Shown here in pieces: positions 1-64,000 of a stretch of DNA of 64,000 bases; position 1 is the first letter of the stretch, and every line of letters begins with the position of its first letter. The notes beneath the pieces are model-generated. The model had not been told where the DNA came from. It saw nothing but the letters and a program-made list of their open reading frames with translations, and searched no databases. This DNA is from Lacipirellulaceae bacterium (lineage in GTDB: Bacteria > Planctomycetota > Planctomycetia > Pirellulales > Lacipirellulaceae), in NCBI GenBank assembly GCA_040218535.1, contig JAVJRG010000009.1, positions 186,001 through 250,000 on the forward strand, in the 5' to 3' direction. Both the position numbers and the translations under genes were made by a program.

Positions 1-1364
1 ATGTAGCCGCGTGCCCCGTACAATTGCGAGGCGTTTCGTTCCCAATCCGGATAGAGCGTTTCGATCCAGCCGAAGTAGCTGTCCATCGCCTCGGGCAGAT
101 TTCCAACGCTGCCGTAGGAAATCGCCAGGTTCAAGTTCGAGTCATTGGTGTAATGCCCCCACCACATCGGCTTCCAAGTATCGCCCCAAAGCCCCATGAG
201 CGTCGGGGGCAGTTCACCACTACTAGAGATCAGGCAGTAGCGACCGACCGCATAGATTAACTCTAGAAACGCTGGTGTTGGGCCACTCTGAGCCGCCTCG
301 GCAATAATCTCTTCGGTCGTTCTTCCTACTCCATAGTGTTTCTTGTTGTTGGGGCCACCAATTCGATAGCTCACGCGGCGGAACATCTCGCCGTGAACCT
401 TCGCATGGCTTGCGAGAAGTTCGTCGTAATCTGTACTAGACGCGTCTAACTCAGCACGCAATTTGTCTCGGTTCGCTTGGCTTGCGACCGGTAGAAACTC
501 AACACGTGCGAGAATGAGTACTTCATCAGCATCCTTGATTCGGATGCGATCCTTGCCAGCGGATGTCGTTCCGCCTGTCGTGATAACCCGAGCGAGAACC
601 TGGTAGCCTTCCGCTTCGGCGAGCCCATGCAGGTGCTTGTACTGAGTTTGCAGGTACATTTCATCATCGCGATGCTCAATGGTTGGAGCTTCAATATCTT
701 TCTCGTCCCACCCTTTTCGTGCCGCGAACATCACGTCCAAGTTCAGCGGAGCGCCTGTCGGACGTTTCAACCGAGTCACGATCACGTTATCAGGCCGCGA
801 AACGAAACAACTCCGCTGCCAATCGCCGCGATCATCCCGCCACCGCACATTGATTTCGCCCGTGTCGAGTGTGAGCGTCCGACGGTAATCAGTGATTTCT
901 CCCAGCTTCGGGATGGAGAACTTCAAATGAAGCGCCGGATGCACATAGTTCAATCCGAACCGCGGTCCGGGACGAATCAGTGCTTCCTTGGGAAACATTT
1001 TTGCATTCCCGTTGCCAAATTCATTAAACACCGTCGAAGCTGCCGGGCTCCACTTTTCTTGTTTCGCTAGCTCACGAGCCCGGGCCATCGCCTCTACCAT
1101 GTTCGGCACATCGGGCTTCACCGGTTGGGCGGGCACCCAGAGCTTTTCATGATTGAGGACGATCGTCTCCTCCAGAGGATTGCCGTGCACCATCACCCCT
1201 TGGCGACCATTTCCGCTGATGAGCGCATCTTCCCAACGCTTCGCGGGCTGGTTACTGGTAAGGACGATCGGCTCGGCATCCTCAGCAATCACTGATTCTT
1301 GCAGAAACAATGCTGACGCAATGAGAGTTACCAAAGCGGCTCGAGCCGTAGAACCTAATCTCAT
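1..1364 (-). CDS. GH95-type glycoside hydrolase (alpha-L-fucosidase-like), 3' end beyond window
   Basis: This frame is open from an ATG at 1364 to the window edge (454 codons), so the C-terminal part is missing. Residues 1-27 look like a Sec signal peptide. Residues about 35-290 resemble the GH95 N-terminal beta-sandwich domain, with an opening PAxRWxxALxxGNGRxGxMVxG pattern and a following LNHEKLW. Near residues 408-414 the segment SNLNLAI carries an Asn-x-Asn pair that matches the position of the two catalytic-site asparagines of GH95 enzymes. The family cleaves terminal alpha-L-fucose (some members alpha-galactose) from glycans, and this member is presumably exported. The catalytic acid cannot be seen because the gene leaves the window. 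Substrate is inferred from family only. Confidence 0.75.
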   Translation of the reverse strand, partial: MRLGSTARAALVTLIASALFLQESVIAEDAEPIVLTSNQPAKRWEDALISGNGRQGVMVHGNPLEETIVLNHEKLWVPAQPVKPDVPNMVEAMARARELAKQEKWSPAASTVFNEFGNGNAKMFPKEALIRPGPRFGLNYVHPALHLKFSIPKLGEITDYRRTLTLDTGEINVRWRDDRGDWQRSCFVSRPDNVIVTRLKRPTGAPLNLDVMFAARKGWDEKDIEAPTIEHRDDEMYLQTQYKHLHGLAEAEGYQVLARVITTGGTTSAGKDRIRIKDADEVLILARVEFLPVASQANRDKLRAELDASSTDYDELLASHAKVHGEMFRRVSYRIGGPNNKKHYGVGRTTEEIIAEAAQSGPTPAFLELIYAVGRYCLISSSGELPPTLMGLWGDTWKPMWWGHYTNDSNLNLAISYGSVGNLPEAMDSYFGWIETLYPDWERNASQLYGARGY

Positions 1365-1406
1365 CTCAACAGATCCTCGCAATATCAAATCACTTAGAGA
1401 TAGAAT

Positions 1407-1498
1407 GAACCACGAAGAGCGCAAAGGACACCAAGAAATCGTTGGAGCAGTCCACAGCCTCCAACAATCCCTTCGTGTCCTTTGTGCTCTTTGTGGTA
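1407..1498. repeat. Intergenic inverted repeat (CACAAAGGACACGAAG type)
   Basis: The left arm starts GAACCACGAAGAGCGCAAAG at 1407 and the right arm ends TTTGTGCTCTTTGTGGT at 1498, giving a long imperfect hairpin. A very similar element occurs at 34608-34769. It lies between the GH95 gene and the DUF1501 gene. Confidence 0.8.
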
Positions 1499-1510
1499 AT
1501 CAGAATTCCG

Positions 1511-2923
1511 TCACGCCAAAATTTTCTTGATCACATGCCCATGCACGTCGGTCAACCGAAAGTTGCGGCCCTTGTACTTGAAGGTCAGCCGCTTATGCTC
1601 GATGCCCAGCAGATGCATCACGGTGGCGTGAAAGTCGTGGACGTGGAAGGGATCTTCCGCAGCGGTGAAGCCCAGCGGGTCGGTCTTGCCGTAGGTGATG
1701 CCCGGCCTCACGCCGCCGCCGGCCATCCACATCGCACCGCTCTTGATATGATGATCGCGACCTGAGCCCTGCGACATTGGCGTGCGGCCAAACTCGCCGC
1801 CCCAGATCACCAGAGTATCTTCGAGCAGCCCACGCTGCTTGAGATCTTTCAGCAAGGCCGCGCACCCTAGATCGACCTGTTTGGTGAGCTTCTTCATGCC
1901 GCTGGTCACCGCACCGTGATGATCCCAACCGGTGTGGTAGAGCTGCACGAAGCGAACTCCGCGTTCCACCATCCGCCTCGCCATCAGGCAGTTGGAACCA
2001 AAGCTCCCATCGGGTTGATTCTTAATACCGTACATCCCTCGCGTCGCGACAGTCTCTTCAGCGAAATTTGCGAGCGCGGGAACACTCATCTGCATTTTAA
2101 ACGCGAGCTCGTATTGATCGATTCGCGTAGCGATCTCAGGGTCGAGCATCTGCTGGTTGTAGATCTGATTCATCCCAGCAATCGCGTCGAGCGTCCGCCG
2201 CTGGCTCCCTCGATCAATCCCTGCGGGCGAATTGATGTAGTTCAACGGTAATCCAGTGCCGTAGAACTCGACCCCCTGATGCACGCCGGGCAAAAAACCG
2301 TTGTGCCAACCCGTTGTGGGCACCGGCTGTCCTTCATCACCTGAACGCATCACGACGAACGCGGGAAGATTATCCGCTGGGCTCCCCAAGCCATAAGAGC
2401 ACCAGGAGCCCATACTCGGCCTACCCGTGATTGCGGTGCCGGTGTTCATGAACGTATGAGCCGGGTCATGGTTCACTTGCTCAGTTTGTAGCGTGCGAAT
2501 GATGCACAGCTCGTCGGCCAGCTTTTGCAGGTGCGGAAAGAGGTCGGAAATCTCCTGCCCCGATTGGCCATAGCGATCAAAGCCGATCTCCGAGCCCTTG
2601 CAAGTCAGCGTCGAGTTCTGCAAAAACGCCAACTTCACGCCTTTGGCCAAGTCCTCCGGCAGAGACTTCTTGTCTTGCTTGCGTAGCTCCGGCTTGTTGT
2701 CAAACGATTCAAACTGACTCGGCCCACCCGCCATGTAGAGATAAATCACACGCTTCGCTTTGGGAGCATGATTCGGAAAGCCCCCAACACCTGGAGCAGC
2801 GGCCAAAGCTTCGCGACCGATCAAACTCCCTAGTGCAGCCACACCAAGCCCGGTCGCCGCTCTGCTAAAGAAATGGCGTCGGGTGTGGTGAGTAAGGATT
2901 TCGCGATCGAATTGATTCATCAT
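1511..2923 (-). CDS. DUF1501 domain protein, Tat-exported
   Basis: The 470-residue protein opens with a twin-arginine signal (RR at residues 15-16, then FFSRAATGLGVAALGSLIG), so it is probably exported folded. The rest matches the DUF1501 family, an alkaline-phosphatase/sulfatase-like fold very common in planctomycetes. Visible family hallmarks include the HTGWDHHG segment and the WGGEFGRTPMSQGSGRDHH segment with likely metal-binding His and Asp residues. It follows the DUF1549/DUF1553 gene by 18 bases on the same strand, the usual two-gene arrangement for these families. Biochemical function is not established. Confidence 0.9.
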   Translation of the reverse strand: MMNQFDREILTHHTRRHFFSRAATGLGVAALGSLIGREALAAAPGVGGFPNHAPKAKRVIYLYMAGGPSQFESFDNKPELRKQDKKSLPEDLAKGVKLAFLQNSTLTCKGSEIGFDRYGQSGQEISDLFPHLQKLADELCIIRTLQTEQVNHDPAHTFMNTGTAITGRPSMGSWCSYGLGSPADNLPAFVVMRSGDEGQPVPTTGWHNGFLPGVHQGVEFYGTGLPLNYINSPAGIDRGSQRRTLDAIAGMNQIYNQQMLDPEIATRIDQYELAFKMQMSVPALANFAEETVATRGMYGIKNQPDGSFGSNCLMARRMVERGVRFVQLYHTGWDHHGAVTSGMKKLTKQVDLGCAALLKDLKQRGLLEDTLVIWGGEFGRTPMSQGSGRDHHIKSGAMWMAGGGVRPGITYGKTDPLGFTAAEDPFHVHDFHATVMHLLGIEHKRLTFKYKGRNFRLTDVHGHVIKKILA

Positions 2924-2941
2924 TCGAAAACAATTTTTGAC

Positions 2942-5900
2942 TTAAGTTCGGGTAATAAACTCATGCAAATTAAGCAGTCCGCGTGAGACGATCGTCCAAG
3001 CCGCTAACTCAGCAGCATCGACTGAGCTTTCTGCCTCGATTTGACCTACTTCTAAAAGCTGTTGGGCTGCCTTGGGGTTGTTCTTGTAGTGCCTGCGTTG
3101 CTCGCGGAGCAGATCTGTAAGAAGAGCCAACTCCTCTTGTTTTGGCTCTCGTTGTAACGTCCACTCAAAGGCGAGGCGTAGTCGCTCGGCGTCGTCCACT
3201 GCCTCCGCCTTGAGTGTTCTCTCTGCCAGTGCGCGAGCTGCCTCAACAAACTGCGGATCGTTGAGCAACGTCAGTGCCTGCCCCGGCGTGTTGGTCTGGT
3301 TTCTTCTTGCCGTGCACTCTTGCCGCGTGGGTGCGTCGAAAGCCAAGAGTGCTGGGTGAATGTTTTGTCGCTTCCAAAAGGTGTAGAGCGTTCGCTGATA
3401 CTGCGATGCCTGCTCCGAGGTCTTCCACAGCATGTGACGACTACCCCACATAATCTTGCTCGATACTTCCCAATACTTCTTCGGCTGATACGGATAGAAG
3501 CTTGCCACCGGCACTTCGTCAGTCAACTGCAATAGGCCAGCCGCTTGCAACGCCGAATCGCGAATCTCTTCCGCCGTATGCCGATGACGGCTTTGCCGCG
3601 CGTGCCAGCGGTTGCCCGGATCGCGCTTCGCCAAATCGGGTGTGGGCTTGGAACTCAGACGATACGCGTTGGTCGAAACCAACAGCTTGACCATGTGATT
3701 GCGGTCCCAACCACTCTCAACGAATTCCGCAGCCAACCAATCCAGCAACTCCGGATGCGAAGGCCAATCCCCCTGCCCGCCACTATCCTCGAGCGTCTCA
3801 CTGATGCCGCGGCCGTAGAATTGCTTCCAAAGCCGATTGACGAACACCCGTGGCGTGAGAGGGTTTTCCTCTGACACTAACCACTGTGCCAAATCTAAAC
3901 GCGTTGGACGCTTGCCATCTTCGCCGACAGAACCTAAGAACTCTGGAACCGCAGGGCCAACGATCGGCCCCGTCGTGTCCATGAAGTTGCCCCGATTGAC
4001 TAGTCGCGTCTCCTTCGGCTCTCCCGATTTGCTCACTAGCACCGGCATACTCTCGCGGCGGAGGCCGTAAAGCTGGTTCTCCATCTCCCGCAACTGCGTC
4101 ATCAACTCAGGCTGCGACTGTTCAAAATAAACCGCCTGCGCGATTTCTTTCTGTAAGGCATTGCGTCGAGCCGCCGCGGTCATGAGGGCCTGCTTCGGCA
4201 AGCTCATTCGTTTTTCAAAGGTCATGCGGTAGATCGGCTTCTCCCGCCAGCGGCGGATCATGGTTTCGCCGAGACGAAGTTCCTGCGCTTTGTCCGCCCG
4301 CACTTCCCAGCCACTTTCGCCCCAACCAACACGCCCCCCCCGCTGTGCCCATGCCATGCCAACGCACTCATGGTCGTTCGCTTTGACGAACTTGCTCTTG
4401 GGGATTCGTAAGCGCACCCAACCACCCGCTTTCGGCAGCTCGCCCAGGTGAACTAACCGTTTGGGATTCATCCAATCTTTGGCTGTCTCGAAAAGAGCTT
4501 TGTCTTTTTTGCCCCAGTAGTAGGCCTCGTCATAGTCGGGCTTCCACCCCATGCGGCCATAGGCACCATGCAAGATCTGAACAGCCAGATGCTCCGGAGG
4601 ATTGTCTGGGTCGATATATACCTCGGCGTAGAAGGCTCCTTCCTTGCCGGGGAAGTCACGTTTGGAATAGCCAGTCATGCTCTCAGCGATGTAATGACGT
4701 TTCCACTTCTCTGACTCGCCTGTGACCACTCGAGCAGTGCGACCTTGCCAACTCGTCGTGTCGAATTCCCCTCCCACCTGACGCGGTGCATGGGGTACTG
4801 CAGGGATCCACTTAAAATCGACTTGCTGTTGCGCGTCTTTCAGCTTCGCGCGGATGTCCAATTCCCAATCAGACTGATTAGCCTCAAGCTTTGCTGCGAG
4901 TTCGTCTTTTGGGTTATGGATTTGCTCGTACAACTCGGCAACTTGGCGTTCTAATCGCTTATCGAGCTCGCTCTTCTTATCCTGCTGATAAACGTAATGC
5001 AACGGCACGCGACGATCACCGGGCGTGTAGACACCTGTCTCGACCAAGTCATCAAAGAACGCTGCCAAGCTGTAATAATCTTTGGCGGTAAGTGGATCGT
5101 ACTTGTGATCGTGGCACTCCGCGCAACCGGTTGTCAGCCCCAACCAAACGGTACCGACCGCGCGAACGTGTTCACCCTTGAGGGCGTAGAGTGCTTCTTT
5201 ATCAATCACTCCCGCCTCGCAATTTGTTTTGACGATTCGGTTGTAGCCCGAAGAAATCAATTGCTCGTCGGTCGGATTAGGAAGCAAGTCGCCGGCGAGC
5301 TGTTCGATCGTGAACCGATCGAACGGCATGTTGTCGCGAATCGCGTTGATCACATAAGCACGATACGCGCCCGAGGCGATCGGCTCGTCACTCACCATGC
5401 CTGAGGAGTCAGCCCAGCGGACAAGGTCAAGCCACTGCACGGCTTGGTGTTCAGCATATTCCAGTGAATCCATCCACTGATCGACCAGTCGATCAAACGC
5501 TGCCATCGAGGGATCCGCCTCAAACCTCTTTACTTCTTCGTAGGTCGGTGGCAAGCCGCGTAGATCGTAGCTGAGCCGGCGAATTAATTCGCGGGGCGTT
5601 GCTTCTTCAACCGGCTGTGCCTGTTCGCTTCGCCAACGCCTCTCCAAGAATGTATCAATGGCGGCAGGACCATCGACTTCACCCTCGACTGGCGGTCGTT
5701 CGAGCTTGCGGAACGCCCAATGTTCCTGATACTCGGCTCCTTGCTCAATCCAACGCCTGAGGGTTTCTTTCTGCTGATCAGTCAGCGAATAGACCGAATC
5801 GCTGGGTGGCATTTTCAGATCAGGGTCGTTTGAGAGAATCCGGGCAACGAGCTCAGATGCCTCTGCCTTGCCTGGAACGATCGCCGCGTAGTCTCCCCGG

Positions 5901-6118
5901 TCTTCGGTTGCGCCCTCAAATGTGTCCAACCGTAGTTCGGCACGACGGTTGTCCTTATCGGGACCGTGGCAGAAGTAGCAGTTTTCGCTCAGGATGGGGC
6001 GGACATCTCGATTGAACAAGACGGTTGTGTCACGCTCGGCAGCGGTCGAGACGAGCGGGTAGCATGAAGCGACCAACACAAAGAGACAGAAAGCGGGAAC
6101 AGTGCGAATTGAATACAT
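2942..6118 (-). CDS. PSCyt1/DUF1549/DUF1553 (PSD1) cytochrome-like exported protein
   Basis: A 1058-residue protein with an N-terminal signal peptide (about residues 1-27). A planctomycete cytochrome C domain (PSCyt1) carries a CxxCH haem-binding site at C47-C50-H51. DUF1549 follows (about 150-360), with a second CxxCH in TGCAECHDHKYDP. A long middle insert (about 370-720) precedes DUF1553 near 730-1000, which includes the typical TPRVFVNRLWKQFYGRG segment. The pairing with the downstream DUF1501 gene is standard in planctomycetes. A role in periplasmic redox chemistry linked to polymer breakdown is suspected for these families but unproven. Confidence 0.9.
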   Translation of the reverse strand: MYSIRTVPAFCLFVLVASCYPLVSTAAERDTTVLFNRDVRPILSENCYFCHGPDKDNRRAELRLDTFEGATEDRGDYAAIVPGKAEASELVARILSNDPDLKMPPSDSVYSLTDQQKETLRRWIEQGAEYQEHWAFRKLERPPVEGEVDGPAAIDTFLERRWRSEQAQPVEEATPRELIRRLSYDLRGLPPTYEEVKRFEADPSMAAFDRLVDQWMDSLEYAEHQAVQWLDLVRWADSSGMVSDEPIASGAYRAYVINAIRDNMPFDRFTIEQLAGDLLPNPTDEQLISSGYNRIVKTNCEAGVIDKEALYALKGEHVRAVGTVWLGLTTGCAECHDHKYDPLTAKDYYSLAAFFDDLVETGVYTPGDRRVPLHYVYQQDKKSELDKRLERQVAELYEQIHNPKDELAAKLEANQSDWELDIRAKLKDAQQQVDFKWIPAVPHAPRQVGGEFDTTSWQGRTARVVTGESEKWKRHYIAESMTGYSKRDFPGKEGAFYAEVYIDPDNPPEHLAVQILHGAYGRMGWKPDYDEAYYWGKKDKALFETAKDWMNPKRLVHLGELPKAGGWVRLRIPKSKFVKANDHECVGMAWAQRGGRVGWGESGWEVRADKAQELRLGETMIRRWREKPIYRMTFEKRMSLPKQALMTAAARRNALQKEIAQAVYFEQSQPELMTQLREMENQLYGLRRESMPVLVSKSGEPKETRLVNRGNFMDTTGPIVGPAVPEFLGSVGEDGKRPTRLDLAQWLVSEENPLTPRVFVNRLWKQFYGRGISETLEDSGGQGDWPSHPELLDWLAAEFVESGWDRNHMVKLLVSTNAYRLSSKPTPDLAKRDPGNRWHARQSRHRHTAEEIRDSALQAAGLLQLTDEVPVASFYPYQPKKYWEVSSKIMWGSRHMLWKTSEQASQYQRTLYTFWKRQNIHPALLAFDAPTRQECTARRNQTNTPGQALTLLNDPQFVEAARALAERTLKAEAVDDAERLRLAFEWTLQREPKQEELALLTDLLREQRRHYKNNPKAAQQLLEVGQIEAESSVDAAELAAWTIVSRGLLNLHEFITRT

Positions 6119-6311
6119 TCTAATCGATTATATTTGCCAGGACTGCCACACAAAGACTACGTCTGGATGCGAGAGAATCGCACTCGCAAATCGGAAATTG
6201 GGCAATAAATAGGCAGATATAGCTTCAGAAAACCTCGAGATTCACCTAGAACCCAAGCTCAACAAGCGTCATGTCTCGGGCCCCTTCCTGTCCTAACAGA
6301 CACGCCCCGCA

Positions 6312-7442
6312 TCAACCCCGCGCCAGTGCGTCGCTCTGTTCGACGAAGTCGTCCCCGTCCCACTCGGCATCTTGCTTGATCATCTGCTTCTTCTCGTGCT
6401 CCGCTTTCTTCGCAGCACGAGCCTCGGCTTGACGTTTCACAAGATCAGCATGCGTCGTGAAGAACTGCAAGCTGTGACCCTTGAAGTCTTCGAGCGTCTC
6501 GAAGTTGTGCTTCTCCATGAAGGCGAGCAATTGCTCCTTCATCTCTGCGACACAACGGTACCCCATCTTCATCACGCCGGTGCAGACCTGGACGGTATCC
6601 GCCCCCAACAGAATGAATTGCGCCGCGTCGTTGCCCGTTTCCACACCACCAATCCCTGACAGCGTCCGGCCAGGAAATTCCTTGTCGATGCAGGTCGATA
6701 TCTCCATGCACATCCGTAGCGCGATTGGCATCACCGCTTGACAGGAGTAACCTCCTGGCGTCGTGTAGCCTTCCACGCTCGGTTCAGGACGAAGCGTGTC
6801 GAGATCAACACCGATTACGCTGCGAATCGTGTTAATCGCCGCGACACCTTGGCAGCCAGCTCTTAACGCTGCGCGTGTCGGATCTTCAATGTGAGTGACG
6901 TTCGGCGTGAGTTTTGCCCAGACGGGACGCTTGGCGACTTCCATCACCCAGCCACAGACTTCCTCTAGGATATCCGCGTTCTCGCCCATCGCCGCGCCCA
7001 TGCGTCGCTCGGGCAAACCGTGCGGACAACTCATATTCAGTTCAAACGAGTCAACACCCACCTCTTCGCAACGACCGATGATTTCCTGCCAAGCGTCTTT
7101 GTTGTATTCCTCCATAACCGACGCAATGAGGATGCCTTCGGGATACTTGTCTTTAATCTGCTTGAACTCGTCGAGCCACGTCTCAAAAGAGCGATCTGAG
7201 ATCAGCTCAATGTTCTCCCAGCCGTAGATTTCATTCGACTCCCGGCTCCGCAACCGCACGTAGCGCGGCTGAACGTTAATGACCTTGGACGCGTCGAGGC
7301 TGACCGTCTTGCAAATGACTGCCCCCCAGCCTTCGTCGAAGGCCTTACCGATCACGTTGGCATTGGTACCCGGAGGGCCCGAACCAATCACGAACGGATT
7401 TGGGAGTTTCATTCCATCGATGGTGGTTTCGAGTGTTGGCAT
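6312..7442 (-). CDS. preA: Dihydropyrimidine dehydrogenase subunit PreA-like (no ferredoxin domain)
   Basis: A 376-residue FMN-dependent TIM-barrel enzyme of the dihydropyrimidine/dihydroorotate dehydrogenase family. The N-terminus has the NPFVIGSGPPGTN pattern. The active-site loop NMSCPHGLPERRMGAAMGE contains the cysteine expected as general acid in dihydropyrimidine dehydrogenase, and IGGVETGNDAAQFILLGAD forms the phosphate-binding end of the barrel. The reaction would be NAD(P)H-dependent reduction of uracil or thymine to the dihydro form. Unlike E. coli PreA there is no C-terminal two-cluster ferredoxin segment; the tail is charged and has no cysteines. No PreT partner is in the window. 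Neighbouring pyrimidine-breakdown genes support the assignment. Confidence 0.85.
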   Translation of the reverse strand: MPTLETTIDGMKLPNPFVIGSGPPGTNANVIGKAFDEGWGAVICKTVSLDASKVINVQPRYVRLRSRESNEIYGWENIELISDRSFETWLDEFKQIKDKYPEGILIASVMEEYNKDAWQEIIGRCEEVGVDSFELNMSCPHGLPERRMGAAMGENADILEEVCGWVMEVAKRPVWAKLTPNVTHIEDPTRAALRAGCQGVAAINTIRSVIGVDLDTLRPEPSVEGYTTPGGYSCQAVMPIALRMCMEISTCIDKEFPGRTLSGIGGVETGNDAAQFILLGADTVQVCTGVMKMGYRCVAEMKEQLLAFMEKHNFETLEDFKGHSLQFFTTHADLVKRQAEARAAKKAEHEKKQMIKQDAEWDGDDFVEQSDALARG

Positions 7443-7447
7443 GATAT

Positions 7448-7690
7448 TTGACAGGATTTACAGGATGGGCGTTCGGTTCAAGCAGGTCTGATAGACCCGA
7501 AGGGTCGTAAGCACGTAGCCAGGGGCGTGAGCCCCTGGAACGAAAAACAAAAAACATGGATAAGCCCCGAAGGGGCGAAAGTTGTTTTTAGTAAGACTAT
7601 TTCTGTCGCTCCTCCGGAGCTTGCGACTACCGAAACAACTAACCAGGGGCTGACGCCCCTGGCTACATGCTAACGCCCCTACGGGGCGAG
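7448..7690. repeat. Composite palindromic intergenic repeat
   Basis: This 298-base gap holds no gene. It has a TTGACAGGATTTACAGGAT arm near 7449 and several hairpins: CCAGGGGCGTGAGCCCCTGG at 7519-7538, GCCCCGAAGGGGC at 7564, GCTCCTCCGGAGC at 7608, CCAGGGGCTGACGCCCCTGG at 7643-7662 and CGCCCCTACGGGGCG at 7674-7688. The 7516-7538 and 7643-7666 blocks are inverted copies of each other, so the whole unit can fold on itself. Confidence 0.75.
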
Positions 7691-7740
7691 TTGCAAATCA
7701 TTACGAAATCTTCTTGATCCCGCATATCCCGTTAGCCTGT

Positions 7741-9090
7741 CTAACTTCCCGCTAACACCTCATCCAGCATCGCCAACAGGTAATCAGCGTCATCTTTGGT
7801 AATACACATCGGCGGTTTAATGCGTAGCGTGTTTCCATAGAGCCCACCCTTACCAACGAGTACGCCGCGGTCACGCATCGCTTCCATCACATCGGCGGCT
7901 TCGGTGTTGGCCGGTTCTTTGGTCTTGCGATCGCGGACGAGTTCAATTCCCAGCATCAATCCCATGCCGCGCACCTCACCGATGATTGCGTGTTTTTCTT
8001 GCAACGCGAGGAAGCCGTCCTTCAGGTGATTGCCAACTTCCAACGCATTCTGTTGGATGCCGTCTTCTTCGATCACTTCAAGCGTGGCCAAGCCTTGCGT
8101 CATACTGATCGGGTTTCCACCGTAGGTGTTGAAGTGAATTCGGTTTGTCATCACTTCGGAAATCTCTTCAGTGGTTGTGAACGCACCGAGCGGGATACCG
8201 TTGCCGATTCCCTTGGCCATCGTGATGCCATCGGGGACGACATCGTAATTCTGATGCGCCCAGAAGTGAGTGCCTGTGCGCCCAAACCCGCCCTGCACTT
8301 CATCAGCAATACAGATGCCCCCATGCTGGCGGACGATGTCGTAGACGATTTGGAAGTACTCTTTGGGCGGCGTTACAGCACCGCCGACACCCTGAATTGG
8401 TTCGCCAATAAAACAGGCCACCTCGCCTGGCGTCTGATATTCAATGACTTCCTTGATGTCGTGAGCACATTTCAGATCGCAACTCGGATACTCCAACCCA
8501 TAAGGGCAACGGTAACAGTAGCCGGCATGTGAATGAACAATCCCTGGCGATTGATTCGACTTAAACTTCCAAGTGCCATGTGCCGTGAGGCCCATCGTCG
8601 TGGCCGTGCCGCCGTGGTAACCGTTGCGTAGTCCAATAACTTGTGTGTTGCCGGTATGCTCGCGGGCGGAAAGAATCGCCACTTCATTGGCTTCGCTACC
8701 ACTATTCGTGAAGTAAGTGCGGCTGAGCCCGTCGGGCATCTTCTCGGCGAGTTTCTCCGCGAACTGCGCGATGGTCGGATGCAGATAGATGGTCGTTGTG
8801 TGTTGCAATTGCCCCGTCTGCTGTTTCACCTTCTCAACAATTTTCGGATGGCAGTGTCCTACGCTCACGGTCACAATTCCCGCAAAAGCGTCGAGATAAC
8901 GCGTTCCCTGGTCGTCCCACACGTACTGCATGTGCCCTTCGACCACCATCATCGGCTCACGATAGTACGTGATCACACCGGGCGACACATACTGCTTCCG
9001 CAGGGCTATCACCTCATCGCGTGAGGGACCCGAATAAGGTGTCAGCTGGTGGTCAATGATAGGGAGTTGCATTTTCGTTTCGGTAGACAT
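7741..9090 (-). CDS. Class III aminotransferase, AGXT2-like (probable beta-alanine transaminase)
   Basis: A 449-residue PLP enzyme of fold type I, class III. Recognisable blocks are YLDAFAGIVTVSVGHCHP, the GSEANE cofactor-phosphate loop, the IADEVQGGFGRTG aspartate block and the TMAKGIGNGIPLGA Schiff-base lysine near residue 290. A Cys-containing insert (CYRCPYGLEYPSC) resembles alanine-glyoxylate aminotransferase 2. Between a PreA-like gene and an NCS2 permease, the likely role is to transfer the amino group of beta-alanine (or beta-aminoisobutyrate) to pyruvate or glyoxylate, giving malonate semialdehyde. Other omega-amino acids are possible substrates. Confidence 0.85.
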   Translation of the reverse strand: MSTETKMQLPIIDHQLTPYSGPSRDEVIALRKQYVSPGVITYYREPMMVVEGHMQYVWDDQGTRYLDAFAGIVTVSVGHCHPKIVEKVKQQTGQLQHTTTIYLHPTIAQFAEKLAEKMPDGLSRTYFTNSGSEANEVAILSAREHTGNTQVIGLRNGYHGGTATTMGLTAHGTWKFKSNQSPGIVHSHAGYCYRCPYGLEYPSCDLKCAHDIKEVIEYQTPGEVACFIGEPIQGVGGAVTPPKEYFQIVYDIVRQHGGICIADEVQGGFGRTGTHFWAHQNYDVVPDGITMAKGIGNGIPLGAFTTTEEISEVMTNRIHFNTYGGNPISMTQGLATLEVIEEDGIQQNALEVGNHLKDGFLALQEKHAIIGEVRGMGLMLGIELVRDRKTKEPANTEAADVMEAMRDRGVLVGKGGLYGNTLRIKPPMCITKDDADYLLAMLDEVLAGS

Positions 9091-9194
9091 ATCACGGCTC
9101 GCTTTATTTCAGACAGGATACCAAGGTGCTCTAGATCGACTGGATTTCCAGGTGGAATCTATTTCATTCGATCTTGTTGATCCTGCCAATCTGG

Positions 9195-10706
9195 TTATCC
9201 GGTCATTCCTTCGTTCTGCAATTCATCCAAATCGCCAGCCTCGGGTACTAGCACCCCAGGATCGTGCAGTCCCCGTTCTTCCTTACTTCCCGGGATCAAG
9301 TTATCGAGTGCAATCCCAATGATCGCCGCCACGGCCATCCCCGTAGAACCAATCGAAACGACGATCGACTGCAACTCAACGGGCAAACGTTCCAACAGCC
9401 CTTCAACCGTCGGCTGATACATGGCCACGGTCTTGCCAGCGATTAGGTTCGCTTCTTCCGTGAACGAGGAGAAATAGGCCGGCATGCTCAACCCCATGAA
9501 CAGCGCGAAGCCGCCGATCAGCAAATTGCGATCCGACCGCAAATCGCACTTCGCAAACTGCTGGACGCCGACGCCACTGATCAGCCCGAACATGACACAG
9601 TATAGACCACCGACGACCGGACCGGGAATCGCCGCCGCCAGCGCACCGAACTTGCCGAGGAATCCTAACGCTATCAATAACACAGCCCCAATCTGGACAA
9701 CATAGCGGCTTCCTACTTTCGTCAGGCCGATCAGGCCGACGTTCTCTGAGTAACTCGTACTACTGAATCCACCAAATACACCGGTCAGAAAACAACCGAT
9801 CCCTTCGCAGCCAATGCCGCGCGAGACTTGCTCCGGTGACGGATCACCTCCGCCCGCCATGTGACTACACGCATGATAATCGCCAAACGATTCGATCATC
9901 GACGCCAAGTAGCCAGCAAGCACCGCGATTACGAAACCGAGTTCCCATTTTGGGAAACCCCAAGGGAAGAAAACCTCCCGCGGATCATACCTGACCCATC
10001 CTGTCGACTTTGCAGCTTCTAAATTGACATAGGAGGGGTGATCTTCACCGTATAAACCTGCTGCAGAAAGTCCCCAGCAGAGTGTGACAACTACCACCAA
10101 AGCCGAGAGAATCGGAAAGAGCTGAAACCAACGGTTCGAGCGTGAAAGGACGAGCGAAAAAAGAATGATCATGACAATCGTCAACCCGGATATCGTCCAG
10201 TCCGTCCCCGCCTTGGGAGCACCATGCTGAAACAGTGCTAGCCCGATCAGCATGATTACCGGACCCACAACAACCGGGGAAAGAATCTTCCGCACCCAGC
10301 CCATCAAGCCGGAAAAACCGATCACCATTTCAAACACGGCACCCGCCATCACCGCCCCGGCGATGTACTGCATCATTTCCGCAGGCTCGCCTCCGCGATC
10401 TTTGACCGTCAGGATGATGCCGAAAAAGGCAGCAATGAATGAAAAGCTTACTCCCTGAATGATCGGCAACCGTGAACCGAAGGTCGCCTGAATAAGCGTG
10501 GCGACTCCGCTACACAGCATCACTGAAGAGATCAACAAGCCGATCTGCTCGAGGCTCATTCCCATCGCGGGACCGAACAGCAAGGGAATCGCCACGGTCG
10601 ACCCGAACATGGTCAACACATGCTGCACTGCCAAGATGATGGCCTTACCCAGTGGCGGCTTGTCGTCGAGGCCGTAGATGATCGAGTTCGTGGGTGTGTT
10701 GGTCAT
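9195..10706 (-). CDS. NCS2 family uracil/xanthine permease
   Basis: A 503-residue polytopic membrane protein of the nucleobase:cation symporter-2 family. Hallmarks are the TM1 block ILAVQHVLTMFGSTVAIPLL with the conserved QH, the TM8 block MIESFGDYHACSHMAGG with the substrate-binding glutamate, and the TM10 motif SENVGLIGLTKVGSRYV. About 12-14 hydrophobic segments are visible. It would import a nucleobase across the inner membrane. The surrounding pyrimidine-catabolic genes favour uracil or thymine over xanthine. It heads a minus-strand run with the aminotransferase and the preA-like gene. Confidence 0.9.
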   Translation of the reverse strand: MTNTPTNSIIYGLDDKPPLGKAIILAVQHVLTMFGSTVAIPLLFGPAMGMSLEQIGLLISSVMLCSGVATLIQATFGSRLPIIQGVSFSFIAAFFGIILTVKDRGGEPAEMMQYIAGAVMAGAVFEMVIGFSGLMGWVRKILSPVVVGPVIMLIGLALFQHGAPKAGTDWTISGLTIVMIILFSLVLSRSNRWFQLFPILSALVVVVTLCWGLSAAGLYGEDHPSYVNLEAAKSTGWVRYDPREVFFPWGFPKWELGFVIAVLAGYLASMIESFGDYHACSHMAGGGDPSPEQVSRGIGCEGIGCFLTGVFGGFSSTSYSENVGLIGLTKVGSRYVVQIGAVLLIALGFLGKFGALAAAIPGPVVGGLYCVMFGLISGVGVQQFAKCDLRSDRNLLIGGFALFMGLSMPAYFSSFTEEANLIAGKTVAMYQPTVEGLLERLPVELQSIVVSIGSTGMAVAAIIGIALDNLIPGSKEERGLHDPGVLVPEAGDLDELQNEGMTG

Positions 10707-10765
10707 GCTGTCCTACTTAGAGCGGTGCCGCCGCTTTCCTCGGGCTCTTATGTTACAATACTTTT

Positions 10766-11389
10766 ATGGAAACCCAAAACCCATCAACTGACGCGTCAGC
10801 CACCGTCGTAGGCTTTGGCGACGAACTGTTGGATCGGATGGTCCGTGCCGTGGAACTTGTCAGAGAACGATTGAAACGCTCCACCGCCGCTCTTGATGCT
10901 GCAGGTGTCCCCTACGCCGTGATCGGCGGCAACGCGGTCGCCGCCTGGGTTTCGACCGTTGACCCCGGTGCCGCTCGCAATACCGTAGATGTCGATCTGA
11001 TGATCAACCGCAGTGACTTCGAAGCCGCCAAAGCAGCCCTCGAAACGGCTGGCTTCGTCCACTACGAACTGATGGACGTCCCCATGTTCCTCGATGGGCC
11101 CGATGGCAGTCTCCGCGACGCGGTGCATCTACTTTTTGCGGAAGAGAAGGTGAAAGAGTCGTACTATGCTTCCGCACCACGACTCAGCGTTAATAAATCC
11201 GTCGAATCGTATGCCCTGCTTCAATTGGAACAACTGCTCACGATGAAGCTCACTTCGTTCCGCCGCAAAGACCAAGTTCACGTGCAAGACCTTATCGGAG
11301 TTGGCTTAGTGGACGACAGTTGGAAGGAGCGATTGCAGCCCGAACTTGCCGATCGACTGCAAGAACTCTTGGACGACCCGGAGGGCTGA
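10766..11389 (+). CDS. Nucleotidyltransferase-fold protein
   Basis: A 207-residue protein with a nucleotidyltransferase-like core: YAVIGGNAVAAW (glycine-rich loop, about residues 51-62), then RNTVDVDLMI giving a DxD metal pair near residues 75-77, and a later FAEEKVKESY segment. A leading helix of about 35 residues precedes the core. Related proteins are annotated as nucleotidyltransferases or AbiEii-like proteins, but the target is unknown. It is transcribed away from the NCS2 permease and is followed after 33 bases by a ParB-like gene, which suggests a two-gene unit. Confidence 0.7.
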   Translation: METQNPSTDASATVVGFGDELLDRMVRAVELVRERLKRSTAALDAAGVPYAVIGGNAVAAWVSTVDPGAARNTVDVDLMINRSDFEAAKAALETAGFVHYELMDVPMFLDGPDGSLRDAVHLLFAEEKVKESYYASAPRLSVNKSVESYALLQLEQLLTMKLTSFRRKDQVHVQDLIGVGLVDDSWKERLQPELADRLQELLDDPEG

Positions 11390-11422
11390 CGCAACCGACT
11401 CGGATGCCCTGGAGAAACTACC

Positions 11423-11791
11423 GTGACGCGAAGAATTGATCGCACCACCCAAAAAGTTGGGGAGAAGTATCATGTCTGGTACACGGATCGACTCTGGGAG
11501 AAAACGAAAGACCAGCCCGTGGTTGATGTCGAGATTGAATCACTCAAACACCTTGATGTCGTTTGTTGGTTCGATGATCAATGGCCACCAACGCTTCGTA
11601 ACGTCGTCGAGCATTTTGCTCGAATCGAGAGAGCGGATCTAGCACACCCGATCATCCTCGACCCTAATGGCCAAATTTTTGATGGTGCTCACCGTGTCGC
11701 AAAGGCCATGGCTAAAGGGCAATCGACCATCAAGGCCGTGCAGATGGCGACCCTTCCTGCACCTGACGAAATCGTTGACTCAATCTATTGA
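11423..11791 (+). CDS. ParB-like nuclease-fold small protein
   Basis: A 122-residue protein. The C-terminal half HPIILDPNGQIFDGAHRVAKA matches the ParB/sulfiredoxin-like fold, with the GxHR-type signature seen here as DGAHR. The N-terminal half has a VEIESLKHLD segment typical of the first strand of ParB domains. There is no helix-turn-helix segment, so it is not a chromosome-partition ParB. It follows the nucleotidyltransferase gene closely. ParB-like domains of this kind can act as nucleases or NTP-binding modules; which applies here is unknown. Confidence 0.65.
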   Translation: MTRRIDRTTQKVGEKYHVWYTDRLWEKTKDQPVVDVEIESLKHLDVVCWFDDQWPPTLRNVVEHFARIERADLAHPIILDPNGQIFDGAHRVAKAMAKGQSTIKAVQMATLPAPDEIVDSIY

Positions 11792-11880
11792 GCGACAGGC
11801 GACTACGCATGATGCCATACTACTCGCGGCATCGAATCGAGCTCCTGCAAATCCCGTCCGAGATCCGGTTATCCGATCCA

Positions 11881-12753
11881 CTACGGCGCAACAATCGCGT
11901 CGTAGGTCTCAGGCCGACGGTCCCGGAAGAACTGCCACGTGTTCCGCACTTCGCGGATCATGTCAAAGTCCATGTCGGCGATCACGATGTCATCCTCGTC
12001 GCGTTTCTCGCTTTGCGAAATAAACTGCCCTCGCGGATCAACGAAGTAACTCTGGCCGTAGAATTCTCCGATCCGCCAAGGCTCTTCCCAACCAGGACGA
12101 TTGATTGCTCCGACAAAGTACTGATTGGCTACGGCATGGGCCGGCTGCTCAATCTTCCACAGATACTCGCTCAAGCCGGCGACGGTCGCTGATGGGTTAA
12201 ACACGATCTCGGCACCATTCAGCCCTAAGCAGCGCGCCCCGTCGGGGAAGTGGCGGTCGTAGCAGATGTAAACGCCGACTTTGCCGATGCGAGTCTCGAA
12301 GATTGGGTACCCCATATTGCCAGGCCGAAAGTAGAACTTTTCAAAGAACCCGGGCTGACAATGGGGAATGTGGATCTTGCGGAACTTTCCTAGGTACTCG
12401 CCGTCGGCATCGATCACCGAAGCCGAGTTGTAGTAGACACCCGTGATGTCCTCTTCGTACATCGGCACGACGAGCACCATGTTGTGCTTCTTGGCAAGCT
12501 CCTGCATCAGCTTCGTCGTCGGCCCATCCGGGAGACGCTCGGTCAGCTCGTACCACTTGATTTCCTGCTCAGCACAAAAATACGGCCCATAGAAGAGTTC
12601 CTGCAAACAACAGACTTGTGCACCTTGGTCTGCCGCCTGTGCGATCATCTCGACATGCTTGTCGATCATCGCCTGCTTGATTTTCTCGACCGGCGAGGTG
12701 GCCGGCTCGCAGAGAGTCGCCTGAATGAGTGCACCACGGACCATACGTGCCAT
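11881..12753 (-). CDS. Nitrilase-superfamily amidase, probable beta-ureidopropionase
   Basis: A C-N hydrolase with the Glu-Lys-Cys triad visible: CLQELFYGPYFC (Glu), GKFRKIHIPH (Lys) and GVYICYDRHFPDGAR (Cys). The VFNPSAT and NQYFVGAINRPG blocks are typical of N-carbamoyl-beta-alanine amidohydrolases. It would split N-carbamoyl-beta-alanine to beta-alanine, CO2 and ammonia. The frame is open to an ATG at 12831, but I prefer the ATG at 12753: it has an AAAGGT ribosome site about 8 bases upstream and gives the normal family N-terminus. It is divergent from the mmsA-like gene. Confidence 0.82.
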   Translation of the reverse strand: MARMVRGALIQATLCEPATSPVEKIKQAMIDKHVEMIAQAADQGAQVCCLQELFYGPYFCAEQEIKWYELTERLPDGPTTKLMQELAKKHNMVLVVPMYEEDITGVYYNSASVIDADGEYLGKFRKIHIPHCQPGFFEKFYFRPGNMGYPIFETRIGKVGVYICYDRHFPDGARCLGLNGAEIVFNPSATVAGLSEYLWKIEQPAHAVANQYFVGAINRPGWEEPWRIGEFYGQSYFVDPRGQFISQSEKRDEDDIVIADMDFDMIREVRNTWQFFRDRRPETYDAIVAP

Positions 12754-12856
12754 CGCTGCTACCTTTGCGGGTAAGATTTCTAGATTGTAATTGCCGCCGT
12801 CCGCTCGCAGCATAGCGTTTTCTGCAGGCAACCTCCACTAGCACAGCCTTTCTTTT

Positions 12857-12914
12857 GACAGGATTTACAGGATCGACAGGAAGAATGAATCCCGTCGATC
12901 CTGTAAATCCTGTC
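12857..12914. repeat. Palindromic repeat (GACAGGATTTACAGGATCG type)
   Basis: GACAGGATTTACAGGATCGA at 12857 is the inverse of the arm ending CTGTAAATCCTGTC at 12914, forming a strong 20-bp stem with a loop of about 18 bases. A single arm of the same sequence is at 7449. It lies in the divergent promoter gap between the amidase and the dehydrogenase. Confidence 0.85.
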
Positions 12915-12945
12915 CAAACTTTCGCGATTAACGTAAGATGGCACC

Positions 12946-14451
12946 ATGACTACTACAGCAACCGAAGCAGAACTCGTCCCCATCCTCTCCGGCGGCAGTT
13001 GGAAGACGATTGAAACTGCACAATCGACCGATGTCTTCAATCCTTCGACTGGCGAGGTGATTGCCCGCACTCCGCACCTCAGCGCCGACCAGACGAATGA
13101 GATCGTCGCGGCCGCGGCTGCCGCCCTGCCCGCCTGGCGAGAGACGCCGGTCGTTGAACGTGCACGTGTGATGTTCCGCTATCGGACTCTGATGGAACAG
13201 CACTTCGAAGAGCTGGCGGCACTCGTTACGCGCGAACACGGCAAAACCCTCGCTGAAGCACGGGCCGAAGTGAACCGCGGCGTCGAGATGGTCGAGTTTG
13301 CCGCCGGCATCCCTAGCCTCATCATGGGCGACGCGTTGCCTAACATTGCGACAAGCGTCGACGCGGAAGTCGTCAAACACCCCGTGGGAGTTTGCGTAGG
13401 GATCACGCCTTATAACTTCCCAAACATGGTCCCGCTCTGGATGTTCCCTGTCGCCATCACCTGCGGTAACACCTTCATTCTCAAGCCGTCAGAAAAAGTG
13501 CCCCTCTCTGCAATCTGCCTCGTCGAGTTGCTGATTGAAGCCGGATTGCCTGAGGGCGTGATGAATATTGCTCACGGTGATCGTACGTGTGTCGAAACAC
13601 TGCTTACGCACCCAGACGTCGCGGCAATCTCGTTCGTTGGTTCCACGCCCATCGCGAAAGCCATCTACGAAACGGGAACTGCTCACGGCAAGCGTGTGCA
13701 GGCCGCTGGCGGTGCGAAGAACCACTTGATCGTGATGCCTGATGCGGATCAAGAACAAACGGTCAAAGCTCTCTCCGCCAGCGCCTTCGGCTGTGCTGGC
13801 CAACGCTGCATGGCTGGTAGCCTAACCGTGGCGGTCGGTGACGCCGGCGATGCGGTCGTTCCAAAGTTGGTCGATTACGCCGGCGCAATGCGTGTTGGTC
13901 CCAGCGATGGCAACGAACAAGTCGACATGGGCCCAGTGATTCGTGACGACCATCGCCAGCGTGTCGCCAGCTACTTAGACGTCGCCAACGAAGAAGGCGC
14001 GACGGTTGCGTTGGATGGTCGACGCGATTTTAACGATCCTGGATTTCTCATCGGCCCCAGCGTCGTCGACCACGTTGCCCCCTCGATGCGAGTCGCTCAA
14101 GAAGAAGTTTTTGGACCGCTGCTCTCAGTGGTTCGCGTCAATACACTTGAAGAGGCGCTCGCACTGGGCGACAACTGCGAATACGGCAACGGCGCCGTAA
14201 TCTTTACCCGCAGCGGCTATGCCGCCCGGCAGTTCAAGCAGCACTTCAACGCCGGCATGATCGGCGTGAACGTGGGAGTGCCTGCTCCGATGGCATGGTT
14301 CCCATTCACCGGCTGGAATCGCTCCTTCTTCGGCGACCTACACATCCAAGGCACCGAGAGCATCCAGTTCTACACGCGACAGAAAGTCACGCTCACGCGT
14401 TGGCCCCAAGAGGGCGACTCGCATCTGGATCCAGTTTGGAAAGAAAAATAG
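12946..14451 (+). CDS. mmsA: CoA-acylating (methyl)malonate-semialdehyde dehydrogenase
   Basis: A 501-residue aldehyde dehydrogenase superfamily member. The blocks TPYNFPNMVPLWMFPVA and FILKPSEKVPLS (NAD-binding lysine), FVGSTPIAKAIYETG and GAKNHLIVMPD match the MmsA/IolA subfamily. The catalytic cysteine lies in FGCAGQRCMAGS near residue 287. It converts malonate semialdehyde (or methylmalonate semialdehyde) to acetyl-CoA (propionyl-CoA) with NAD and CoA. Here it would complete beta-alanine breakdown after the aminotransferase. IolA-type roles in inositol catabolism are an alternative, but no inositol genes are nearby. Confidence 0.92.
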   Translation: MTTTATEAELVPILSGGSWKTIETAQSTDVFNPSTGEVIARTPHLSADQTNEIVAAAAAALPAWRETPVVERARVMFRYRTLMEQHFEELAALVTREHGKTLAEARAEVNRGVEMVEFAAGIPSLIMGDALPNIATSVDAEVVKHPVGVCVGITPYNFPNMVPLWMFPVAITCGNTFILKPSEKVPLSAICLVELLIEAGLPEGVMNIAHGDRTCVETLLTHPDVAAISFVGSTPIAKAIYETGTAHGKRVQAAGGAKNHLIVMPDADQEQTVKALSASAFGCAGQRCMAGSLTVAVGDAGDAVVPKLVDYAGAMRVGPSDGNEQVDMGPVIRDDHRQRVASYLDVANEEGATVALDGRRDFNDPGFLIGPSVVDHVAPSMRVAQEEVFGPLLSVVRVNTLEEALALGDNCEYGNGAVIFTRSGYAARQFKQHFNAGMIGVNVGVPAPMAWFPFTGWNRSFFGDLHIQGTESIQFYTRQKVTLTRWPQEGDSHLDPVWKEK

Positions 14452-14459
14452 TCTGTAAA

Positions 14460-14545
14460 AATGACCAATGACCAAATCCAAATGACCAATCGCATGCGGT
14501 TTTGCAAACAGACATTGGTGATTAAGGCTTGGTCATTGGTCATTC
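14460..14545. repeat. Palindromic repeat (ATGACCAATGACCAA type)
   Basis: The left arm has tandem ATGACCAATGACCAAATCC and a further AATGACCAAT; the right arm ends GGTCATTGGTCATT. It fills the gap between two convergent genes (mmsA-like and the sugar-nucleotide dehydrogenase) and could also help end transcription. Confidence 0.75.
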
Positions 14546-14550
14546 GACAA

Positions 14551-15879
14551 CTACGCCTTCACAATCCGCTCCCGCCCCTCGCTCACACCAAGCGTCGCGT
14601 TCCGCGTATCCACGACCAAACGTGCGTGTTTCACAATGAAGCTGTAGTCGTACGCACTATGATTGGTCGCGATGAGCACGCAATCCTGCTCGGCAAGAAA
14701 CTCCGGCGTTAGCTCCTGGCTTTTAAAGCCCGAGTAGTCGTACTTCCGCACCTGTTTGAGCTGCGGCACGTGCGGATCGTTGTAGCTGAGGTCCGCTCCG
14801 CGTTGCATGAGCAAGTCCATCAGACGAAAAGCGGGGCTCTCACGGTCGTCATCCACGTCCGGCTTGTAGGCCACTCCGAGAACGACGATCTTGCTGCCTT
14901 TGATCGGCTTACCCGATTCATTAAGCGCCTCCGACAACCGGGCCACCACGTACTCCGGCATCGCGGAGTTGATCTCGCCAGCCAGCTCAATAAACCGCGT
15001 CGTCAGTCCATGCTTCCGAGCCGTCCAACTCAAGTAGAAGGGATCAATCGGAATGCAGTGTCCGCCCAAACCGGGGCCTGGATAGAACGCTTGAAAACCA
15101 AACGGCTTGGTCTTCGCCGCATCAATGACTTCCCAAACGTCAATGCCCATCTTGTCGCATAGGACTTTTAATTCGTTCACCAACGCGATGTTCACCGCTC
15201 GATAGGTGTTTTCCAGAATCTTACAAGTCTCAGCAACTTCGGCGGAGCTGACCGAGACCACCTTGTCGACGACGCTCTCGTAGAGCTGCGTCGCCAGTTG
15301 GCCACTGACCTCATCGCTCCCGCCAACCACCTTCGGAATACTACCGGTAGACCAATCCTTGTTGCCTGGGTCTTCGCGTTCGGGACTGTAGGCAACGAAA
15401 AAGTCTTCTCCCGCTTTCAACCCCGTTGCTTCCAACACAGGTACGATCACATCGCGGGTAGTACTCGGATAGGTTGTACTCTCCAAGCAAATAAGCTGCC
15501 CAGGTCGAAGGACCTTTGCCAACTCCTTAACCGTCGACTCCACATAACTCAAGTCCGGGTCGCGACTGGGCGTGAGTGGTGTAGGAACGCAAATCAGCAC
15601 AGCATCAGCGCCGGCCAATTCTCCAGGGTCCGCCGTAGGAATGAGTTTTCCAGAAGACGTCCAACTGGCGATCTCATCATCGGTGATATGAGCAATGTAG
15701 CTCTCACCGGCATTCAAGCGATCAATCTTCCGCTGATCCACGTCGAAACCGATCGTCGTAAAACCGGATTTCACCAGCGCCCGAATCAAGGGCAATCCTA
15801 CGTACCCCAGCCCTACGACTCCGACTTTCGCTTGTTTCGACTCGATAAGTTGGCTAAGTTTTTGCGCGATTTCATTCAT
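14551..15879 (-). CDS. Nucleotide-sugar dehydrogenase (UDP-GlcNAc/ManNAc type, WbpA/WecC-like)
   Basis: A 442-residue NAD-dependent 6-dehydrogenase. The N-terminal Rossmann motif is VGVVGLGYVGLPLIRALVKSG. The central domain has KILENTYRAVNIALVNEL and the active-site cysteine in PGLGGHCIPIDPFYLSW near residue 270. The C-terminal UDP-binding domain includes VLGVAYKPDVDDDRESP. These features place it with UDP-N-acetyl-hexosamine 6-dehydrogenases that make uronic acids for surface polysaccharides. UDP-glucose dehydrogenase is less likely but possible. It stands alone between repeats, with no other polysaccharide gene beside it. Confidence 0.85.
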   Translation of the reverse strand: MNEIAQKLSQLIESKQAKVGVVGLGYVGLPLIRALVKSGFTTIGFDVDQRKIDRLNAGESYIAHITDDEIASWTSSGKLIPTADPGELAGADAVLICVPTPLTPSRDPDLSYVESTVKELAKVLRPGQLICLESTTYPSTTRDVIVPVLEATGLKAGEDFFVAYSPEREDPGNKDWSTGSIPKVVGGSDEVSGQLATQLYESVVDKVVSVSSAEVAETCKILENTYRAVNIALVNELKVLCDKMGIDVWEVIDAAKTKPFGFQAFYPGPGLGGHCIPIDPFYLSWTARKHGLTTRFIELAGEINSAMPEYVVARLSEALNESGKPIKGSKIVVLGVAYKPDVDDDRESPAFRLMDLLMQRGADLSYNDPHVPQLKQVRKYDYSGFKSQELTPEFLAEQDCVLIATNHSAYDYSFIVKHARLVVDTRNATLGVSEGRERIVKA

Positions 15880-15924
15880 TGAAGTTCGTCCGTGACCAAT
15901 CGTTCTCAGGCAAGTATCTTATCA

Positions 15925-16076
15925 AACCACGAATTGCACGAATAACACGAATTGGGTGCTCGAGAATTACAAACGTGCGCCGTAGCGTATTATGTATCTT
16001 GGTATAAGAATCAATCGAAGCTGAGATACCACTCGAAACAATATTCGTGTTATTCGTGAGATTCGTGGTTCAAAAC
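15925..16076. repeat. Long inverted repeat (ACGAATAACACGAAT type)
   Basis: The left arm reads AACCACGAATTGCACGAATA and continues ACACGAAT. The right arm reads AATATTCGTGTTATTCGTGA and ends ATTCGTGGTTC. About 90 bases separate the arms. Similar elements are at 18557-18660 and 22154-22237, so three copies bracket the selenocysteine genes. Confidence 0.85.
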
Positions 16077-16090
16077 AAGTCTTAGAATAA

Positions 16091-16187
16091 CGGAAGTGCA
16101 TGGGAATCGAACCCACCTGCGAAACGGCTGGCGCTCCGCACAACGGTTTTGAAGACCGCGACCGCCACCAGGCCGGCACGCACTTCC
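16091..16187 (-). tRNA. selC: tRNA-Sec (anticodon UCA)
   Basis: On the minus strand the gene begins GGAAGTGC and ends GCACTTCC plus discriminator G, an 8-bp acceptor stem as in bacterial selenocysteine tRNAs. The anticodon loop is CTTCAAA with TCA as anticodon. A long variable arm (TGCGGAGCGCCAGCCGTTTCGCA) and the T-loop GGTTCGATTCC follow. Total length is about 97 bases and CCA is not encoded. Its position 12 bases from the 3' end of the selD fusion gene supports the call. Confidence 0.95.
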
Positions 16188-16198
16188 CTAAGCCCTCA

Positions 16199-18397
16199 TT
16201 AGTGTACGCGCAATACGGGCCCTTCGCCGAGGGCCTCGCACACCTGACCGATCACTTTCGCCGAATCGGACAGTTGCTCCATGAGAGACGCGAGCTGCTC
16301 CTTGGCGCCCCCTATCAGTATCCCACCAGAAGTCTGTGGATCGAAGAGGAGCTGATATTTCGAGAATCTCCTGACAGCGTCGGCGGCGCGAATCCTCTGC
16401 TCAATCTCGCGGTTGCCTGGAGCTAGCGTACTCTCAATGCCCTGCTCTACCAAGTCTTCAGCTCCTGGTAAGACTGGGAGCGACTCAAGCGAAATCTCCG
16501 CACTCACCCCGGACGCGACTAGCATTTCGCACAAGTGACCGGCCAAGCCGAAACCAGTCACGTCCGTCATCGCTTGCACACCAACTTCCTGCGCAGTGCG
16601 ACTTGTTTCACGATTGGTCTGTAACATGGATGCAACGACTGCTTCCCACCAATCAGCTTCACACAACGCTTGGCTGTGAGCTGCCAGCAAAATGCCAGTT
16701 CCCAATGGCTTGGTTAACACCAGTTGGTCGCCTACACGAAGACCAGCTTTGCGAGTTCGCCGCTGCGGGTCGCTATCGCCAAGCAGAGTAAACCCAACGG
16801 TGGCTTGCGCTCCCGCGATCGTATGACCACCGACGATCGGTACTCCAGCCGGACGGAGGGCTTGGAGAGCTCCTTCGAGAACCTCGCGTAAAAACTGCTC
16901 TTGTCTTAGCGCGGGTCCGTGAGGAACGGTGACCATCGCCAGCGCCGCCTGAGGTTCGCTTGCCGAAGCATACAGATCGCTCAAAGCGTTCTCTGCCGCA
17001 ACTTGCCCCAACAGGAAAGGATCGTCTACGAAAGCCGTGAAAAAGTCGGTCGTCACGGCCGTCTGCGCTGATGACGCGTGCTCTATCACTGCGACGTCAT
17101 CGGGTTCGTTAAGCCCCAGGACCACTCGCCCTGACTCAACGTTTTCAATTTCGGACAGAACACGCGAGAGAATGTTCGCCGGGACTTTACTTCCGCAACC
17201 TCCGCAGTGCATCGCTTCGTCTGGAGGACTCGGTGACATAATCGAACTCATCCGCGGCTGATAGTCTTGATACTTCGCCATGAATCGACGATCAATCCAG
17301 TCCTTCAATCGCCAACACCACCCAGCATGAACACTGAAGCCTTTGTAAGTTAGAATTGCCCGCTCATCGCCCGTGTTGAGTAGCGTTAGAAACGACTGTT
17401 GAGGCCGCCATTCGCGGAGCGAATCACGATTCAAATAGAGTCGCAGATTCTCCCACAAGACAGGCCCCTGACGCACTGCATGAACGCCTGCCTTAGGGAC
17501 CGCTTCCGCCTCCACAGTTCCGCAATCCCCCACCGCAAAGACGGAACTCGCTCCTACACTCTGGAGCGTCGGCTTCGTGAGCAGGAAGCCGTGGTTGTCC
17601 TTCGGGAGATCGAAGTTGTCGAGGACACCAGGCGCTCGTGCGGAGGTCGCCCAAATGACAAGATCGCAATCAAGCTCGTCTCCGCCAGAAAGTTGAATCC
17701 TGCCGCGACGATCGATCTGCGTGATCTGTAAATCAAGCAGCACCTCAATGCCTCTCCCACGCAAGTGCCTACGTGCCAGCGACTGGGTTCGAGTGGGCAT
17801 TGAAGAGAGAACTTCGTTGCCGCGGTCCAGCAGACTCAGTTCAAAGTCGCGGGACGGGTACGCCCGTTGCAAATGCCGATCCAAGCAGGAAATTATTTCA
17901 AACCCACCGGCACCTGCCCCCACGACCACGACTTTTTTAGGGCTATCAGACTGCTCGCCGAAGAGTTGGCTGAATCGCTTATCCAACCGCGTGAGAAACG
18001 TTTGCATCGGTTTAATCGGAAGCACGCGTTTGTCATCACCCGGCACTTCCATTGGACGCGAGCCGACACCAATCGATAAAGCGTCAAACGGCATTGGAGG
18101 ACGAGAAGCAAAATGCAATTCCTGCTGCCCTGTATCTAGGCCAGTGACCTCGTCAAGAATCAATCTCGCTCCCGCAGCAGAGCAAAGGCGCACCAAGTCG
18201 ATCCGCATTTCGTCCGGCTGGTAAAGTCCGGCCAACGTGCCAGGGAGCATGCCTGAGTAAGTCGCCGCCCCAAAATTGGAAACACAAGTGAGACGCGTCC
18301 CCGGCAGAGGATTCATCCGCCACATCCGCAGCACGTGAGCGTTCGTATGGCCGATTCCCAGCAAGACGATTTCATATTGGGGTAGCTCTTCGTTCAC
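16199..18397 (-). CDS. selD: Selenide, water dikinase fused to an N-terminal FAD/NAD(P) oxidoreductase
   Basis: The first 390 or so residues are a pyridine-nucleotide-disulfide oxidoreductase-like domain (VLLGIGHTNAHVL at the start, KVVVVGAGAGGFE as NAD motif, SVFAVGDCG near its end). The last 340 or so residues are SelD, which makes selenophosphate from selenide and ATP. The SelD catalytic loop is HCGGCGSKVPANIL with the Cys and Lys expected; Cys, not Sec, is encoded. This fusion type is known. The frame is open to a TTG at 18430, but GTG at 18397 has GAAGGAAA about 7 bases upstream and starts at the FAD domain, so I chose it. The product supplies SelA and tRNA-Sec encoded beside it. Confidence 0.93.
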   Translation of the reverse strand: MNEELPQYEIVLLGIGHTNAHVLRMWRMNPLPGTRLTCVSNFGAATYSGMLPGTLAGLYQPDEMRIDLVRLCSAAGARLILDEVTGLDTGQQELHFASRPPMPFDALSIGVGSRPMEVPGDDKRVLPIKPMQTFLTRLDKRFSQLFGEQSDSPKKVVVVGAGAGGFEIISCLDRHLQRAYPSRDFELSLLDRGNEVLSSMPTRTQSLARRHLRGRGIEVLLDLQITQIDRRGRIQLSGGDELDCDLVIWATSARAPGVLDNFDLPKDNHGFLLTKPTLQSVGASSVFAVGDCGTVEAEAVPKAGVHAVRQGPVLWENLRLYLNRDSLREWRPQQSFLTLLNTGDERAILTYKGFSVHAGWCWRLKDWIDRRFMAKYQDYQPRMSSIMSPSPPDEAMHCGGCGSKVPANILSRVLSEIENVESGRVVLGLNEPDDVAVIEHASSAQTAVTTDFFTAFVDDPFLLGQVAAENALSDLYASASEPQAALAMVTVPHGPALRQEQFLREVLEGALQALRPAGVPIVGGHTIAGAQATVGFTLLGDSDPQRRTRKAGLRVGDQLVLTKPLGTGILLAAHSQALCEADWWEAVVASMLQTNRETSRTAQEVGVQAMTDVTGFGLAGHLCEMLVASGVSAEISLESLPVLPGAEDLVEQGIESTLAPGNREIEQRIRAADAVRRFSKYQLLFDPQTSGGILIGGAKEQLASLMEQLSDSAKVIGQVCEALGEGPVLRVH

Positions 18398-18798
18398 TCG
18401 GTTTCCTTCTTCAGATACTGCTTTCGGCAAGCAGTTGTATTCTAGTTCGATCTATAAAAGCTGCCACACTCTGGCGACTTCCAATAAAGAACCACAACGA
18501 CACGACGAGTACAACGGAGGCTCACAGGTTTGGAATCTCAAGAAGCAACTCTTTGGGAACCACAAATTTATCAAATATCACGAATCTAATTCTTGGAAGT
18601 CCCTCCAACTAGGCAATGTTCTTCAGGAATTCGTTTGATTCGTGAATATTCGTGGTTCAAAGAAGAAGTCTTCGCACATTCACCACCCGCGATGCTTTCC
18701 GTCGTGCTCGTCGTGTCGTCGTGGTTTCTCCACAGAGCAGAACAAGTCGCTACAATAGAATTATCTGCTCGTGATCTGTTACAACTTTCAGCAACTCG
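18398..18798. other. Divergent intergenic region between selD and selB
   Basis: No gene is seen in these 401 bases. The region must hold the promoters of the selD-fusion gene (minus) and of selB-selA (plus). It also contains the repeat at 18557-18660. A ribosome site before selB is weak. Confidence 0.5.
18557..18660. repeat. Long inverted repeat (ACGAAT type), second copy
   Basis: The left arm GAACCACAAATTTATCAAAT and the right arm AATTCGTTTGATTCGTGAAT followed by ATTCGTGGTTC form an imperfect hairpin of the same family as 15925-16076. Confidence 0.75.
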
Positions 18799-20751
18799 AT
18801 GAAGCACCTTCTTCTTGGCACTGCCGGGCATATTGATCACGGTAAAACGTCACTAGTTCAAGCTCTGACCGGTGTCGATACCGATCGGCTGCCTGACGAG
18901 CGACGTCGCCAGATTACGATCGATCTTGGGTTCGCCCCACTGTCAGTCGGCGATTACGAAATTGGCATCGTCGATGTGCCGGGGCATGAACGCTTCGTCC
19001 GCAACATGCTGGCCGGGGCGACCGGCGTGGACTTGGCAATGTTGGTGGTCGCTGCCGACGATTCAGTCAAGCCACAGACCCGTGAGCACTTGGAAATCTT
19101 CAATCACTTGGGAATCAAGTCTGGCTTGGTCGTCATCACCAAGTGCGATTTGGCAGAACCGGAGTGGATTGAACTGGTCGAGAGTGAAGTCAAAGAACTC
19201 GTCGATGGCACTTTCCTCGCCGAGTCGCCCGTCGTGCAGGTCAGCTCCCGAACCGGCGAGGGCATTCGGGCGCTACGCGAGCACATTGAAACGATTGCAC
19301 AGCAAGCAATAGCGCATCGAGATGACGCGCTGAACACAAGTTTCCACCTTTCGATTGACCGCGTCTTTACCATGGCGGGACACGGCACGATCGTCACCGG
19401 AAGCGCTGCGAGCGGGCAGGTCCGCATTGGAGACGAGTTGGAACTCCAACCCTCAGGGCGGCTCGTCCGAGTTCGCGGCCTACAATGCCACGATCAGGAG
19501 GTTGAGCAAGCGGCCCGCGGCCAACGGGTGGCCGTCAATCTTTCCGGAGTCCACTACGACGAACTGGCTCGCGGGGAGATTCTTTGCAGCCCGGGAACTT
19601 TGCGTCCAACCCAACTCTTGACGGTTGAGTTACGAATCAGCCAGCAGGTTGCACAATCCGTCAAGCACCGCAGCGCTGTGCGCGTTCACCTGGGAACAGC
19701 CACTATTCCCGCGAAAGTCGCCTTGCTAGGGGCGTCGCAAGTTGAGCCCGGTGAACGGGTCTACGCGCAGTTGTTCCTATCCCAACCGGTCGCCGCGTTC
19801 TGGGGACAGCCGTTTATCTTGCGCAATGTCTCACCCGTGGTCACGCTCGGCGGCGGTCGCGTTCTACAACCAAGGGCTGAGAAGCTGAAACGCACCGACG
19901 ACTCGAATCGCCAGTGGCTTGACGCCCTCGCGGGAGACGATCCCTGCAAACGTGTCGCTGCCGTCGCACTCGCCTCACAGGTACGAGGTTGGGACCCCAA
20001 TGACCTACCGATGCTGGCGGGCGTTTCGAACGGGAAAGAAATCATTGATCAACTTGTTCAAGAAGGCCTGCTAGTCGCACTTCTCGCAAGCAACGGTGAA
20101 GCCGTCTATCTGCACAGCCAAGTGTTCGCAGACCTCTCACAACGCATCCTCAAACTATTGGAGATCGAACACCAAAGCACTCCCCTGAAAGAATACGTCG
20201 AGCCTTCGCGAATTAACAAGCAGCTCCGATCCGTTTCCAATAGTGTCTTCGAGTCGCTCTGCATGAAGCTACGGGATAACAAGTTCATCAAGTTCAGCAA
20301 ACGAGGGCTCGCCCTCGCGGACTGGCACCCCCAACTTCGTACAGACCAAGAGGCACTCCTCGACGAGCTTCTAATAAAATACCAGCAATGCCAACTCCAA
20401 TCCCCGCCGCCGGCGCAACTGGCCGAGGAATTAAAGGCACCACTTGAGAACGTCGCCGAGATGATTGAAGTCGCAGTCGAAGCTGGTCGGCTCGTGAGAA
20501 TCTCCAAAGAGGTACTTCTCGACACGCAAGTTTTTGAGCAAGCTCAAGCTCTCGTTACCATGAAACTTAACGAAGCAAACGAGCTTTCCGTCAGCCAGAT
20601 TCGCGAGCTGCTGGGAACTACCAGAAAGATCGCCGTGCCTCTGTGCGAATACTTCGACGCCATTGGTTTGACGCGACGTGATGGAGATGTCCGTAGGCTT
20701 GCCAATCACCTTCGATCAAGCGAGACAGCGTTCGAGAAGGCGTCCAACTAG
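18799..20751 (+). CDS. selB: Selenocysteine-specific translation elongation factor SelB
   Basis: A 650-residue GTPase. G1 is GHIDHGKT (residues 10-17), G3 is DVPGHERFV and G4 is TKCDLAE. EF-Tu-like domains 2 and 3 follow ([20 protein letters not shown]). The C-terminal third is a chain of winged-helix repeats, ending with [35 protein letters not shown], which bind SECIS hairpins. It delivers Sec-tRNA-Sec to the ribosome at recoded UGA codons. Its TAG stop overlaps the GTG start of selA by one base, so the two are co-translated. Confidence 0.97.
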
Positions 20752-22175
20752 TGTCCGACAGTAATGAGCTACTGCGTAATCTCCCCAGCGTATCCGCATT
20801 GTTGGAAGTCGCAAACCTGCAAGGTGCATCTCAGCAGTTCGGCAAAGCAGCGGTTACCAGAACGGCAAGACAAGTTGTCCATGAATTGCGTGAGAAGTTG
20901 ATCTCCGCCAATCATCCCAACGAAACAATCCTCAACGTCGAAGCAGTTGCCGAGCTTGTGTCGCAACATCTCAACACGCAAGAAAGCACAAGGCTGCAAC
21001 CAGTAATCAATGCCACCGGGATCCTCCTGCACACAGGCTTGGGACGAGCGCCACTTCCATCCGCAGCCGTTCATGCGGTTACGGAAGCAGCCCAAGGCTA
21101 TTGCAATGTCGAGCTTGAGTTGGCAAGCGGCGAGCGTACTCGACGGTCCGCTCATGTGGCGGACCTACTCTGCGAGTTGACCGGCGCCGAAGCGGCTCAC
21201 GTGGTCAACAATAATGCCGGTGCGACGGCTCTAGTCTTGGCGGCATTGGCGACGGATCGCGAGGTGATCGTTTCCCACGGTGAATTGATCGAAATCGGAG
21301 GTGGCTACCGTTTGCCGGAAGTGATGGAAACCTTCGGGGCAAAACTGCGACCCGTCGGCACCACGAACAAAACCCGCGCCGGCGACTACGAAGCGGCAAT
21401 CACCGAGCAAACCGGTGCGCTACTGGTAGTCCATACGAGTAACTATGCGATACGCGGCTTTACCGAGACGCCGCCAGTAGCACAAATCGCTGAACTCGCC
21501 CATCGAAACAAACTTCCGCTCGTCCACGATGTTGGCTCAGGCGCACTCCTAGACTTCGCCCAGTTCGGCTGTCATTCAGAGCCTGTAGCCGCTGACAGTA
21601 TCCAAGCCGGTGCCGACCTTGTCCTCTTTAGCGGCGACAAACTTCTGGGCGGACCTCAGGCTGGCATCATTGTTGGTGGGCAGCAGTGGATTGAGCGTGT
21701 CGTTGCTCATCCACTCAACCGAGCCCTACGAGTCGACAAGACCACCCTTGCCGCCTTGCGTGCCACCTTGCAGCTTTATCGCCAACCGGAAAGTGTCACG
21801 GAATCGATTCCGCTCTTGGGTCTGTTGAGCACTCCTGTCGAAGAGCTTCAACTCCGGGCGGAAAAACTCGCCGAGTCGATTCGATCGCACACGGCTCAAT
21901 GGGGAATCAACGTCGAAGAGGACGAAGCCTACCTCGGCGGCGGGTCTGTCCCCGATCAGTCAGTCGCCAGTCGGAGCGTCTCAATTGACTCCGATGAACT
22001 CAGCGTCGACGCTCTCGCAAAGGCTCTGCGAACAAGCGATCCTTCCGTCGTTCCAAGAGTCCACAACGGGCAATTACTTCTCAACCTTCGCAGCGTGCTC
22101 CCCGTACAAGATGAGCCGCTGGCGAAAGCTGTCATCAAAGCTGCACGAAGTTTGAACCACGAATCGAACGAATAA
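20751..22175 (+). CDS. selA: L-seryl-tRNA(Sec) selenium transferase SelA
   Basis: A 474-residue PLP enzyme of the SelA family, starting at GTG directly on the selB stop. Visible blocks are the N-terminal domain, QPVINATGILLHTGLGRAPL, the VNNNAGATALVLAALA cofactor loop and the Schiff-base lysine in LVLFSGDKLLGGPQAGIIVG. It converts Ser-tRNA-Sec to Sec-tRNA-Sec with selenophosphate. The last residues (NHESNE) and the stop codon lie inside an intergenic palindromic repeat (22154-22237), so the C-terminus appears to have been redefined by repeat insertion. Confidence 0.97.
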   Translation: MSDSNELLRNLPSVSALLEVANLQGASQQFGKAAVTRTARQVVHELREKLISANHPNETILNVEAVAELVSQHLNTQESTRLQPVINATGILLHTGLGRAPLPSAAVHAVTEAAQGYCNVELELASGERTRRSAHVADLLCELTGAEAAHVVNNNAGATALVLAALATDREVIVSHGELIEIGGGYRLPEVMETFGAKLRPVGTTNKTRAGDYEAAITEQTGALLVVHTSNYAIRGFTETPPVAQIAELAHRNKLPLVHDVGSGALLDFAQFGCHSEPVAADSIQAGADLVLFSGDKLLGGPQAGIIVGGQQWIERVVAHPLNRALRVDKTTLAALRATLQLYRQPESVTESIPLLGLLSTPVEELQLRAEKLAESIRSHTAQWGINVEEDEAYLGGGSVPDQSVASRSVSIDSDELSVDALAKALRTSDPSVVPRVHNGQLLLNLRSVLPVQDEPLAKAVIKAARSLNHESNE

Positions 22176-22237
22176 CACGAATACTCTTGTCGAAAGCACT
22201 TCTTCCTTATTGGTAATATTCGTCTTATTCGTGGTTC
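22154..22237. repeat. Inverted repeat overlapping the selA 3' end
   Basis: The left arm GAACCACGAATCGAACGAAT runs through the selA stop codon, and the right arm ends CGTCTTATTCGTGGTTC. It lies between convergent genes and belongs to the family of 15925-16076. Confidence 0.85.
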
Positions 22238-23246
22238 AAAATCGACTCACTAAAAAGCTCGACAAAACGAGACAGAGCAACCAGATGGAACTCGGCTCCG
22301 GCACGGCAACTACCACGGGCAGCGCAACCGCCACCGAACCGTACTGGTTCTGCCACACCACAAGGTCGTCAGCATCCACCATTGAGTCGTGGTCGGCGTC
22401 CCCCTCGGAGAACATCGTCCCTGATCCGAAACCGCGTTGCCAAATCAGCAGATCAATTCCGTCGACGAACGTACTCGAATTGAAGTCCGCCGAATCAAGC
22501 ATCGCGACAACATCAATCGTCGCGTCAGCCAGACCCAGCCCCACATAAGCACCAATCGTGTTCGCATAGATGTCACGGTTATCTTGGCCGCCGCTGGTAT
22601 CCCAGCGATGGACCGTATCGGTTGCCAAGCCGAACACCGCACTGGAGTCTGTCGGTGTTCCCCCGTCATGCCAAAGGCCTTGGGTGCCGATCTCCAGGTA
22701 CAGATCGGTCGTCGTTCCGGCAGCTCCCGCCATGTAAGTAACCGTTGCCACGCGCCATGAGTCATCCCCGGAAGCATCCGAGCAGTGCGCATCGTTCATG
22801 TCGCAGCTAGGGCCGATTCCGATGCTGTCGGAAAGGCCGCTGGAGCCGTCGAGAATGCTTAAGCCTGAAAAAGCTTCGATGTAATTCGCAGGGACGCCAA
22901 TCGCCAACCCCTCGCTTGTATCGAACACCAACTGATGACGCTCAACCGTGGGCAGCACTTGCACCGTGGGGTTGTAGACCTCAATCGATTGAAAATCGAG
23001 CGTCGCACTTTGCGTAGAAACCAGATTCAAAGAGAACGCCGAGAGCGTTTCTCCCGTGGCGGGTCGCGCCCAGATGTCAAAGGTCGTCGTGCCCCCGGCG
23101 AGTACCTGAATCGTCTGCACTTCGGGACCCGCATCGCGCGTAGAAATCCAGAAGTTGGCAATATCCTCCGCGCCGACTTTCCCTGGCATAATGAAACCAA
23201 GGAGAGCAAGTAGCAGCAGAATCGAATTTCGGCAGCGCACCAACAC
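22236..23246 (-). CDS. PEP-CTERM sorting domain protein with dockerin-like repeats
   Basis: An exported protein ending in VPEPSS, a hydrophobic stretch and a short basic tail (PEP-CTERM signal for exosortase-dependent sorting). Before it lie two EF-hand/dockerin-like repeats (FNSSTFVDGIDLLIWQRGFG and DADHDSMVDADDLVVWQNQYG), which in planctomycete proteins often precede the sorting signal. The frame is open to 23375, but the GTG at 23246 has a GGGGGC site upstream and directly precedes the signal peptide (CRNSILLLLALLGFIMPGKVGA), so I prefer it. The main domain (about residues 30-250) is not recognised. Confidence 0.75.
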   Translation of the reverse strand: MLVRCRNSILLLLALLGFIMPGKVGAEDIANFWISTRDAGPEVQTIQVLAGGTTTFDIWARPATGETLSAFSLNLVSTQSATLDFQSIEVYNPTVQVLPTVERHQLVFDTSEGLAIGVPANYIEAFSGLSILDGSSGLSDSIGIGPSCDMNDAHCSDASGDDSWRVATVTYMAGAAGTTTDLYLEIGTQGLWHDGGTPTDSSAVFGLATDTVHRWDTSGGQDNRDIYANTIGAYVGLGLADATIDVVAMLDSADFNSSTFVDGIDLLIWQRGFGSGTMFSEGDADHDSMVDADDLVVWQNQYGSVAVALPVVVAVPEPSSIWLLCLVLSSFLVSRF

Positions 23247-23510
23247 GGAAAGCCCCCAGATAGGAACCGAACTCCTGGCTAAACCCCTAGCCTTCAGTAT
23301 ATCGGGCCTGCAAGCCAACGCGATTATTTTTTTGTCGTCATATCGATCCAGACCAACGCCGCCCCAACATTCCACAGCGGCCCAGAAGCTATTTCTCCTG
23401 ATTGGCCAAAATTTCTCGGAAAATGGTAAGCTGGGTGTCAGGTTGGCTACTCAGTTTTTGATTAACATCATGAAGAGGTAGCGATTCGCTGGTTTGAGAA
23501 GCGATCCGCG

Positions 23511-25709
23511 ATGGCCTCGGTGGTTTCGTTTCGGCGATATTCGGGATTTTTGAAAGATATGAGTAAGAGCCTTCCAGCATTGAGAAGCCTGTCCTTCTGG
23601 CGTGCTGCCCTGCTGGTTGCCGCCGTCATAGGGTCGCTCCGCTCGCAGGCAGTTGCGACGACATTCAATTGGAATTTCGACGGCAACGGCTCTTGGCAGT
23701 CGTCTTTCAACTGGACTCCCTTCGGAACCCCGAGCAACGAAAACGACGTGGCTGTCTTTGGTAGTGTCATTTCCGGCCCCGTGAATGTCTTCTCGTTTTC
23801 TGACGAAACGGTTGGCGGCATCGTTTTTGACAATCTCAACTCTTACACAATTGCCAATTCATCCGCGAATCAAATCACGCTCGACGGCCCAGGTGCCAAC
23901 TCAGCATTTCTTAACGTCGACCAAGGTGACCACTTTATTAATGAAAACTTACGGCTTGCGGCCGACCTGGATGTCACGATCCTAGAAAACCATTCGCTGA
24001 CTCTGAGCGGAGTATCCACCCTGCTTAGCTCTCCGACCATCACGAAGACTGGCGGAGGCGATCTTCGCTTCAATGGCTTCACTGGCCTTAATGGCGGCAG
24101 CGTCTTTGGTCTCAAGGGAACGATCTCCGGTACTGGTGAAATCGGTGGCAATCTCGACAACAGCGGTGCGACGGTTTCTCCTGGAGAAAACGGCATCGGC
24201 ACCTTCTTCGTCCAGCAAAACTATGTTCAGGGCCAAGATGCAAGCGTGGCATTTGAACTCGCGGGCACTTCTCCTTCGCAACATGACCGACTGGTCGTGT
24301 TTGGCGACGCCTCGTTCGGCGGCTCCTTGAACGTCGATCTTTTCTCCGGCTACTCACCCAATGTTGGAGATGAATACACGGTGATGACCTTCGCATCAAG
24401 CTCGGGCAGTTTCGACAATGTCTCGCTGCCCTTCCTACTAAGCGGGAACCAATTCCAAGCCATCTTCAACGATACCGACGTCCGCATGAAGGTCGGGCGG
24501 CACATCAACTGGGTTGGCGGCACCGGCGTGAAGTTCTGGAACAATCCCAACAATTGGCAATTCAATTTCATTCCCGATGACGATTCCATCGCGGCAATCT
24601 CCGGCTTTGGTACGACGCTAATTTTAGACAACAACATTGGAGCGGTTCTGGGGGTGCAGCTCACAAATTTACGCAATTTGAGGATTGATGGGAGTACCGG
24701 ACCGGCGGAGTTGCAAGTCTTGGGAAGCGTCACCTTGGATGCCAGTTCTTCGTTGGACATGATCGGTAGCCAATCACAACTCAATGCCTCGACCATTTCC
24801 ACCAGAGGACAAATCTTCGTTGACCAGGGCGCGTCGATCACAGCGTCGCACAAGTATGTTCAAAATGGCGGCTCAACTTCTTTGCAGGGAATCCTCACAG
24901 CTGAGGATGTCAACATCCAACAAGGCCTGTTCACGGGTAACGGAGAGGTTCGTGGGAATCTCTCCGTGGGCACCGCGACCACGAACGCCCAACTTAGCCC
25001 AGGCGTCGGCATCGGTTCGCTCACCGTCAACGGCAACGTTGATCTCAACGCGGGTTCTGAACTTCTTGTCGAGCTCGATGGGAGTGGTCCAAGCTTGGTG
25101 GCCGACCAGCTGGTGGTTAACGGCAACGTCGACTTAGGCGGAACGCTTAATCTAAATGTCTTCGGTAGCCCCGACATTTCAATCAATGAAAAAATCGAAA
25201 TCATCGCCGGCGAGACCTTTGAGCCGGGGCAGTTATTCGATGAGATCACGGGGCTTGTCACGGATAATGGTTCATTGATCGTCACGTTTCTAACGGACGG
25301 CTGGGACACGATCATGACGGTCTCTCTACATTCCTCGCAAATGCTGGGGGACATGAACGGCGACAGCACGGTTGATGACCTGGATGCGGAACTGTTTGCT
25401 TGGGCACTGCGCGATTCGGATACTTACTACGACGAATACATTCTCGGCGGCGGCGGGGCTGACGAGTCGATGGCTGATATGGATTCCGATGGCGATCTCA
25501 CTTTCGCTGACATCCCCGCCTTCCTGACAGCCGTAGAAATGTCAGGCAGTAGCGTTGCCGCCGCCAGTGCCGCGATGGCCGCCGTCTTTTCCGCAGCCGT
25601 CCCCGAACCGAATACGCTGCTGCTCTTGGCGATCGGCATGCCTTTCGCGATAAACTACAGGAATCGCACCGCAGGCCAAAACCCAAAATACCAAAACCCC
25701 AAAGCCTAA
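23511..25709 (+). CDS. Large PEP-CTERM protein with passenger-type beta repeats
   Basis: Up to 732 residues; a second start at 23559 (residue 17) directly precedes a signal-peptide-like segment ending SQAVATT. The body is rich in T/S/G/N with autotransporter-passenger-like blocks, for example SGTGEIGGNLDNSGATVSPG and its later counterpart GNGEVRGNLSVG...LSPGVG, indicating an internal duplication of about 330 residues. Calcium-binding-like GDMNGDSTVDDLDAELFAW and MADMDSDGDLTFADIPAFL precede the VPEPNT sorting signal. Oddly, after the transmembrane part the protein runs on with NRTAGQNPKYQNPKA, encoded by a CCAAAA-type intergenic repeat. Confidence 0.8.
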   Translation: MASVVSFRRYSGFLKDMSKSLPALRSLSFWRAALLVAAVIGSLRSQAVATTFNWNFDGNGSWQSSFNWTPFGTPSNENDVAVFGSVISGPVNVFSFSDETVGGIVFDNLNSYTIANSSANQITLDGPGANSAFLNVDQGDHFINENLRLAADLDVTILENHSLTLSGVSTLLSSPTITKTGGGDLRFNGFTGLNGGSVFGLKGTISGTGEIGGNLDNSGATVSPGENGIGTFFVQQNYVQGQDASVAFELAGTSPSQHDRLVVFGDASFGGSLNVDLFSGYSPNVGDEYTVMTFASSSGSFDNVSLPFLLSGNQFQAIFNDTDVRMKVGRHINWVGGTGVKFWNNPNNWQFNFIPDDDSIAAISGFGTTLILDNNIGAVLGVQLTNLRNLRIDGSTGPAELQVLGSVTLDASSSLDMIGSQSQLNASTISTRGQIFVDQGASITASHKYVQNGGSTSLQGILTAEDVNIQQGLFTGNGEVRGNLSVGTATTNAQLSPGVGIGSLTVNGNVDLNAGSELLVELDGSGPSLVADQLVVNGNVDLGGTLNLNVFGSPDISINEKIEIIAGETFEPGQLFDEITGLVTDNGSLIVTFLTDGWDTIMTVSLHSSQMLGDMNGDSTVDDLDAELFAWALRDSDTYYDEYILGGGGADESMADMDSDGDLTFADIPAFLTAVEMSGSSVAAASAAMAAVFSAAVPEPNTLLLLAIGMPFAINYRNRTAGQNPKYQNPKA

Positions 25710-25740
25710 AACTAGATCGCGTTTCTGGTACCATTCACCG

Positions 25741-26673
25741 ATGCTCTCGCTTCGAGTCCCGACAACGCGAAAAGCCTTTACGCTCGTCGAGTTGCTCGTC
25801 GTGGTGGCGATCATCAGTCTGCTGATCGGGCTACTCCTTCCGGCGGTGCAAGCGGCTCGCGAGGCTTCGCGGCGCTCGAAGTGTCAAAACAATCTCAAGC
25901 AACAAGCCCTGGCACTCAACTCCTATCACGCCCAGTCGCAACATTTTCCCGCCGGCGCTCGTCAACACGAACGCGAAGGCAGTATCAGCATTAGTTGGCA
26001 CGTCGCGGTGCTTCCAATGCTTGAGCAAACCGACCTGTACGATCGGATCGATCCCCAGCCAGACGGCGGAGCCGCTTTCTTTGCTCGCACGGTAATTCCT
26101 GAAGTCTTCATCTGCCCTAGCGGCAACGAGCGTTCATTTGGTTCGCTCACCGTTCAACCTTCCAACTATGCCGGCGTTGCGGGCTCGGGTGAGTCGCGTG
26201 TCGAGTGGACGCTCGACGAGCGAATCAATGGCCACGTTTTCACCGACGGTACGCTCTATTTGGGGAGCGAAGTCACCACCGGAGACATCACCGACGGAAC
26301 TTCCAACACGCTCGCCCTCGGCGAACGCAACGCCTACAACGCTGCCGAAGATTGGACCTACGGCGGAACCTGGCACGCCAAGGGCGCGTCGCCCACGCCG
26401 ACGCGCATCCAAGTCGGTGCCGCTAAGCACATGGTCTGGCCGATCAACACGGTGGAGAACCGGCGTGCATTTTACATCCGCGACTTTTCGGTCCCTGCGG
26501 AAGATCGCCTCGTCCTGAACAACGACCTCCCGTTCGGCAGCAACCACCCGGGCGGAGCCAGCTTCGCCCTGGCCGACGGGAGTGTCCATTTTTTCTCCGA
26601 GGACACAGACCTCTCGACGCTGAAGCGCATGGCTAGCCGCGCCGACGGCGAACTGACAAGTTGGGAGCCTTGA
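25741..26673 (+). CDS. DUF1559 protein with type IV pilin-like N-terminus
   Basis: A 310-residue protein. The N-terminus RKAFTLVELLVVVAIISLL is a prepilin methylation/cleavage motif with the following hydrophobic helix, then AVQAAREASRRSKCQNNLKQ, the DUF1559 signature. GTSNTLALGERN and the C-terminal NHPGGASFALADGSVHFFSED (H-X9-DG type) are typical. Planctomycetes carry many such genes; a role as pseudopilin or surface protein is assumed. It starts 31 bases after the upstream PEP-CTERM gene. Confidence 0.92.
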   Translation: MLSLRVPTTRKAFTLVELLVVVAIISLLIGLLLPAVQAAREASRRSKCQNNLKQQALALNSYHAQSQHFPAGARQHEREGSISISWHVAVLPMLEQTDLYDRIDPQPDGGAAFFARTVIPEVFICPSGNERSFGSLTVQPSNYAGVAGSGESRVEWTLDERINGHVFTDGTLYLGSEVTTGDITDGTSNTLALGERNAYNAAEDWTYGGTWHAKGASPTPTRIQVGAAKHMVWPINTVENRRAFYIRDFSVPAEDRLVLNNDLPFGSNHPGGASFALADGSVHFFSEDTDLSTLKRMASRADGELTSWEP

Positions 26674-27145
26674 AAGTAGCCCTACCGCTCCGCGGTAGGA
26701 AAGCGACTTAATCTCGATCGCCCGGTCACTCTCAAGTAGGTTGTCATTTACCAGCACTCCTGCAGTTCCTGTCGCGGAGCGACAGGGCTACATGGACTTA
26801 GGTCATTTCCAACCTTTTGCACTTTTGCACCAAAACGCGATTCGACTGTGCAAAAGCCCCTCGCTCTTTGACGCTTGTTTCAACGTAACCTCCTTGCAGT
26901 AAATGCGTTGTGCAAAGCGACCCCTTGCCGCGACTGGGACTATTGCTCTCGGGAGCCTCTTTCGCTCGGGAGGGCGAATTGACGTAAGTCGATCTGCGGG
27001 ATGCAGGACTTTCGAGTTGAGAAAGAACGCTCTCAGGTCATTATTCTAGCGGAGTGGGTGGCCAAAAACTTGCGGGAAAGTGGGCTCGAAACGGACTCGA
27101 TCTAGTCTAATAATCACTCATCTGATTCACGTAGAGTGCGACGAC
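26674..27145. other. Intergenic region with composite hairpin
   Basis: No gene is seen here. The first part holds a composite repeat (26677-26790). The rest (26791-27145) has only the leader of the next small gene; no clear promoter is recognised. Confidence 0.5.
26677..26790. repeat. Composite palindrome (CCTACCGCTCCGCGGTAGG / CCTGTCGCGGAGCGACAGG)
   Basis: Two hairpins, 26681-26699 and 26768-26786, are enclosed by outer inverted arms GTAGCCCT and AGGGCTAC. The structure resembles the 7516-7666 element in plan: outer GTAGCC arms with inner hairpins. Confidence 0.75.
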
Positions 27146-27595
27146 ATGAGCGAACAGACGAACACCGATGCGGCTAGAGAAGCGTGGACCCGTATCGAAT
27201 CGCTTGGCGGACATGGTGTCTGGGAGCCTGACACGGTTGTTGTTTCCCTCAAAGAGACGGGGATCGCTAACGAGGATCTGTCCCTGTTCGCAGACTTTCC
27301 GTTCGTTCACTTCCTCGACCTCAGTTCCAACCCGATTTCCGACGAAGCGCTGACGCACCTCGAAGGTCTTACCTCTCTTGAATCGCTCATTCTCGTCGAT
27401 ACCCAGATAACGGAAGCTGCGGTAGAGAAGTATCGCTCCTCCCACCCCGACGTTGAGGTTCGTACAGAGCCACTGCCGCCATCTACCGTCAACCCATTTA
27501 CTGGCAAGCCCGTTGGCGAGTATCCAGTGGGTGCCATAGCTTTTAGCCAAGATTTCCTGGAGAAGCGCGGGCTGCTCGGCTATGATCATCACTGA
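27146..27595 (+). CDS. Small leucine-rich-repeat-like protein
   Basis: From the ATG at 27146 the product is 149 residues (an upstream ATG at 27080 is less likely). A central part reads FPFVHFLDLSSNPISDEALTH and SLESLILVDTQITEAAVEKY, two leucine-rich-repeat units as in planctomycete LRR proteins. The tail FTGKPVGEYPVGAIAFSQDFL is not recognised. There is no signal peptide, so it is probably cytoplasmic. Function unknown. Confidence 0.6.
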   Translation: MSEQTNTDAAREAWTRIESLGGHGVWEPDTVVVSLKETGIANEDLSLFADFPFVHFLDLSSNPISDEALTHLEGLTSLESLILVDTQITEAAVEKYRSSHPDVEVRTEPLPPSTVNPFTGKPVGEYPVGAIAFSQDFLEKRGLLGYDHH

Positions 27596-27652
27596 GAACG
27601 AGATGGCAACTAGTGTCCGACACTTGTCTTTTTTCTGTGATATGGGGGATTC

Positions 27653-29776
27653 ATGTTGCGCACAGTCCGGTTATTCGTTTTGGTTTCACTGGGATTTGGA
27701 TCGGCACCCAGCGTCTCAGGTCAGTCGGCCTACTTCTCGTTGGAGGGTGGTATTAATGTGCCGATTGACGAGTACGATGCGATGTTCGATCTGACTCGTG
27801 CTGTCGGCAGTGGCGAGGATCTGCGGTTCCGCGCTTACACGCAAGTGGGCGGAGTCAACAGCGCGGGCGATGTGATTCCCAGTTCTGGCTTTGACGGTCA
27901 ACTTTCGTTATTCGATAGCGGCAACACGCTACGCGGGCAAGACCGCTCCTCCGCAGGACCCGATGCGCTACTCTCCTGGCCCGGAATCTCGTTTGCTACT
28001 CCGACACCGCTCAGCCCCGACCCACTGCCAGTCGACAGTTATCGTCTGAACATCGCCCATTCAATGATCTTCGGTTCACCGGTTGGTCCGTTCGCCGTCG
28101 ACCTGATCGGTCCGGCCGACGCGCTTGTTTTCACTGGTGGCGCGCCCGTCAACAACGCGACGCTCGCCTCGCTGAAATTCGGCTCCACCGGCGGCGGTAC
28201 CGCGACCTATCGTCTGGATGCCGACCTGACTGCCGACTATCTCATCGAGGTGCAGGAGAGCGGTTTGTTGATTGGAAACGGCGCAAATGCGTCGGTCCCT
28301 TCGGGAGCCTCCTTTATTGCGCCTAGCGGTGGGCCGGGTCGAATCTTCGAGTCGGCTGGTACGCTCGGACTGGATGTCGGCGGAGCGTTCCAATTGAATG
28401 GCGGCACTGGTGGTAACGCCGTGGGCGGATTTTCTACTGCAGGCATGGGAGGCGTTGGGGGCGAGGTCGTCATCGCTGCAGGCAGCGCAAATTTATCCGG
28501 GACAGTCGATCTCGTCGGCGGAAATGGCGGCAGCGACCCCTTCGGAACAGGAGCAGATGCAGGACGGGGCGGCCGGCTCACCATCAGCGGAGGAACGATC
28601 GCACTTAACGGGCAATTCAACCTGGTGGGTGGTGTTGGCGGGGCGATCACTCAAGGCGCGGGTGGGCCCGGGAGAGGGGGCTCGGGCGGCAGCTTCAACC
28701 TTTCCAGCGGCATGGCAACAGTCTCGGGAGCCATCAATCTTCTCGGAGGCGAAGGAGGCCGAGATTTTGTACTTGGCGCCGGCGGAGTCGGTGGCAATGG
28801 TGGTGTGGCGACGGTCTCGGGCGGCACGCTCGTACTCGACGGTGGCAACATTACGCTCACTGGGGGAATCGGAGGGGTTGGTCCAAACGGTCTAGGCCCA
28901 GCGGGTGCCAACGGCAGCGTCAATGTCACCGGCGGCACGCTCACGCTCGACACCGGCGCGATCCTCGGGCGCAACGGCGTGGCCTCCGCCGACCCGCTCA
29001 CGATCGCCAACGCCGACCTGAACATCTCCGGCGGCGACGTGATCGTGAACAATCCAATTACCGTTTCGGGAGGCGGCGCCGACATCAATCTCTCAGGAGG
29101 GACGTTCACCGCCACCACCGTCCGCGAAGCCGCCGGCGGCGACTTGAACCTCAGTGGCACCGGTCGGCTCGAGGTCGATACCTTCGACGGCACACTCACC
29201 CAGACCGGCGGCACGCTCGGCCGGAAGATACGGCCCGGCGACGACCTGACGATCACCGGTGGCTACAACCTCACCGCCGGGACGGTCGAGTTCTTTTTCG
29301 GCGGCCTGGTCGCTGGGGCCCCGCAGGAGCGCATCGTTGCCGACACCGTCACCCTCGGCGGAGCTTCGGCGCTGGAGGTGATCAGCCTGACGTCACTCAC
29401 CCCCGACCTCGGCACGACCTTCGAGCTGATTACCACCACTAACGGCGTCACCGGCACGTTCGGCTCGGTCTCCTTGCCCATAATCGACGGCCTCACCGGA
29501 CAACTGGTGTACGAAGCCAACCGCGTACTACTGGAGGTTGTCGAATGGCAGGAGGGCGACTTCGACTTCGATGGCGATGTCGATGGCTTCGACTATCTTG
29601 GCTGGCAACGAGGCGAATCGCCCAACCCGCTGAGCGCCGGCGACTTGTCTGAGTGGCAAACGAACTATGGCACGGGGCTTTCGCTGTCGGCGAGTTCGTC
29701 GGCAGTACCCGAACCGAGTACCCTATTGCTATTGTTGACCGCCGCTTCGCTGCAGTTCTTACCCAGGATGCGCTGA
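27653..29776 (+). CDS. Glycine-rich PEP-CTERM surface protein
   Basis: A 707-residue protein with a signal peptide (about residues 1-23). Residues about 30-210 form a first domain, possibly of the filamentous-haemagglutinin secretion type. From about 240 to 470 it is built of glycine-rich repeats of the form GGxGGxG...GGxxxxxGG with alternating L/V, suggestive of a beta-helix. A single dockerin-like repeat (GDFDFDGDVDGFDYLGWQRG) and the VPEPST sorting signal end the protein. Likely an exported surface or matrix protein; ligand unknown. Confidence 0.8.
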   Translation: MLRTVRLFVLVSLGFGSAPSVSGQSAYFSLEGGINVPIDEYDAMFDLTRAVGSGEDLRFRAYTQVGGVNSAGDVIPSSGFDGQLSLFDSGNTLRGQDRSSAGPDALLSWPGISFATPTPLSPDPLPVDSYRLNIAHSMIFGSPVGPFAVDLIGPADALVFTGGAPVNNATLASLKFGSTGGGTATYRLDADLTADYLIEVQESGLLIGNGANASVPSGASFIAPSGGPGRIFESAGTLGLDVGGAFQLNGGTGGNAVGGFSTAGMGGVGGEVVIAAGSANLSGTVDLVGGNGGSDPFGTGADAGRGGRLTISGGTIALNGQFNLVGGVGGAITQGAGGPGRGGSGGSFNLSSGMATVSGAINLLGGEGGRDFVLGAGGVGGNGGVATVSGGTLVLDGGNITLTGGIGGVGPNGLGPAGANGSVNVTGGTLTLDTGAILGRNGVASADPLTIANADLNISGGDVIVNNPITVSGGGADINLSGGTFTATTVREAAGGDLNLSGTGRLEVDTFDGTLTQTGGTLGRKIRPGDDLTITGGYNLTAGTVEFFFGGLVAGAPQERIVADTVTLGGASALEVISLTSLTPDLGTTFELITTTNGVTGTFGSVSLPIIDGLTGQLVYEANRVLLEVVEWQEGDFDFDGDVDGFDYLGWQRGESPNPLSAGDLSEWQTNYGTGLSLSASSSAVPEPSTLLLLLTAASLQFLPRMR

Positions 29777-29935
29777 CGCGATCTTGGCCTCAGGTGGGTG
29801 GCACTCAAAGTAGCTAAGTTGACGGTTCTGCTAGACAAGCCGCCAACTAGAAAACCGCAACTCCCTTCGCTAAGCTGAGCGAATCCGAAAGAGTTCCATT
29901 CGAGTCCCAGCACTAACTTCCCAAGTGGCACCGGT

Positions 29936-31204
29936 ATGAAGATACCCCTCGTTGTTCTAGCGTTGCTGATCACCGCCTCGATCGCATCACCTTCCCGTGC
30001 CGAACAATGGACCCAATTCCGCGGCCCGGATTTTGGTCGAACCACGGCTACCGATGTCGTCGAGTCTTGGGACACCGACGCCATTGCTTGGAAGTCGCCG
30101 ATTGAGGGGCGGGGGGCGTCGAGTCCGGTGGTGTTCGACGGTCGTGTTTACCTCACGGCTTTCACCGGCTACGCGGTTGATACGAAGAGTCCAGGCGACC
30201 CGACTCAACTGGTGCGACATCTGCTCTGTTTTGATTTGAAGACGGGTGATCCCCTCTGGCAACGGTCGATCGCTGACGATACGGAGAAGGATACCTTCAC
30301 CAACTGGGGCACCGCCAAGGCGGGTTACGCCTCGAGCACGGCGGCGGTCGACGAGTCGGGCGTTTACGTTCTGTTTGGGGCGACGGGGGTTGTGGCCTAT
30401 TCGCACGATGGGGAGAAACGCTGGACCACTTTCGTTGGCGATGACGTGCATCCGTATCCGGGGGGCAGTTCGCCTGTTCTCTATAAGAATCTGGTGATCG
30501 TCAACGCCAGCTATCAGTGTGGCGACCTGATCGCCTTGCAAAAGTCGGACGGAAGCGAAGCATGGCGACAGGAAGATCTCAAAGAGGCTTGGAACACGCC
30601 GGTCGTCTACCAATCGCTCAGCGGCGAAGAGGAGCTGGCCGTTTCAGCGATGGGGGAAATCCGCGCGGTCGATCCGCAAACCGGCGAGCTGCGTTGGACC
30701 TGTAAAGGAATCGATCAATACATTTGCCCGAGCCTGATTGTTGAGAAGGGCATCCTCTATGCCATCGGCGGAAAACAAGGGAAGGCGATGGCCGTTCGCT
30801 CCGGGGGGAGCGGCGATGTCACCGAGACGCACCGCCTGTGGGAGACGAACAAGGGGGCGAACGTCTCGTCGCCCGTGTTTCACGACGGCTATCTCTACTG
30901 GGCCAAGGACAAGGGAGGGATCTTGTACTGCCTCGACGCCGAGACTGGCGAACTCGAGTACGAAAAGCGAACGCGGCCCTCTCCGAAAGAAGTTTACGCG
31001 ACCCCGCTGCTCACCGACGGAAAGCTGTATTACGTGAGTCGCGAGAACGGCATTTTCGTCGTTGCCGCAACGCCCGAGTTCAAGCTACTAGCGCATACTG
31101 AACTCGACGACGATTCGCTCTTCGCCGCGTCGCCGGTGCCGTTGCCGGGCGGATCGGTTCTGCTGCGCAGCGATCAGTTTTTGTATCGCCTTGATCCCAA
31201 GTGA
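29936..31204 (+). CDS. PQQ-binding-like beta-propeller protein (BamB-like)
   Basis: A 422-residue exported protein (signal peptide to about residue 22, then EQWTQFRGPDFGRT). Repeated PQQ/BamB-type blades are visible, e.g. SSPVVFDGRVYLTAF, LLCFDLKTGDPLWQRS, AVDPQTGELRWTCKG and LYCLDAETGELEYEKR. Planctomycetes have many such propellers starting WxQFRGP; their substrates are unknown and most probably do not bind PQQ. No BAM-complex gene is nearby. Confidence 0.9.
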   Translation: MKIPLVVLALLITASIASPSRAEQWTQFRGPDFGRTTATDVVESWDTDAIAWKSPIEGRGASSPVVFDGRVYLTAFTGYAVDTKSPGDPTQLVRHLLCFDLKTGDPLWQRSIADDTEKDTFTNWGTAKAGYASSTAAVDESGVYVLFGATGVVAYSHDGEKRWTTFVGDDVHPYPGGSSPVLYKNLVIVNASYQCGDLIALQKSDGSEAWRQEDLKEAWNTPVVYQSLSGEEELAVSAMGEIRAVDPQTGELRWTCKGIDQYICPSLIVEKGILYAIGGKQGKAMAVRSGGSGDVTETHRLWETNKGANVSSPVFHDGYLYWAKDKGGILYCLDAETGELEYEKRTRPSPKEVYATPLLTDGKLYYVSRENGIFVVAATPEFKLLAHTELDDDSLFAASPVPLPGGSVLLRSDQFLYRLDPK

Positions 31205-31234
31205 GGGACGGGATTCAGAGTCTCTTCCACGGAT

Positions 31235-31302
31235 CGTAACCCGAAGCGTAAGCGAGGGGCCGCGGCATTACGGGTTTTCCCTCGCTTACGCTTCGGGGTA
31301 CG
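31235..31302. repeat. Inverted repeat (CCGAAGCGTAAGCGAGGG type)
   Basis: CGTAACCCGAAGCGTAAGCG at 31235 is inverted in CCCTCGCTTACGCTTCGGGG at 31279, making a stem of more than 20 bp between convergent genes. Confidence 0.85.
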
Positions 31303-31323
31303 AAAGAATCGATTCCTGCGCGG

Positions 31324-31740
31324 TCAATTAGCCGCGAGACCAAAGTCTCGATACGAGTCGACGTTGGCTTCGCGAATCCTCCGCAGGGAAGGCAACAAGT
31401 CGTGCGGTCTTCGCGGAGGGCTTAAATCAAAGTCAGACGTCAACGGTCGGCTTAGGGCGATGGCTTGTGGCGAAGAAAGCTGCGCTGATGAGAATGTCAC
31501 GCGACGTCGATTCCAGCACTGCTCGTCTTCGTAGCGGGCAATTAGATAACGCAACACTTTCGTCCGGAGAGCGTTATAAGCTTTCTCGGAGACATTTTTC
31601 GACGCAGGCTGCGCCTCAAGCTGGCTCAATGCTGTTCTCCAGCGATACAAGAATCGAATTCGATGGCCGATGTTCGCCATTTGTGACTCGCCAGTTCGAT
31701 AACAACGCCGTCGCACTCCAACGGTCGGTAGCAACCCCAC
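31324..31740 (-). CDS. Hypothetical protein, 138 residues (or 118)
   Basis: Open frame on the minus strand with a basic, helix-rich sequence (MANIGHRIRFLYRWRTALSQ at an internal ATG, 31680). No family is recognised, and there is no signal peptide or membrane segment. The internal start may be the true one. It has normal codon use and no better overlapping frame, but it could still be spurious. Confidence 0.4.
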   Translation of the reverse strand: MGLLPTVGVRRRCYRTGESQMANIGHRIRFLYRWRTALSQLEAQPASKNVSEKAYNALRTKVLRYLIARYEDEQCWNRRRVTFSSAQLSSPQAIALSRPLTSDFDLSPPRRPHDLLPSLRRIREANVDSYRDFGLAAN

Positions 31741-31817
31741 CCATTATACGCCTGAAGTAAGGATCTCGACACTAGGACTTTCGCTGGTGGCAAGGGCTTC
31801 CGTACATACTCCTTAGC

Positions 31818-32309
31818 TCAGATGGCCAGGCATGCCAGCAGCATCGCCAGAATCGCACAAGAAACAACTGTGCGGATGACATTCCAACGGTTCCAACGCA
31901 TCTCGAAAGCCTCCCGAGCCTGACTCGCTGCGGCGTCATTGAGGCTGTCGCAATCGAGAGCTTGCACGTTGTTGTTCAGCGGGATATTGATTGTCATTGT
32001 AGGCAACTGCACGAGGAAGATACTCGCCAAAGCGGCAGCGACCACTAGCACTCTTTCCGTTCCGTCGAGTTGCATCATAGCGAATACTGCGGCGGCGATT
32101 AACGTGACGGTTGACCCAAGCCACATTGCCATGAAAAGCGGCTGGCCTTTCTGGATCACACGATCCATCGCTTGAAAACTTCGCAAGTAGTCGCGGTCGT
32201 TCAGGTTCCTAATCCCGGGCATCACCACGACCGCAAACGCGAAAAGGAAGCCCGCCATCAGAGCGTTCAAAAAGGTGGCGATCAGCAGAGTCCAGGTGCA
32301 GGCGCTCAT
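31818..32309 (-). CDS. DUF1772-like membrane protein
   Basis: A 163-residue protein with four hydrophobic segments. The pattern LMAGFLFAFAVVVMPGIRNL followed by FQAMDRVIQKGQPLFMAMWLGS and LPTMTINIPLNN matches the DUF1772 (anthrone-oxygenase-like) family of small membrane proteins. Function in bacteria is unknown. It is separated by 31 bases from the kinase gene upstream on the same strand. Confidence 0.75.
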   Translation of the reverse strand: MSACTWTLLIATFLNALMAGFLFAFAVVVMPGIRNLNDRDYLRSFQAMDRVIQKGQPLFMAMWLGSTVTLIAAAVFAMMQLDGTERVLVVAAALASIFLVQLPTMTINIPLNNNVQALDCDSLNDAAASQAREAFEMRWNRWNVIRTVVSCAILAMLLACLAI

Positions 32310-32340
32310 CAGTACAACTTAGAAAGGTTAATGGACTCCA

Positions 32341-34560
32341 TCAACGGGCGTCCGGCTCTTCGTCACTACTTTCGGTCGAAGTGCCGATGATGGCCCGACG
32401 AAAAGTCAGTCGACATGCCGCATCGTAGAATCCTGACGGATCAGTTGGCCACGCTTCAAGGATGCTCTCTTGGAAGGATTTCAATAGTCTTACTTGTTTG
32501 AGTCCTTGCCCTGATAGTTCGTCCGTGTCGACTTCTTTTAGAGCTGCGACCAACTGCTCGAGGAGTGCGGTGCTGTTGGGATCGGGCCGATCGGTTAGTT
32601 GACGGCGTAACTCAAGAGCTGACGCTCGAGCCGACGTGGCTTCGGCTGAGTCAGAGGTGACTTCAGCTAGAACGGCCAGGCATTCTGCCAAAGCTGCTTT
32701 CAAATCCGCTTCGTCCGGGCTCCCTCGCAGCAAGTCCTCAAGAGCTTCTTGCGCCTGTCGTAAATGCTTCGCCGCTTGATTCGGCTGGTCGACTTCAGCG
32801 TGGATGAATCCCAGAGCGGAGTGGAGTTTTGCACGTTCCGTGGTGCTGGTGGCGGTCGGCAGATTCTGATTCGACTTAATGACCTCTTCCAGGAGCGTCT
32901 TCTGCCAATCGGGGGCGATCCGCTCGATGCCGGGGACTCGTGCGAGAAGTTCATCGATACGCGTCTGCAGTTCTTGGTTCTTCTTTCCCAACGACTGCTT
33001 GATCTGTTGATCTTGCGCGATCGTGGCGATCTGATCTTCAGACTGCTGCTGGATGCGGCGGTTCTGAAGACTCAAGGCCACGGCAGCGATCGGTCCTGCG
33101 ATGGCAATGAACATGGCGAGGCTTGCCGCGGTTGCCAAAGCAGGCTTGCGTTTGGCCCAACGCAGCAATCGTTCGCCCCGCGAAATCGGCCGCGCTTGAA
33201 TTGGCTCACCGGAAACGAAACGCCGCAGTTCGTCAGCCACCTCTTTGGCCGTGGAGTAACGGCGGTTCGGGTCGCGTTCCAGGCACTTCAAACAAATCGT
33301 CGAGTAGTCTTTGGGAATGTGGCGGTTGAACTTGCGCAGCTCGGGGACGTCTTCGGTCTGTTTGCGGAGGATTTGCCATTCGAAATCGCCGCGATAGGGC
33401 AACTCGCCAATCGCCAGTTGAAACAGCATCACGCCCAACGAATAAATGTCGGTACGGCAGTCCGTCCAATGCGAATCCCCGCGTGCCTGTTCTGGCGACA
33501 TATACGCGGCGGTGCCGAGAATCTGGCCGTCGCGTGTCATGGTGACTTCGCCCGTCTCACGCTTCGCCAGGCCAAAGTCCATCAGCCGCGGTTGATTCAG
33601 CTCGTCGATCATCACGTTCGAGGGTTTCAAGTCGCGATGGATAATGCCGTGCGAGTGGGCGTGTTCCAGCGCGTCGGCAATCATTGCGGCCAGCTCGGCA
33701 ATGATCTTCGGATGCTGCGGCGGCGTGGTGGACCACTTGGAAAGCGTCTTGCCGTGGATGAATTCGCTAACAATGAATACGACATCCCCTTCACGACCGA
33801 TCTCGAATACAGGGACGATGTTCGGATGACGCAGTTGGGCCGCGGCACGCGCCTCGCGGAAGAAGAAATCAATTTCCTGAGCACGAAGGTTTCCCTTGCG
33901 TGGAATCTTCAGCGCGACCTCGCGCCCAAGGTCCGTATCGCGCGCTTTCCAGACGGCCCCGAAACCGCCGATGCCGACACGGTCAAGCAGCTCAAAACGA
34001 CCGATGACTGGAAGGGTTGTCGCCACCTCCCCATCGTCGTCGCTGCTGACCAAGCTAAAGGCACTGCCGCAGCTTCGGCACGTGACATCTTCGAGCTCCG
34101 TGTTGTCGAGCACCTCGACCGCTTCGCGACAATGCGGGCAGCGAATGTGCAAGGCGTACGACTCAGCCGCGCTCGTCTGCTCCTTCGATTCGGGAAAGTC
34201 GCGTCGCGTCGATTGAACGATGGTCGGCGTTTCGTCGGGAGTCAGCACACCGCCGCCGGCGAGCTCTTCACGTGCGACGCGTTCCAACTCATCAGAAAGC
34301 GCCGGATAGAGATTCCCCAACGCTTCTAAGGTGAGTCGCCCGCCGTAAGCGTCCCGCCGGTAGTCGAGCTCAATCGCGGCAAGCTCGGTCAGTAACTGAT
34401 CGCGACACTCAGCGGGTCCCTGCTCAAGATACTCCGCGAGATCCGCCTCTCCCTGCTTCCACGCCCGCTCGAAAGCGTCACATAGCTCGTCCAACTGCTG
34501 CGCCAGCGTCGGCGTAAGTGACGATTTTTCGGACAAATTGGAATCAGAAAGTGAACTCAT
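32341..34560 (-). CDS. Serine/threonine protein kinase with zinc ribbon and coiled C-terminus
   Basis: A 739-residue protein. Residues 1-120 form an acidic helical domain. C141, C144, C161 and C164 make a zinc ribbon. The kinase domain begins near 188: glycine loop VGIGGFGAVW, Lys218 in VALK, HRD at 308-310, DFG at 328-330, and TAAYMSPEQARG as activation/APE region. All catalytic residues are present. One membrane segment lies near 490-510, followed by a coiled-coil/TPR-like extracytoplasmic part. The gene is divergent from an ECF sigma gene (232 bases between starts), a pairing known for planctomycete ECF-STK groups, so phosphorylation of that sigma factor is plausible but not shown. Confidence 0.95.
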   Translation of the reverse strand: MSSLSDSNLSEKSSLTPTLAQQLDELCDAFERAWKQGEADLAEYLEQGPAECRDQLLTELAAIELDYRRDAYGGRLTLEALGNLYPALSDELERVAREELAGGGVLTPDETPTIVQSTRRDFPESKEQTSAAESYALHIRCPHCREAVEVLDNTELEDVTCRSCGSAFSLVSSDDDGEVATTLPVIGRFELLDRVGIGGFGAVWKARDTDLGREVALKIPRKGNLRAQEIDFFFREARAAAQLRHPNIVPVFEIGREGDVVFIVSEFIHGKTLSKWSTTPPQHPKIIAELAAMIADALEHAHSHGIIHRDLKPSNVMIDELNQPRLMDFGLAKRETGEVTMTRDGQILGTAAYMSPEQARGDSHWTDCRTDIYSLGVMLFQLAIGELPYRGDFEWQILRKQTEDVPELRKFNRHIPKDYSTICLKCLERDPNRRYSTAKEVADELRRFVSGEPIQARPISRGERLLRWAKRKPALATAASLAMFIAIAGPIAAVALSLQNRRIQQQSEDQIATIAQDQQIKQSLGKKNQELQTRIDELLARVPGIERIAPDWQKTLLEEVIKSNQNLPTATSTTERAKLHSALGFIHAEVDQPNQAAKHLRQAQEALEDLLRGSPDEADLKAALAECLAVLAEVTSDSAEATSARASALELRRQLTDRPDPNSTALLEQLVAALKEVDTDELSGQGLKQVRLLKSFQESILEAWPTDPSGFYDAACRLTFRRAIIGTSTESSDEEPDAR

Positions 34561-34607
34561 CGCAATGTTGCAGAAGTGGGAGTAGAATAGCCGCTGCTAC
34601 TTTGAAT

Positions 34608-34769
34608 AACCACAAAGGGCACGAAGGACACAAAGAATGATTCTTTTTCTACCCAATCGTTAGACGACAGCTTTGCCAACCCTTGGCTTCCGTTTCGTTC
34701 TATTCAATATAGCTAAAACTGAGTTTGATTCGTCCTGGCTTCTTTAAGTTCTTTGTGCCCTTTGTGGTT
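34608..34769. repeat. Inverted repeat (CACAAAGGGCACGAAGG type)
   Basis: AACCACAAAGGGCACGAAGG at 34608 is mirrored by TTCTTTGTGCCCTTTGTGGT ending near 34769. It fills the divergent gap between the kinase and the ECF sigma gene and belongs to the family of 1407-1498. Confidence 0.85.
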
Positions 34770-34792
34770 CTATCAGTTTCCTACGATCGATC

Positions 34793-35374
34793 ATGACCGA
34801 CGACGACCCCGGTTCGATTACGCACTGGCTCCATAAACTGTCTTCGGAAGACGATTCCAACGCACAGCAGCAGCTATGGAATCGCTACTTCGGGCAGCTT
34901 GCGGGGATTGCGCGGGCGCGGCTCACCACGGTCAAAGGTCGTGATGCCGATGAAGAAGATGTCGCGCTGAGCGCCCTGAATAGCTTTTTCTGTGGTGCAC
35001 GCGACGGGCGTTTTCCTGACCTGAAAGATCGCACAGGGCTTTGGCCACTGCTCGTGAAAATGACCGCCCGCAAAGCGATCAACGAGGTGAAACGCCAGCA
35101 AGCTCAGAAGAGAACACCCAAGGCGGAGCAACGCGTTCCTGAAATGGGGGAGCTGACCGGCGATCAGCCAACTCCCGAATTCGCCATGGAACTGGCCGAG
35201 CAGGTCGAGCGGATGCTCGATGAACTTTCCGACGAGCAGCTCCGCACGATTGCCGTCATGAAGCTCGAAGGGCACACCAACGCGGAGATCGCCGCGCACT
35301 TCGACATCGTCGAACGGTCCGTGGCACGCAAGCTTGCGCGGATTCGCGTCGAGTGGGAAGAGCACGTCGTCTAA
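34793..35374 (+). CDS. ECF-type RNA polymerase sigma factor (planctomycete group)
   Basis: A 193-residue sigma-70 family protein. Region 2 is recognisable around DEEDVALSALNSFFCGARDG and WPLLVKMTARKAINEVKRQQ. Region 4 is LSDEQLRTIAVMKLEGHTNAEIAAHFDIVERSVARKLARIR with the helix-turn-helix. The DEEDVALSALNSF signature is typical of planctomycete ECF sigmas linked to protein kinases rather than anti-sigma factors. It is divergent from a Ser/Thr kinase gene, and no anti-sigma gene adjoins it. Confidence 0.92.
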   Translation: MTDDDPGSITHWLHKLSSEDDSNAQQQLWNRYFGQLAGIARARLTTVKGRDADEEDVALSALNSFFCGARDGRFPDLKDRTGLWPLLVKMTARKAINEVKRQQAQKRTPKAEQRVPEMGELTGDQPTPEFAMELAEQVERMLDELSDEQLRTIAVMKLEGHTNAEIAAHFDIVERSVARKLARIRVEWEEHVV

Positions 35375-35691
35375 GAGCGAAGGCATTTGCTTGAGGATCG
35401 CAGTTAACTCGTTTCGTGACAGGCAATAAGGTCTGCTAGACCACATGAGACACACCCCTGTGGGGGGTAGATGAAAGGAGATCACGTTTTTCTCGTTCCG
35501 ATCGCTCGCTAATTTCTTGCAACGCACCTTGCAACGCCCTTAGCATAGATAACGATGTAGCCAGCAACTCTCGCACTGCGTGCCAGTTTGATGGCGGAGT
35601 CTTGGCTGCGACTGATACTTTTCCAGATCTATCATCTCATCAATCCTCAGAAAACGCAGTTTGGTAAAGACTGCTACCGGAGTTCGACCTC
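35375..35691. other. Intergenic region without a gene
   Basis: 317 bases with no convincing gene. A small hairpin ACCCCTGTGGGGGGT-like element lies near 35453. The end is the leader of the next PEP-CTERM gene. No promoter is assigned. Confidence 0.4.
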
Positions 35692-36888
35692 ATGCGAAGA
35701 ATCTCACTTTTGGTTGTTGCACTGTTTATCTACGCCAGCCAATCAGCCCAAGCCGCGGCACCGCTTTACAAGATCAAGGATCTAACCCCCAGTGGATACA
35801 CCGGCAGCGTAGCCTATGACATCAACGCGTCTGGCGACGCGGTTGGCGTTGCGGAACGCTTTGTCAGCGGTTCCCGTGAAGAGGCTTATTTCTACTATGA
35901 TCACTCCGCCGGCACTTCGACCGTTTTTGGTGTGGGGACGATCCTTCCAAGGAGTGCGATCACCGGCACAGGCTTTCGCGACGCAGCCATCAACGATAGT
36001 GGCCTGGTTGCTGGCTCGGCTCGATTTACCGGCCCCGTGACTCAGACCCGCGGGTTTATCTACGACGGTACGACGATTACCAACCTTGGAACGCTGGCTG
36101 GTGCCACAGCCACAGGCATTCGACCGGCGTCGGATGCGCTCGATATCAACAGCAGTGGTCTTGCGACAGGAACAGCAACTTCGGGAGCCGGGACCATCAA
36201 TGCTGAAGGAGACAACTTGGATGTCTATACCGGCACGGCATCACCCATCACCGACATTGATGGAGATATTACTGTTGTAACGCGTGGCGATCGCGGGCGA
36301 GCGATTAACAACGCGGGTACTATCGTTGGCCAAAATGAGCTCGGATTGGCGACGCTTTTCGTCGGCCCTAGCGAAACGATTCTGCTCGCAACGACTTCGA
36401 TTGCCTTTGACTTGAACGAGTCGGGGCAAGTGGTGGTTGAGAATTCGCTAACTACCGACACCTTCCGTTACGAACCCGGCAGCGGAACCCTGACAGCCAT
36501 TCCGCAGATCGGCACCGGTAGTCGGATGTTTGGCAAAGCCATCAACGAAGATGGAGATATCGTCGGCTGGGGAGATCGTAGCGGCGGCACCAGCGGTCAG
36601 GGACGCGGCTTTGTTTATCTCGACGACGACGCGACGAGCTACATCTTAGAAGATCATATCGTCGATAAAACATTCCCTACGGGAACGAATCCGGGGGACT
36701 GGGGAACGATTGGTCCCGCTTGGGGCATTAACGATAGCGGCTGGATTGTTGGCGAAGGATCGCGCCGCTTCACCGGTGCTACCTTTCCCACCAACCGCGC
36801 CTATCTGCTGATCCCCGTGCCCGAGCCGTGTGCTGTCTTCCTGCTGGGGATGTTGGTTCTTGCCAGCAGCATGCGCCGGAAACTTTAG
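35692..36888 (+). CDS. HAF-repeat PEP-CTERM protein
   Basis: A 398-residue exported protein (signal to about residue 22). The body consists of HAF/YD-like repeats such as GSVAYDINASGDAVGVAE, DAAINDSGLVAGSARF and WGINDSGWIVGEGSRR, each with an INxxGxxVG core, which suggests a beta-propeller. The C-terminus is VPEP, a hydrophobic segment and RRK, a PEP-CTERM sorting signal. Function unknown; probably anchored outside the inner membrane. Confidence 0.85.
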   Translation: MRRISLLVVALFIYASQSAQAAAPLYKIKDLTPSGYTGSVAYDINASGDAVGVAERFVSGSREEAYFYYDHSAGTSTVFGVGTILPRSAITGTGFRDAAINDSGLVAGSARFTGPVTQTRGFIYDGTTITNLGTLAGATATGIRPASDALDINSSGLATGTATSGAGTINAEGDNLDVYTGTASPITDIDGDITVVTRGDRGRAINNAGTIVGQNELGLATLFVGPSETILLATTSIAFDLNESGQVVVENSLTTDTFRYEPGSGTLTAIPQIGTGSRMFGKAINEDGDIVGWGDRSGGTSGQGRGFVYLDDDATSYILEDHIVDKTFPTGTNPGDWGTIGPAWGINDSGWIVGEGSRRFTGATFPTNRAYLLIPVPEPCAVFLLGMLVLASSMRRKL

Positions 36889-37400
36889 AGTCGGTTGAAC
36901 AGCGCTACGTGAGTAGCAACTGAGCGACTGCCTGGAGTTGAATTATTAGGCCCGGCATTAATGCCGGGCCTAATAATTGTCCGAATCGAAACGCTGTACT
37001 ACCACGAAGCGCTACCTCAAAGTTCTCTCCCCGTACAGAATGCGACCGAACGCTAACTAACGCTCTATGCGTCATTCTTGAGTTTTTCTTAACTCGCCTG
37101 TCAGGTTTCACTCTGGAAACTTGATATTTCTTTCGGAACCCAATCCCACCTTCCGTCCCTCCGAAACCCTCCTTTCCTCGAAAGAAGCCTCCCATGTTCC
37201 GCTCTCGCACGCTGCGAGCGCGACGGTTTTCTAGGACCGGTCCGCGCGCTCCACCTGGCAACGACACGTTTGCAGTCAATCGCGGTGCAATTTCCCGCAG
37301 CAAAACGTTTTTCGCAACTGAAACTTTGAAACAGAGAAAAACTTACAAGACATTCAGCGAGTTGTTACCACCTTCACTACCAACTTTAGGGAGAGATCTC
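36889..37400. other. Intergenic region with palindrome and long leader
   Basis: 512 bases without a supported gene. It holds a perfect palindrome at 36941-36978 and then about 420 bases up to the next start. An open frame runs upstream of 37401 but lacks protein-like features, so this is read as a long untranslated leader. Confidence 0.5.
36941..36978. terminator. Perfect 38-bp palindrome, probable transcription stop
   Basis: AATTATTAGGCCCGGCATT is followed directly by its exact inverse complement. It lies 52 bases after the stop of the HAF-repeat gene. The AT-rich outer arms give an A-run/T-rich layout that could act as a terminator in both directions; it could also be a repeat element. Confidence 0.55.
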
Positions 37401-38447
37401 ATGTCCGTTTCAAAAACTACACTCCGTGCCGCTATCGCCTTGTTGTTCGCTTTGAGCCCGGTTGTTGCCCAGGCGAATGAAATCTACGCTCCCGTCGTCA
37501 ACCCGATCTCGCCTCAAGCTGACGACAACGTTCCTGACGTGCGTCGCGTTCCTGGAAAGCACTATACAGACTCATTCGACATGACCCACGTTCCGACGCC
37601 GCATGCGGTTGATCCTACGCGAATTGGTAAGTGGGATGGCCGTGGTGGCGCTCGTGATGGTCTGCGACTGAGCGACTTCAGCGATCAGTTTTCCAACTCG
37701 ATGATCGACGCCCAGGCACAAATCAACGACCCACTATTCGATGCGGTCACGAAGAATGAAACCGCACTGGTCGTTTCTACCCAGTTCGACATGATGCTCG
37801 GCAACGATACTTCGTTGGCAGCGGAACGCATCGGCGGGGGTGTCGAAACATTCGCAACAAGAAGGCAAATCGTCGACCACAACCACCCGGGCGGTTTGCT
37901 TCGCGATATTGATTCGGTTGATATCTGGGGGAGCGAGAATCCCAACCGCGCTGGGTTCTATTCGTTCCAAGGCGATCCGGGCAACACAGCGGTTTACACA
38001 CAACAGGTTCTTGCACCCAACTCGGTCGTTCCCTACATCAGTACGACCGATCTTGCGATGGCACTTGGAGAACCAAACCTAGAACCGTTCCTCGATGTCG
38101 ACGGACTGATGGTGCGCGACGTGGGTACGGGCTTCAACCCCTTCGATGGGCAGTTTGGTCCTGGCGACGCAATCATGTTCAGCCTGGCTCCGATCATGGA
38201 TCCCACGGGTGCCATCATTTACGACGGTGGTGAAATCTGGACTTGGGAATTCGGCAGCCCTGCTCAATTCCTCGACCATGGCGGGCACCTTTGGGACACG
38301 GCCTTCGATGTCCGAGGAACTTTTGGCAGCGAGAGCGAAAACATTGACGCACTCGAAGCCGTTGGTGGCGTACCCGAACCGACTTCGCTGCTGCTCGGTG
38401 CGATGGGACTCGCTTGCTTAGGAATTAGCAGACGGCGGCGTCAGTAG
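37401..38447 (+). CDS. PEP-CTERM protein of unknown function
   Basis: A 348-residue protein starting at the ATG at 37401, with GGGAGAG about 10 bases upstream; the longer frame to 37194 is rejected. The signal peptide ends near QANEIYAP. The mature part has several DxxG-rich loops and no recognised domain. It ends VPEPTSLLLGAMGLACLGI plus RRRR, a canonical PEP-CTERM signal. A strong terminator follows at 38551. Confidence 0.82.
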   Translation: MSVSKTTLRAAIALLFALSPVVAQANEIYAPVVNPISPQADDNVPDVRRVPGKHYTDSFDMTHVPTPHAVDPTRIGKWDGRGGARDGLRLSDFSDQFSNSMIDAQAQINDPLFDAVTKNETALVVSTQFDMMLGNDTSLAAERIGGGVETFATRRQIVDHNHPGGLLRDIDSVDIWGSENPNRAGFYSFQGDPGNTAVYTQQVLAPNSVVPYISTTDLAMALGEPNLEPFLDVDGLMVRDVGTGFNPFDGQFGPGDAIMFSLAPIMDPTGAIIYDGGEIWTWEFGSPAQFLDHGGHLWDTAFDVRGTFGSESENIDALEAVGGVPEPTSLLLGAMGLACLGISRRRRQ

Positions 38448-38550
38448 TATTGTCGAAACCACGAAGCTTCTACCCGCAGGCTAACGCCTTGCGGCTCCTG
38501 GGAGAATCTTCCTGCCGTGCGGCTCAATTTGGAGCAGAACCCCCCCTGTA

Positions 38551-38592
38551 GTCGGCCCGTTACGCAAGAGTGCGTGGCGGGTCGACTTTTTT
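38551..38592 (+). terminator. Rho-independent terminator
   Basis: A long stem (GTCGGCCCGTTACGCA pairing with TGCGTGGCGGGTCGAC around an AGAG loop) is followed by six Ts. It ends the transcript of the 37401-38447 gene. Confidence 0.85.
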
Positions 38593-38654
38593 GCATTCGT
38601 AAACGACTTCAATAATTTCAGCCGCAACGCGTTAGCGTCCGGTTCTCAGAGCAA

Positions 38655-38675
38655 CCGGGGGCTAACGCCCGGCGG
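38655..38675. repeat. Short palindromic repeat (CCGGGGGCTAACGCCCGG type)
   Basis: CCGGGGGCTAACGCCCGGCGG forms a GC-rich hairpin; a degenerate related element (CGCAGGCTAACGCCTTGCG) lies near 38473. These lie in the gap before the convergent GH16 gene. Confidence 0.65.
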
Positions 38676-38698
38676 CTGATAGATTGGCGAGGCTGCTT

Positions 38699-40267
38699 CT
38701 AGCGAGAGCACCGGCGGCTCAAACAACCCGCAGAGAAAGCAAGGATAAGCAGCCACGACGCCGGCTCGGGCACGGCGGCGATCGAGCTTGATGAAGAGTC
38801 ACCGTACTGTTGCCGCCAGACGGTCAGGTCACTGCCGTTAACGAGTGCATCATTGTTGAAGTCGCCGTTGCCCTGCTGCCACTGCAAGAAATCCAGACCA
38901 TCAATGATGCCATCCCCGTTGCCATCCGCATCGTCGATGAGTTCAACGACCGAGAATAAAACATCGTCAATGTGAATTGCGCCTTGTCCTTGATTCGGCT
39001 GGTTGAATAAAAATACCAGCCGTGCCTCGACCGCATTAGCAGGTACGGTATCGCTCAAAACGTGCTCAAACCATTGGTCGTTGGTGGTTGCATCATTGGC
39101 GATCTCGATGGCGGTCGATCCTAGATAGTCCGCGGATCCGAACTGGCCACCGAAGGCGCTATAGTAGTCAAACTTCATGCTTACCACGTTCCCATTGATC
39201 AGGTCATCCACTGAACGGATATAGGAACTCGCCGTCGCTGAAATCTCGTCACCTCCTTCGACGGGGATGCCCTGCTCTGCTCCAGAGAAGTTTTGGCCGC
39301 CGTTGAACTGGCCGAAGATCTTTAACGAGTGACTGCCATCAAGCACTGCTTCGCTCTCGGCGAGCACGTTGGGGATCGAGTTGCCGAACAGGTTCCAGCT
39401 ACTGAGCGAGCCGCCACCGTCTTCGAAGCTGCCATTCTGGAAAGGCGTTATGTCGGTGCTCCGCTCGAAGATTCGCACGTAGTCGACCAACATCTCCTGC
39501 GGCCACACGCTGCTTCCATTGGGCTGCAGTCCGCCCAGAAAGTCACCGCCGACGGCCACGTTGAGATTCACCTCCATCGGGGCTGTTTGACTACTAAGAA
39601 AACCGCCGACCTGAGCATCGGTGATCGTATGGTAATTTACGTCATCGACGAAGAATTTGATCTGCGTGGCGTCCCACTCTACGGCATAGATGTGAAAATC
39701 GTTATGGTAATTCCCCGCCGACGGGCCGTTGTAGTGAATCTCTTCGGTCTCGAACTGGCGACCGAAAAAGTCGGGGCCGTAATGAAAGGCGCTGCTGACG
39801 ATGTCGGGTTGGTGGCCCCGATTCTCCATGATGTCGATCTCGCCCTGCGATGGCCACGGCCAAGTGTTGGTATCGGGCAGTAGCCAAATTGCCGGCCAAG
39901 TGCCTTGCGTGCTAGGCAGTTTGGCGCGAACCTCCCACCGTCCATGCTGCTGGGCGTAGACGCTCTCGACTTTTCCGGAGGTGTATTGCTTCCCACCGTT
40001 GGGCGTGTCGTCTGCCGTCAGCACGAGATTGCCGCCGCTGACCGTGGCACGGTCTGGTCGATACGCTTGGCGTTCGTTATTGAACGGCGTGTTCCAAAAG
40101 ATCGGGTCCCATTTGGTCGTGTCGAGCTGCGTGCCGTTAAATTCGTCGTTCCAGGTGAGGGTCCAACCCTCGGGTGCAATTTGGGCAACGGCTGGAGTCG
40201 CGCTAAAGAGAAGTAGAACCGACCAAACGGCGCAGCACGGTCGGAAATTTTTACGCAGTGGTAGCAC
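38699..40267 (-). CDS. GH16 beta-glucanase with dockerin-like repeats and PEP-CTERM signal
   Basis: A 522-residue exported enzyme (signal to about residue 29). Residues 33-268 form a GH16 domain (laminarinase/lichenase type): LTWNDEFNGTQLDTTKWDP, FNNERQAY, and the catalytic block GEIDIMENRG with E143 as nucleophile, D145, and E148 as acid/base. Residues about 275-435 look like a carbohydrate-binding beta-sandwich. Dockerin-like DADGNGDGIIDGLDFLQWQQG and NGSDLTVWRQQYG precede VPEPAS and a basic tail. It probably cuts beta-1,3- or mixed-linked glucans at the cell surface. Confidence 0.92.
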   Translation of the reverse strand: MLPLRKNFRPCCAVWSVLLLFSATPAVAQIAPEGWTLTWNDEFNGTQLDTTKWDPIFWNTPFNNERQAYRPDRATVSGGNLVLTADDTPNGGKQYTSGKVESVYAQQHGRWEVRAKLPSTQGTWPAIWLLPDTNTWPWPSQGEIDIMENRGHQPDIVSSAFHYGPDFFGRQFETEEIHYNGPSAGNYHNDFHIYAVEWDATQIKFFVDDVNYHTITDAQVGGFLSSQTAPMEVNLNVAVGGDFLGGLQPNGSSVWPQEMLVDYVRIFERSTDITPFQNGSFEDGGGSLSSWNLFGNSIPNVLAESEAVLDGSHSLKIFGQFNGGQNFSGAEQGIPVEGGDEISATASSYIRSVDDLINGNVVSMKFDYYSAFGGQFGSADYLGSTAIEIANDATTNDQWFEHVLSDTVPANAVEARLVFLFNQPNQGQGAIHIDDVLFSVVELIDDADGNGDGIIDGLDFLQWQQGNGDFNNDALVNGSDLTVWRQQYGDSSSSSIAAVPEPASWLLILAFSAGCLSRRCSR

Positions 40268-40342
40268 GGAAGCAATCTCTGTTTCTCTGTCTCGGACCCA
40301 GACTAACCTTAACCGTCCTAGGCCCTGCCTCTTATTCTACGC

Positions 40343-40798
40343 TCAGCGTCCGCGTCGAGATTTGCCTTTTGGCTCGTCTCCGCCGGATTCGAGCACAATA
40401 TCGTAGGTGTTCTCACCGGACTGAATATCGACCGAAAGACCAGAGGTCTTGCCGCTGCCGTAGCGATTCGGGATCAAAGCCTTGCCCGGCATGGGTGGAC
40501 CGCCATTGGGGTCAGGTTTTCCAGGAGCAAATGCCCGCACCGAGACACCGTATTGCCCGGGGACCATGCCAGCTTCGCCGGTGGTAATTACCTGGTAGGT
40601 TCCATCGGACTTGATACTTGCTGACGCCACCTTACCTTCACCCGAAGGGACAAGGCTTACTCTGCCTGTTGTCAGTGGTTCGCCATCAAGAGTCACCTTG
40701 CCGCTAAGTGTCGCATCATAGCCACCGCAGCCAATCGTCGAGAGCGTAGCCAGCAACATCAGTGCGAGTCCGCCCCGCTGCATTCTTAATGTGCTCAT
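40343..40798 (-). CDS. Small lipoprotein with carboxypeptidase-regulatory-like fold
   Basis: From the ATG at 40798 the product is 151 residues. The signal peptide ends in a lipobox (LSTIGCGGY, Cys acylated). The mature part ATLSGKVTLDGEPLTTGRVSLVP resembles the carboxypeptidase-regulatory/transthyretin-like domain common in small planctomycete lipoproteins next to DUF1559 genes. The frame stays open upstream to 41041, but that extension overlaps the DUF1559 gene and hides the signal peptide, so it is rejected. It follows the DUF1559 gene by 79 bases. Confidence 0.8.
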   Translation of the reverse strand: MSTLRMQRGGLALMLLATLSTIGCGGYDATLSGKVTLDGEPLTTGRVSLVPSGEGKVASASIKSDGTYQVITTGEAGMVPGQYGVSVRAFAPGKPDPNGGPPMPGKALIPNRYGSGKTSGLSVDIQSGENTYDIVLESGGDEPKGKSRRGR

Positions 40799-40877
40799 GT
40801 TTCTTCGTTTCGTGGATGGTTGAATAGAGACGGGAAAAGAGACAATCACCCAACGAGAAGTGTGTTCCGACGACACT

Positions 40878-41927
40878 CTATTGGCTATCAACCACCTCTC
40901 CTCGATTACGCGTTGAAAACGCGCGATAAGTCTCGTGGTCGATTGAGTCTGATACAAATTGTACCGAAGAATCGACCATTGCCATATGGACCCCACCAGG
41001 ATGGAAGCTGCGGAATCCGCGAACTTCCGGCCAAATTGCACTCGACTTTAACGATTCGACACTGGTATCGGCCGGGAAAAAGTTCAGAGGCTCGCCGCAG
41101 GTCGCCCAGTCACCGTCTGAGAAAAATGCCGCGCTATGGAAGTCGATCGAAGAAACCGCTTCACCAACGATGTAAGTGTTGCTCGTACCGTCAGCCACGT
41201 CTTTCATCTTCAGCGGATTGAAATAGGTGTTGCGCCAGATCATCCCGTTGCAGCCAGTTTTGTCGTGGCAGTCAGGGGTACTTCCCAGATCGGGTTTCAG
41301 GTCAAGAAGTGAGGTGTCGCCGAGCACTCCCTTGTAGCTCGTCAGTGCAACTTCAATATTCCCGTACCAAAATTGATCGGTCGAGAGCTCTGTCGAGGCG
41401 ACATCCGAAGGACACGATAGCAATGGCAGTGTGGTTGCCAACGCTTCACGGACTGCCGGAACGTTTCTTCTCATTCCCTGGTTGGAAAGGAAGTTGCCCT
41501 CGAAGGCTTGGCCATTCTTCAATTGGTCATAGATTGGTTGCTGCTCGAGATACGGGAGTACTTGCACGATCCAGCCAGCGCCGGTTCGGCCAGTACGATC
41601 TAATTTCGAACAGTTGCCAGGACCCACGTACTGAACAGTGGGAGGATTAACATCATAGTCGACGAAAAGATCCCCTTCGCAGTCTCTGTCGTAAGGAGTG
41701 CTTACAGGAAAAGTTTGCTTCGCTGAGACATGATTTTGGATCGCCAACGACAAGTTCTTGGCGTTATTCGCACAGCTTATGCGACGGGCGGCTTCGCGAG
41801 CTGCTTGTACGGCCGGTAGGAGCAGGCCGACAAGAACTCCGATGATCGCAATGACAACCAATAACTCAACCAGCGTGAAGCCTTTGCGTGTGGCGTTATG
41901 GCTGGGCATCTGCTTGGTCTTCAACAT
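40878..41927 (-). CDS. DUF1559 protein with type IV pilin-like N-terminus
   Basis: About 349 residues from the ATG at 41927, which has GGAG 9 bases upstream; the frame is open to 41963. RKGFTLVELLVVIAIIGVLVG is a prepilin-type motif, followed by AVQAAREAARRISCANNAKN. DGTSNTYIVGEAV and FHPGGVHMAMVDSSVQFVSD complete the DUF1559 pattern. It is followed by a small lipoprotein gene, a common planctomycete arrangement. Confidence 0.92.
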   Translation of the reverse strand: MLKTKQMPSHNATRKGFTLVELLVVIAIIGVLVGLLLPAVQAAREAARRISCANNAKNLSLAIQNHVSAKQTFPVSTPYDRDCEGDLFVDYDVNPPTVQYVGPGNCSKLDRTGRTGAGWIVQVLPYLEQQPIYDQLKNGQAFEGNFLSNQGMRRNVPAVREALATTLPLLSCPSDVASTELSTDQFWYGNIEVALTSYKGVLGDTSLLDLKPDLGSTPDCHDKTGCNGMIWRNTYFNPLKMKDVADGTSNTYIVGEAVSSIDFHSAAFFSDGDWATCGEPLNFFPADTSVESLKSSAIWPEVRGFRSFHPGGVHMAMVDSSVQFVSDSIDHETYRAFSTRNRGEVVDSQ

Positions 41928-42002
41928 TGCTTTGGACTCCATGAGATAAGTGATTGCGATCAATCGCTTTGAACTAAGAACTACCGAGTGAATCTAACGA
42001 GG

Positions 42003-42042
42003 GATCGAGCCGCGGTTTACCCTCCAACAACCACGGCCCGAT
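42003..42042 (-). terminator. Hairpin after the 42056 gene
   Basis: GATCGAGCCGCGGTTT and AACCACGGCCCGATC form an imperfect stem 13 bases past the stop of the minus-strand PEP-CTERM gene. There is no T-run, so it may slow rather than end transcription. Confidence 0.5.
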
Positions 42043-42055
42043 CCTCATCACGGTT

Positions 42056-43690
42056 CTAGCTGCGTCGACGTGTGCCGCCGAGGCAGAGCATTCCAACAAG
42101 TACCAATGCTGCCGCTGCGGGTTCGGGAACATTGCTGAGATTCGGGATCACCGTGCCATACTGCGTATCCCAAACAGTGAGGTCGTCGCCATTGACTGAC
42201 CCGCTGCCATTAGCATCGCCCTCGGCGAGCGTGGTGCCCGTGCCGAAGCCGTTTTGCCAAGTGAGGAAATCGGTTCCATCGACGACGAAGTCGCCGTTGA
42301 AGTCGGCATTGTCAACGACAGCACTGGCGTCATCCAGGCTGATGTTGTCCAAGTAAACGCCGGTAGGATCGAAGTCACTCGCGTTGCTTTCGATTCCGAA
42401 TTGGAAGATATCTCCAACCATATCCGAGGTAATCGTGAAGAAAAGGGAGTGGCTGGTCCAAGTCGTGTCATTCAGACCGGCAATCCCCGTGAGGATATCC
42501 ACGTCCGTTCGACCGGTTTCTGAAAAATCGCCCGAGTCGAGTGTTTTGATGAACATCTCGGCCGTCGCGCTGCCCGAGTCGCCCAATGCGAATTCCGATT
42601 GGTCGCCGCCAGGGAGCTTGATATCGAACGAGAACTCAAGGTTCCTGCCAACGTCATCTGCATCAACGACATAGTCTTGGAAAAGATTCGCATTGACCCT
42701 GTCTGTGCCGTTGCCGTGACCTTGCGTAGTCGGTTCTGCCAAATCGCAGCAGTTGTAGTCGCTGAAGGCATTGAGGTACTGGTCGGTTGGACCACCAGCA
42801 CCCTGGCCGGCGACAACTTGTGAGAAACCTGCCGCTGGGTCTTCATTAGGAGCGGGGTTGGTGCCGTAACCGAACTTATAATTATCGCTACCGTCGAATA
42901 CGTTCACAAAGGTAGACCACCCTCGCTTGCCGTCCGATCCCGGTCCAACACTATTCTCCGACCCGCTGGCCAAGGCGGTTGGATCCGTTCCCGCGAGGCC
43001 GACCGACTGGAAATCCTGAGAGTAGGTCCCGATTCCTGTCGGGGGTGCCACTCCAACAGTATCAATCACGACCGAGCCAAACGGTGCTACATCAGTAGCC
43101 CAAACATTCTCGCCTTGAGTACGAAAACCATACTGCACGTGTCTGCCCGGCGTAGGATCGGTTTGGAAGTTGATGCTAAAAGGACCCGGTGCCGTGAGTT
43201 CCACCTCAACATCGAAGAAACTGCTAAAGTCGGGTGCAAAATCGCGGATAAAAGCATAGGTGGAATGTGCACTAGTGAGTGTTTGGGCGCTCACATTACC
43301 GCTAAACGTGACGTCCTCTCCCACCAAGGCGGGATTTGTGACAAAGAGAACGGCATCCATCGATTTATTACCGCGCTGGCCGGGGCCACCTGGGTTCATG
43401 GGGTCGGCTGCCATTCCGGTTGTGTTTTGGTACCAGAATTCGTTCGGATCATCGACGGTGTTAGGGGAAAGGGTTAGAGAATTAGTTCCGTTGTCGAACT
43501 CGGCTACCAAATCCGCGACTCCCCAGCCGCTGCCAAACACAAACGCACCGCCATTCTCAGGCAGTTCGGAAACGTTCATGAAGCCTTCCCAGGGTGCGCT
43601 GGCATCGACTCCGACAGTCACTTGGGCGGTCGCTTGTGGTGCCAGATAGCTGACCAAGCTAAACAGCGCGATGAAGAGTGTACGTTTCAT
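42056..43690 (-). CDS. PEP-CTERM protein with duplicated surface domain and dockerin-like repeats
   Basis: A 544-residue protein with a signal peptide to about residue 22. Residues 23-210 (WEGFMNVSELPENGGAFVFG) are clearly homologous to the whole mature part of the protein at 43885-44610. Residues about 215-460 form a second beta-rich domain, possibly carbohydrate-binding. DFNGDFVVDGTDFLTWQNGFG and DANGSGSVNGDDLTVWDTQYG are dockerin-like, followed by VPEPAA and RRRS. An operator-like motif lies 28-40 bases upstream of the start (43718-43730). Confidence 0.85.
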   Translation of the reverse strand: MKRTLFIALFSLVSYLAPQATAQVTVGVDASAPWEGFMNVSELPENGGAFVFGSGWGVADLVAEFDNGTNSLTLSPNTVDDPNEFWYQNTTGMAADPMNPGGPGQRGNKSMDAVLFVTNPALVGEDVTFSGNVSAQTLTSAHSTYAFIRDFAPDFSSFFDVEVELTAPGPFSINFQTDPTPGRHVQYGFRTQGENVWATDVAPFGSVVIDTVGVAPPTGIGTYSQDFQSVGLAGTDPTALASGSENSVGPGSDGKRGWSTFVNVFDGSDNYKFGYGTNPAPNEDPAAGFSQVVAGQGAGGPTDQYLNAFSDYNCCDLAEPTTQGHGNGTDRVNANLFQDYVVDADDVGRNLEFSFDIKLPGGDQSEFALGDSGSATAEMFIKTLDSGDFSETGRTDVDILTGIAGLNDTTWTSHSLFFTITSDMVGDIFQFGIESNASDFDPTGVYLDNISLDDASAVVDNADFNGDFVVDGTDFLTWQNGFGTGTTLAEGDANGSGSVNGDDLTVWDTQYGTVIPNLSNVPEPAAAALVLVGMLCLGGTRRRS

Positions 43691-43717
43691 GATTGAACCC
43701 CTGGTGGGAAGTTGAGA

Positions 43718-43730
43718 TGCAAGTGTTTCA
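43718..43730. promoter_or_regulatory. Candidate LacI-type operator
   Basis: TGCAAGTGTTTCA matches the proposed TGWAACWGTTWCA consensus at 11 of 13 positions, just upstream of the 42056-43690 gene. Confidence 0.35.
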
Positions 43731-43836
43731 AATCCCTAGCTGCATTTTACTCAGCAGCTTCGGGTGAAAAAATGTGCTAGCTACTGTTCCGGCAACCGCA
43801 TCGATGCGGCCGATATTAAAATAGTTGTGAAAAGTT

Positions 43837-43868
43837 GCTTGTGCCCGTCCCGAGGGACGGGCACAAGC
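43837..43868 (-). terminator. Strong hairpin after the 43885 gene
   Basis: GCTTGTGCCCGTCCC and GGACGGGCACAAGC pair across a short loop, 16 bases after the stop of the minus-strand gene. On that strand it is followed by AACTTTTC, a weak T-run. Confidence 0.75.
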
Positions 43869-43884
43869 CGAATCAACTCATTGC

Positions 43885-44610
43885 TTACTTACGACGTCGG
43901 CCGACTGCGAGACCAGCGACGCCGAGACCAAACAGAACCAGCGAAGTTGGTTCTGGAATGGCACCAAAGGTGACCGAACCAAACGGTGCGACGTCGGTAA
44001 CCCAAACGTTCTCGCCCGTCATGCGGAAACCATACTGCACGGGACGAGCAGGATCATTGATCAGCGATTGGGTGATGCTGAACGTACCCGTCGAGGAAAT
44101 GGTGGCTGATGTCTCAACTGCACTTGAGAAGTCAGGCTCGAAGTCCTTGATGAAGACTTCAGCAACATGAGCACCAGTCAAAGAGAATGCGTCAATCGTT
44201 CCTGTGAAAGTCAAGGTTTGACCAGCAAAGGTGCCAACTTCATTCACAAAAAGGTTGGCTTCCATGCTTTTATTACCGAGAGCTCCAGGTCCACCATTGT
44301 CATTGGGATCCATTGGATCGTCGCCAGGACGACCAGGTTGGTACCAGAACTCGTTAGGGTCGCCCACGGTATTAGGCGATGTGGTGATCGTGTTGTTTAC
44401 TGCGTCGATGTCGGCAACTAGGTCGGGAACTCCCCAACCGCTACCAAAAACAAAGCCGCCGCCATTGGCTGGCAGTTCTGAGACATTCATAAAGCCTTCC
44501 CACGCGGCACTGCCGTCGACGGTTACCGTAACCGCCTGGGACTGGGCTTGCATTCCGACGACAGCCACGGCGGCCATCAATGCAGATGCAATGAGATTGA
44601 TTCTTTTCAT
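43885..44610 (-). CDS. PEP-CTERM protein, paralogue of the 42056 gene N-terminal domain
   Basis: A 241-residue protein from the ATG at 44610 (the frame is open to 44655). The signal peptide ends near SQAVTVTV. The mature domain WEGFMNVSELPANGGGFVFG, GNKSMEANLF and VQYGFRMTGENVWVTDVAPFGSV is shared nearly motif by motif with the adjacent larger gene. It ends IPEPTSLVLFGLGVAGLAV plus RRRK (PEP-CTERM). The ligand is unknown; location in a GH16/LacI/sugar-symporter locus suggests a role in glycan binding, which is inference. Confidence 0.85.
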   Translation of the reverse strand: MKRINLIASALMAAVAVVGMQAQSQAVTVTVDGSAAWEGFMNVSELPANGGGFVFGSGWGVPDLVADIDAVNNTITTSPNTVGDPNEFWYQPGRPGDDPMDPNDNGGPGALGNKSMEANLFVNEVGTFAGQTLTFTGTIDAFSLTGAHVAEVFIKDFEPDFSSAVETSATISSTGTFSITQSLINDPARPVQYGFRMTGENVWVTDVAPFGSVTFGAIPEPTSLVLFGLGVAGLAVGRRRK

Positions 44611-44797
44611 TAGTCCTATCTCCCTCTCTAGATTGAGATTAGTTGAGCACCACACACGCAGCGCTCCGATTGATAAGTTGCCGACGAATACCGCATTCGA
44701 CGGCGATTAGCGAGTGACCATATCGATTTCGAGTTGAAGCTTTGCGACGCTCGCTACCGAGCAAAGCTTGCTGCCCATTGAGTCGAAATCGTGTTTC

Positions 44798-44810
44798 TGT
44801 AACTGTTTCA
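44798..44810. promoter_or_regulatory. Candidate LacI-type operator
   Basis: TGTAACTGTTTCA is nearly symmetric (TGWAAC, central base, GTTWCA). It lies 188 bases upstream of the 43885-44610 gene and near the LacI gene. Confidence 0.4.
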
Positions 44811-44877
44811 ATATTGTCGAAAATCAAATCAACGCTCGCGCTGGCCCCTCGATCGAAGTGACTCGACGACGTTGATT

Positions 44878-44890
44878 TGGTACTGTTTCA
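44878..44890. promoter_or_regulatory. Candidate LacI-type operator
   Basis: TGGTACTGTTTCA keeps the full right half-site of the 44798 motif and lies exactly 80 bases from it, a spacing that would allow looping. Confidence 0.35.
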
Positions 44891-45132
44891 AATACATTTT
44901 CATAATAGCCGTGCCTGCAACCCTGTCAAGCAATATCTTCCGGAAATCTTGAATAATCAGAAATTGAAGATCAGCTGAGGAAGAGACTGTTTTCAATAGA
45001 CCCAGATGGGCCTAATCCTATGCTTTGCAAAAGCTTAACAATGGTCAAGCAAAAAGCGGCAGGACTTGCCGTAAAGTGTTGCCTTATCCGTTATTTACCG
45101 CAGAATCGACAGAAAGGTTAACGAGCCTTCCG

Positions 45133-46182
45133 CTAGCCAGTCGCTTGCAAGCGAGTGCCGTCGGGGAGAATGCCAACCGCACTTTCCGGGGGCTGGGCGG
45201 TCGAATTGTTGATTTCAAACCAGGTCGACGAGATACGATGCTGGCAACGCTCGCCTCCACCGGCCTCAACAACACGGGCCAGCTCCAGAAAAGCCTCGTA
45301 GCCGAGCTGGCGTGCATCTTGGCAGACAGCCGTCATCTTGGGATATACGTAGTTCCGCGAGTCGTGATCGTCGAAGCCCACCACGGAGAGATCCCCAGGA
45401 ACCTCCATGCCGATATTCCTCGCTTCGTTAATCAGACCCACAGCAATGGGTGGATCAGTTACAAAGACGGCGGTAGGCGGCTTGGGGACGCTCATCAGAT
45501 TTCGCAGCAATTGGGCGCCATTGAGCCGCTGAGCAGGAACTCGATAAATAAGGCTGCGGTCGATTTCGAGATCGTTCTCTTTCATTACCTCGTTATAGGC
45601 GGCGAAGCGATCGACGTGGTCGCCATCCTCATGCTCGTTCGAGGCGAAGGCGATTCGCTTGTGGCCCAAAGTGATGAGATGCTCGATTGCCTGACGGCTA
45701 GTCGTTGAGGACTCCGCGTAGACAAAGCCGAGATTCTCGTGCTCGAAGTGATCCCCAACGACGATTGCGGGGAAGTTTTCCTCGGCAATGGTCTTACAAG
45801 TTGGTCGCCCCTCGACCGTCGATCGCAGAATGACGCCACGCACACCCTTGCGCAGAAAGAATTGCGTGTAGGATTCGTCGGAACTCTTATCCCTCGAAGG
45901 GTTTAAGACAACCAAATCGAGGTCCGTTAGGTCCATTGCCTGGACCATCCCCTCAACGAGAGCCGCATCATAGGGGGACCCAAGCGAGAAAGGCCCAGCG
46001 TAGACCAAGGCAATAAACGAAGTCGTCCGACGGCCCACATTCGGGACGTATCCGCACTTGTTGACTGCTTCAAGAACCTTCGACCGCGCCTCTTCCGTCA
46101 CGGCAGGGCTGTTATTGATCACCCGCGAAACGGTAGCGATCGAAACGCCAGCGCACTTTGCAACTTGTCGGATCGTAGCCAC
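45133..46182 (-). CDS. LacI family transcriptional regulator
   Basis: A 349-residue protein. The N-terminal helix-turn-helix and hinge are TIRQVAKCAGVSIATVSRVI, then TEEARSKVLEAVNKCGYVPN. The periplasmic-binding-protein-like sensor domain follows (AIEHLITLGHKRIAFASNEH, and GDLSVVGFDDHDSRNYVYPKMTAVCQD near the end). Such regulators usually bind a sugar or sugar phosphate. It is divergent from a GPH-family sugar symporter, with an operator-like site between them, so it probably controls the symporter and itself. Confidence 0.95.
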   Translation of the reverse strand: MATIRQVAKCAGVSIATVSRVINNSPAVTEEARSKVLEAVNKCGYVPNVGRRTTSFIALVYAGPFSLGSPYDAALVEGMVQAMDLTDLDLVVLNPSRDKSSDESYTQFFLRKGVRGVILRSTVEGRPTCKTIAEENFPAIVVGDHFEHENLGFVYAESSTTSRQAIEHLITLGHKRIAFASNEHEDGDHVDRFAAYNEVMKENDLEIDRSLIYRVPAQRLNGAQLLRNLMSVPKPPTAVFVTDPPIAVGLINEARNIGMEVPGDLSVVGFDDHDSRNYVYPKMTAVCQDARQLGYEAFLELARVVEAGGGERCQHRISSTWFEINNSTAQPPESAVGILPDGTRLQATG

Positions 46183-46195
46183 GTGGTTATCATCC

Positions 46196-46208
46196 TGTAA
46201 CAGTTATG
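46196..46208. promoter_or_regulatory. Candidate LacI-type operator in divergent promoter
   Basis: TGTAACAGTTATG resembles the motifs at 44798 and 43718 (10 of 11 bases with the inverse of TAACTGTTTCA). It lies 14 bases upstream of the LacI start, fitting autoregulation. Confidence 0.4.
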
Positions 46209-46382
46209 TAAATGTTTCTTCTCTGCATCATAACTGCTCCCGTAGAACTGTCAAATACCAGGCTGTCAAACACTCGTTTCAGATGCCAGTGCCACCAGCG
46301 CTGGCCACTATCGGGCAATTCGTCCAATCGACCTAAATCTTGCTTGCTCTGCGGCCCCCAAAAAAACTGACGGCTTCCACTG

Positions 46383-47915
46383 ATGACTGAAACCCAACAC
46401 CACGCCACTGCCCCGGAAGATCGGATACCTCTGGGGCAGAAATCTGCTTATGCGGTGGGGATGCTCGTCAATAATCTACAAGCTGCCGCGTTGCCGGCCA
46501 TGATGGTAATCCTCAACATCGGCCTGGGGATGAGCCCCATTTTGGTGGGCATCATCGGATTCGTGCCCCGCATCTTCGACGCGGTCTCCGACCCACTGAT
46601 GGGTTACATCTCTGACCGGACTCGAACCCGCTGGGGACGCCGCCGTCCCTTCATTTTTATTGGTGCGCTTCTAGCCGGAGTCATCTTCGCCGCGATGTGG
46701 CAGATGCCTTCGGGACAGTCCGAAACGTTTTACTATCGCACGTTCCTCACGGCTTCGATCGCTTACTTTCTGATCTACACGATTTACGCGACCCCTTTCG
46801 TGGCCCTGGGTTTTGAAATGACTCCCGATTACCACGAGAGGACGCGCCTCCAAGCGTTTGCTAATACCTTCGGGCAACTTGCCTGGCTCGGAGCACCGGC
46901 CATCTGGTGGTTCATCGCTAATAAAGACTTCTTTCCTGATGAAGCTGCCGGCGCGCGTTACTTGGCGATCTGGATTGGCGGAGCCATTAGCTTGCTGGGG
47001 ATCGCGCCCGCCATCTTTTGTCGCGAGCGTCAAACTCTTGCGCCATCAACTGATGATTCGGATGAAACTGAGGGCGGTGTCCTCAATGAACTGTTTCTAT
47101 TCTTTCGCGGCGTCGCGACCACGTTTCGATGCGGGCCGTTCGTCAAACTCTGCCTGGCAACCTTCTTGGTGTTCAACGGCTTCATGCTGGGTACGTCGTT
47201 CTCTCTCTATGTGATGATCTACTATGTCTTTCAGCAGCCCGATACGGTTGAAGGCATCAACTCGATCGCCGCAAGTATCAACCCGCTTTCTGGATACGCC
47301 CTGAACTCCTTCGATCTCGATAGCGCAAAGTCTTCAGCGGGAGGTCTTAACTTTTGGTTTGGTTTTCTAACCTCGGTTGCGACTCTGTTGGTGATCCCCT
47401 TTACGGGCTACCTTTCAACGATCATCGGCAAACGGAAAACCTTCCTGATCACCATCCCGCTTTCGCTGGTGGGGTACGGCCTCAAGTGGTTCGGCTACAA
47501 CACGCTGCATCCTTACTGGCTGCTTGCTGCGTGCCCTTTCGTGGCCTTCGGTACGGGATCGCTGTTCACTCTGATGGGCTCAATGGTTGCCGACGTCTGC
47601 GACTACGACGAACTCGACAGCCACCAGCGTCGCGAAGGCATGTTCGGCGCGATCTATTGGTGGATGGTCAAGGTTGGCTTGGCCCTGGCCGGCTTGCTCA
47701 CCGGGGTGCTGTTGGAAGTCTCCGGCTTCGACGTGAATCGCGGCATTCTCCAGACCGAAGAGACCCTCTTGCTTCTGCGTGTCTTCGATGTCGGCGTCCC
47801 CCTGATCACTTCGGCGATTGCCATCGCGATCATGATGACTTACGAGCTAACCGAAACCCGCTCGCACGAGATCCGCGAAGAGCTCATCCGACGCCGCGGC
47901 AAGTTGAGTGCGTAG
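46383..47915 (+). CDS. GPH-family sugar:cation symporter (MFS)
   Basis: A 510-residue membrane protein with about 12 hydrophobic segments. The diagnostic block FVPRIFDAVSDPLMGYISDRTRTRWGRRRPFI is the glycoside-pentoside-hexuronide (melibiose-carrier-like) family signature. YATPFVALGFEMTPDYHERTRLQAFAN and MVADVCDYDELDSHQRREGMFGAIYWW are further family blocks. It would import an oligosaccharide or glycoside with a cation. The divergent LacI gene suggests induction by its substrate. Confidence 0.93.
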   Translation: MTETQHHATAPEDRIPLGQKSAYAVGMLVNNLQAAALPAMMVILNIGLGMSPILVGIIGFVPRIFDAVSDPLMGYISDRTRTRWGRRRPFIFIGALLAGVIFAAMWQMPSGQSETFYYRTFLTASIAYFLIYTIYATPFVALGFEMTPDYHERTRLQAFANTFGQLAWLGAPAIWWFIANKDFFPDEAAGARYLAIWIGGAISLLGIAPAIFCRERQTLAPSTDDSDETEGGVLNELFLFFRGVATTFRCGPFVKLCLATFLVFNGFMLGTSFSLYVMIYYVFQQPDTVEGINSIAASINPLSGYALNSFDLDSAKSSAGGLNFWFGFLTSVATLLVIPFTGYLSTIIGKRKTFLITIPLSLVGYGLKWFGYNTLHPYWLLAACPFVAFGTGSLFTLMGSMVADVCDYDELDSHQRREGMFGAIYWWMVKVGLALAGLLTGVLLEVSGFDVNRGILQTEETLLLLRVFDVGVPLITSAIAIAIMMTYELTETRSHEIREELIRRRGKLSA

Positions 47916-48045
47916 GACCGTTGCGGAACGCAGCGGGCGATTGAAATGTCGGCGCAAGTTGAGAATTTGGAGATTCGTAGCCTCCGAGGTTATAATTCGC
48001 TGAACAAGAGGGACCTAATCGTTCATCGGGTAGTCATTTTAAGTA

Positions 48046-48363
48046 GTGATCATGGTGAAACTGCAACAAATCACCCGACTTGACGTGCCGCTTTTCTTTT
48101 TATGGTGTGTTCTAGCCTTTGGCTTGCTGACGTTCCTCCCGTGGCACCCTTATCCGAAGACAGGGGAGTTGTTGCCATTGGGTACACCATACATTAACGG
48201 CAATGGGCTTCAGGATAGAGACACACAATTACTACTCCTCTTGCACTGTATTGCCACAATTGTCGTTGCAATCTCTATTGAGCTGTTTCGCATAATAGCT
48301 AGACGCTATTCTTCAACCGCAAATTGCGAACATGACCAAGCGCAAAACACCGAACACAGTTAG
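48046..48363 (+). CDS. Small hypothetical membrane protein
   Basis: A 105-residue open frame with two hydrophobic segments (PLFFLWCVLAFGLLTFLPW near residues 15-33 and LLLLLHCIATIVVAISIELF near 62-82) and a hydrophilic tail. No family is recognised. A start two codons later (48052) is possible. It lies alone between the symporter and a degenerate region. Confidence 0.5.
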   Translation: MIMVKLQQITRLDVPLFFLWCVLAFGLLTFLPWHPYPKTGELLPLGTPYINGNGLQDRDTQLLLLLHCIATIVVAISIELFRIIARRYSSTANCEHDQAQNTEHS

Positions 48364-48395
48364 CGGTCGAGGCGAATCCTGGTCAGATCGTTTAC

Positions 48396-48473
48396 CTAAC
48401 TGGTGAACTTGTTGCCTCTGCAGAGGATGAAGTCTTGACCGTCGACAGTGCCATCGGTGTTTCCGTCACCGTT
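48396..48473 (-). pseudogene. Remnant of a dockerin-like C-terminus
   Basis: On the minus strand 26 codons read NGDGNTDGTVDGQDFILCRG and end at a stop after five more residues. This is the calcium-loop repeat found before PEP-CTERM signals in this window (compare DANGSGSVNGDDLTVWDTQYG at 42056). A TGA lies just upstream in frame, and no start or sorting signal remains, so it is read as the remains of a lost surface-protein gene. Confidence 0.55.
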
Positions 48474-48531
48474 GCTTCACGACAAGCTGCTGCGGAACTT
48501 GACAACTTCCAGCAGTCGTTATACTCCAAGC

Positions 48532-49323
48532 ATGCGGATCCGCGAAAACCATCAGCGAGCCATTGAACGCTTGGCCGACGCCTACCGCGACGATCCGCGG
48601 TTTCGTGCGCTGATCATCGGCGGCTCCGTCGCCAAAGGCTATGCCCGCGAGGACTCGGACGTGGACTTCCTGATCGTCGCAAGTGATGAGGCGTTCGAGC
48701 AGCACCTGACCGCGCGCGACCTCTTCATCAATCGCAGAGACCTCTGTGACTACGAGGGGGGCTACGTCGACGGCAAGATCATCAACCTTGCGTTCCTTGA
48801 AGACTTGGCTGAAAAGGGCAACGAACCTTCCCGTGCCGCGTTCGAGGGGGCGTTCGTCGCCTACTCGCACGTCCCCGACCTCGACGCCCTGCTGCGGCGG
48901 ATCCCTGTCTATCCCGAGGCGGGGCACGATGAACGCATCAAGGCTTTCTACAGCATGTCATTCATTCAGCACTGGCTTTTCCAAGAGGCAGAGCGCCACG
49001 GCAACCGCTACACGCTGACCCGCGCCGCCAGTCAGCTTGCGTTGTTCACCGCCCGGTTGCTCCTGGCCCATAACCGCCGACTCTTCCCCTATCATAAGTG
49101 GCTGCCGAAGGCCCTCGAATCGGTGCCTGACAAGCCCGACGACATGATGCAATGCTTCGGTAACCTGCTCGAAAAACCCTCCGGAGCCCATGCCACCGCC
49201 CTGTTCGAATCAGTCCGGGACCATCGTGACTGGGGCGTCAGCGACCTCGAGGCCTACACGTGGTTCATGACCGACGTGGAGTGGAGCTGGATGTCGGGCA
49301 GAACTCCCATCGAGGACTGGTAG
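48532..49323 (+). CDS. Nucleotidyltransferase domain protein
   Basis: A 263-residue protein from the ATG at 48532 (an upstream in-frame start at 48448 runs through degenerate sequence and is rejected). The minimal nucleotidyltransferase motif is GGSVAKGYAREDSDVDF with metal-binding D43 and D45. The C-terminal helical part (about 120-240) resembles the substrate-binding half of kanamycin-type or MNT enzymes. Nucleotide and target are unknown. Confidence 0.8.
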   Translation: MRIRENHQRAIERLADAYRDDPRFRALIIGGSVAKGYAREDSDVDFLIVASDEAFEQHLTARDLFINRRDLCDYEGGYVDGKIINLAFLEDLAEKGNEPSRAAFEGAFVAYSHVPDLDALLRRIPVYPEAGHDERIKAFYSMSFIQHWLFQEAERHGNRYTLTRAASQLALFTARLLLAHNRRLFPYHKWLPKALESVPDKPDDMMQCFGNLLEKPSGAHATALFESVRDHRDWGVSDLEAYTWFMTDVEWSWMSGRTPIEDW

Positions 49324-49468
49324 CGGTCGACGAACGTCAGAGTGAAGCGAGACAGCTGAAACTGGGCCAGGCATGGGACTGCGGAAAACCATTTAACCTC
49401 GGCATCCGCCAGAGAACCCTACCCTACTCAACCCCCGAGACCGTCACTTGTAACTGAGCGAAAAAGTC

Positions 49469-49496
49469 CCACTTGACGCTGAAACGTTTCAAGTGG
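49469..49496. terminator. Hairpin between convergent genes
   Basis: CCACTTGA and TCAAGTGG form a stem around a 12-base loop; an inner TGAAACGTTTCA palindrome (49480-49491) overlaps. It lies between the nucleotidyltransferase gene and the end of the long minus-strand operon, and may serve both. Confidence 0.5.
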
Positions 49497-49515
49497 CTTT
49501 GCTAATTTACAAGAT

Positions 49516-52500
49516 CTAATTCTCACCATCTCCTGGCAGCGGATAGTAAGGCTTCATTCCCAATCTCATAGGCTCCTTGATTTGTTCAAGCCTGGCTGAG
49601 TAAGCGATTGGGCGGTCTTCACCGGGCAGAATGGGAACGCCTTCGGAATCGAGCGGATACTCGGGGCCGCCGCTTCCGATCAGTTTTCCTTCCGCGGAAT
49701 AATGCGAGATTGTCACCCACTGGTAATTGTCTCCGTGTTCGTAGTCGATAAATCCACGCAATCTCAAGTTATCGTCGAAACTGAGGACACGCGATAGCAG
49801 CCCACGCGCATCGTATTCACCCCAGTAGTAAAAAAAGTAGGCCCGAGGATTGGGCTGTTTCCTGTCGTCAACAGATTTATTCTGCACAAGGATAGGCCGA
49901 CTGGACTTGTCGTACCAAATCAGCATTTCAGTCCTTTTGAGGGCGCTTTGCGATTGCGCTGGAGCGGTCCTCACCAGACGCCCGTCAACGTAATAGCTCA
50001 TCCTTCCACGGCCCTCTTCAACTGGCGGATCGAGGTAAGTGCCGGTAGTGCTAATTGATGGTAGCCAGCCATCAAAGGTTGACCAACCGTCTTGGTAGAG
50101 TACCGTGGCGTCAGGAGGCACATGGTGGCCGCTAGCCAGCAGTTTCTTGATATTTGATTTCACCCGTTGGAGTTCATCGGCGTCGATGACACGCAGCTTA
50201 GCCTTAGCGGATGTTGCTCGGATATTTCTATTATCAGAGGAACCTACTGAGGCTGGTTCATGCAGCGTGAATCGGTAGATTTCACCATGGTACTTATCGG
50301 AGACACCCACGAAGCCATAGTGGGCTGAATTCGCGTACCATTCTGCCTCAGGCATCGACATTGAGGAGAGCCGACGTGAGTGCCCACGTTTGTCGGTTTG
50401 CAGATCGACGATGGCTCCCGAGTTTAGGTCAAGCCTCCACCAGTGCGTGCTTAAGGGCAAGTGGAGATAGTCGCCCTCGCGTAGATACGCTTGGCCGCGA
50501 GGGCGGTGTCCTCGGAATGATCGTGGCTGCTTACGAGGTGGGCCAATCGCCGCTGCAAGCTGGAAGAAATTATGTGTATGATAGACCTTTCCCTGATACA
50601 TAACGAATTCCTCCTCCCGACTATTCCGTTGATTGTACGCCAGAGAACGACTGCCCAATTGAATCGTAAGGTCACTCAAGTTGATCAGTAGAGGCTGCGC
50701 TCGTGAGCCGCTCCGTCCGACATACACTAGTCCTCTAGGTTCGCCTGCCGACGAGCGCGGTTCGAGTTCTGCCATGACAATGGTCGGAGTGAAACCATGG
50801 GCGATTCCTACTTGTTTTGAAGGCACAGTGCCGGGGTTCGTATTGCTTACAGAAAAGACTTCCGTCGCCTCGTGAAATACCTTCACTGCAGCCTTCTTGT
50901 CCTGTGTAACGATCATGGCGCACCAAGCACGCTCATTAGGACCGAACGAGCCGACTGCCAAGGCTTGGCCTTCACCAAGAGGTTGGACGCGAATAGCGCG
51001 CTCGCTGGGCGGAAGGCCGTCACGAATGTGCGTTAGGACTTTCATATTTGAGTCAAACTGCCAGATGCCACTGGCGAGTGTTGCCACCCAGAGGTGCTTG
51101 CCATCCCAGCGTACATCGTCAATGACGACGGATCGCTCGAAAGGAAAGTCGAACGGCTCTAACTTGCCAGGGGTTTGCATGACCAGGAGACCTTTCCAGG
51201 TCCAGATCACGTCAAGCGATTCGCCACAGGCAATCCACCTTGGTTTGATAGCAATGCGACTTTTTTTCCGCGGAAATCGATAGGAGCCTTGAAGTGACGG
51301 ATGCACATCGCGAGGTAATGCGCTATTCTCAAAGTGAAGTCGAATGCTTAGCCTTTCGTAGCTCATCGGGGGCGGTTCGACGACACGATTGGGGTCAGGC
51401 GCACGGCGTGGACGCTGCTTGCGTAGCTTTGGTTCCAGTTTCCGGCGAGGTCCGAAAGGGTCATCCACGATCTCGAACCGTTCGAGTTGCCAGCGCATTT
51501 GCCGTACGTCACGAAGAGGCACGGTAGCATCATGCATTTGAGGCTGCTCAAACTGAGCATGCAGAAACTCCGTCCACTCCGCGACTGCGAGAGTGGCCAT
51601 GTCTAACAAGAAAGTGATCTCTTTTGGCGATGTGTTGGCATCGACAAGATACCAGCGACAACGCAACTGTTCCCACCGCGCGGTGAGACGCGCCATGGTA
51701 TGATCGCTATAGGAAAGAGCCTCGAGAAATTGCAACCATTGCTTGGGGGAAATACTGTACGAATCGTAATTCCGTTTTCGGTAACGTGGCTTCGGATGAC
51801 GATCGCTGTACCGATGGTTATCAATGTCGGGAAAAACTTTTCTAGAAATATTCCTCAGCTCAGGACTAAATCCGAGATTGTCGGGAATACGTTCCGTCCA
51901 AAGCTCGAATAAGTATTCTAGGTCGGACGGCTGCAAGTCTTGAAAATCAACTCGATGGGTAGCATTACCAAGAAGTGCGGATTGGATTTGTCTCTTGCGA
52001 CTCGACGTAACATTCTCGTGGTTAGCGTGTGGTCCCTGCGGTAACTGAAGTACCAAAGGGGCAATGACCCAGACGTGTTGTTTAAGCCGTTGTTCGGCAG
52101 TAGATAATAGTTGTTGGAGGGAGCTGCTCTCTTCAACTTCTCGCTTAGAAAATCGCGGTATCGAAGTAGTAATGAGCGATAACGCTTGTTGGTCCGTCAC
52201 GAGTCGGTTGCGAATTAAGTATTCAGAATGGCTCAGGATATCCGCATGTACCGAAAGTAAGTTCTCTGCACGGCCTAGGCTGCCTGCCGGACCGGGCCAG
52301 GTGGAATCATCGTATCCTGGCACGGAAACCATGCGTAGGATTCTCCTTTCGTCCTCGATCAGTCGTAAGCGCACTTCAGCGTTCTTAGGGCGGATAAGCA
52401 AGGCTGCCTGGCGCAATCCGCATGCAGCGCGCCGCATACCCAGACGAGAGAATGCCTCGGCACGTTCCTCTAGCCAAGTGAACTGTTGCTGGGCGTCGTG

Positions 52501-53511
52501 AGCTTGCTCGCCCCATTTGCCATTCTCGTCAAGCAGACGGTTTGCATGTCGCGAAACCTGCTCAAAAAGCTGACTCTCCGCCACTTCGACGAACCGTGCG
52601 CTTCGCGTTACGTTCGCTGGCAACTTGGCAGCCAGTTCGACCGTGAACAAGTCTTCTTGCTCACCGGTGGAATCTTTGGCCCGAAAACTTCCCGAAATCA
52701 GTATCGGAACAATTCGATCCAGCTTGCTTTCCGACTGGTCAGCGAGCTCATCCCAGATTGCCTGTGCCTCTTGATACTCGATCACGGCGATCCCCGGTTT
52801 GGACACCAGAGTGCTCTCGATGAGACGGGCTAGCGACTCTTGATAAGCGTCATGCTCGTGCGTGAGTGATTTGGAGAGCAACGGGCTGACCCCAACGACA
52901 TGCACAAGCCCGCTCTGCAACTCCTTGTTGATCTGGCTCGCAAGGTGGGCGATTCGCTGAGCGATCTTCGCGGGTGCCTGAGTGGCAAGAGAGTACCCTT
53001 GGATTTCTAGGCGGGCACCGGATCGCACGTGACACAGCACAACTTCGATCTCTTGCCGCTGGACCACATAACTCTTCTGCATGGTGGCCAGCCTGCCCGT
53101 CGCGCGCTGTTGGCTTTGCGGTTGCCCCGTTGACGCCGCTTCGGCAACCTCTTCGACCTTGATAACACGCAGGATAACCAGGATGTCAGCGGCTACTCGC
53201 TGACCGATTTTCATCCTCTGTGATCTCGATTCAAGACCGCTGAGGGCCGTCAACTTGGCTTCACTCAGGACAGCCTCGAACTCATCGCGCTCGACAAGAT
53301 CCACGCCTTGAAGCTTGTCCAGTTTGACGGTTAGCAGATCGGGAATACCTGTCTCTTGAGCTTGCCGAGAAGCGAGTACCGCCCAGGTCAGATTTGGAGT
53401 TTGTGTGTTGGCACTACCTTCGCTAACGAACACCTTGCCAATCAGCGTTATCCCAACAAGGATCGCCAAACCAAGATTAATGAGGGGCATGCGTAGACTC
53501 AGAGAAGTCAT
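49516..53511 (-). CDS. 1331-residue exported protein: CsgG-like N-terminus plus propeller-like C-terminus
   Basis: An N-terminal signal or anchor (residues about 10-32) is followed by a CsgG/TolB-N-like domain: WAVLASRQAQETGIPDLLTV, KLQGVDLVERDEFEAVLSEA, RVAADILVILRVIKVEE. Residues about 230-330 repeat a similar alpha/beta pattern (SKPGIAVIEYQEAQAIWDEL). A long helical middle follows. From about 760 to 1160 there are propeller-like blades (VRWDGKHLWVATLASGIWQF) that resemble the C-terminus of the neighbouring 53518 gene. The last 150 residues have a YD-like pattern (WGEYDARGLLSRVLSFDDNL). No family match is known to me. Last gene of the operon; it starts 6 bases after the previous stop. Confidence 0.85.
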   Translation of the reverse strand: MTSLSLRMPLINLGLAILVGITLIGKVFVSEGSANTQTPNLTWAVLASRQAQETGIPDLLTVKLDKLQGVDLVERDEFEAVLSEAKLTALSGLESRSQRMKIGQRVAADILVILRVIKVEEVAEAASTGQPQSQQRATGRLATMQKSYVVQRQEIEVVLCHVRSGARLEIQGYSLATQAPAKIAQRIAHLASQINKELQSGLVHVVGVSPLLSKSLTHEHDAYQESLARLIESTLVSKPGIAVIEYQEAQAIWDELADQSESKLDRIVPILISGSFRAKDSTGEQEDLFTVELAAKLPANVTRSARFVEVAESQLFEQVSRHANRLLDENGKWGEQAHDAQQQFTWLEERAEAFSRLGMRRAACGLRQAALLIRPKNAEVRLRLIEDERRILRMVSVPGYDDSTWPGPAGSLGRAENLLSVHADILSHSEYLIRNRLVTDQQALSLITTSIPRFSKREVEESSSLQQLLSTAEQRLKQHVWVIAPLVLQLPQGPHANHENVTSSRKRQIQSALLGNATHRVDFQDLQPSDLEYLFELWTERIPDNLGFSPELRNISRKVFPDIDNHRYSDRHPKPRYRKRNYDSYSISPKQWLQFLEALSYSDHTMARLTARWEQLRCRWYLVDANTSPKEITFLLDMATLAVAEWTEFLHAQFEQPQMHDATVPLRDVRQMRWQLERFEIVDDPFGPRRKLEPKLRKQRPRRAPDPNRVVEPPPMSYERLSIRLHFENSALPRDVHPSLQGSYRFPRKKSRIAIKPRWIACGESLDVIWTWKGLLVMQTPGKLEPFDFPFERSVVIDDVRWDGKHLWVATLASGIWQFDSNMKVLTHIRDGLPPSERAIRVQPLGEGQALAVGSFGPNERAWCAMIVTQDKKAAVKVFHEATEVFSVSNTNPGTVPSKQVGIAHGFTPTIVMAELEPRSSAGEPRGLVYVGRSGSRAQPLLINLSDLTIQLGSRSLAYNQRNSREEEFVMYQGKVYHTHNFFQLAAAIGPPRKQPRSFRGHRPRGQAYLREGDYLHLPLSTHWWRLDLNSGAIVDLQTDKRGHSRRLSSMSMPEAEWYANSAHYGFVGVSDKYHGEIYRFTLHEPASVGSSDNRNIRATSAKAKLRVIDADELQRVKSNIKKLLASGHHVPPDATVLYQDGWSTFDGWLPSISTTGTYLDPPVEEGRGRMSYYVDGRLVRTAPAQSQSALKRTEMLIWYDKSSRPILVQNKSVDDRKQPNPRAYFFYYWGEYDARGLLSRVLSFDDNLRLRGFIDYEHGDNYQWVTISHYSAEGKLIGSGGPEYPLDSEGVPILPGEDRPIAYSARLEQIKEPMRLGMKPYYPLPGDGEN

Positions 53512-53517
53512 GACGTG

Positions 53518-55320
53518 TTACTCACCTGAGGATACTTGGTCATCGAAGGAGATTTGGTAGAGGTTCCAACCGTCACCATCGCTTGTGTAAATCAGGTTCC
53601 CATAGTGCGAACTGCCCAAAGGACGATGGAGATGACTCCTGCTCCAAGGAATGCTCACAGGCTCGACGAGCTCAAATCGTTCGAACAGGCTGGCTGCCGT
53701 CCAAACTTTTCGTCCGATGACATAGGGTCTGTCCCAATGGTCAAAGAAGACGATTCCTTCCTCGGGTACGCTGGCGAGACTTACTTGTTCGTCAACCTTG
53801 TCCGGAGTCAATTGAAAGAGCTGGGCATTGCTTGTCCAATAGAGTGATCCGTTGTGCAACGTTACTTCCGCACTTTTTGATATGCGTGACCGGAGCTCGC
53901 AGGCATGCTGCGTTCGCAGATTGAAAAGGAAGTTTCTTGGGCTCCAACGCCCTAGAACCACTTTCTGAAACGTGCCGTCCTCCTCGCGAAGAGGCATCAC
54001 GAAGCTGGGCGAGAAAACCAATTGGCGAGATTCTTTTCTTCCCAATGGAAGTGGGCGATCCGTTGCGGGGATTGGCTTCTGGTAAATCTGTCGGAACTGG
54101 ATTTGACCAGCGTCGTTGATAAGAGTTTCAGCCAGGCAAGACTGCTTCCCATCGGATTTGTCAATGATCCCCGCCCAGAGGGCACTTCCTGGCTCTTGCC
54201 CGATACACAAAGGGCTCCGTGACAGCCTTGGGAGTCCTTGGTCTCTTGTGAGTGTTAGGATGCTACCTTGCTGAGGGTCGATTGCGAGAATCTGTGATTT
54301 CCTTCCAATGATTCCGATCCAAACGTACTTCCCATCGAAGCAAGCAGAACTGAATGAATGCTGATTATCGATTGTAAAGATTGGTTCCAACTCGCCCGGC
54401 TTTTTCATCAGGGCAATGAACCGGGTACCGTATCCTCCGTAGCTGGAGAAGCCGTAGACGATATCAGTATGAGGGCCTGCGGGTTGGATGCCTGACAGCT
54501 TGATGGGGAAGTTCTGCCCCTCTTGATCTTGTAGCGCCAGTTGTATGCGACGAATTGAGACCCGAGGATCGGGAGGCGTTTCGTGAGGCGGTTCTCGTTC
54601 TGGCTGCGGGTCCGCTTCAGTGTTCGATGATTGTGATGGAAGCCAGGCAACCTCCTCGCTCAGATTCAGGAGGTCTTTGCCGGCATACATTTTCATGTGG
54701 GAGGGCGATAGTCCTGTCCGTGTGATTTGAGAAACGATGAACGCTGGGGAATCGAATTTCATTGCGATCCCAAGCAGTTGTTGCCGGAGCTGAAGATTCT
54801 CTTCCATGGATTCTCCGTACCAACTTGGCGAGCGAGTCAGCAGTGCCAGTATCCGAACCAGCGAGGTACGCTTCAACGAGTTGCTTTCTTGAGCCTCCTT
54901 CATGGCCTCAAGGATGCTTAATCGCGAGTGCCTTCGAGACGCCTGTATCGCTGCTAGGTCTTCTTGGTTGCAATGGGGATTGTTGGCTAGCTTGGTTAGT
55001 GCAACCGCGGCGATTTGAGAACCTTCGAAGTATTCCGACTCTTTGATTGCACGCACCAGACTTGCCAACTCCTTGTCAGCTTTCCTCAGGGCATCTTTCC
55101 GTACGGTCTGGTAGTCTTTCGCAGGACTTGCATTGTTCGACGCCTTGCGCGACTGAGGCTTCAATCTTCTTGGTTCTGCTTGTGATGATGTCGCTGTCTC
55201 CTGAGGCGACGTTCCCTCACGTCCTGTACACGACAAGAAGAATGGAATCATGCAACAAACAGTTGTCACACTCCACTTGCGTAGCAAGTAGCGGTCCGCG
55301 GCCAACATTGCTCTACTCAT
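53518..55320 (-). CDS. 600-residue lipoprotein with propeller-like C-terminus
   Basis: The N-terminus VTTVCCMIPFFLSCTGREG is a lipoprotein signal (lipobox LSC). Residues about 35-230 are helical and repeat-like, and residues about 270-600 form blades such as CFDGKYVWIGIIGRKSQILA and VTLHNGSLYWTSNAQLFQL. These align by eye with parts of the 1331-residue protein (VRWDGKHLWVATLASGIWQF; MYQGKVYHTHNFFQL), so the two are paralogous in this part. Function unknown. Fifth gene of the operon, 134 bases after the CsgG-like gene. Confidence 0.8.
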   Translation of the reverse strand: MSRAMLAADRYLLRKWSVTTVCCMIPFFLSCTGREGTSPQETATSSQAEPRRLKPQSRKASNNASPAKDYQTVRKDALRKADKELASLVRAIKESEYFEGSQIAAVALTKLANNPHCNQEDLAAIQASRRHSRLSILEAMKEAQESNSLKRTSLVRILALLTRSPSWYGESMEENLQLRQQLLGIAMKFDSPAFIVSQITRTGLSPSHMKMYAGKDLLNLSEEVAWLPSQSSNTEADPQPEREPPHETPPDPRVSIRRIQLALQDQEGQNFPIKLSGIQPAGPHTDIVYGFSSYGGYGTRFIALMKKPGELEPIFTIDNQHSFSSACFDGKYVWIGIIGRKSQILAIDPQQGSILTLTRDQGLPRLSRSPLCIGQEPGSALWAGIIDKSDGKQSCLAETLINDAGQIQFRQIYQKPIPATDRPLPLGRKESRQLVFSPSFVMPLREEDGTFQKVVLGRWSPRNFLFNLRTQHACELRSRISKSAEVTLHNGSLYWTSNAQLFQLTPDKVDEQVSLASVPEEGIVFFDHWDRPYVIGRKVWTAASLFERFELVEPVSIPWSRSHLHRPLGSSHYGNLIYTSDGDGWNLYQISFDDQVSSGE

Positions 55321-55454
55321 CGACGGTGCCAGCCTCTCTTGACGTATTCAGCCCAGCAATAGCACCCAAGGATTCGCCCTCGACAGTCGCACCTACACTG
55401 GAACCAAGCGTCGAGCGAAAAAACTCTTCGGGGTTGGTTGCGGCTACTCTCAAC

Positions 55455-56540
55455 CTATTCTTTCCCTTTTCGCTCCACGAGCTTGGGTAGCAATCGCTGC
55501 GCGATATCTGCAGCCGCGTCCTGAAGTGCACGCTTTCCGGCTAGCTGTTCCACAAGGTCCACCGCCACACGAGTTTGCCTGTCCACGGCAACCACTTTGC
55601 CACTATTGCGATCGACGACTTTGACCTCAAGTCGCGCTTTAACAGAGATGAGATTTCCGCGGCGGATAGCGAATTCGCTAATCCCCTCACCCTTGATGAG
55701 ATACTTTGCTTGCAGGCGACTGCCTTCACCATGATCAATGACGGTGAACCCAGATTCCTTGCAGTAGCGTATTATCTCCGTTTCCGCTGCCGGATCTAGA
55801 ATCTCTCGGCCAAGATGGCGCTCCTCCACAAGAACATGTAGCACGGGACGCTCAGCTTCGCCAATCGCTTTACGCAGTGCCTTGATTCTATCTTTCCTGT
55901 TGATCGGTTTAGCAACGAGAGTACTGGAACGCTCCTTGATAGAACGAGCGATTTCGTCGCCCAGCTTATCGGCAAGGCCTTGTAGGCCATCCTTCGCAGG
56001 TCCTTTGACAGAAGCTCCGATAACTCGACTTGTCTCGGTGCCAATGATTTTTGCTATCAAATACAGGGTATTGTCGACTCGAAACACGGATCCGGTCACG
56101 ATAATCCTCGCACCGGTCAACCGGCCTATCGCGATTGCTTCCCCCGGGTTCACAACCCCAGAGAGATTGAGCTCTGTTTCATCCAGTGTTTTGTCGAGAT
56201 CGACTCGATCGACAAGAGACAATGATGGATCAACGGCGAGGTTCGCAAACACGAGGTCCGTCGTCTGGCCACCCTGCTCGGCAACCTCTTTTCCACGCTC
56301 GCGGAAGGGGAGGACAGCGATTGGATACTCTACTAGTACCGGATCTTTCTCCTTCAGGTCGGTAGCGGCGGCTGTCGCGGTTTCGTCTGATTCGACCTTA
56401 GGAGTTTGTGTGACTTTCTCTCGCGAGTGGACCGGTGAAGATGACAAAAGAAACAAGCTTGCCATCGCGATGATGCCTATGATCAGCTGCCGAAGGCGGA
56501 TCAGATTCGCCAATCCAAAACTATCACTTAAGGTAATCAT
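55455..56540 (-). CDS. CsgG/TolB-N-like exported protein
   Basis: 361 residues from the ATG at 56540, which overlaps the upstream stop by 17 bases (a longer frame to 56642 is rejected). The signal peptide ends near SSSPVHS. EYPIAVLPFRERGKEVAEQG, LSLVDRVDLDKTLDETELNL and GRLTGARIIVTGSVFRVDNT match the CsgG/FlgO/TolB N-terminal type fold seen in envelope assembly and secretion proteins. A second domain (about 230-360) repeats the pattern, with KAKYLIKGEGISEF-like and KARLEVKVVDRNSGKVVA strands. It likely acts in the periplasm or at the outer membrane; a secretion or sensing role is inference. Confidence 0.82.
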   Translation of the reverse strand: MITLSDSFGLANLIRLRQLIIGIIAMASLFLLSSSPVHSREKVTQTPKVESDETATAAATDLKEKDPVLVEYPIAVLPFRERGKEVAEQGGQTTDLVFANLAVDPSLSLVDRVDLDKTLDETELNLSGVVNPGEAIAIGRLTGARIIVTGSVFRVDNTLYLIAKIIGTETSRVIGASVKGPAKDGLQGLADKLGDEIARSIKERSSTLVAKPINRKDRIKALRKAIGEAERPVLHVLVEERHLGREILDPAAETEIIRYCKESGFTVIDHGEGSRLQAKYLIKGEGISEFAIRRGNLISVKARLEVKVVDRNSGKVVAVDRQTRVAVDLVEQLAGKRALQDAAADIAQRLLPKLVERKGKE

Positions 56541-57618
56541 TTGGTTGATCCTTTGCAGAAGAGTGTGCTCGCATATCCTCGACGAGTTGGGCAAAAAGGT
56601 AGCGGGGTACGGGGCTTTCCTCCCATCGACTGATGACCTCACCGCAACAGATTATAAGCTGTCCTGGTTGTTCATGGGGTTCCGGAGCGGCGTACTCTAA
56701 GATTGCCCAATCCCAGCCGTTGGGTTTGGCCACTTGCAATACGGCAGAATCATTCCGTGCCTTGATCTCCAGACTACTCTTGGATACCAGTGGGTCAAAT
56801 TGCTTGCTAAATCGCTTTGAAAGACTCTCATGTCCCAGCGTAATTTGGCTTAGGGTAGTTTTAGGGCGTAGGTTTTGAGAATCAATTGGGAACTCTCCTT
56901 CACTAGGAGCAAAGCACAAGACCCGGATGCCTCGATTTGCTGCTTGCACCAAGGTTGCGGCAAGGTTTGGGTTTTCGAGAAAAGAGATCCCTTCGCCCAC
57001 CACTAGGATGCCGGCTTCGGCACGATCAATCGCTGCGAGATTGGGCAATACCCGGTGAGGAATTTTTGTCCTTTGAAACATCCTCTTCGTATCGCCTAAG
57101 TTGTCGAACAGTTGGAGTTCCGCTTGATTCAACAGTGACTCCTTCCCCGAAAACGGGTCCTCGGAAAAGACGTGCAAGGCATGGCTGAATTTCCTCGATT
57201 CGCCACCCACTACGGCAGATACTTGCAGTTGGAAGCTGAAGCTGATCCCTTTGCGTAGACGGGGAGCCGTAATTTGCAGATCAAAGGCTCGGCAAATATG
57301 CTTATCTTGAAGGTGTGCATTAGCCACACTCACGTCGTCGCTGCCGCACTCGAGCAATTCGCTAACGGTACTTTTACCCCGTGATATCGTTCTGCCGTTG
57401 CTTGTGATTGCCCATTCAACTCGAAGTGGCAATACTTTCTCGTCGATTCCACCAAAGCGGACGCAAGCTGCCCTATCAGCGAACACGCACCATTGTTGGC
57501 TTATGGGAACCAGTTCTTTCGACGCCACCTTCCCTGCGAAATGAAAAGTAGTAGAAAGTGCAAGTGCAGCACAGAATGCCGGGACGCATTTTCCTGGAAT
57601 AGCAGAGTTGGAGCACAT
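56524..57618 (-). CDS. Exported protein with amidotransferase-like fold, unknown function
   Basis: 364 residues from ATG 57618 (GTG 57621 possible), 4 bases after the upstream stop. The signal peptide (VPAFCAALALSTTFHFAGKVA) is followed by a beta-rich domain (about 35-170). A Rossmann-like domain (LQLFDNLGDTKRMFQR, AGILVVGEGISFL, ANRGIRVLCFAPSEGEFP) resembles class I glutamine-amidotransferase-like modules without an obvious catalytic Cys nucleophile. The end is GQLIICCGEVISRWEESPVPRYLF, the form seen in beta-galactosidase-trimerisation-like proteins. Target unknown. Confidence 0.75.
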   Translation of the reverse strand: MCSNSAIPGKCVPAFCAALALSTTFHFAGKVASKELVPISQQWCVFADRAACVRFGGIDEKVLPLRVEWAITSNGRTISRGKSTVSELLECGSDDVSVANAHLQDKHICRAFDLQITAPRLRKGISFSFQLQVSAVVGGESRKFSHALHVFSEDPFSGKESLLNQAELQLFDNLGDTKRMFQRTKIPHRVLPNLAAIDRAEAGILVVGEGISFLENPNLAATLVQAANRGIRVLCFAPSEGEFPIDSQNLRPKTTLSQITLGHESLSKRFSKQFDPLVSKSSLEIKARNDSAVLQVAKPNGWDWAILEYAAPEPHEQPGQLIICCGEVISRWEESPVPRYLFAQLVEDMRAHSSAKDQPNDYLK

Positions 57619-57622
57619 CACC

Positions 57623-58444
57623 CTAGCCCAGTTCACCAGTATCGGTCGAGTCAAGATCAATAAGGTTCGCCGTTTGGTGTAGTTGGTATTCAACGCCTTC
57701 GTGAGAAAACTTATGAATCAAAATGGTCGAGCCCAAACGCTGGAGATGACTAGCTTCAAGCTCTTCCAGAGGTCCACGAAAACCAGTCAGATCCGGAAGA
57801 CAGCGTATTTCTATAGCGACCATCTCCTGATCCACCGGGTGAACCCAAGCTGACAGATTCCTACCGCCAGCTGCACCACGCAACTCAACCACTTGATCCT
57901 GCCCCATCACTAATTCGATGGCATGAACTACCTCAGATGGACCATGAGACTTCGAAGGAATTGTCAGCCGTAGCTGAATCGCCACGTAACGATCACGACT
58001 ACTTGAATCGGACGGAGCCAGGCCCACTTCGAAAGAGCTGTCACCTTCAAAAATCCAGGCGATTTGCGATCCGTAAAGCTCACGACACGCGTTCAGCACA
58101 AACATCAGGCGCTGGTCTCGTTTTTCATCTTGGCCAGCTTCTTTACGAACCGAGTCCAATGAATCGGTCAGTTGATCGCCGTGGTTCCGCGGCTCAACGC
58201 GTTGCGCATTGAATGTTTTCCAAGTGACTAGAGAGATGAGTAATGCGGCAGCGATGGCAAGCATCGCCGCCAAGTGTCTTGATTGTGTCGTAGGTTCTGT
58301 CACTGCCAGGGGTTGTACGATGTGCTTGCGCATACTCGTCCTAAAGCTGTCCTGCAGCTCAGCGAGTTGCTCATCACTAGCCTCCGTAGAGTCGGCCCAC
58401 ATTTGCAAGGCTTGATCGAGTTTCGCTTCCCGAGGGTCATTCAT
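57623..58444 (-). CDS. Membrane-anchored anti-sigma-factor-like protein
   Basis: A 273-residue protein whose ATG overlaps the sigma-factor stop by 4 bases (ATGA), the usual coupling of sigma and anti-sigma genes. The N-terminal 55 residues are helical and acidic (possible sigma-binding part) without the HxxxCxxC zinc motif. One membrane helix spans about residues 57-75 (HLAAMLAIAAALLISLVTW). The outer part (about 85-273) is beta-rich. The anti-sigma role is inferred from position and topology. Confidence 0.75.
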   Translation of the reverse strand: MNDPREAKLDQALQMWADSTEASDEQLAELQDSFRTSMRKHIVQPLAVTEPTTQSRHLAAMLAIAAALLISLVTWKTFNAQRVEPRNHGDQLTDSLDSVRKEAGQDEKRDQRLMFVLNACRELYGSQIAWIFEGDSSFEVGLAPSDSSSRDRYVAIQLRLTIPSKSHGPSEVVHAIELVMGQDQVVELRGAAGGRNLSAWVHPVDQEMVAIEIRCLPDLTGFRGPLEELEASHLQRLGSTILIHKFSHEGVEYQLHQTANLIDLDSTDTGELG

Positions 58445-59067
58445 GATGCAAGATAATCACCTAGAAGGGACTTAAGTTGCTTACGAGCTTGGTGAACCCG
58501 CCAGTACATTGTCGTTGTTGTGCAGCCAGCAACAGCCGCAGCCTGCTTGGCTGGAAGTTGCTCAATGGCTGTAAGCACAAGTGCAGCCCGAAGATCGGTC
58601 GAAAGCATGGAAAGTGCACTCTGAAGTTCTTTAGTCAACTCTGTACCTAAAGCTTGTTGTTCCGGTTGCACGTGGGGTTGAGCCTGGGTGTCACGATAAG
58701 AAACTACTTCCTCACTCCGGACATGTTTTTTCTGAGTGGCTTCCCGACGCAGAAATTCCTTACAGGTATTCAGGGCAACTCGATATAGCCAAGTCGAAAA
58801 CTGGGATCGTCCGCTGTACGAGCCAGGTTGGGTCAGTATTTTGAGGAACGTCTCTTGGGCAACGTCATCCGCTGAGGTATGGCACAATGTCATACGATAG
58901 GCCAAGTTGCGCACCCGACGTAGGTGACGCGCAACTAATTGGTCGAATGCCTCAGGGGCAGACGTCGATTGGTACTCGGCCAAGAGTTGCTCATCAGTAA
59001 GTCTTTTTTCGGAGGCGCCCACAAATATGGATCTTGTCTGCTCAGAATTGTGAGTACCTAATGTCAC
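58441..59067 (-). CDS. ECF RNA polymerase sigma factor (RpoE-like)
   Basis: A 208-residue sigma-70 family protein. Region 2 reads FDQLVARHLRRVRNLAYRMT and SADDVAQETFLKILTQPGSY, then FSTWLYRVALNTCKEFLRRE. Region 4 reads LSTDLRAALVLTAIEQLPAKQAAAVAGCTTTTMYWRVHQARKQL. It is the first gene of the six-gene minus-strand operon and probably autoregulates it. Confidence 0.95.
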   Translation of the reverse strand: MTLGTHNSEQTRSIFVGASEKRLTDEQLLAEYQSTSAPEAFDQLVARHLRRVRNLAYRMTLCHTSADDVAQETFLKILTQPGSYSGRSQFSTWLYRVALNTCKEFLRREATQKKHVRSEEVVSYRDTQAQPHVQPEQQALGTELTKELQSALSMLSTDLRAALVLTAIEQLPAKQAAAVAGCTTTTMYWRVHQARKQLKSLLGDYLAS

Positions 59068-59532
59068 TTCTAGAGTGGCCCTCTACTAGGTTAGATGCAG
59101 TCGAGCCAGAATCCTTGGCAACTACTGGCGAAAATACTCGAAATCTCAGGATTCTTGCGTATTGAGGAATGAGATTTCACCTCCCGCATAGGCAACTTCT
59201 CCTCGGCATTGACCTGATACCATGGCAGGCCTCGCGATTGACGGCAACCTAAGACTCCTCCGCCGTCGCGTTAGCCCTTGGTTTGAGGATTGGACGGTAC
59301 ACTCGATATGGGTTGACATATCAGTAGGCCTCCATGCATACAGGCGACCCTCAGGTGAGCCAAGCAGGGTCTCACCTAGACCAGAGATGCGACAACCTTA
59401 TCCGACACCCTCTCGAACTACTTGGGATCCCGATTGATTTTGAGTAACAAGAGAGCTCTTTACACGTTGTTGACAGGAAACAGCTGAGCAATCAGCCAGG
59501 AGGATTGCGAGCTGACCGAGAGAGGATTGAAG
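59068..59532. other. Intergenic region without a gene
   Basis: 465 bases upstream of the sigma-factor operon, which must contain its promoter on the minus strand. An open frame at 59222-59437 lacks protein-like features. Nothing else is recognised. Confidence 0.5.
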
Positions 59533-59576
59533 GCCTACCTTGTGAAAGCTTTCACAAAGTAGGCGCAGAATTTTTT
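59533..59576 (+). terminator. Strong hairpin with T-run
   Basis: GCCTAC, one unpaired C, TTGTGAAAGCTTTCACAA, one unpaired A and GTAGGC form a long stem, followed by TTTTTT at 59571-59576. No gene ends directly before it on the plus strand, so it may close an unseen transcript or mark the start of the array. Confidence 0.75.
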
Positions 59577-59677
59577 CCGAAATTTGTACGAACCTCGTGC
59601 CGAATTGGTACTCTTATACACAGACCAACGAAACATGGAGCCCTTTTGGGGGTATAGTTCAGTTAGAGGTAACCAAA

Positions 59678-59821
59678 ATGATGTATTCAAGACCAAGCTT
59701 CATAAGCTTACAGCCGAAACAGTCCTTTCCGGGATGTATAGCATTTGCCGTGTTGGCGAGTGAACAACCCGGTTACGCGCTCGCCGGCGAACAGAATCCC
59801 AGTGATCTGGGACGCTTATGA
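59678..59821 (+). CDS. Possible 47-residue small protein
   Basis: An open frame starting MMYSRPSFISLQPKQ with AGAGGT about 9 bases upstream, ending 28 bases before a strong terminator (59849-59880). The bases 59648-59674 just before it look like the 5' half of a tRNA (GGGGGTATAGTTCAGTTAGA). The unit may be a small protein, a small RNA or a broken tRNA; I cannot decide. Confidence 0.25.
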   Translation: MMYSRPSFISLQPKQSFPGCIAFAVLASEQPGYALAGEQNPSDLGRL

Positions 59822-59848
59822 CACTTGGTCGACTCTTTGATGAGCCAC

Positions 59849-59880
59849 AAGGCCCGGTGTCATAGACGCCGGGCCTTTTT
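59849..59880 (+). terminator. Rho-independent terminator
   Basis: GGCCCGG and CCGGGCC form a stem around a loop near 59858-59869, followed by five Ts. It closes the short unit before the tRNA array. Confidence 0.85.
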
Positions 59881-59923
59881 CTTTGGCTCCTGCCGATTGA
59901 AGAGGCTGATCCCAATCGAATTT

Positions 59924-59995
59924 GGGCTGGTGGCTGAGATGGTATAGCGGCGGTTTGAAGCACCGCATACGAGGATTCGAGCGCCTCCCAGCCCG
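59924..59995 (+). tRNA. tRNA-Phe (GAA)
   Basis: The acceptor GGGCTGG pairs with CCAGCCC. The anticodon stem GCGGT/ACCGC carries loop TTGAAGC. The T-arm has an A-G mismatch at the usually conserved 53:61 pair. The discriminator G is followed by CT. Confidence 0.8.
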
Positions 59996-60010
59996 CTGTT
60001 TTTAGTGATA

Positions 60011-60033
60011 CTGCGCGCACCCGGTGCGCGCAG
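60011..60033. other. GC-rich hairpin after tRNA-Phe
   Basis: CTGCGCGCAC and GTGCGCGCAG pair perfectly around CCG. It may be a processing or pausing element at the start of the structured-RNA region. Confidence 0.6.
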
Positions 60034-60034
60034 A

Positions 60035-60695
60035 ACTTGAAATGTACATGTCCGTGATGTCGCTCGGACACAAAACTGTACTGCCCCAGCATGGGCGTCG
60101 GCTTCCTCTTTGAGGTAGATAAACGAAAAGCTGGCCAGCGAGCAGCGTTTACCCGTTGCAACACTGGCGGTAAAGCCGGCGGAGATCTGTGTGGGAGCAG
60201 AGAAGCCGTCAAGTAACTGATGGTGTGAGTCGCCGTCCCACCGGCGGAATACTACCTGAAAGATCACGGATTAAGTGCGGTTATCGCGAAACGTGCTGGA
60301 CCGGTGGCGGAAGCCACGTCGGACTCACAATCCGAAGTGTCCGGGAAGTTGCTAATCCTTCGGGAGCGGCACCAAACCGTGCGTGTGACAGAGTCGAAGT
60401 GCCTACTGCGGACGCCGCAAGGTGTTCGTGCTGCCCGAAAGGGGATTGGCGGACTACTTCCCGGAGTAGGAAACCGATCGAGCTAGGTGAGAGTGTCCGA
60501 CGGGATAGTCGAGCCAAACCCAGAAGACTCGTTGCACTACTGCCTGCTGTTGGGCGGCGGAGACGTCAACAACAGAGGTGAAGGTGATGAAGGGTTTAAC
60601 ACGCCCGTGTGCAGACTCCGCTGAGTCGAAAGACGTTGATGCGGAGGGTCATCGCCAAGTCAGGATAGAGCTTGCGCTAAAACTGACTTTTTTTT
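60035..60695 (+). ncRNA. Candidate large structured noncoding RNA in the tRNA array
   Basis: About 650 bases without a convincing protein frame lie between tRNA-Phe and tRNA-Glu. Many short helices are visible. TGTCCG/CGGACA is at 60049-60070 and GCAGCG/CGTTGC at 60143-60160. GTGGC/GCCAC with a GGAA tetraloop is at 60304-60317. CGGA/TCCG with a CTCACAA loop is at 60320-60334. A cUUCGg loop is at 60356-60365. TGCGG/CCGCA is at 60407-60419, CCC-GAAA-GGG at 60434-60443, CTACT/AGTAG at 60454-60469 and GACTC/GAGTC at 60614-60627. It ends in a strong terminator. Signature sequences of RNase P RNA and tmRNA are not seen. Large ornate RNAs (GOLLD, ROOL classes) are known to occur beside tRNA clusters; membership is not tested. 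Confidence 0.55.
60657..60695 (+). terminator. Rho-independent terminator of the candidate RNA
   Basis: AAGTCAG pairs with CTGACTT, with an inner AGC/GCT helix, followed by a run of Ts to 60695. It separates the candidate RNA from tRNA-Glu. Confidence 0.85.
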
Positions 60696-60704
60696 GAACA
60701 ACAT

Positions 60705-60776
60705 GCCCCGTTGGTCTATTGGTAAGGATTGCAGGCTTTCAATCTGCAGATGAGGGTTCGATTCCCTCACGGGGTA
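60705..60776 (+). tRNA. tRNA-Glu (UUC)
   Basis: Acceptor GCCCCGT/ACGGGGT (G-U first pair), anticodon loop CTTTCAA, T-arm GAGGGTTCGATTCCCTC. The discriminator A is followed by CT. Confidence 0.9.
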
Positions 60777-60783
60777 CTAACGA

Positions 60784-60857
60784 CAGAACGTAGCGAAGTT
60801 TGGCATCGCGCTTGGTTTGGGACCAAGAGATCGTCGGTTCGAGTCCGACCGTTCTGA
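60784..60857 (+). tRNA. tRNA-Pro (UGG)
   Basis: Acceptor CAGAACG/CGTTCTG, anticodon stem CTTGG/CCAAG with loop TTTGGGA, T-arm GTCGGTTCGAGTCCGAC. The discriminator A is followed by CT. Confidence 0.9.
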
Positions 60858-60864
60858 CTGAAAT

Positions 60865-60950
60865 GGTAGTCGAGGGCTGGTTGCCCCCAACTCTATCGTT
60901 GTGGGCGGCTGATAACCGAGTTGCGCTGAGTTCAATTCCCGGGGCTACCA
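60865..60950 (+). tRNA. tRNA-Ile-like (GAU), enlarged D-arm
   Basis: Acceptor GGTAGTC/GGCTACC. The loop CTGATAA sits on only three paired bases (CGG/CCG). The D-region is about 32 bases instead of about 17. The T-stem has a mismatch. Possibly degenerate. Confidence 0.55.
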
Positions 60951-61030
60951 CTTTTAGAACTTTACGAACCTACAGGAGAAACAAGATGTCGACAGTCCTG
61001 CGATGCAAACGGATACGCCCAACCAACATT

Positions 61031-61102
61031 CGGGTTGTGGTGTAACGGCAGCATCCCTGGCTTTTAACCAGGTGGGTGTGGGTTCGAATCCTACCGGCCC
61101 GA
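61031..61102 (+). tRNA. tRNA-Lys (UUU)
   Basis: Acceptor CGGGTTG/CGGCCCG with two G-U pairs, anticodon stem CCTGG/CCAGG with loop CTTTTAA, normal T-arm. Followed by CT. Confidence 0.9.
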
Positions 61103-61106
61103 CTAC

Positions 61107-61179
61107 TGGCGTGTAGCTCAGTGGTGAGAGCAGCGACCTTATAAGTCGAAGGCCGAAGGTTCAATTCCTTCCACGCCAA
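61107..61179 (+). tRNA. tRNA-Ile (UAU)
   Basis: Acceptor TGGCGTG/CACGCCA, normal D-arm, anticodon loop CTTATAA (TAT) on a CGAC/GTCG stem. Bacteria usually read AUA with a lysidine-modified CAU tRNA, so this anticodon is uncommon. Confidence 0.85.
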
Positions 61180-61194
61180 CTTGAAAACAAACAT

Positions 61195-61267
61195 GGGACT
61201 GAGGTGTTAGCGGCAGCATCCCTGGTTCTTACCCAGGCGGCTGAGGGTTCGAGTCCCTCTGGTCCCA
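61195..61267 (+). tRNA. tRNA-Lys (CUU)
   Basis: Acceptor GGGACTG/TGGTCCC, anticodon stem CCTGG/CCAGG with loop TTCTTAC. Body closely similar to the Lys(UUU) gene, so probably a duplicate with a changed anticodon. Confidence 0.88.
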
Positions 61268-61291
61268 CTAGAAAAACAAAGCACTGGTCCG

Positions 61292-61374
61292 GGCACCGAC
61301 GCGTAGCGTTGGTCGGCGGCCAAGACTCCGCTTTCGTAAGGCGGCAAAGTCGGTTCGAGTCCGACCCGGTGCTC
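61292..61374 (+). tRNA. tRNA-Thr (CGU), enlarged D-region
   Basis: Acceptor GGCACCG/CGGTGCT, anticodon loop TTCGTAA on CCGCT/GGCGG, normal T-arm. About 8 bases longer than usual in the D-region, and the exact ends are uncertain by one base. Confidence 0.8.
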
Positions 61375-61408
61375 TGATGTTCTTTGACAATTTGGTTAGC
61401 AATATCTT

Positions 61409-61479
61409 GCGCCCATGATGTAGTGGCAGCCTTCCTGCTCGCCATGCAGGGTGTGTCGGTTCGATTCCGGCTGGGCGCA
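61409..61479 (+). tRNA. tRNA-Gly (GCC) with C33
   Basis: Acceptor GCGCCCA/TGGGCGC, anticodon stem CCTGC/GCAGG with loop TCGCCAT. Base 33 is C, not the near-universal U. It is the only array member not followed by CT. Confidence 0.8.
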
Positions 61480-61485
61480 TTTCTT

Positions 61486-61575
61486 CAGGACGTGGGAAAG
61501 TTTGGCCAGTATCTCTGGAAACGGGGCGCGTGCCTCGGGCGCACGAGATCGCTGGTTCAAATCCAGTCGTCCTGA
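61486..61575 (+). tRNA. tRNA-Pro (CGG) with hairpin in the D-arm
   Basis: Acceptor CAGGACG/CGTCCTG, anticodon stem CGTGC/GCACG with loop CTCGGGC. The D-region contains an extra CCAG-TATCT-CTGG hairpin, making the gene 90 bases. Confidence 0.8.
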
Positions 61576-61582
61576 CTCTTAT

Positions 61583-61657
61583 TGCGGTGGGTCCTGTGCT
61601 GGTACGGGAAGGCGACTGTTAATCGTCGCGACGCAGGTTCGATTCCTGCCTCCGCAG
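61583..61657 (+). tRNA. tRNA-Asn (GUU)
   Basis: Acceptor TGCGGTG/CTCCGCA with one T-T mismatch, anticodon loop CTGTTAA on GGCGA/TCGTC, normal T-arm, followed by CT. Confidence 0.85.
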
Positions 61658-61663
61658 CTCTAT

Positions 61664-61735
61664 GTGCCCTTGGCCGAGCGGCAAAGGTTCCAGCCTTCCA
61701 AGCTGGTTAGGTGGGTTCGACTCCCACAGGGCACT
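61664..61735 (+). tRNA. tRNA-Gly (UCC)
   Basis: Acceptor GTGCCCT/AGGGCAC, anticodon stem CCAGC/GCTGG with loop CTTCCAA, discriminator T as usual for glycine, followed by CT. Confidence 0.9.
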
Positions 61736-61754
61736 CTTTGAAGCGAAAAAACAT

Positions 61755-61829
61755 TCCGGGGTCGACGCTGCTGGTAGTGTTGCCTGCCTTTGAAGCAGGA
61801 GTCCGTAGGTTCGATTCCTACCCCCGGAA
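61755..61829 (+). tRNA. tRNA-Gln (UUG)
   Basis: Acceptor TCCGGGG/CCCCGGA, anticodon stem CCTGC/GCAGG with loop CTTTGAA, normal T-arm, followed by CT. Confidence 0.9.
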
Positions 61830-61846
61830 CTAACACGAAAAACTTA

Positions 61847-61917
61847 TGCGGGGTCGTTCAACGGTAGGACGGGGCGCTCTGAACGCTCTGATGTTGGTTC
61901 GAGTCCAACTCCCGCAG
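61847..61917 (+). tRNA. tRNA-Gln (CUG)
   Basis: Acceptor TGCGGGG/TCCCGCA, anticodon loop CTCTGAA on GGGCG/CGCTC, normal T-arm, followed by CT. Confidence 0.88.
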
Positions 61918-61922
61918 CTTAC

Positions 61923-62057
61923 GGAAGTCATGCGGCTGGAAGCAAGGCACGCCGCCGAGCGATAGCGAGGATGAAGGCTGTGCCGCGGTAGCTGAAGCAC
62001 AGCTTGAAAACAGTTGGTCGCTCGCGCGATTTGGGGGTTCGAGTCCCTCGACTTCCG
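61923..62057 (+). tRNA. tRNA-Ser-like (UGA?), 135 bases with a large insertion
   Basis: A perfect acceptor GGAAGTC/GACTTCC and T-arm GGGGGTTCGAGTCCCTC frame an unusually long body. CTTGAAA, as in Ser(UGA) loops, lies before a variable-arm-like TCGC-TCGC-GCGA hairpin. The anticodon stem is not paired well, and about 45-60 extra bases lie in the D/anticodon part. Isotype uncertain; possibly broken. Confidence 0.5.
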
Positions 62058-62065
62058 CTGAATAT

Positions 62066-62138
62066 GGTCCTGTCGTCTAGCGGCTAAGGCAGCTTCCTTA
62101 CAAGAAGATGATCGGTGGTTCGAGTCCACCCAGGACTA
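62066..62138 (+). tRNA. tRNA-Val (UAC)
   Basis: Acceptor GGTCCTG/CAGGACT, anticodon loop CTTACAA on CTTC/GAAG, normal T-arm GGTGGTTCGAGTCCACC, followed by CT. Confidence 0.88.
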
Positions 62139-62149
62139 CTTTTAACGAT

Positions 62150-62223
62150 GCCCGGATACGCCAATAGGTCGAGCGGCTCGGCTTAAACCCGAGTGTTTGC
62201 AGGTTCGATTCCTGCTCTGGGTA
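62150..62223 (+). tRNA. tRNA with Leu anticodon (UAA), no long variable arm
   Basis: Acceptor GCCCGGA/TCTGGGT, anticodon stem CTCGG/CCGAG with loop CTTAAAC. The variable loop is only 5 bases (TGTTT), whereas bacterial leucine tRNAs normally carry a long arm. Confidence 0.82.
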
Positions 62224-62228
62224 CTAAT

Positions 62229-62302
62229 GGCTCGGTAGGCAATTGGCAGACCACCTTGGCTTAGAACCAGGGATGCTGTGGGTTCGAGTCCCACCTGGGC
62301 CA
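62229..62302 (+). tRNA. tRNA with Leu anticodon (UAG), no long variable arm
   Basis: Acceptor GGCTCGG/CTGGGCC, anticodon stem CTTGG/CCAGG with loop CTTAGAA, short variable loop, normal T-arm, followed by CT. Confidence 0.82.
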
Positions 62303-62318
62303 CTACAAGAGCAACATT

Positions 62319-62393
62319 GTCCTCGTGGAGCAGCTTGGAGTGCTCGCCACCCTGTCAAGGTGGAGGCCGTGGGTTCAAATCCCATCGGGGACG
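62319..62393 (+). tRNA. tRNA-Asp (GUC)
   Basis: Acceptor GTCCTCG/CGGGGAC, anticodon stem CCACC/GGTGG with loop CTGTCAA, discriminator G typical for Asp, followed by CT. Confidence 0.9.
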
Positions 62394-62412
62394 CTCTTAA
62401 TTGTGGAATGCA

Positions 62413-62473
62413 GAATTCGGAATGCGGATTGAAAGCCAACAATTCCGAGATCCGCATTCCCAAATCCGAATTT
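62413..62473. repeat. Inverted repeat within the tRNA array
   Basis: GAATTCGGAATGCGGATT at 62413 is mirrored by ATCCGCATTCCC and AATCCGAATTT up to 62473. A longer hairpin spacer between tRNA-Asp and tRNA-Leu(CAA). Confidence 0.75.
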
Positions 62474-62478
62474 GAATT

Positions 62479-62556
62479 GGCGCGGTACGCAAACTGGCAA
62501 ACAGGCGGAGCTCAAACCTTCGTGACTGTTTGTGGGTTCGACTCCCACCCGTGCTA
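62479..62556 (+). tRNA. tRNA with Leu anticodon (CAA), short variable loop
   Basis: Acceptor GGCGCGG/CCGTGCT, anticodon loop CTCAAAC on CGGAG/CTTCG, variable loop about 9 bases, D-arm sequence shared with the Leu(GAG) gene at 63907. Confidence 0.8.
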
Positions 62557-62563
62557 CTTACTT

Positions 62564-62650
62564 GGGTTGTGCTCCTCGCGGCTGACTGTAAATCAGCTGT
62601 CTCAAAACAAGCGGGGTGGCCGACGAGAGGTTCAATTCCTTCACGACCCA
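62564..62650 (+). tRNA. tRNA-Tyr (GUA)
   Basis: Acceptor GGGTTGT/ACGACCC, anticodon stem GCTGA/TCAGC with loop CTGTAAA, and a long variable arm as expected for bacterial Tyr. Followed by CT. Confidence 0.88.
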
Positions 62651-62662
62651 CTCGATACATAA

Positions 62663-62733
62663 GGCCCGTTGGTCTAGCGGCAGGATGCGAGTCCCTCAAA
62701 CTCGCGGCACGGGTTCGATTCCCGTACGGGCTA
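62663..62733 (+). tRNA. tRNA-Glu (CUC) with C33
   Basis: Acceptor GGCCCGT/ACGGGCT, stem CGAGT/ACTCG with loop CCCTCAA. Body related to the Glu(UUC) gene. Base 33 is C instead of U. Confidence 0.82.
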
Positions 62734-63165
62734 CTAAAGATAAGGGCGCTCACGAGAATGGGTTATGCGACCATATCGATTGATGTCGTATTCGCGATAC
62801 TCCTGAAGAAATGCGTGAAGCCCGTTCTTGTCACGCTCGGCGCGAAACGCATCCCAGGTTTCAAAGAACTTTGGAATTGTTTCAACGTCATCACCATATT
62901 TCTTGATGAAGTAGTATTCCCAAGGTGTACACGGATCTAGGCCACGTCTTAGATGCAGCCATTCTAGGAATCCATCGAACAGACTGTTCTCCGGAAGATA
63001 ATCCAATAATGCGATGTCGTAACCTCTCAAAAAGGAGATGAGAGGAGCGAATCCATACTCACCAAAAAACATGTGGAGACTTCTATAGTGCTCGCGAACT
63101 TCGGGATCATCAAGGAGCTCATTCACAGTGCGATTAGCATCGAAGGGTTCGCAACGCTCAGGCAT
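62734..63165 (-). CDS. Hypothetical protein antisense within the tRNA array
   Basis: A 143-residue acidic protein rich in aromatic residues (HYRSLHMFFGEYGFAPLISF, DPCTPWEYYFIKKYGDD). No signal peptide or membrane segment, and no recognised family. Its stop codon abuts the 3' end of tRNA-Glu(CUC), and it is on the opposite strand to the tRNAs. Lower GC than the flanking chromosome, so possibly acquired. Confidence 0.65.
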   Translation of the reverse strand: MPERCEPFDANRTVNELLDDPEVREHYRSLHMFFGEYGFAPLISFLRGYDIALLDYLPENSLFDGFLEWLHLRRGLDPCTPWEYYFIKKYGDDVETIPKFFETWDAFRAERDKNGLHAFLQEYREYDINRYGRITHSRERPYL

Positions 63166-63247
63166 ATCGACTCAGTCTCCAATCTTGTCAATGTCAGGAT
63201 CGTAAGGATTCATTATATAAAGATCTATGGTCAAACGAATCGATTAG

Positions 63248-63316
63248 CGCGGGTGAGCCAGTGCTCAGCCGGGTCTCATAAGCCTGGACCGTCGGGTGCG
63301 ACACCCGAACCCGCCA
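63248..63316 (+). tRNA. tRNA-Met-like (CAU), shortened D-arm
   Basis: CGCGGGT/ACCCGCC leaves base pair 1:72 unpaired (C-C), a feature of initiator tRNAs. The loop CTCATAA holds CAT. The D-loop is reduced to 4 bases without the GG pair, and the T-loop is TGCGACA instead of TTCRANN. Probably degenerate. Confidence 0.6.
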
Positions 63317-63345
63317 CTTAATCATGTATGCATAGTCACATGGTA

Positions 63346-63837
63346 TCACCGTTTCCAGAAATACAGGACTTCTTCGTGCCAGTAATACAAAATCCAATCA
63401 CCAGAAAAAGGAAGAATCGCGACGTCGGCACTAAGCGGATAACAGAAGTCATCCCAGTAATCAATAAACGTTGCGAGTCGAACTAGTGCGGCAGTGTCGT
63501 TGTCCCAGGAGATAAATGCGCTGCCATCGGGAGACGGAAGAACTTCACAAAGCCACTTATATGCTCCTGGCTGTTCGCCAGAGGTATCAAATGATTCGAC
63601 TACTTGTTTATCCACCGCTGACTGCAGTTGAGTACCCGTTCGACCGACGATGCGAAGCGGAATCGGTTTCAGTAAATTCTCAAGGATTGTGTCCAATTCA
63701 TTTGCCTTGTGTACCTTCAAAGGCTGGATCGATGCAAGCACGTCACTCGGTAGCAGATTCCATTTCGGGTCCGTCCATCGCCAACGCAAAGAAAACTCAT
63801 CCATAGTCAGGAGATCATTCGGTTCAACAGTCAACAC
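63346..63837 (-). CDS. Hypothetical protein (possible immunity-type), antisense in array
   Basis: A 163-residue protein with no signal peptide. The C-terminus (SADVAILPFSGDWILYYWHE followed by EVLYFWKR) has the aromatic, mixed strand pattern of small immunity or SMI1-like proteins, but I do not recognise the family. Same strand as the 62734 gene, with a tRNA-like gene between them on the other strand. Confidence 0.6.
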   Translation of the reverse strand: MLTVEPNDLLTMDEFSLRWRWTDPKWNLLPSDVLASIQPLKVHKANELDTILENLLKPIPLRIVGRTGTQLQSAVDKQVVESFDTSGEQPGAYKWLCEVLPSPDGSAFISWDNDTAALVRLATFIDYWDDFCYPLSADVAILPFSGDWILYYWHEEVLYFWKR

Positions 63838-63906
63838 AACAACATAGTCTCGCTGTGACAGAAACGTTTAGTTTCGGAGCATTGGAAAGAAGTTCTAGCA
63901 AGTCAC

Positions 63907-63982
63907 GACTGGGTACGCAAACTGGCAAAGCGATCAGGTCGAGAGCCTGATGATTTTGTGGGTTCGACTCCCACCCTAGTCA
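63907..63982 (+). tRNA. tRNA with Leu anticodon (GAG), C33, short variable loop
   Basis: Acceptor GACTGGG/CCTAGTC, stem TCAGG/CCTGA with loop TCGAGAG (C at position 33), variable loop 7 bases. Followed by CT. The array probably continues beyond the window (GATCCCGTAGAG at the edge). Confidence 0.78.
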
Positions 63983-64000
63983 CTCAATGATCCCGTAGAG

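Follow-up and report, generated by a model that had tools for sequence, protein, structure and literature searches.

The locus raises the question of what occupies the roughly 650 bases that separate two neighboring tRNA calls in the window, i.e., the whole stretch of DNA analysed, 64,000 nucleotides from a Lacipirellulaceae bacterium. The first-pass annotation had proposed a large structured RNA within a tRNA array and had seen no credible protein frame in it. Both proposals held: the former was borne out by the alignment fold, the covariation and the position between tRNA calls, and the latter by the absence of a conserved frame in ten copies. The structured RNA core was placed at 60050–60689 on the forward strand on the basis of BLAST/nhmmer homologues and covariation; it is ∼640 nt long, apparently non-coding, and contains 32 helices by the count of the tool used, together with three pseudoknots. 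It lies at the head of a tRNA array, flanked by a tRNA-Phe-like gene (59924–59996) on its 5′ side and by tRNA-Glu (60705–60777) on its 3′ side, and the array (60705–63983, forward strand) runs past the end of the window. The comparative evidence makes it nearly certain that a conserved structured RNA exists at this locus and that it belongs to a previously unknown class of large structured RNAs.

Homologues comprised ten full-length copies and one truncated copy, all within the window's own class. After removal of duplicates, the full-length copies were those of the window and of genomes G021, G358, G056, G055, G036, G443, G397, G398, and G603, and the truncated copy was that of G376, which retains only the 5′ part (about 180 nt). 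In the following counts of genomes with homologues, the window's own genome is included where it was sampled. Matches were obtained by DNA search in 5 of 59 relatives and, within the order, in 7 of 396 genomes, one of them partial. An exact 24-base pattern recovered seven genome-contig records, including those of Roseiconus nitratireducens JC645 and Aeoliella straminimaris ICT_H6.2. R1, a 167-position covariance model of the 3′ part, was applied at four levels: the class (matches in 7 of 397 genomes), the phylum (2 of 392), the order to which G443 belongs (2 of 170), and the family that includes G358 (3 of 241); stricter filters were used in these four surveys, so weak matches can be lost. Application of R1 to seven genomes found six of them, G376 being missed because its copy keeps only the 5′ part. 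The RNA was thus present in 0.5–1.8% of genomes in the five larger samples, and owing to this low frequency, it must be considered dispensable. Pairwise identity among the ten copies ranged from 72.9 to 85.5%, with a mean of 83.9% within host families (6 pairs) vs. 77.4% between them (39 pairs). Phylogenetic analysis placed the two copies of family f1 together and the two of family f2 together, each with 100% support; the rest was weakly resolved, with G603 (f22) standing beside an f15 copy at 32% support. Inheritance at the family level with frequent loss is a possible reading that fits this distribution, and transfer is not excluded.

Folding of the window copy alone gave a z score of −2.80, and none of 20 shuffles was equally stable. 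The reverse strand, folded alone, gave −2.70, close to the forward value, and hence a single sequence proves little. The comparative analysis was carried out on alignment A5, consisting of the ten full-length sequences aligned with MAFFT by sequence and not fitted to structure; the truncated copy (L008 of G376) was included in alignment A1 and left out of A2–A5, and duplicate loci were counted once per genome. RNAalifold gave −393.1 for this alignment, as compared with −272.2 (SD 9.4) for 30 column shuffles (z = −12.9), which preserved the gap pattern and conservation class and did not preserve dinucleotides. The alignment contained 191 nested pairs, with standard pairs in 96.4% of cells. Compensatory changes were observed in 62 of these 191 pairs; the shuffled mean was 25.8, none of 500 shuffles reached as high a count, and slid controls gave 9–19. 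It should be noted that these controls count sequences and not independent events, that only ten sequences were available, and that several helices, including the long helix closing the 5′ domain, showed no compensatory pair. The strand was indicated by 254 G-U cells vs. 20 A-C cells and by the energy of the forward alignment (−393) vs. the reverse (−317).

The core could be divided into four domains on the forward strand. The 5′ domain (60050–60271; alignment helices 1–12) is bounded by the above closing helix (60050–60058 with 60263–60271), which encloses several hairpins. The second domain (60275–60382) contains a variable stretch at about 60298–60336, and in the third (60383–60537), a long helix closes a multibranch junction with GNRA hairpins. 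The 3′ domain (60541–60689) is the most conserved, and it was from window 60525–60692 and its homologues that R1 was built. A search of unpaired columns in the same alignment yielded 14 candidate extra helices, of which the three best cross the nested fold and are, therefore, pseudoknots: 60088–60092 with 60293–60297 (2 of 5 pairs compensatory), 60149–60153 with 60169–60173 (4 of 5), and a loop–loop pairing of 60191–60195 with 60237–60241 (2 of 5), all on the forward strand. Together, 8 of their 15 pairs were compensatory and 98% of cells were paired, the slid controls giving at most 2. The pseudoknots exceeded all 500 shuffles on four of five measures; on the fifth, further pair types, they were matched by 131 of 500. 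They were selected as the best of the 14 candidates on the very alignment that tested them. All three could form within one molecule, and neither an oligomer nor an intermolecular kissing loop of the kind conserved in ROOL is therefore shown. The rate of invariance was nearly equal in unpaired, non-gappy columns (113 of 247) and paired columns (188 of 382) across the ten sequences, and several apical loops were invariant in all copies. An invariant 7-nt complementarity was also seen between alignment columns 316–322 and 437–443, for which a real contact is not established.

Several of the local helices had been described at first reading as capped by GNRA or UUCG tetraloops, and this was found to hold in part: GNRA is present in ten of ten copies at three loops (60417–60420, 60437–60440, and 60560–60563), the UUCG loop at 60359–60362 is retained in some copies only, and the GGAA hairpin falls inside the variable stretch. 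The accompanying claim of a textbook terminator failed as a conserved feature. The 3′-terminal hairpin (60657–60689, forward strand), the lower helix of which has compensatory changes in four of seven pairs, is followed in the window by eight T residues (60688–60695), and this T run is not conserved in the homologues. The stem is, therefore, better read as part of the RNA, and its interpretation as mainly a terminator was rejected. A pattern scan for terminators did not list it.

A protein-coding gene was rejected, as no frame is shared and the indels do not fall in threes: every frame in every copy contains at least one stop, of 87 indels scored against the window copy, 78 have a length not divisible by three, and the longest stretch open in all ten copies from a common column is 45 codons on the forward strand and 53 on the reverse. 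ORFs overlapping the RNA do resemble one another between loci, owing to the conservation of the underlying DNA. The fold, covariation, strand, and frame evidence combined identify a structured, non-coding RNA.

No known RNA family could be assigned to it. The window RNA matched no Rfam family at gathering score, and cmscan of window 59800–60800 against all 4227 Rfam families (E up to 10) gave no match to GOLLD, ROOL, or RNase P; the sole hits on the RNA at this cutoff, a riboswitch (E = 1.3) and an antisense family (E = 6.3), were far below thresholds and at chance level. Likewise, cmscan of five homologue loci (E up to 1) and three more (E up to 10) showed no family overlapping the RNA. Membership of any Rfam family was hence rejected, there being no significant match in the window or in the eight homologue loci. 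RNase P RNA of bacterial type A is also large and folded, with tetraloop hairpins; it was rejected, as RF00010 was located elsewhere in ten of ten genomes and nowhere in the region. tmRNA was rejected in the absence of both ARAGORN and Rfam matches. The statement of the first-pass annotation that signatures of RNase P RNA and tmRNA are missing thus held, and its suggestion of a divergent or new class was supported. It had named a significant hit to a common RNA such as RNase P, a lack of covariation, and a conserved protein frame as findings that would refute the RNA; the checks gave no significant Rfam hit on the RNA, strong covariation, and no conserved frame. No description of the RNA was encountered in the literature searched, the coverage of which was incomplete.

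The flanking features had been taken as tRNA genes, which required correction on the 5′ side, since the tRNA-Phe call is not an ordinary tRNA. In general, the G53-C61 pair is near universal in tRNAs; it was present in 46 of 46 tRNA calls from the rest of the window's genome and in all 18 other ARAGORN tRNAs of the window's array. The Phe-like element (59924–59996, forward strand) carries A53.G61 in its place. Seven of the 11 copies of the RNA have such an element on their 5′ side (the window; L009:9978–10052; L010:9788–9860; L011:11154–11226; L014:7684–7756; L038:4550–4641; L031:2411–2503). A53.G61 is found in those of the window, G021, G358, G056, and G376, and five genomes share the same T arm. 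The element of G397 has G53.A61 and an insertion in the D loop, and in that of G036 the T arm carries an insertion. T arms were located by a score favoring pairing and a TTC loop, and the placement in G036 is unreliable owing to its insertion. An ordinary tRNA-Phe is present elsewhere in the window's genome (L059). It is likely, as inferred from the missing G53-C61 pair, that the "tRNA-Phe" is no working tRNA but a conserved tRNA-like element; a functional tie between this element and the RNA is an inference only. No tRNA or tRNA-like match was found in ∼1 kb upstream of the copies in G055, G443, G398, and G603, and excision by tRNA processing cannot, therefore, be universal.

The array that follows was found to be distinct from the remaining tRNAs of the genome. 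Its members account for 21 of the 67 model-called tRNAs and have a median score of 52.6 bits vs. 66.35 for the other 46 (p = 1e-5), the tRNA model scores covering 150 of 185 candidates in the window's genome. The other 46 cover 18 of the 19 anticodons in the window's part of the array. Model scores and anticodons thus mark the array as a second set of tRNAs, one more divergent than the rest of the genome's tRNAs. Three stretches of the array (60866–60951, 61485–61577, and 61922–62058) appeared by eye to be tRNA-like with extra internal sequence where ARAGORN was silent, and the array may possibly contain decayed or unusual tRNAs.

Location in a tRNA array was observed for four of the ten full-length copies (window, G021, G358, and G056), in each of which the RNA directly follows the Phe element at the array head, and the truncated copy of G376 occupies the same place; there are thus five such genomes. 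None of the other six full-length copies lies in a tRNA array; two of the six show array traces: in G397, a Phe-like element on the 5′ side and a Glu-like sequence on the 3′ side (75% over 65 nt), and in G036, a Phe-like element scoring 33.2 bits. The persistence of copies without an array, two with such traces, indicates that the RNA can outlive the array, and its presence in array-less genomes indicates that it is not merely an array leader or spacer. On the 3′ side of the RNA, two tRNA-Ala occur at about 0.9 kb in G036 and a tRNA-Cys at about 1.3 kb in G603, and no ARAGORN tRNA was found in the 9.7–15.5 kb examined in G055, G443, G397, and G398. In G398, a tRNA-like sequence 3′ of the RNA was noticed by eye and had no BLAST match at 1e-3. 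The same genome carries, ∼340 bases 3′ of the RNA (L033:2013–2094), a segment to which microRNA families gave scores on both strands (E about 3e-6, below thresholds), as expected of a near-perfect inverted repeat.

Upstream of the RNA, a boxA-like motif, TCTTT(G/A)(A/G)CAATT, was identified for six of the 11 copies; the remaining five, the window's own among them, lack it there. It also occurs inside two arrays, in both cases in the gap between tRNA-Thr and tRNA-Gly (window 61381–61392, forward strand; G376, L014:8676–8687). Overall, nine hits were obtained in 563,712 strand-bases of 15 loci, eight of them in RNA or array context and one elsewhere, the motif having been defined from the same loci in which it was counted. 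The motif resembles rRNA boxA in its E. coli form, a likeness without support as yet from the rRNA operons of planctomycetes. Its presence would be accounted for if a long untranslated transcript were subject to NusB-type antitermination, an inference that may as readily prove wrong as right. The TTGACA within the motif was considered as a sigma-70 element and dropped, as no −10 box was seen by eye at the right distance; no sigma-70-like promoter was found in 59000–60900, where 1.1 were expected. A terminator-like hairpin, possibly an attenuator, lies 5′ of the tRNA-like element at 59849–59877 (forward strand) and resembles sequences upstream in several other loci, including those of G055 and G603. 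Terminator-like sites in the region numbered 2 vs. 1.9 expected, so that only the cross-locus similarity supports this hairpin. A GC-rich hairpin (60011–60033, forward strand) separating the RNA from the tRNA-like element was read by eye, as was a GCGC-rich stretch 5′ of the boxA-like motif in several other copies.

No protein partner of the RNA was found. The only neighbor protein in common was an SPFH/Band_7 (slipin-like) protein, encoded in three loci (L015:5745–7007, L010:15808–16656, and L024:4986–5900), after the array in the window's genome, near the array end in G358, and after the RNA in G398. A gene for a very large TPR protein with a C39-peptidase-like domain was also observed 3′ of the array (L015:8203–13287). 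RtcB and TROVE/Ro were not found in the window's genome (95.8% complete). Among ten genomes searched, RtcB was present in nine and a TROVE match in three, on contigs other than that of the RNA in these draft assemblies. An RtcB or Ro RNA-repair system was rejected on these grounds.

The setting recalls several described systems. Phages and prophages carry the large ornate RNAs GOLLD and ROOL, which are often found close to tRNA islands, assemble into RNA-only cages, and have poorly understood functions (PMC12286853); in mycobacteria, GOLLD is frequently co-located with large tRNA clusters, and horizontal transfer has been argued (PMC9569102). The comparison with these RNAs drawn at first reading held for genomic setting and size class and not for homology. 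Like GOLLD, the planctomycete RNA is a large ornate bacterial RNA associated with tRNA clusters; however, it shows no GOLLD match and no phage-record match, is about 640 nt long whereas many GOLLD members exceed 800 nt, and is conserved in its 5′ part too. With ROOL, it shares a similar length (659 nt in ROOL env-120), pseudoknots, the tRNA-island setting, and the lack of a known protein partner (PMC12286853). It differs in having no ROOL match, in not being found in the searched phage and virus collections, and in being preceded by the tRNA-like element (7/11) and the boxA-like motif (6/11). The planctomycete RNA shares the niche and size class of GOLLD and ROOL as a chromosomal RNA without detectable homology to them. 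The trn array of Anabaena PCC 7120 shows no expression under normal culture conditions and is switched on by antibiotics that target translation, and deletion of its repressor raises expression of a slipin-family gene (PMC10272220). In both systems, a supplementary tRNA array accompanies a housekeeping set, and the array in the window's genome is followed by an SPFH/Band_7 gene; in contrast, no large RNA is mentioned in the relevant sections on Anabaena (PMC10272220).

That the RNA is non-coding and trans-acting is likely. The fuller proposal, that this large, ornate, non-coding RNA forms a class of its own and acts in trans as a folded RNA, is favored by a modest margin, there being no transcript evidence. 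The steps that follow are inferred. The RNA would be transcribed as part of an untranslated array transcript. boxA-like (NusB/S10-type) antitermination would hold the polymerase on the long untranslated RNA, for and against which we see little to choose, and tRNA-processing enzymes would release the RNA at the flanking tRNA-like element and tRNA-Glu, a step for which the balance is equally fine. The product may be an architectural RNA, forming an RNA-only or ribonucleoprotein assembly with a GOLLD/ROOL-like action, although we lean slightly against this, and it may possibly be used with the accessory tRNAs under translation stress. A bolder reading, possible but unlikely, is that planctomycete chromosomes contain a two-part RNA machine, made up of a conserved tRNA-Phe mimic and the ornate RNA of 640 nt, in which a self-assembling RNA or RNP particle holds, shields, or senses tRNAs under translation stress, and which selection keeps after the adjoining tRNA genes decay.

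Among the rival explanations, a cis-acting leader, in which the RNA and the terminator-like hairpin would regulate the downstream tRNA array in a riboswitch- or antitermination-like manner, is unlikely. In its favor are the position at the array head in five loci (one truncated), behind a terminator-like hairpin similar between loci, and the boxA-like motifs nearby. Against it stand the four full-length copies with no ARAGORN tRNA downstream (G055, G443, G397, and G398), and the size and complexity of the RNA exceed those of known leaders. Also unlikely, though slightly less so, is a mobile-element passenger, a GOLLD/ROOL-like RNA serving a phage or integrative element and having arrived with the tRNA array. 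The patchy distribution, the linkage to a redundant tRNA array as for GOLLD in mycobacteria (PMC9569102), the weak grouping of G603 among the copies of another family, and the match of the Band_7 proteins to phrog_200, a family shared with phages, speak for it. However, phage records gave no match to the RNA; one plasmid search was matchless, and another gave only six short matches (14–18% of the 168-base query, E up to 10). Six exact-pattern scans of IMG/VR, by which diverged copies could be missed, returned three contigs (L016, L017, and L046), all rejected as short chance matches. No integrase, phage, or plasmid family was present among the 39 neighbor proteins picked for Pfam analysis, of which 15 matched nothing, and the copies are more alike within host families than between them, as given above. 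A phage or plasmid origin was hence rejected as far as the searched collections reach. Slightly less likely than either is a ribozyme, a tRNA-processing RNA, or a ribosome-directed RNA, in which the conserved unpaired stretches would be an active site on tRNAs or ribosomes; the invariant unpaired columns and apical loops support it, but all ten genomes have a separate RNase P RNA, no Rfam match is significant, and protein binding or tertiary contacts fit the invariant loops equally well.

Returning to the preferred reading, a new class of large, trans-acting structured RNA, few bacterial RNA classes of such size and complexity are known. The presence in the GOLLD/ROOL niche of a chromosomal RNA without detectable homology to either suggests that the pairing of large ornate RNAs with tRNA arrays has more than one origin, and such repeated origin would speak for a common function connected with tRNAs or translation. 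As copies exist in the two named isolates, R. nitratireducens JC645 and A. straminimaris ICT_H6.2, expression, structure, and deletion are open to experiment. Elsewhere in the window, a selenocysteine tRNA gene was located at 16091–16187 (reverse strand), and two Acido-Lenti-1 RNAs of Rfam were identified at 7493–7538 (reverse strand) and 7643–7688 (forward strand), ∼100 bases apart on opposite strands.
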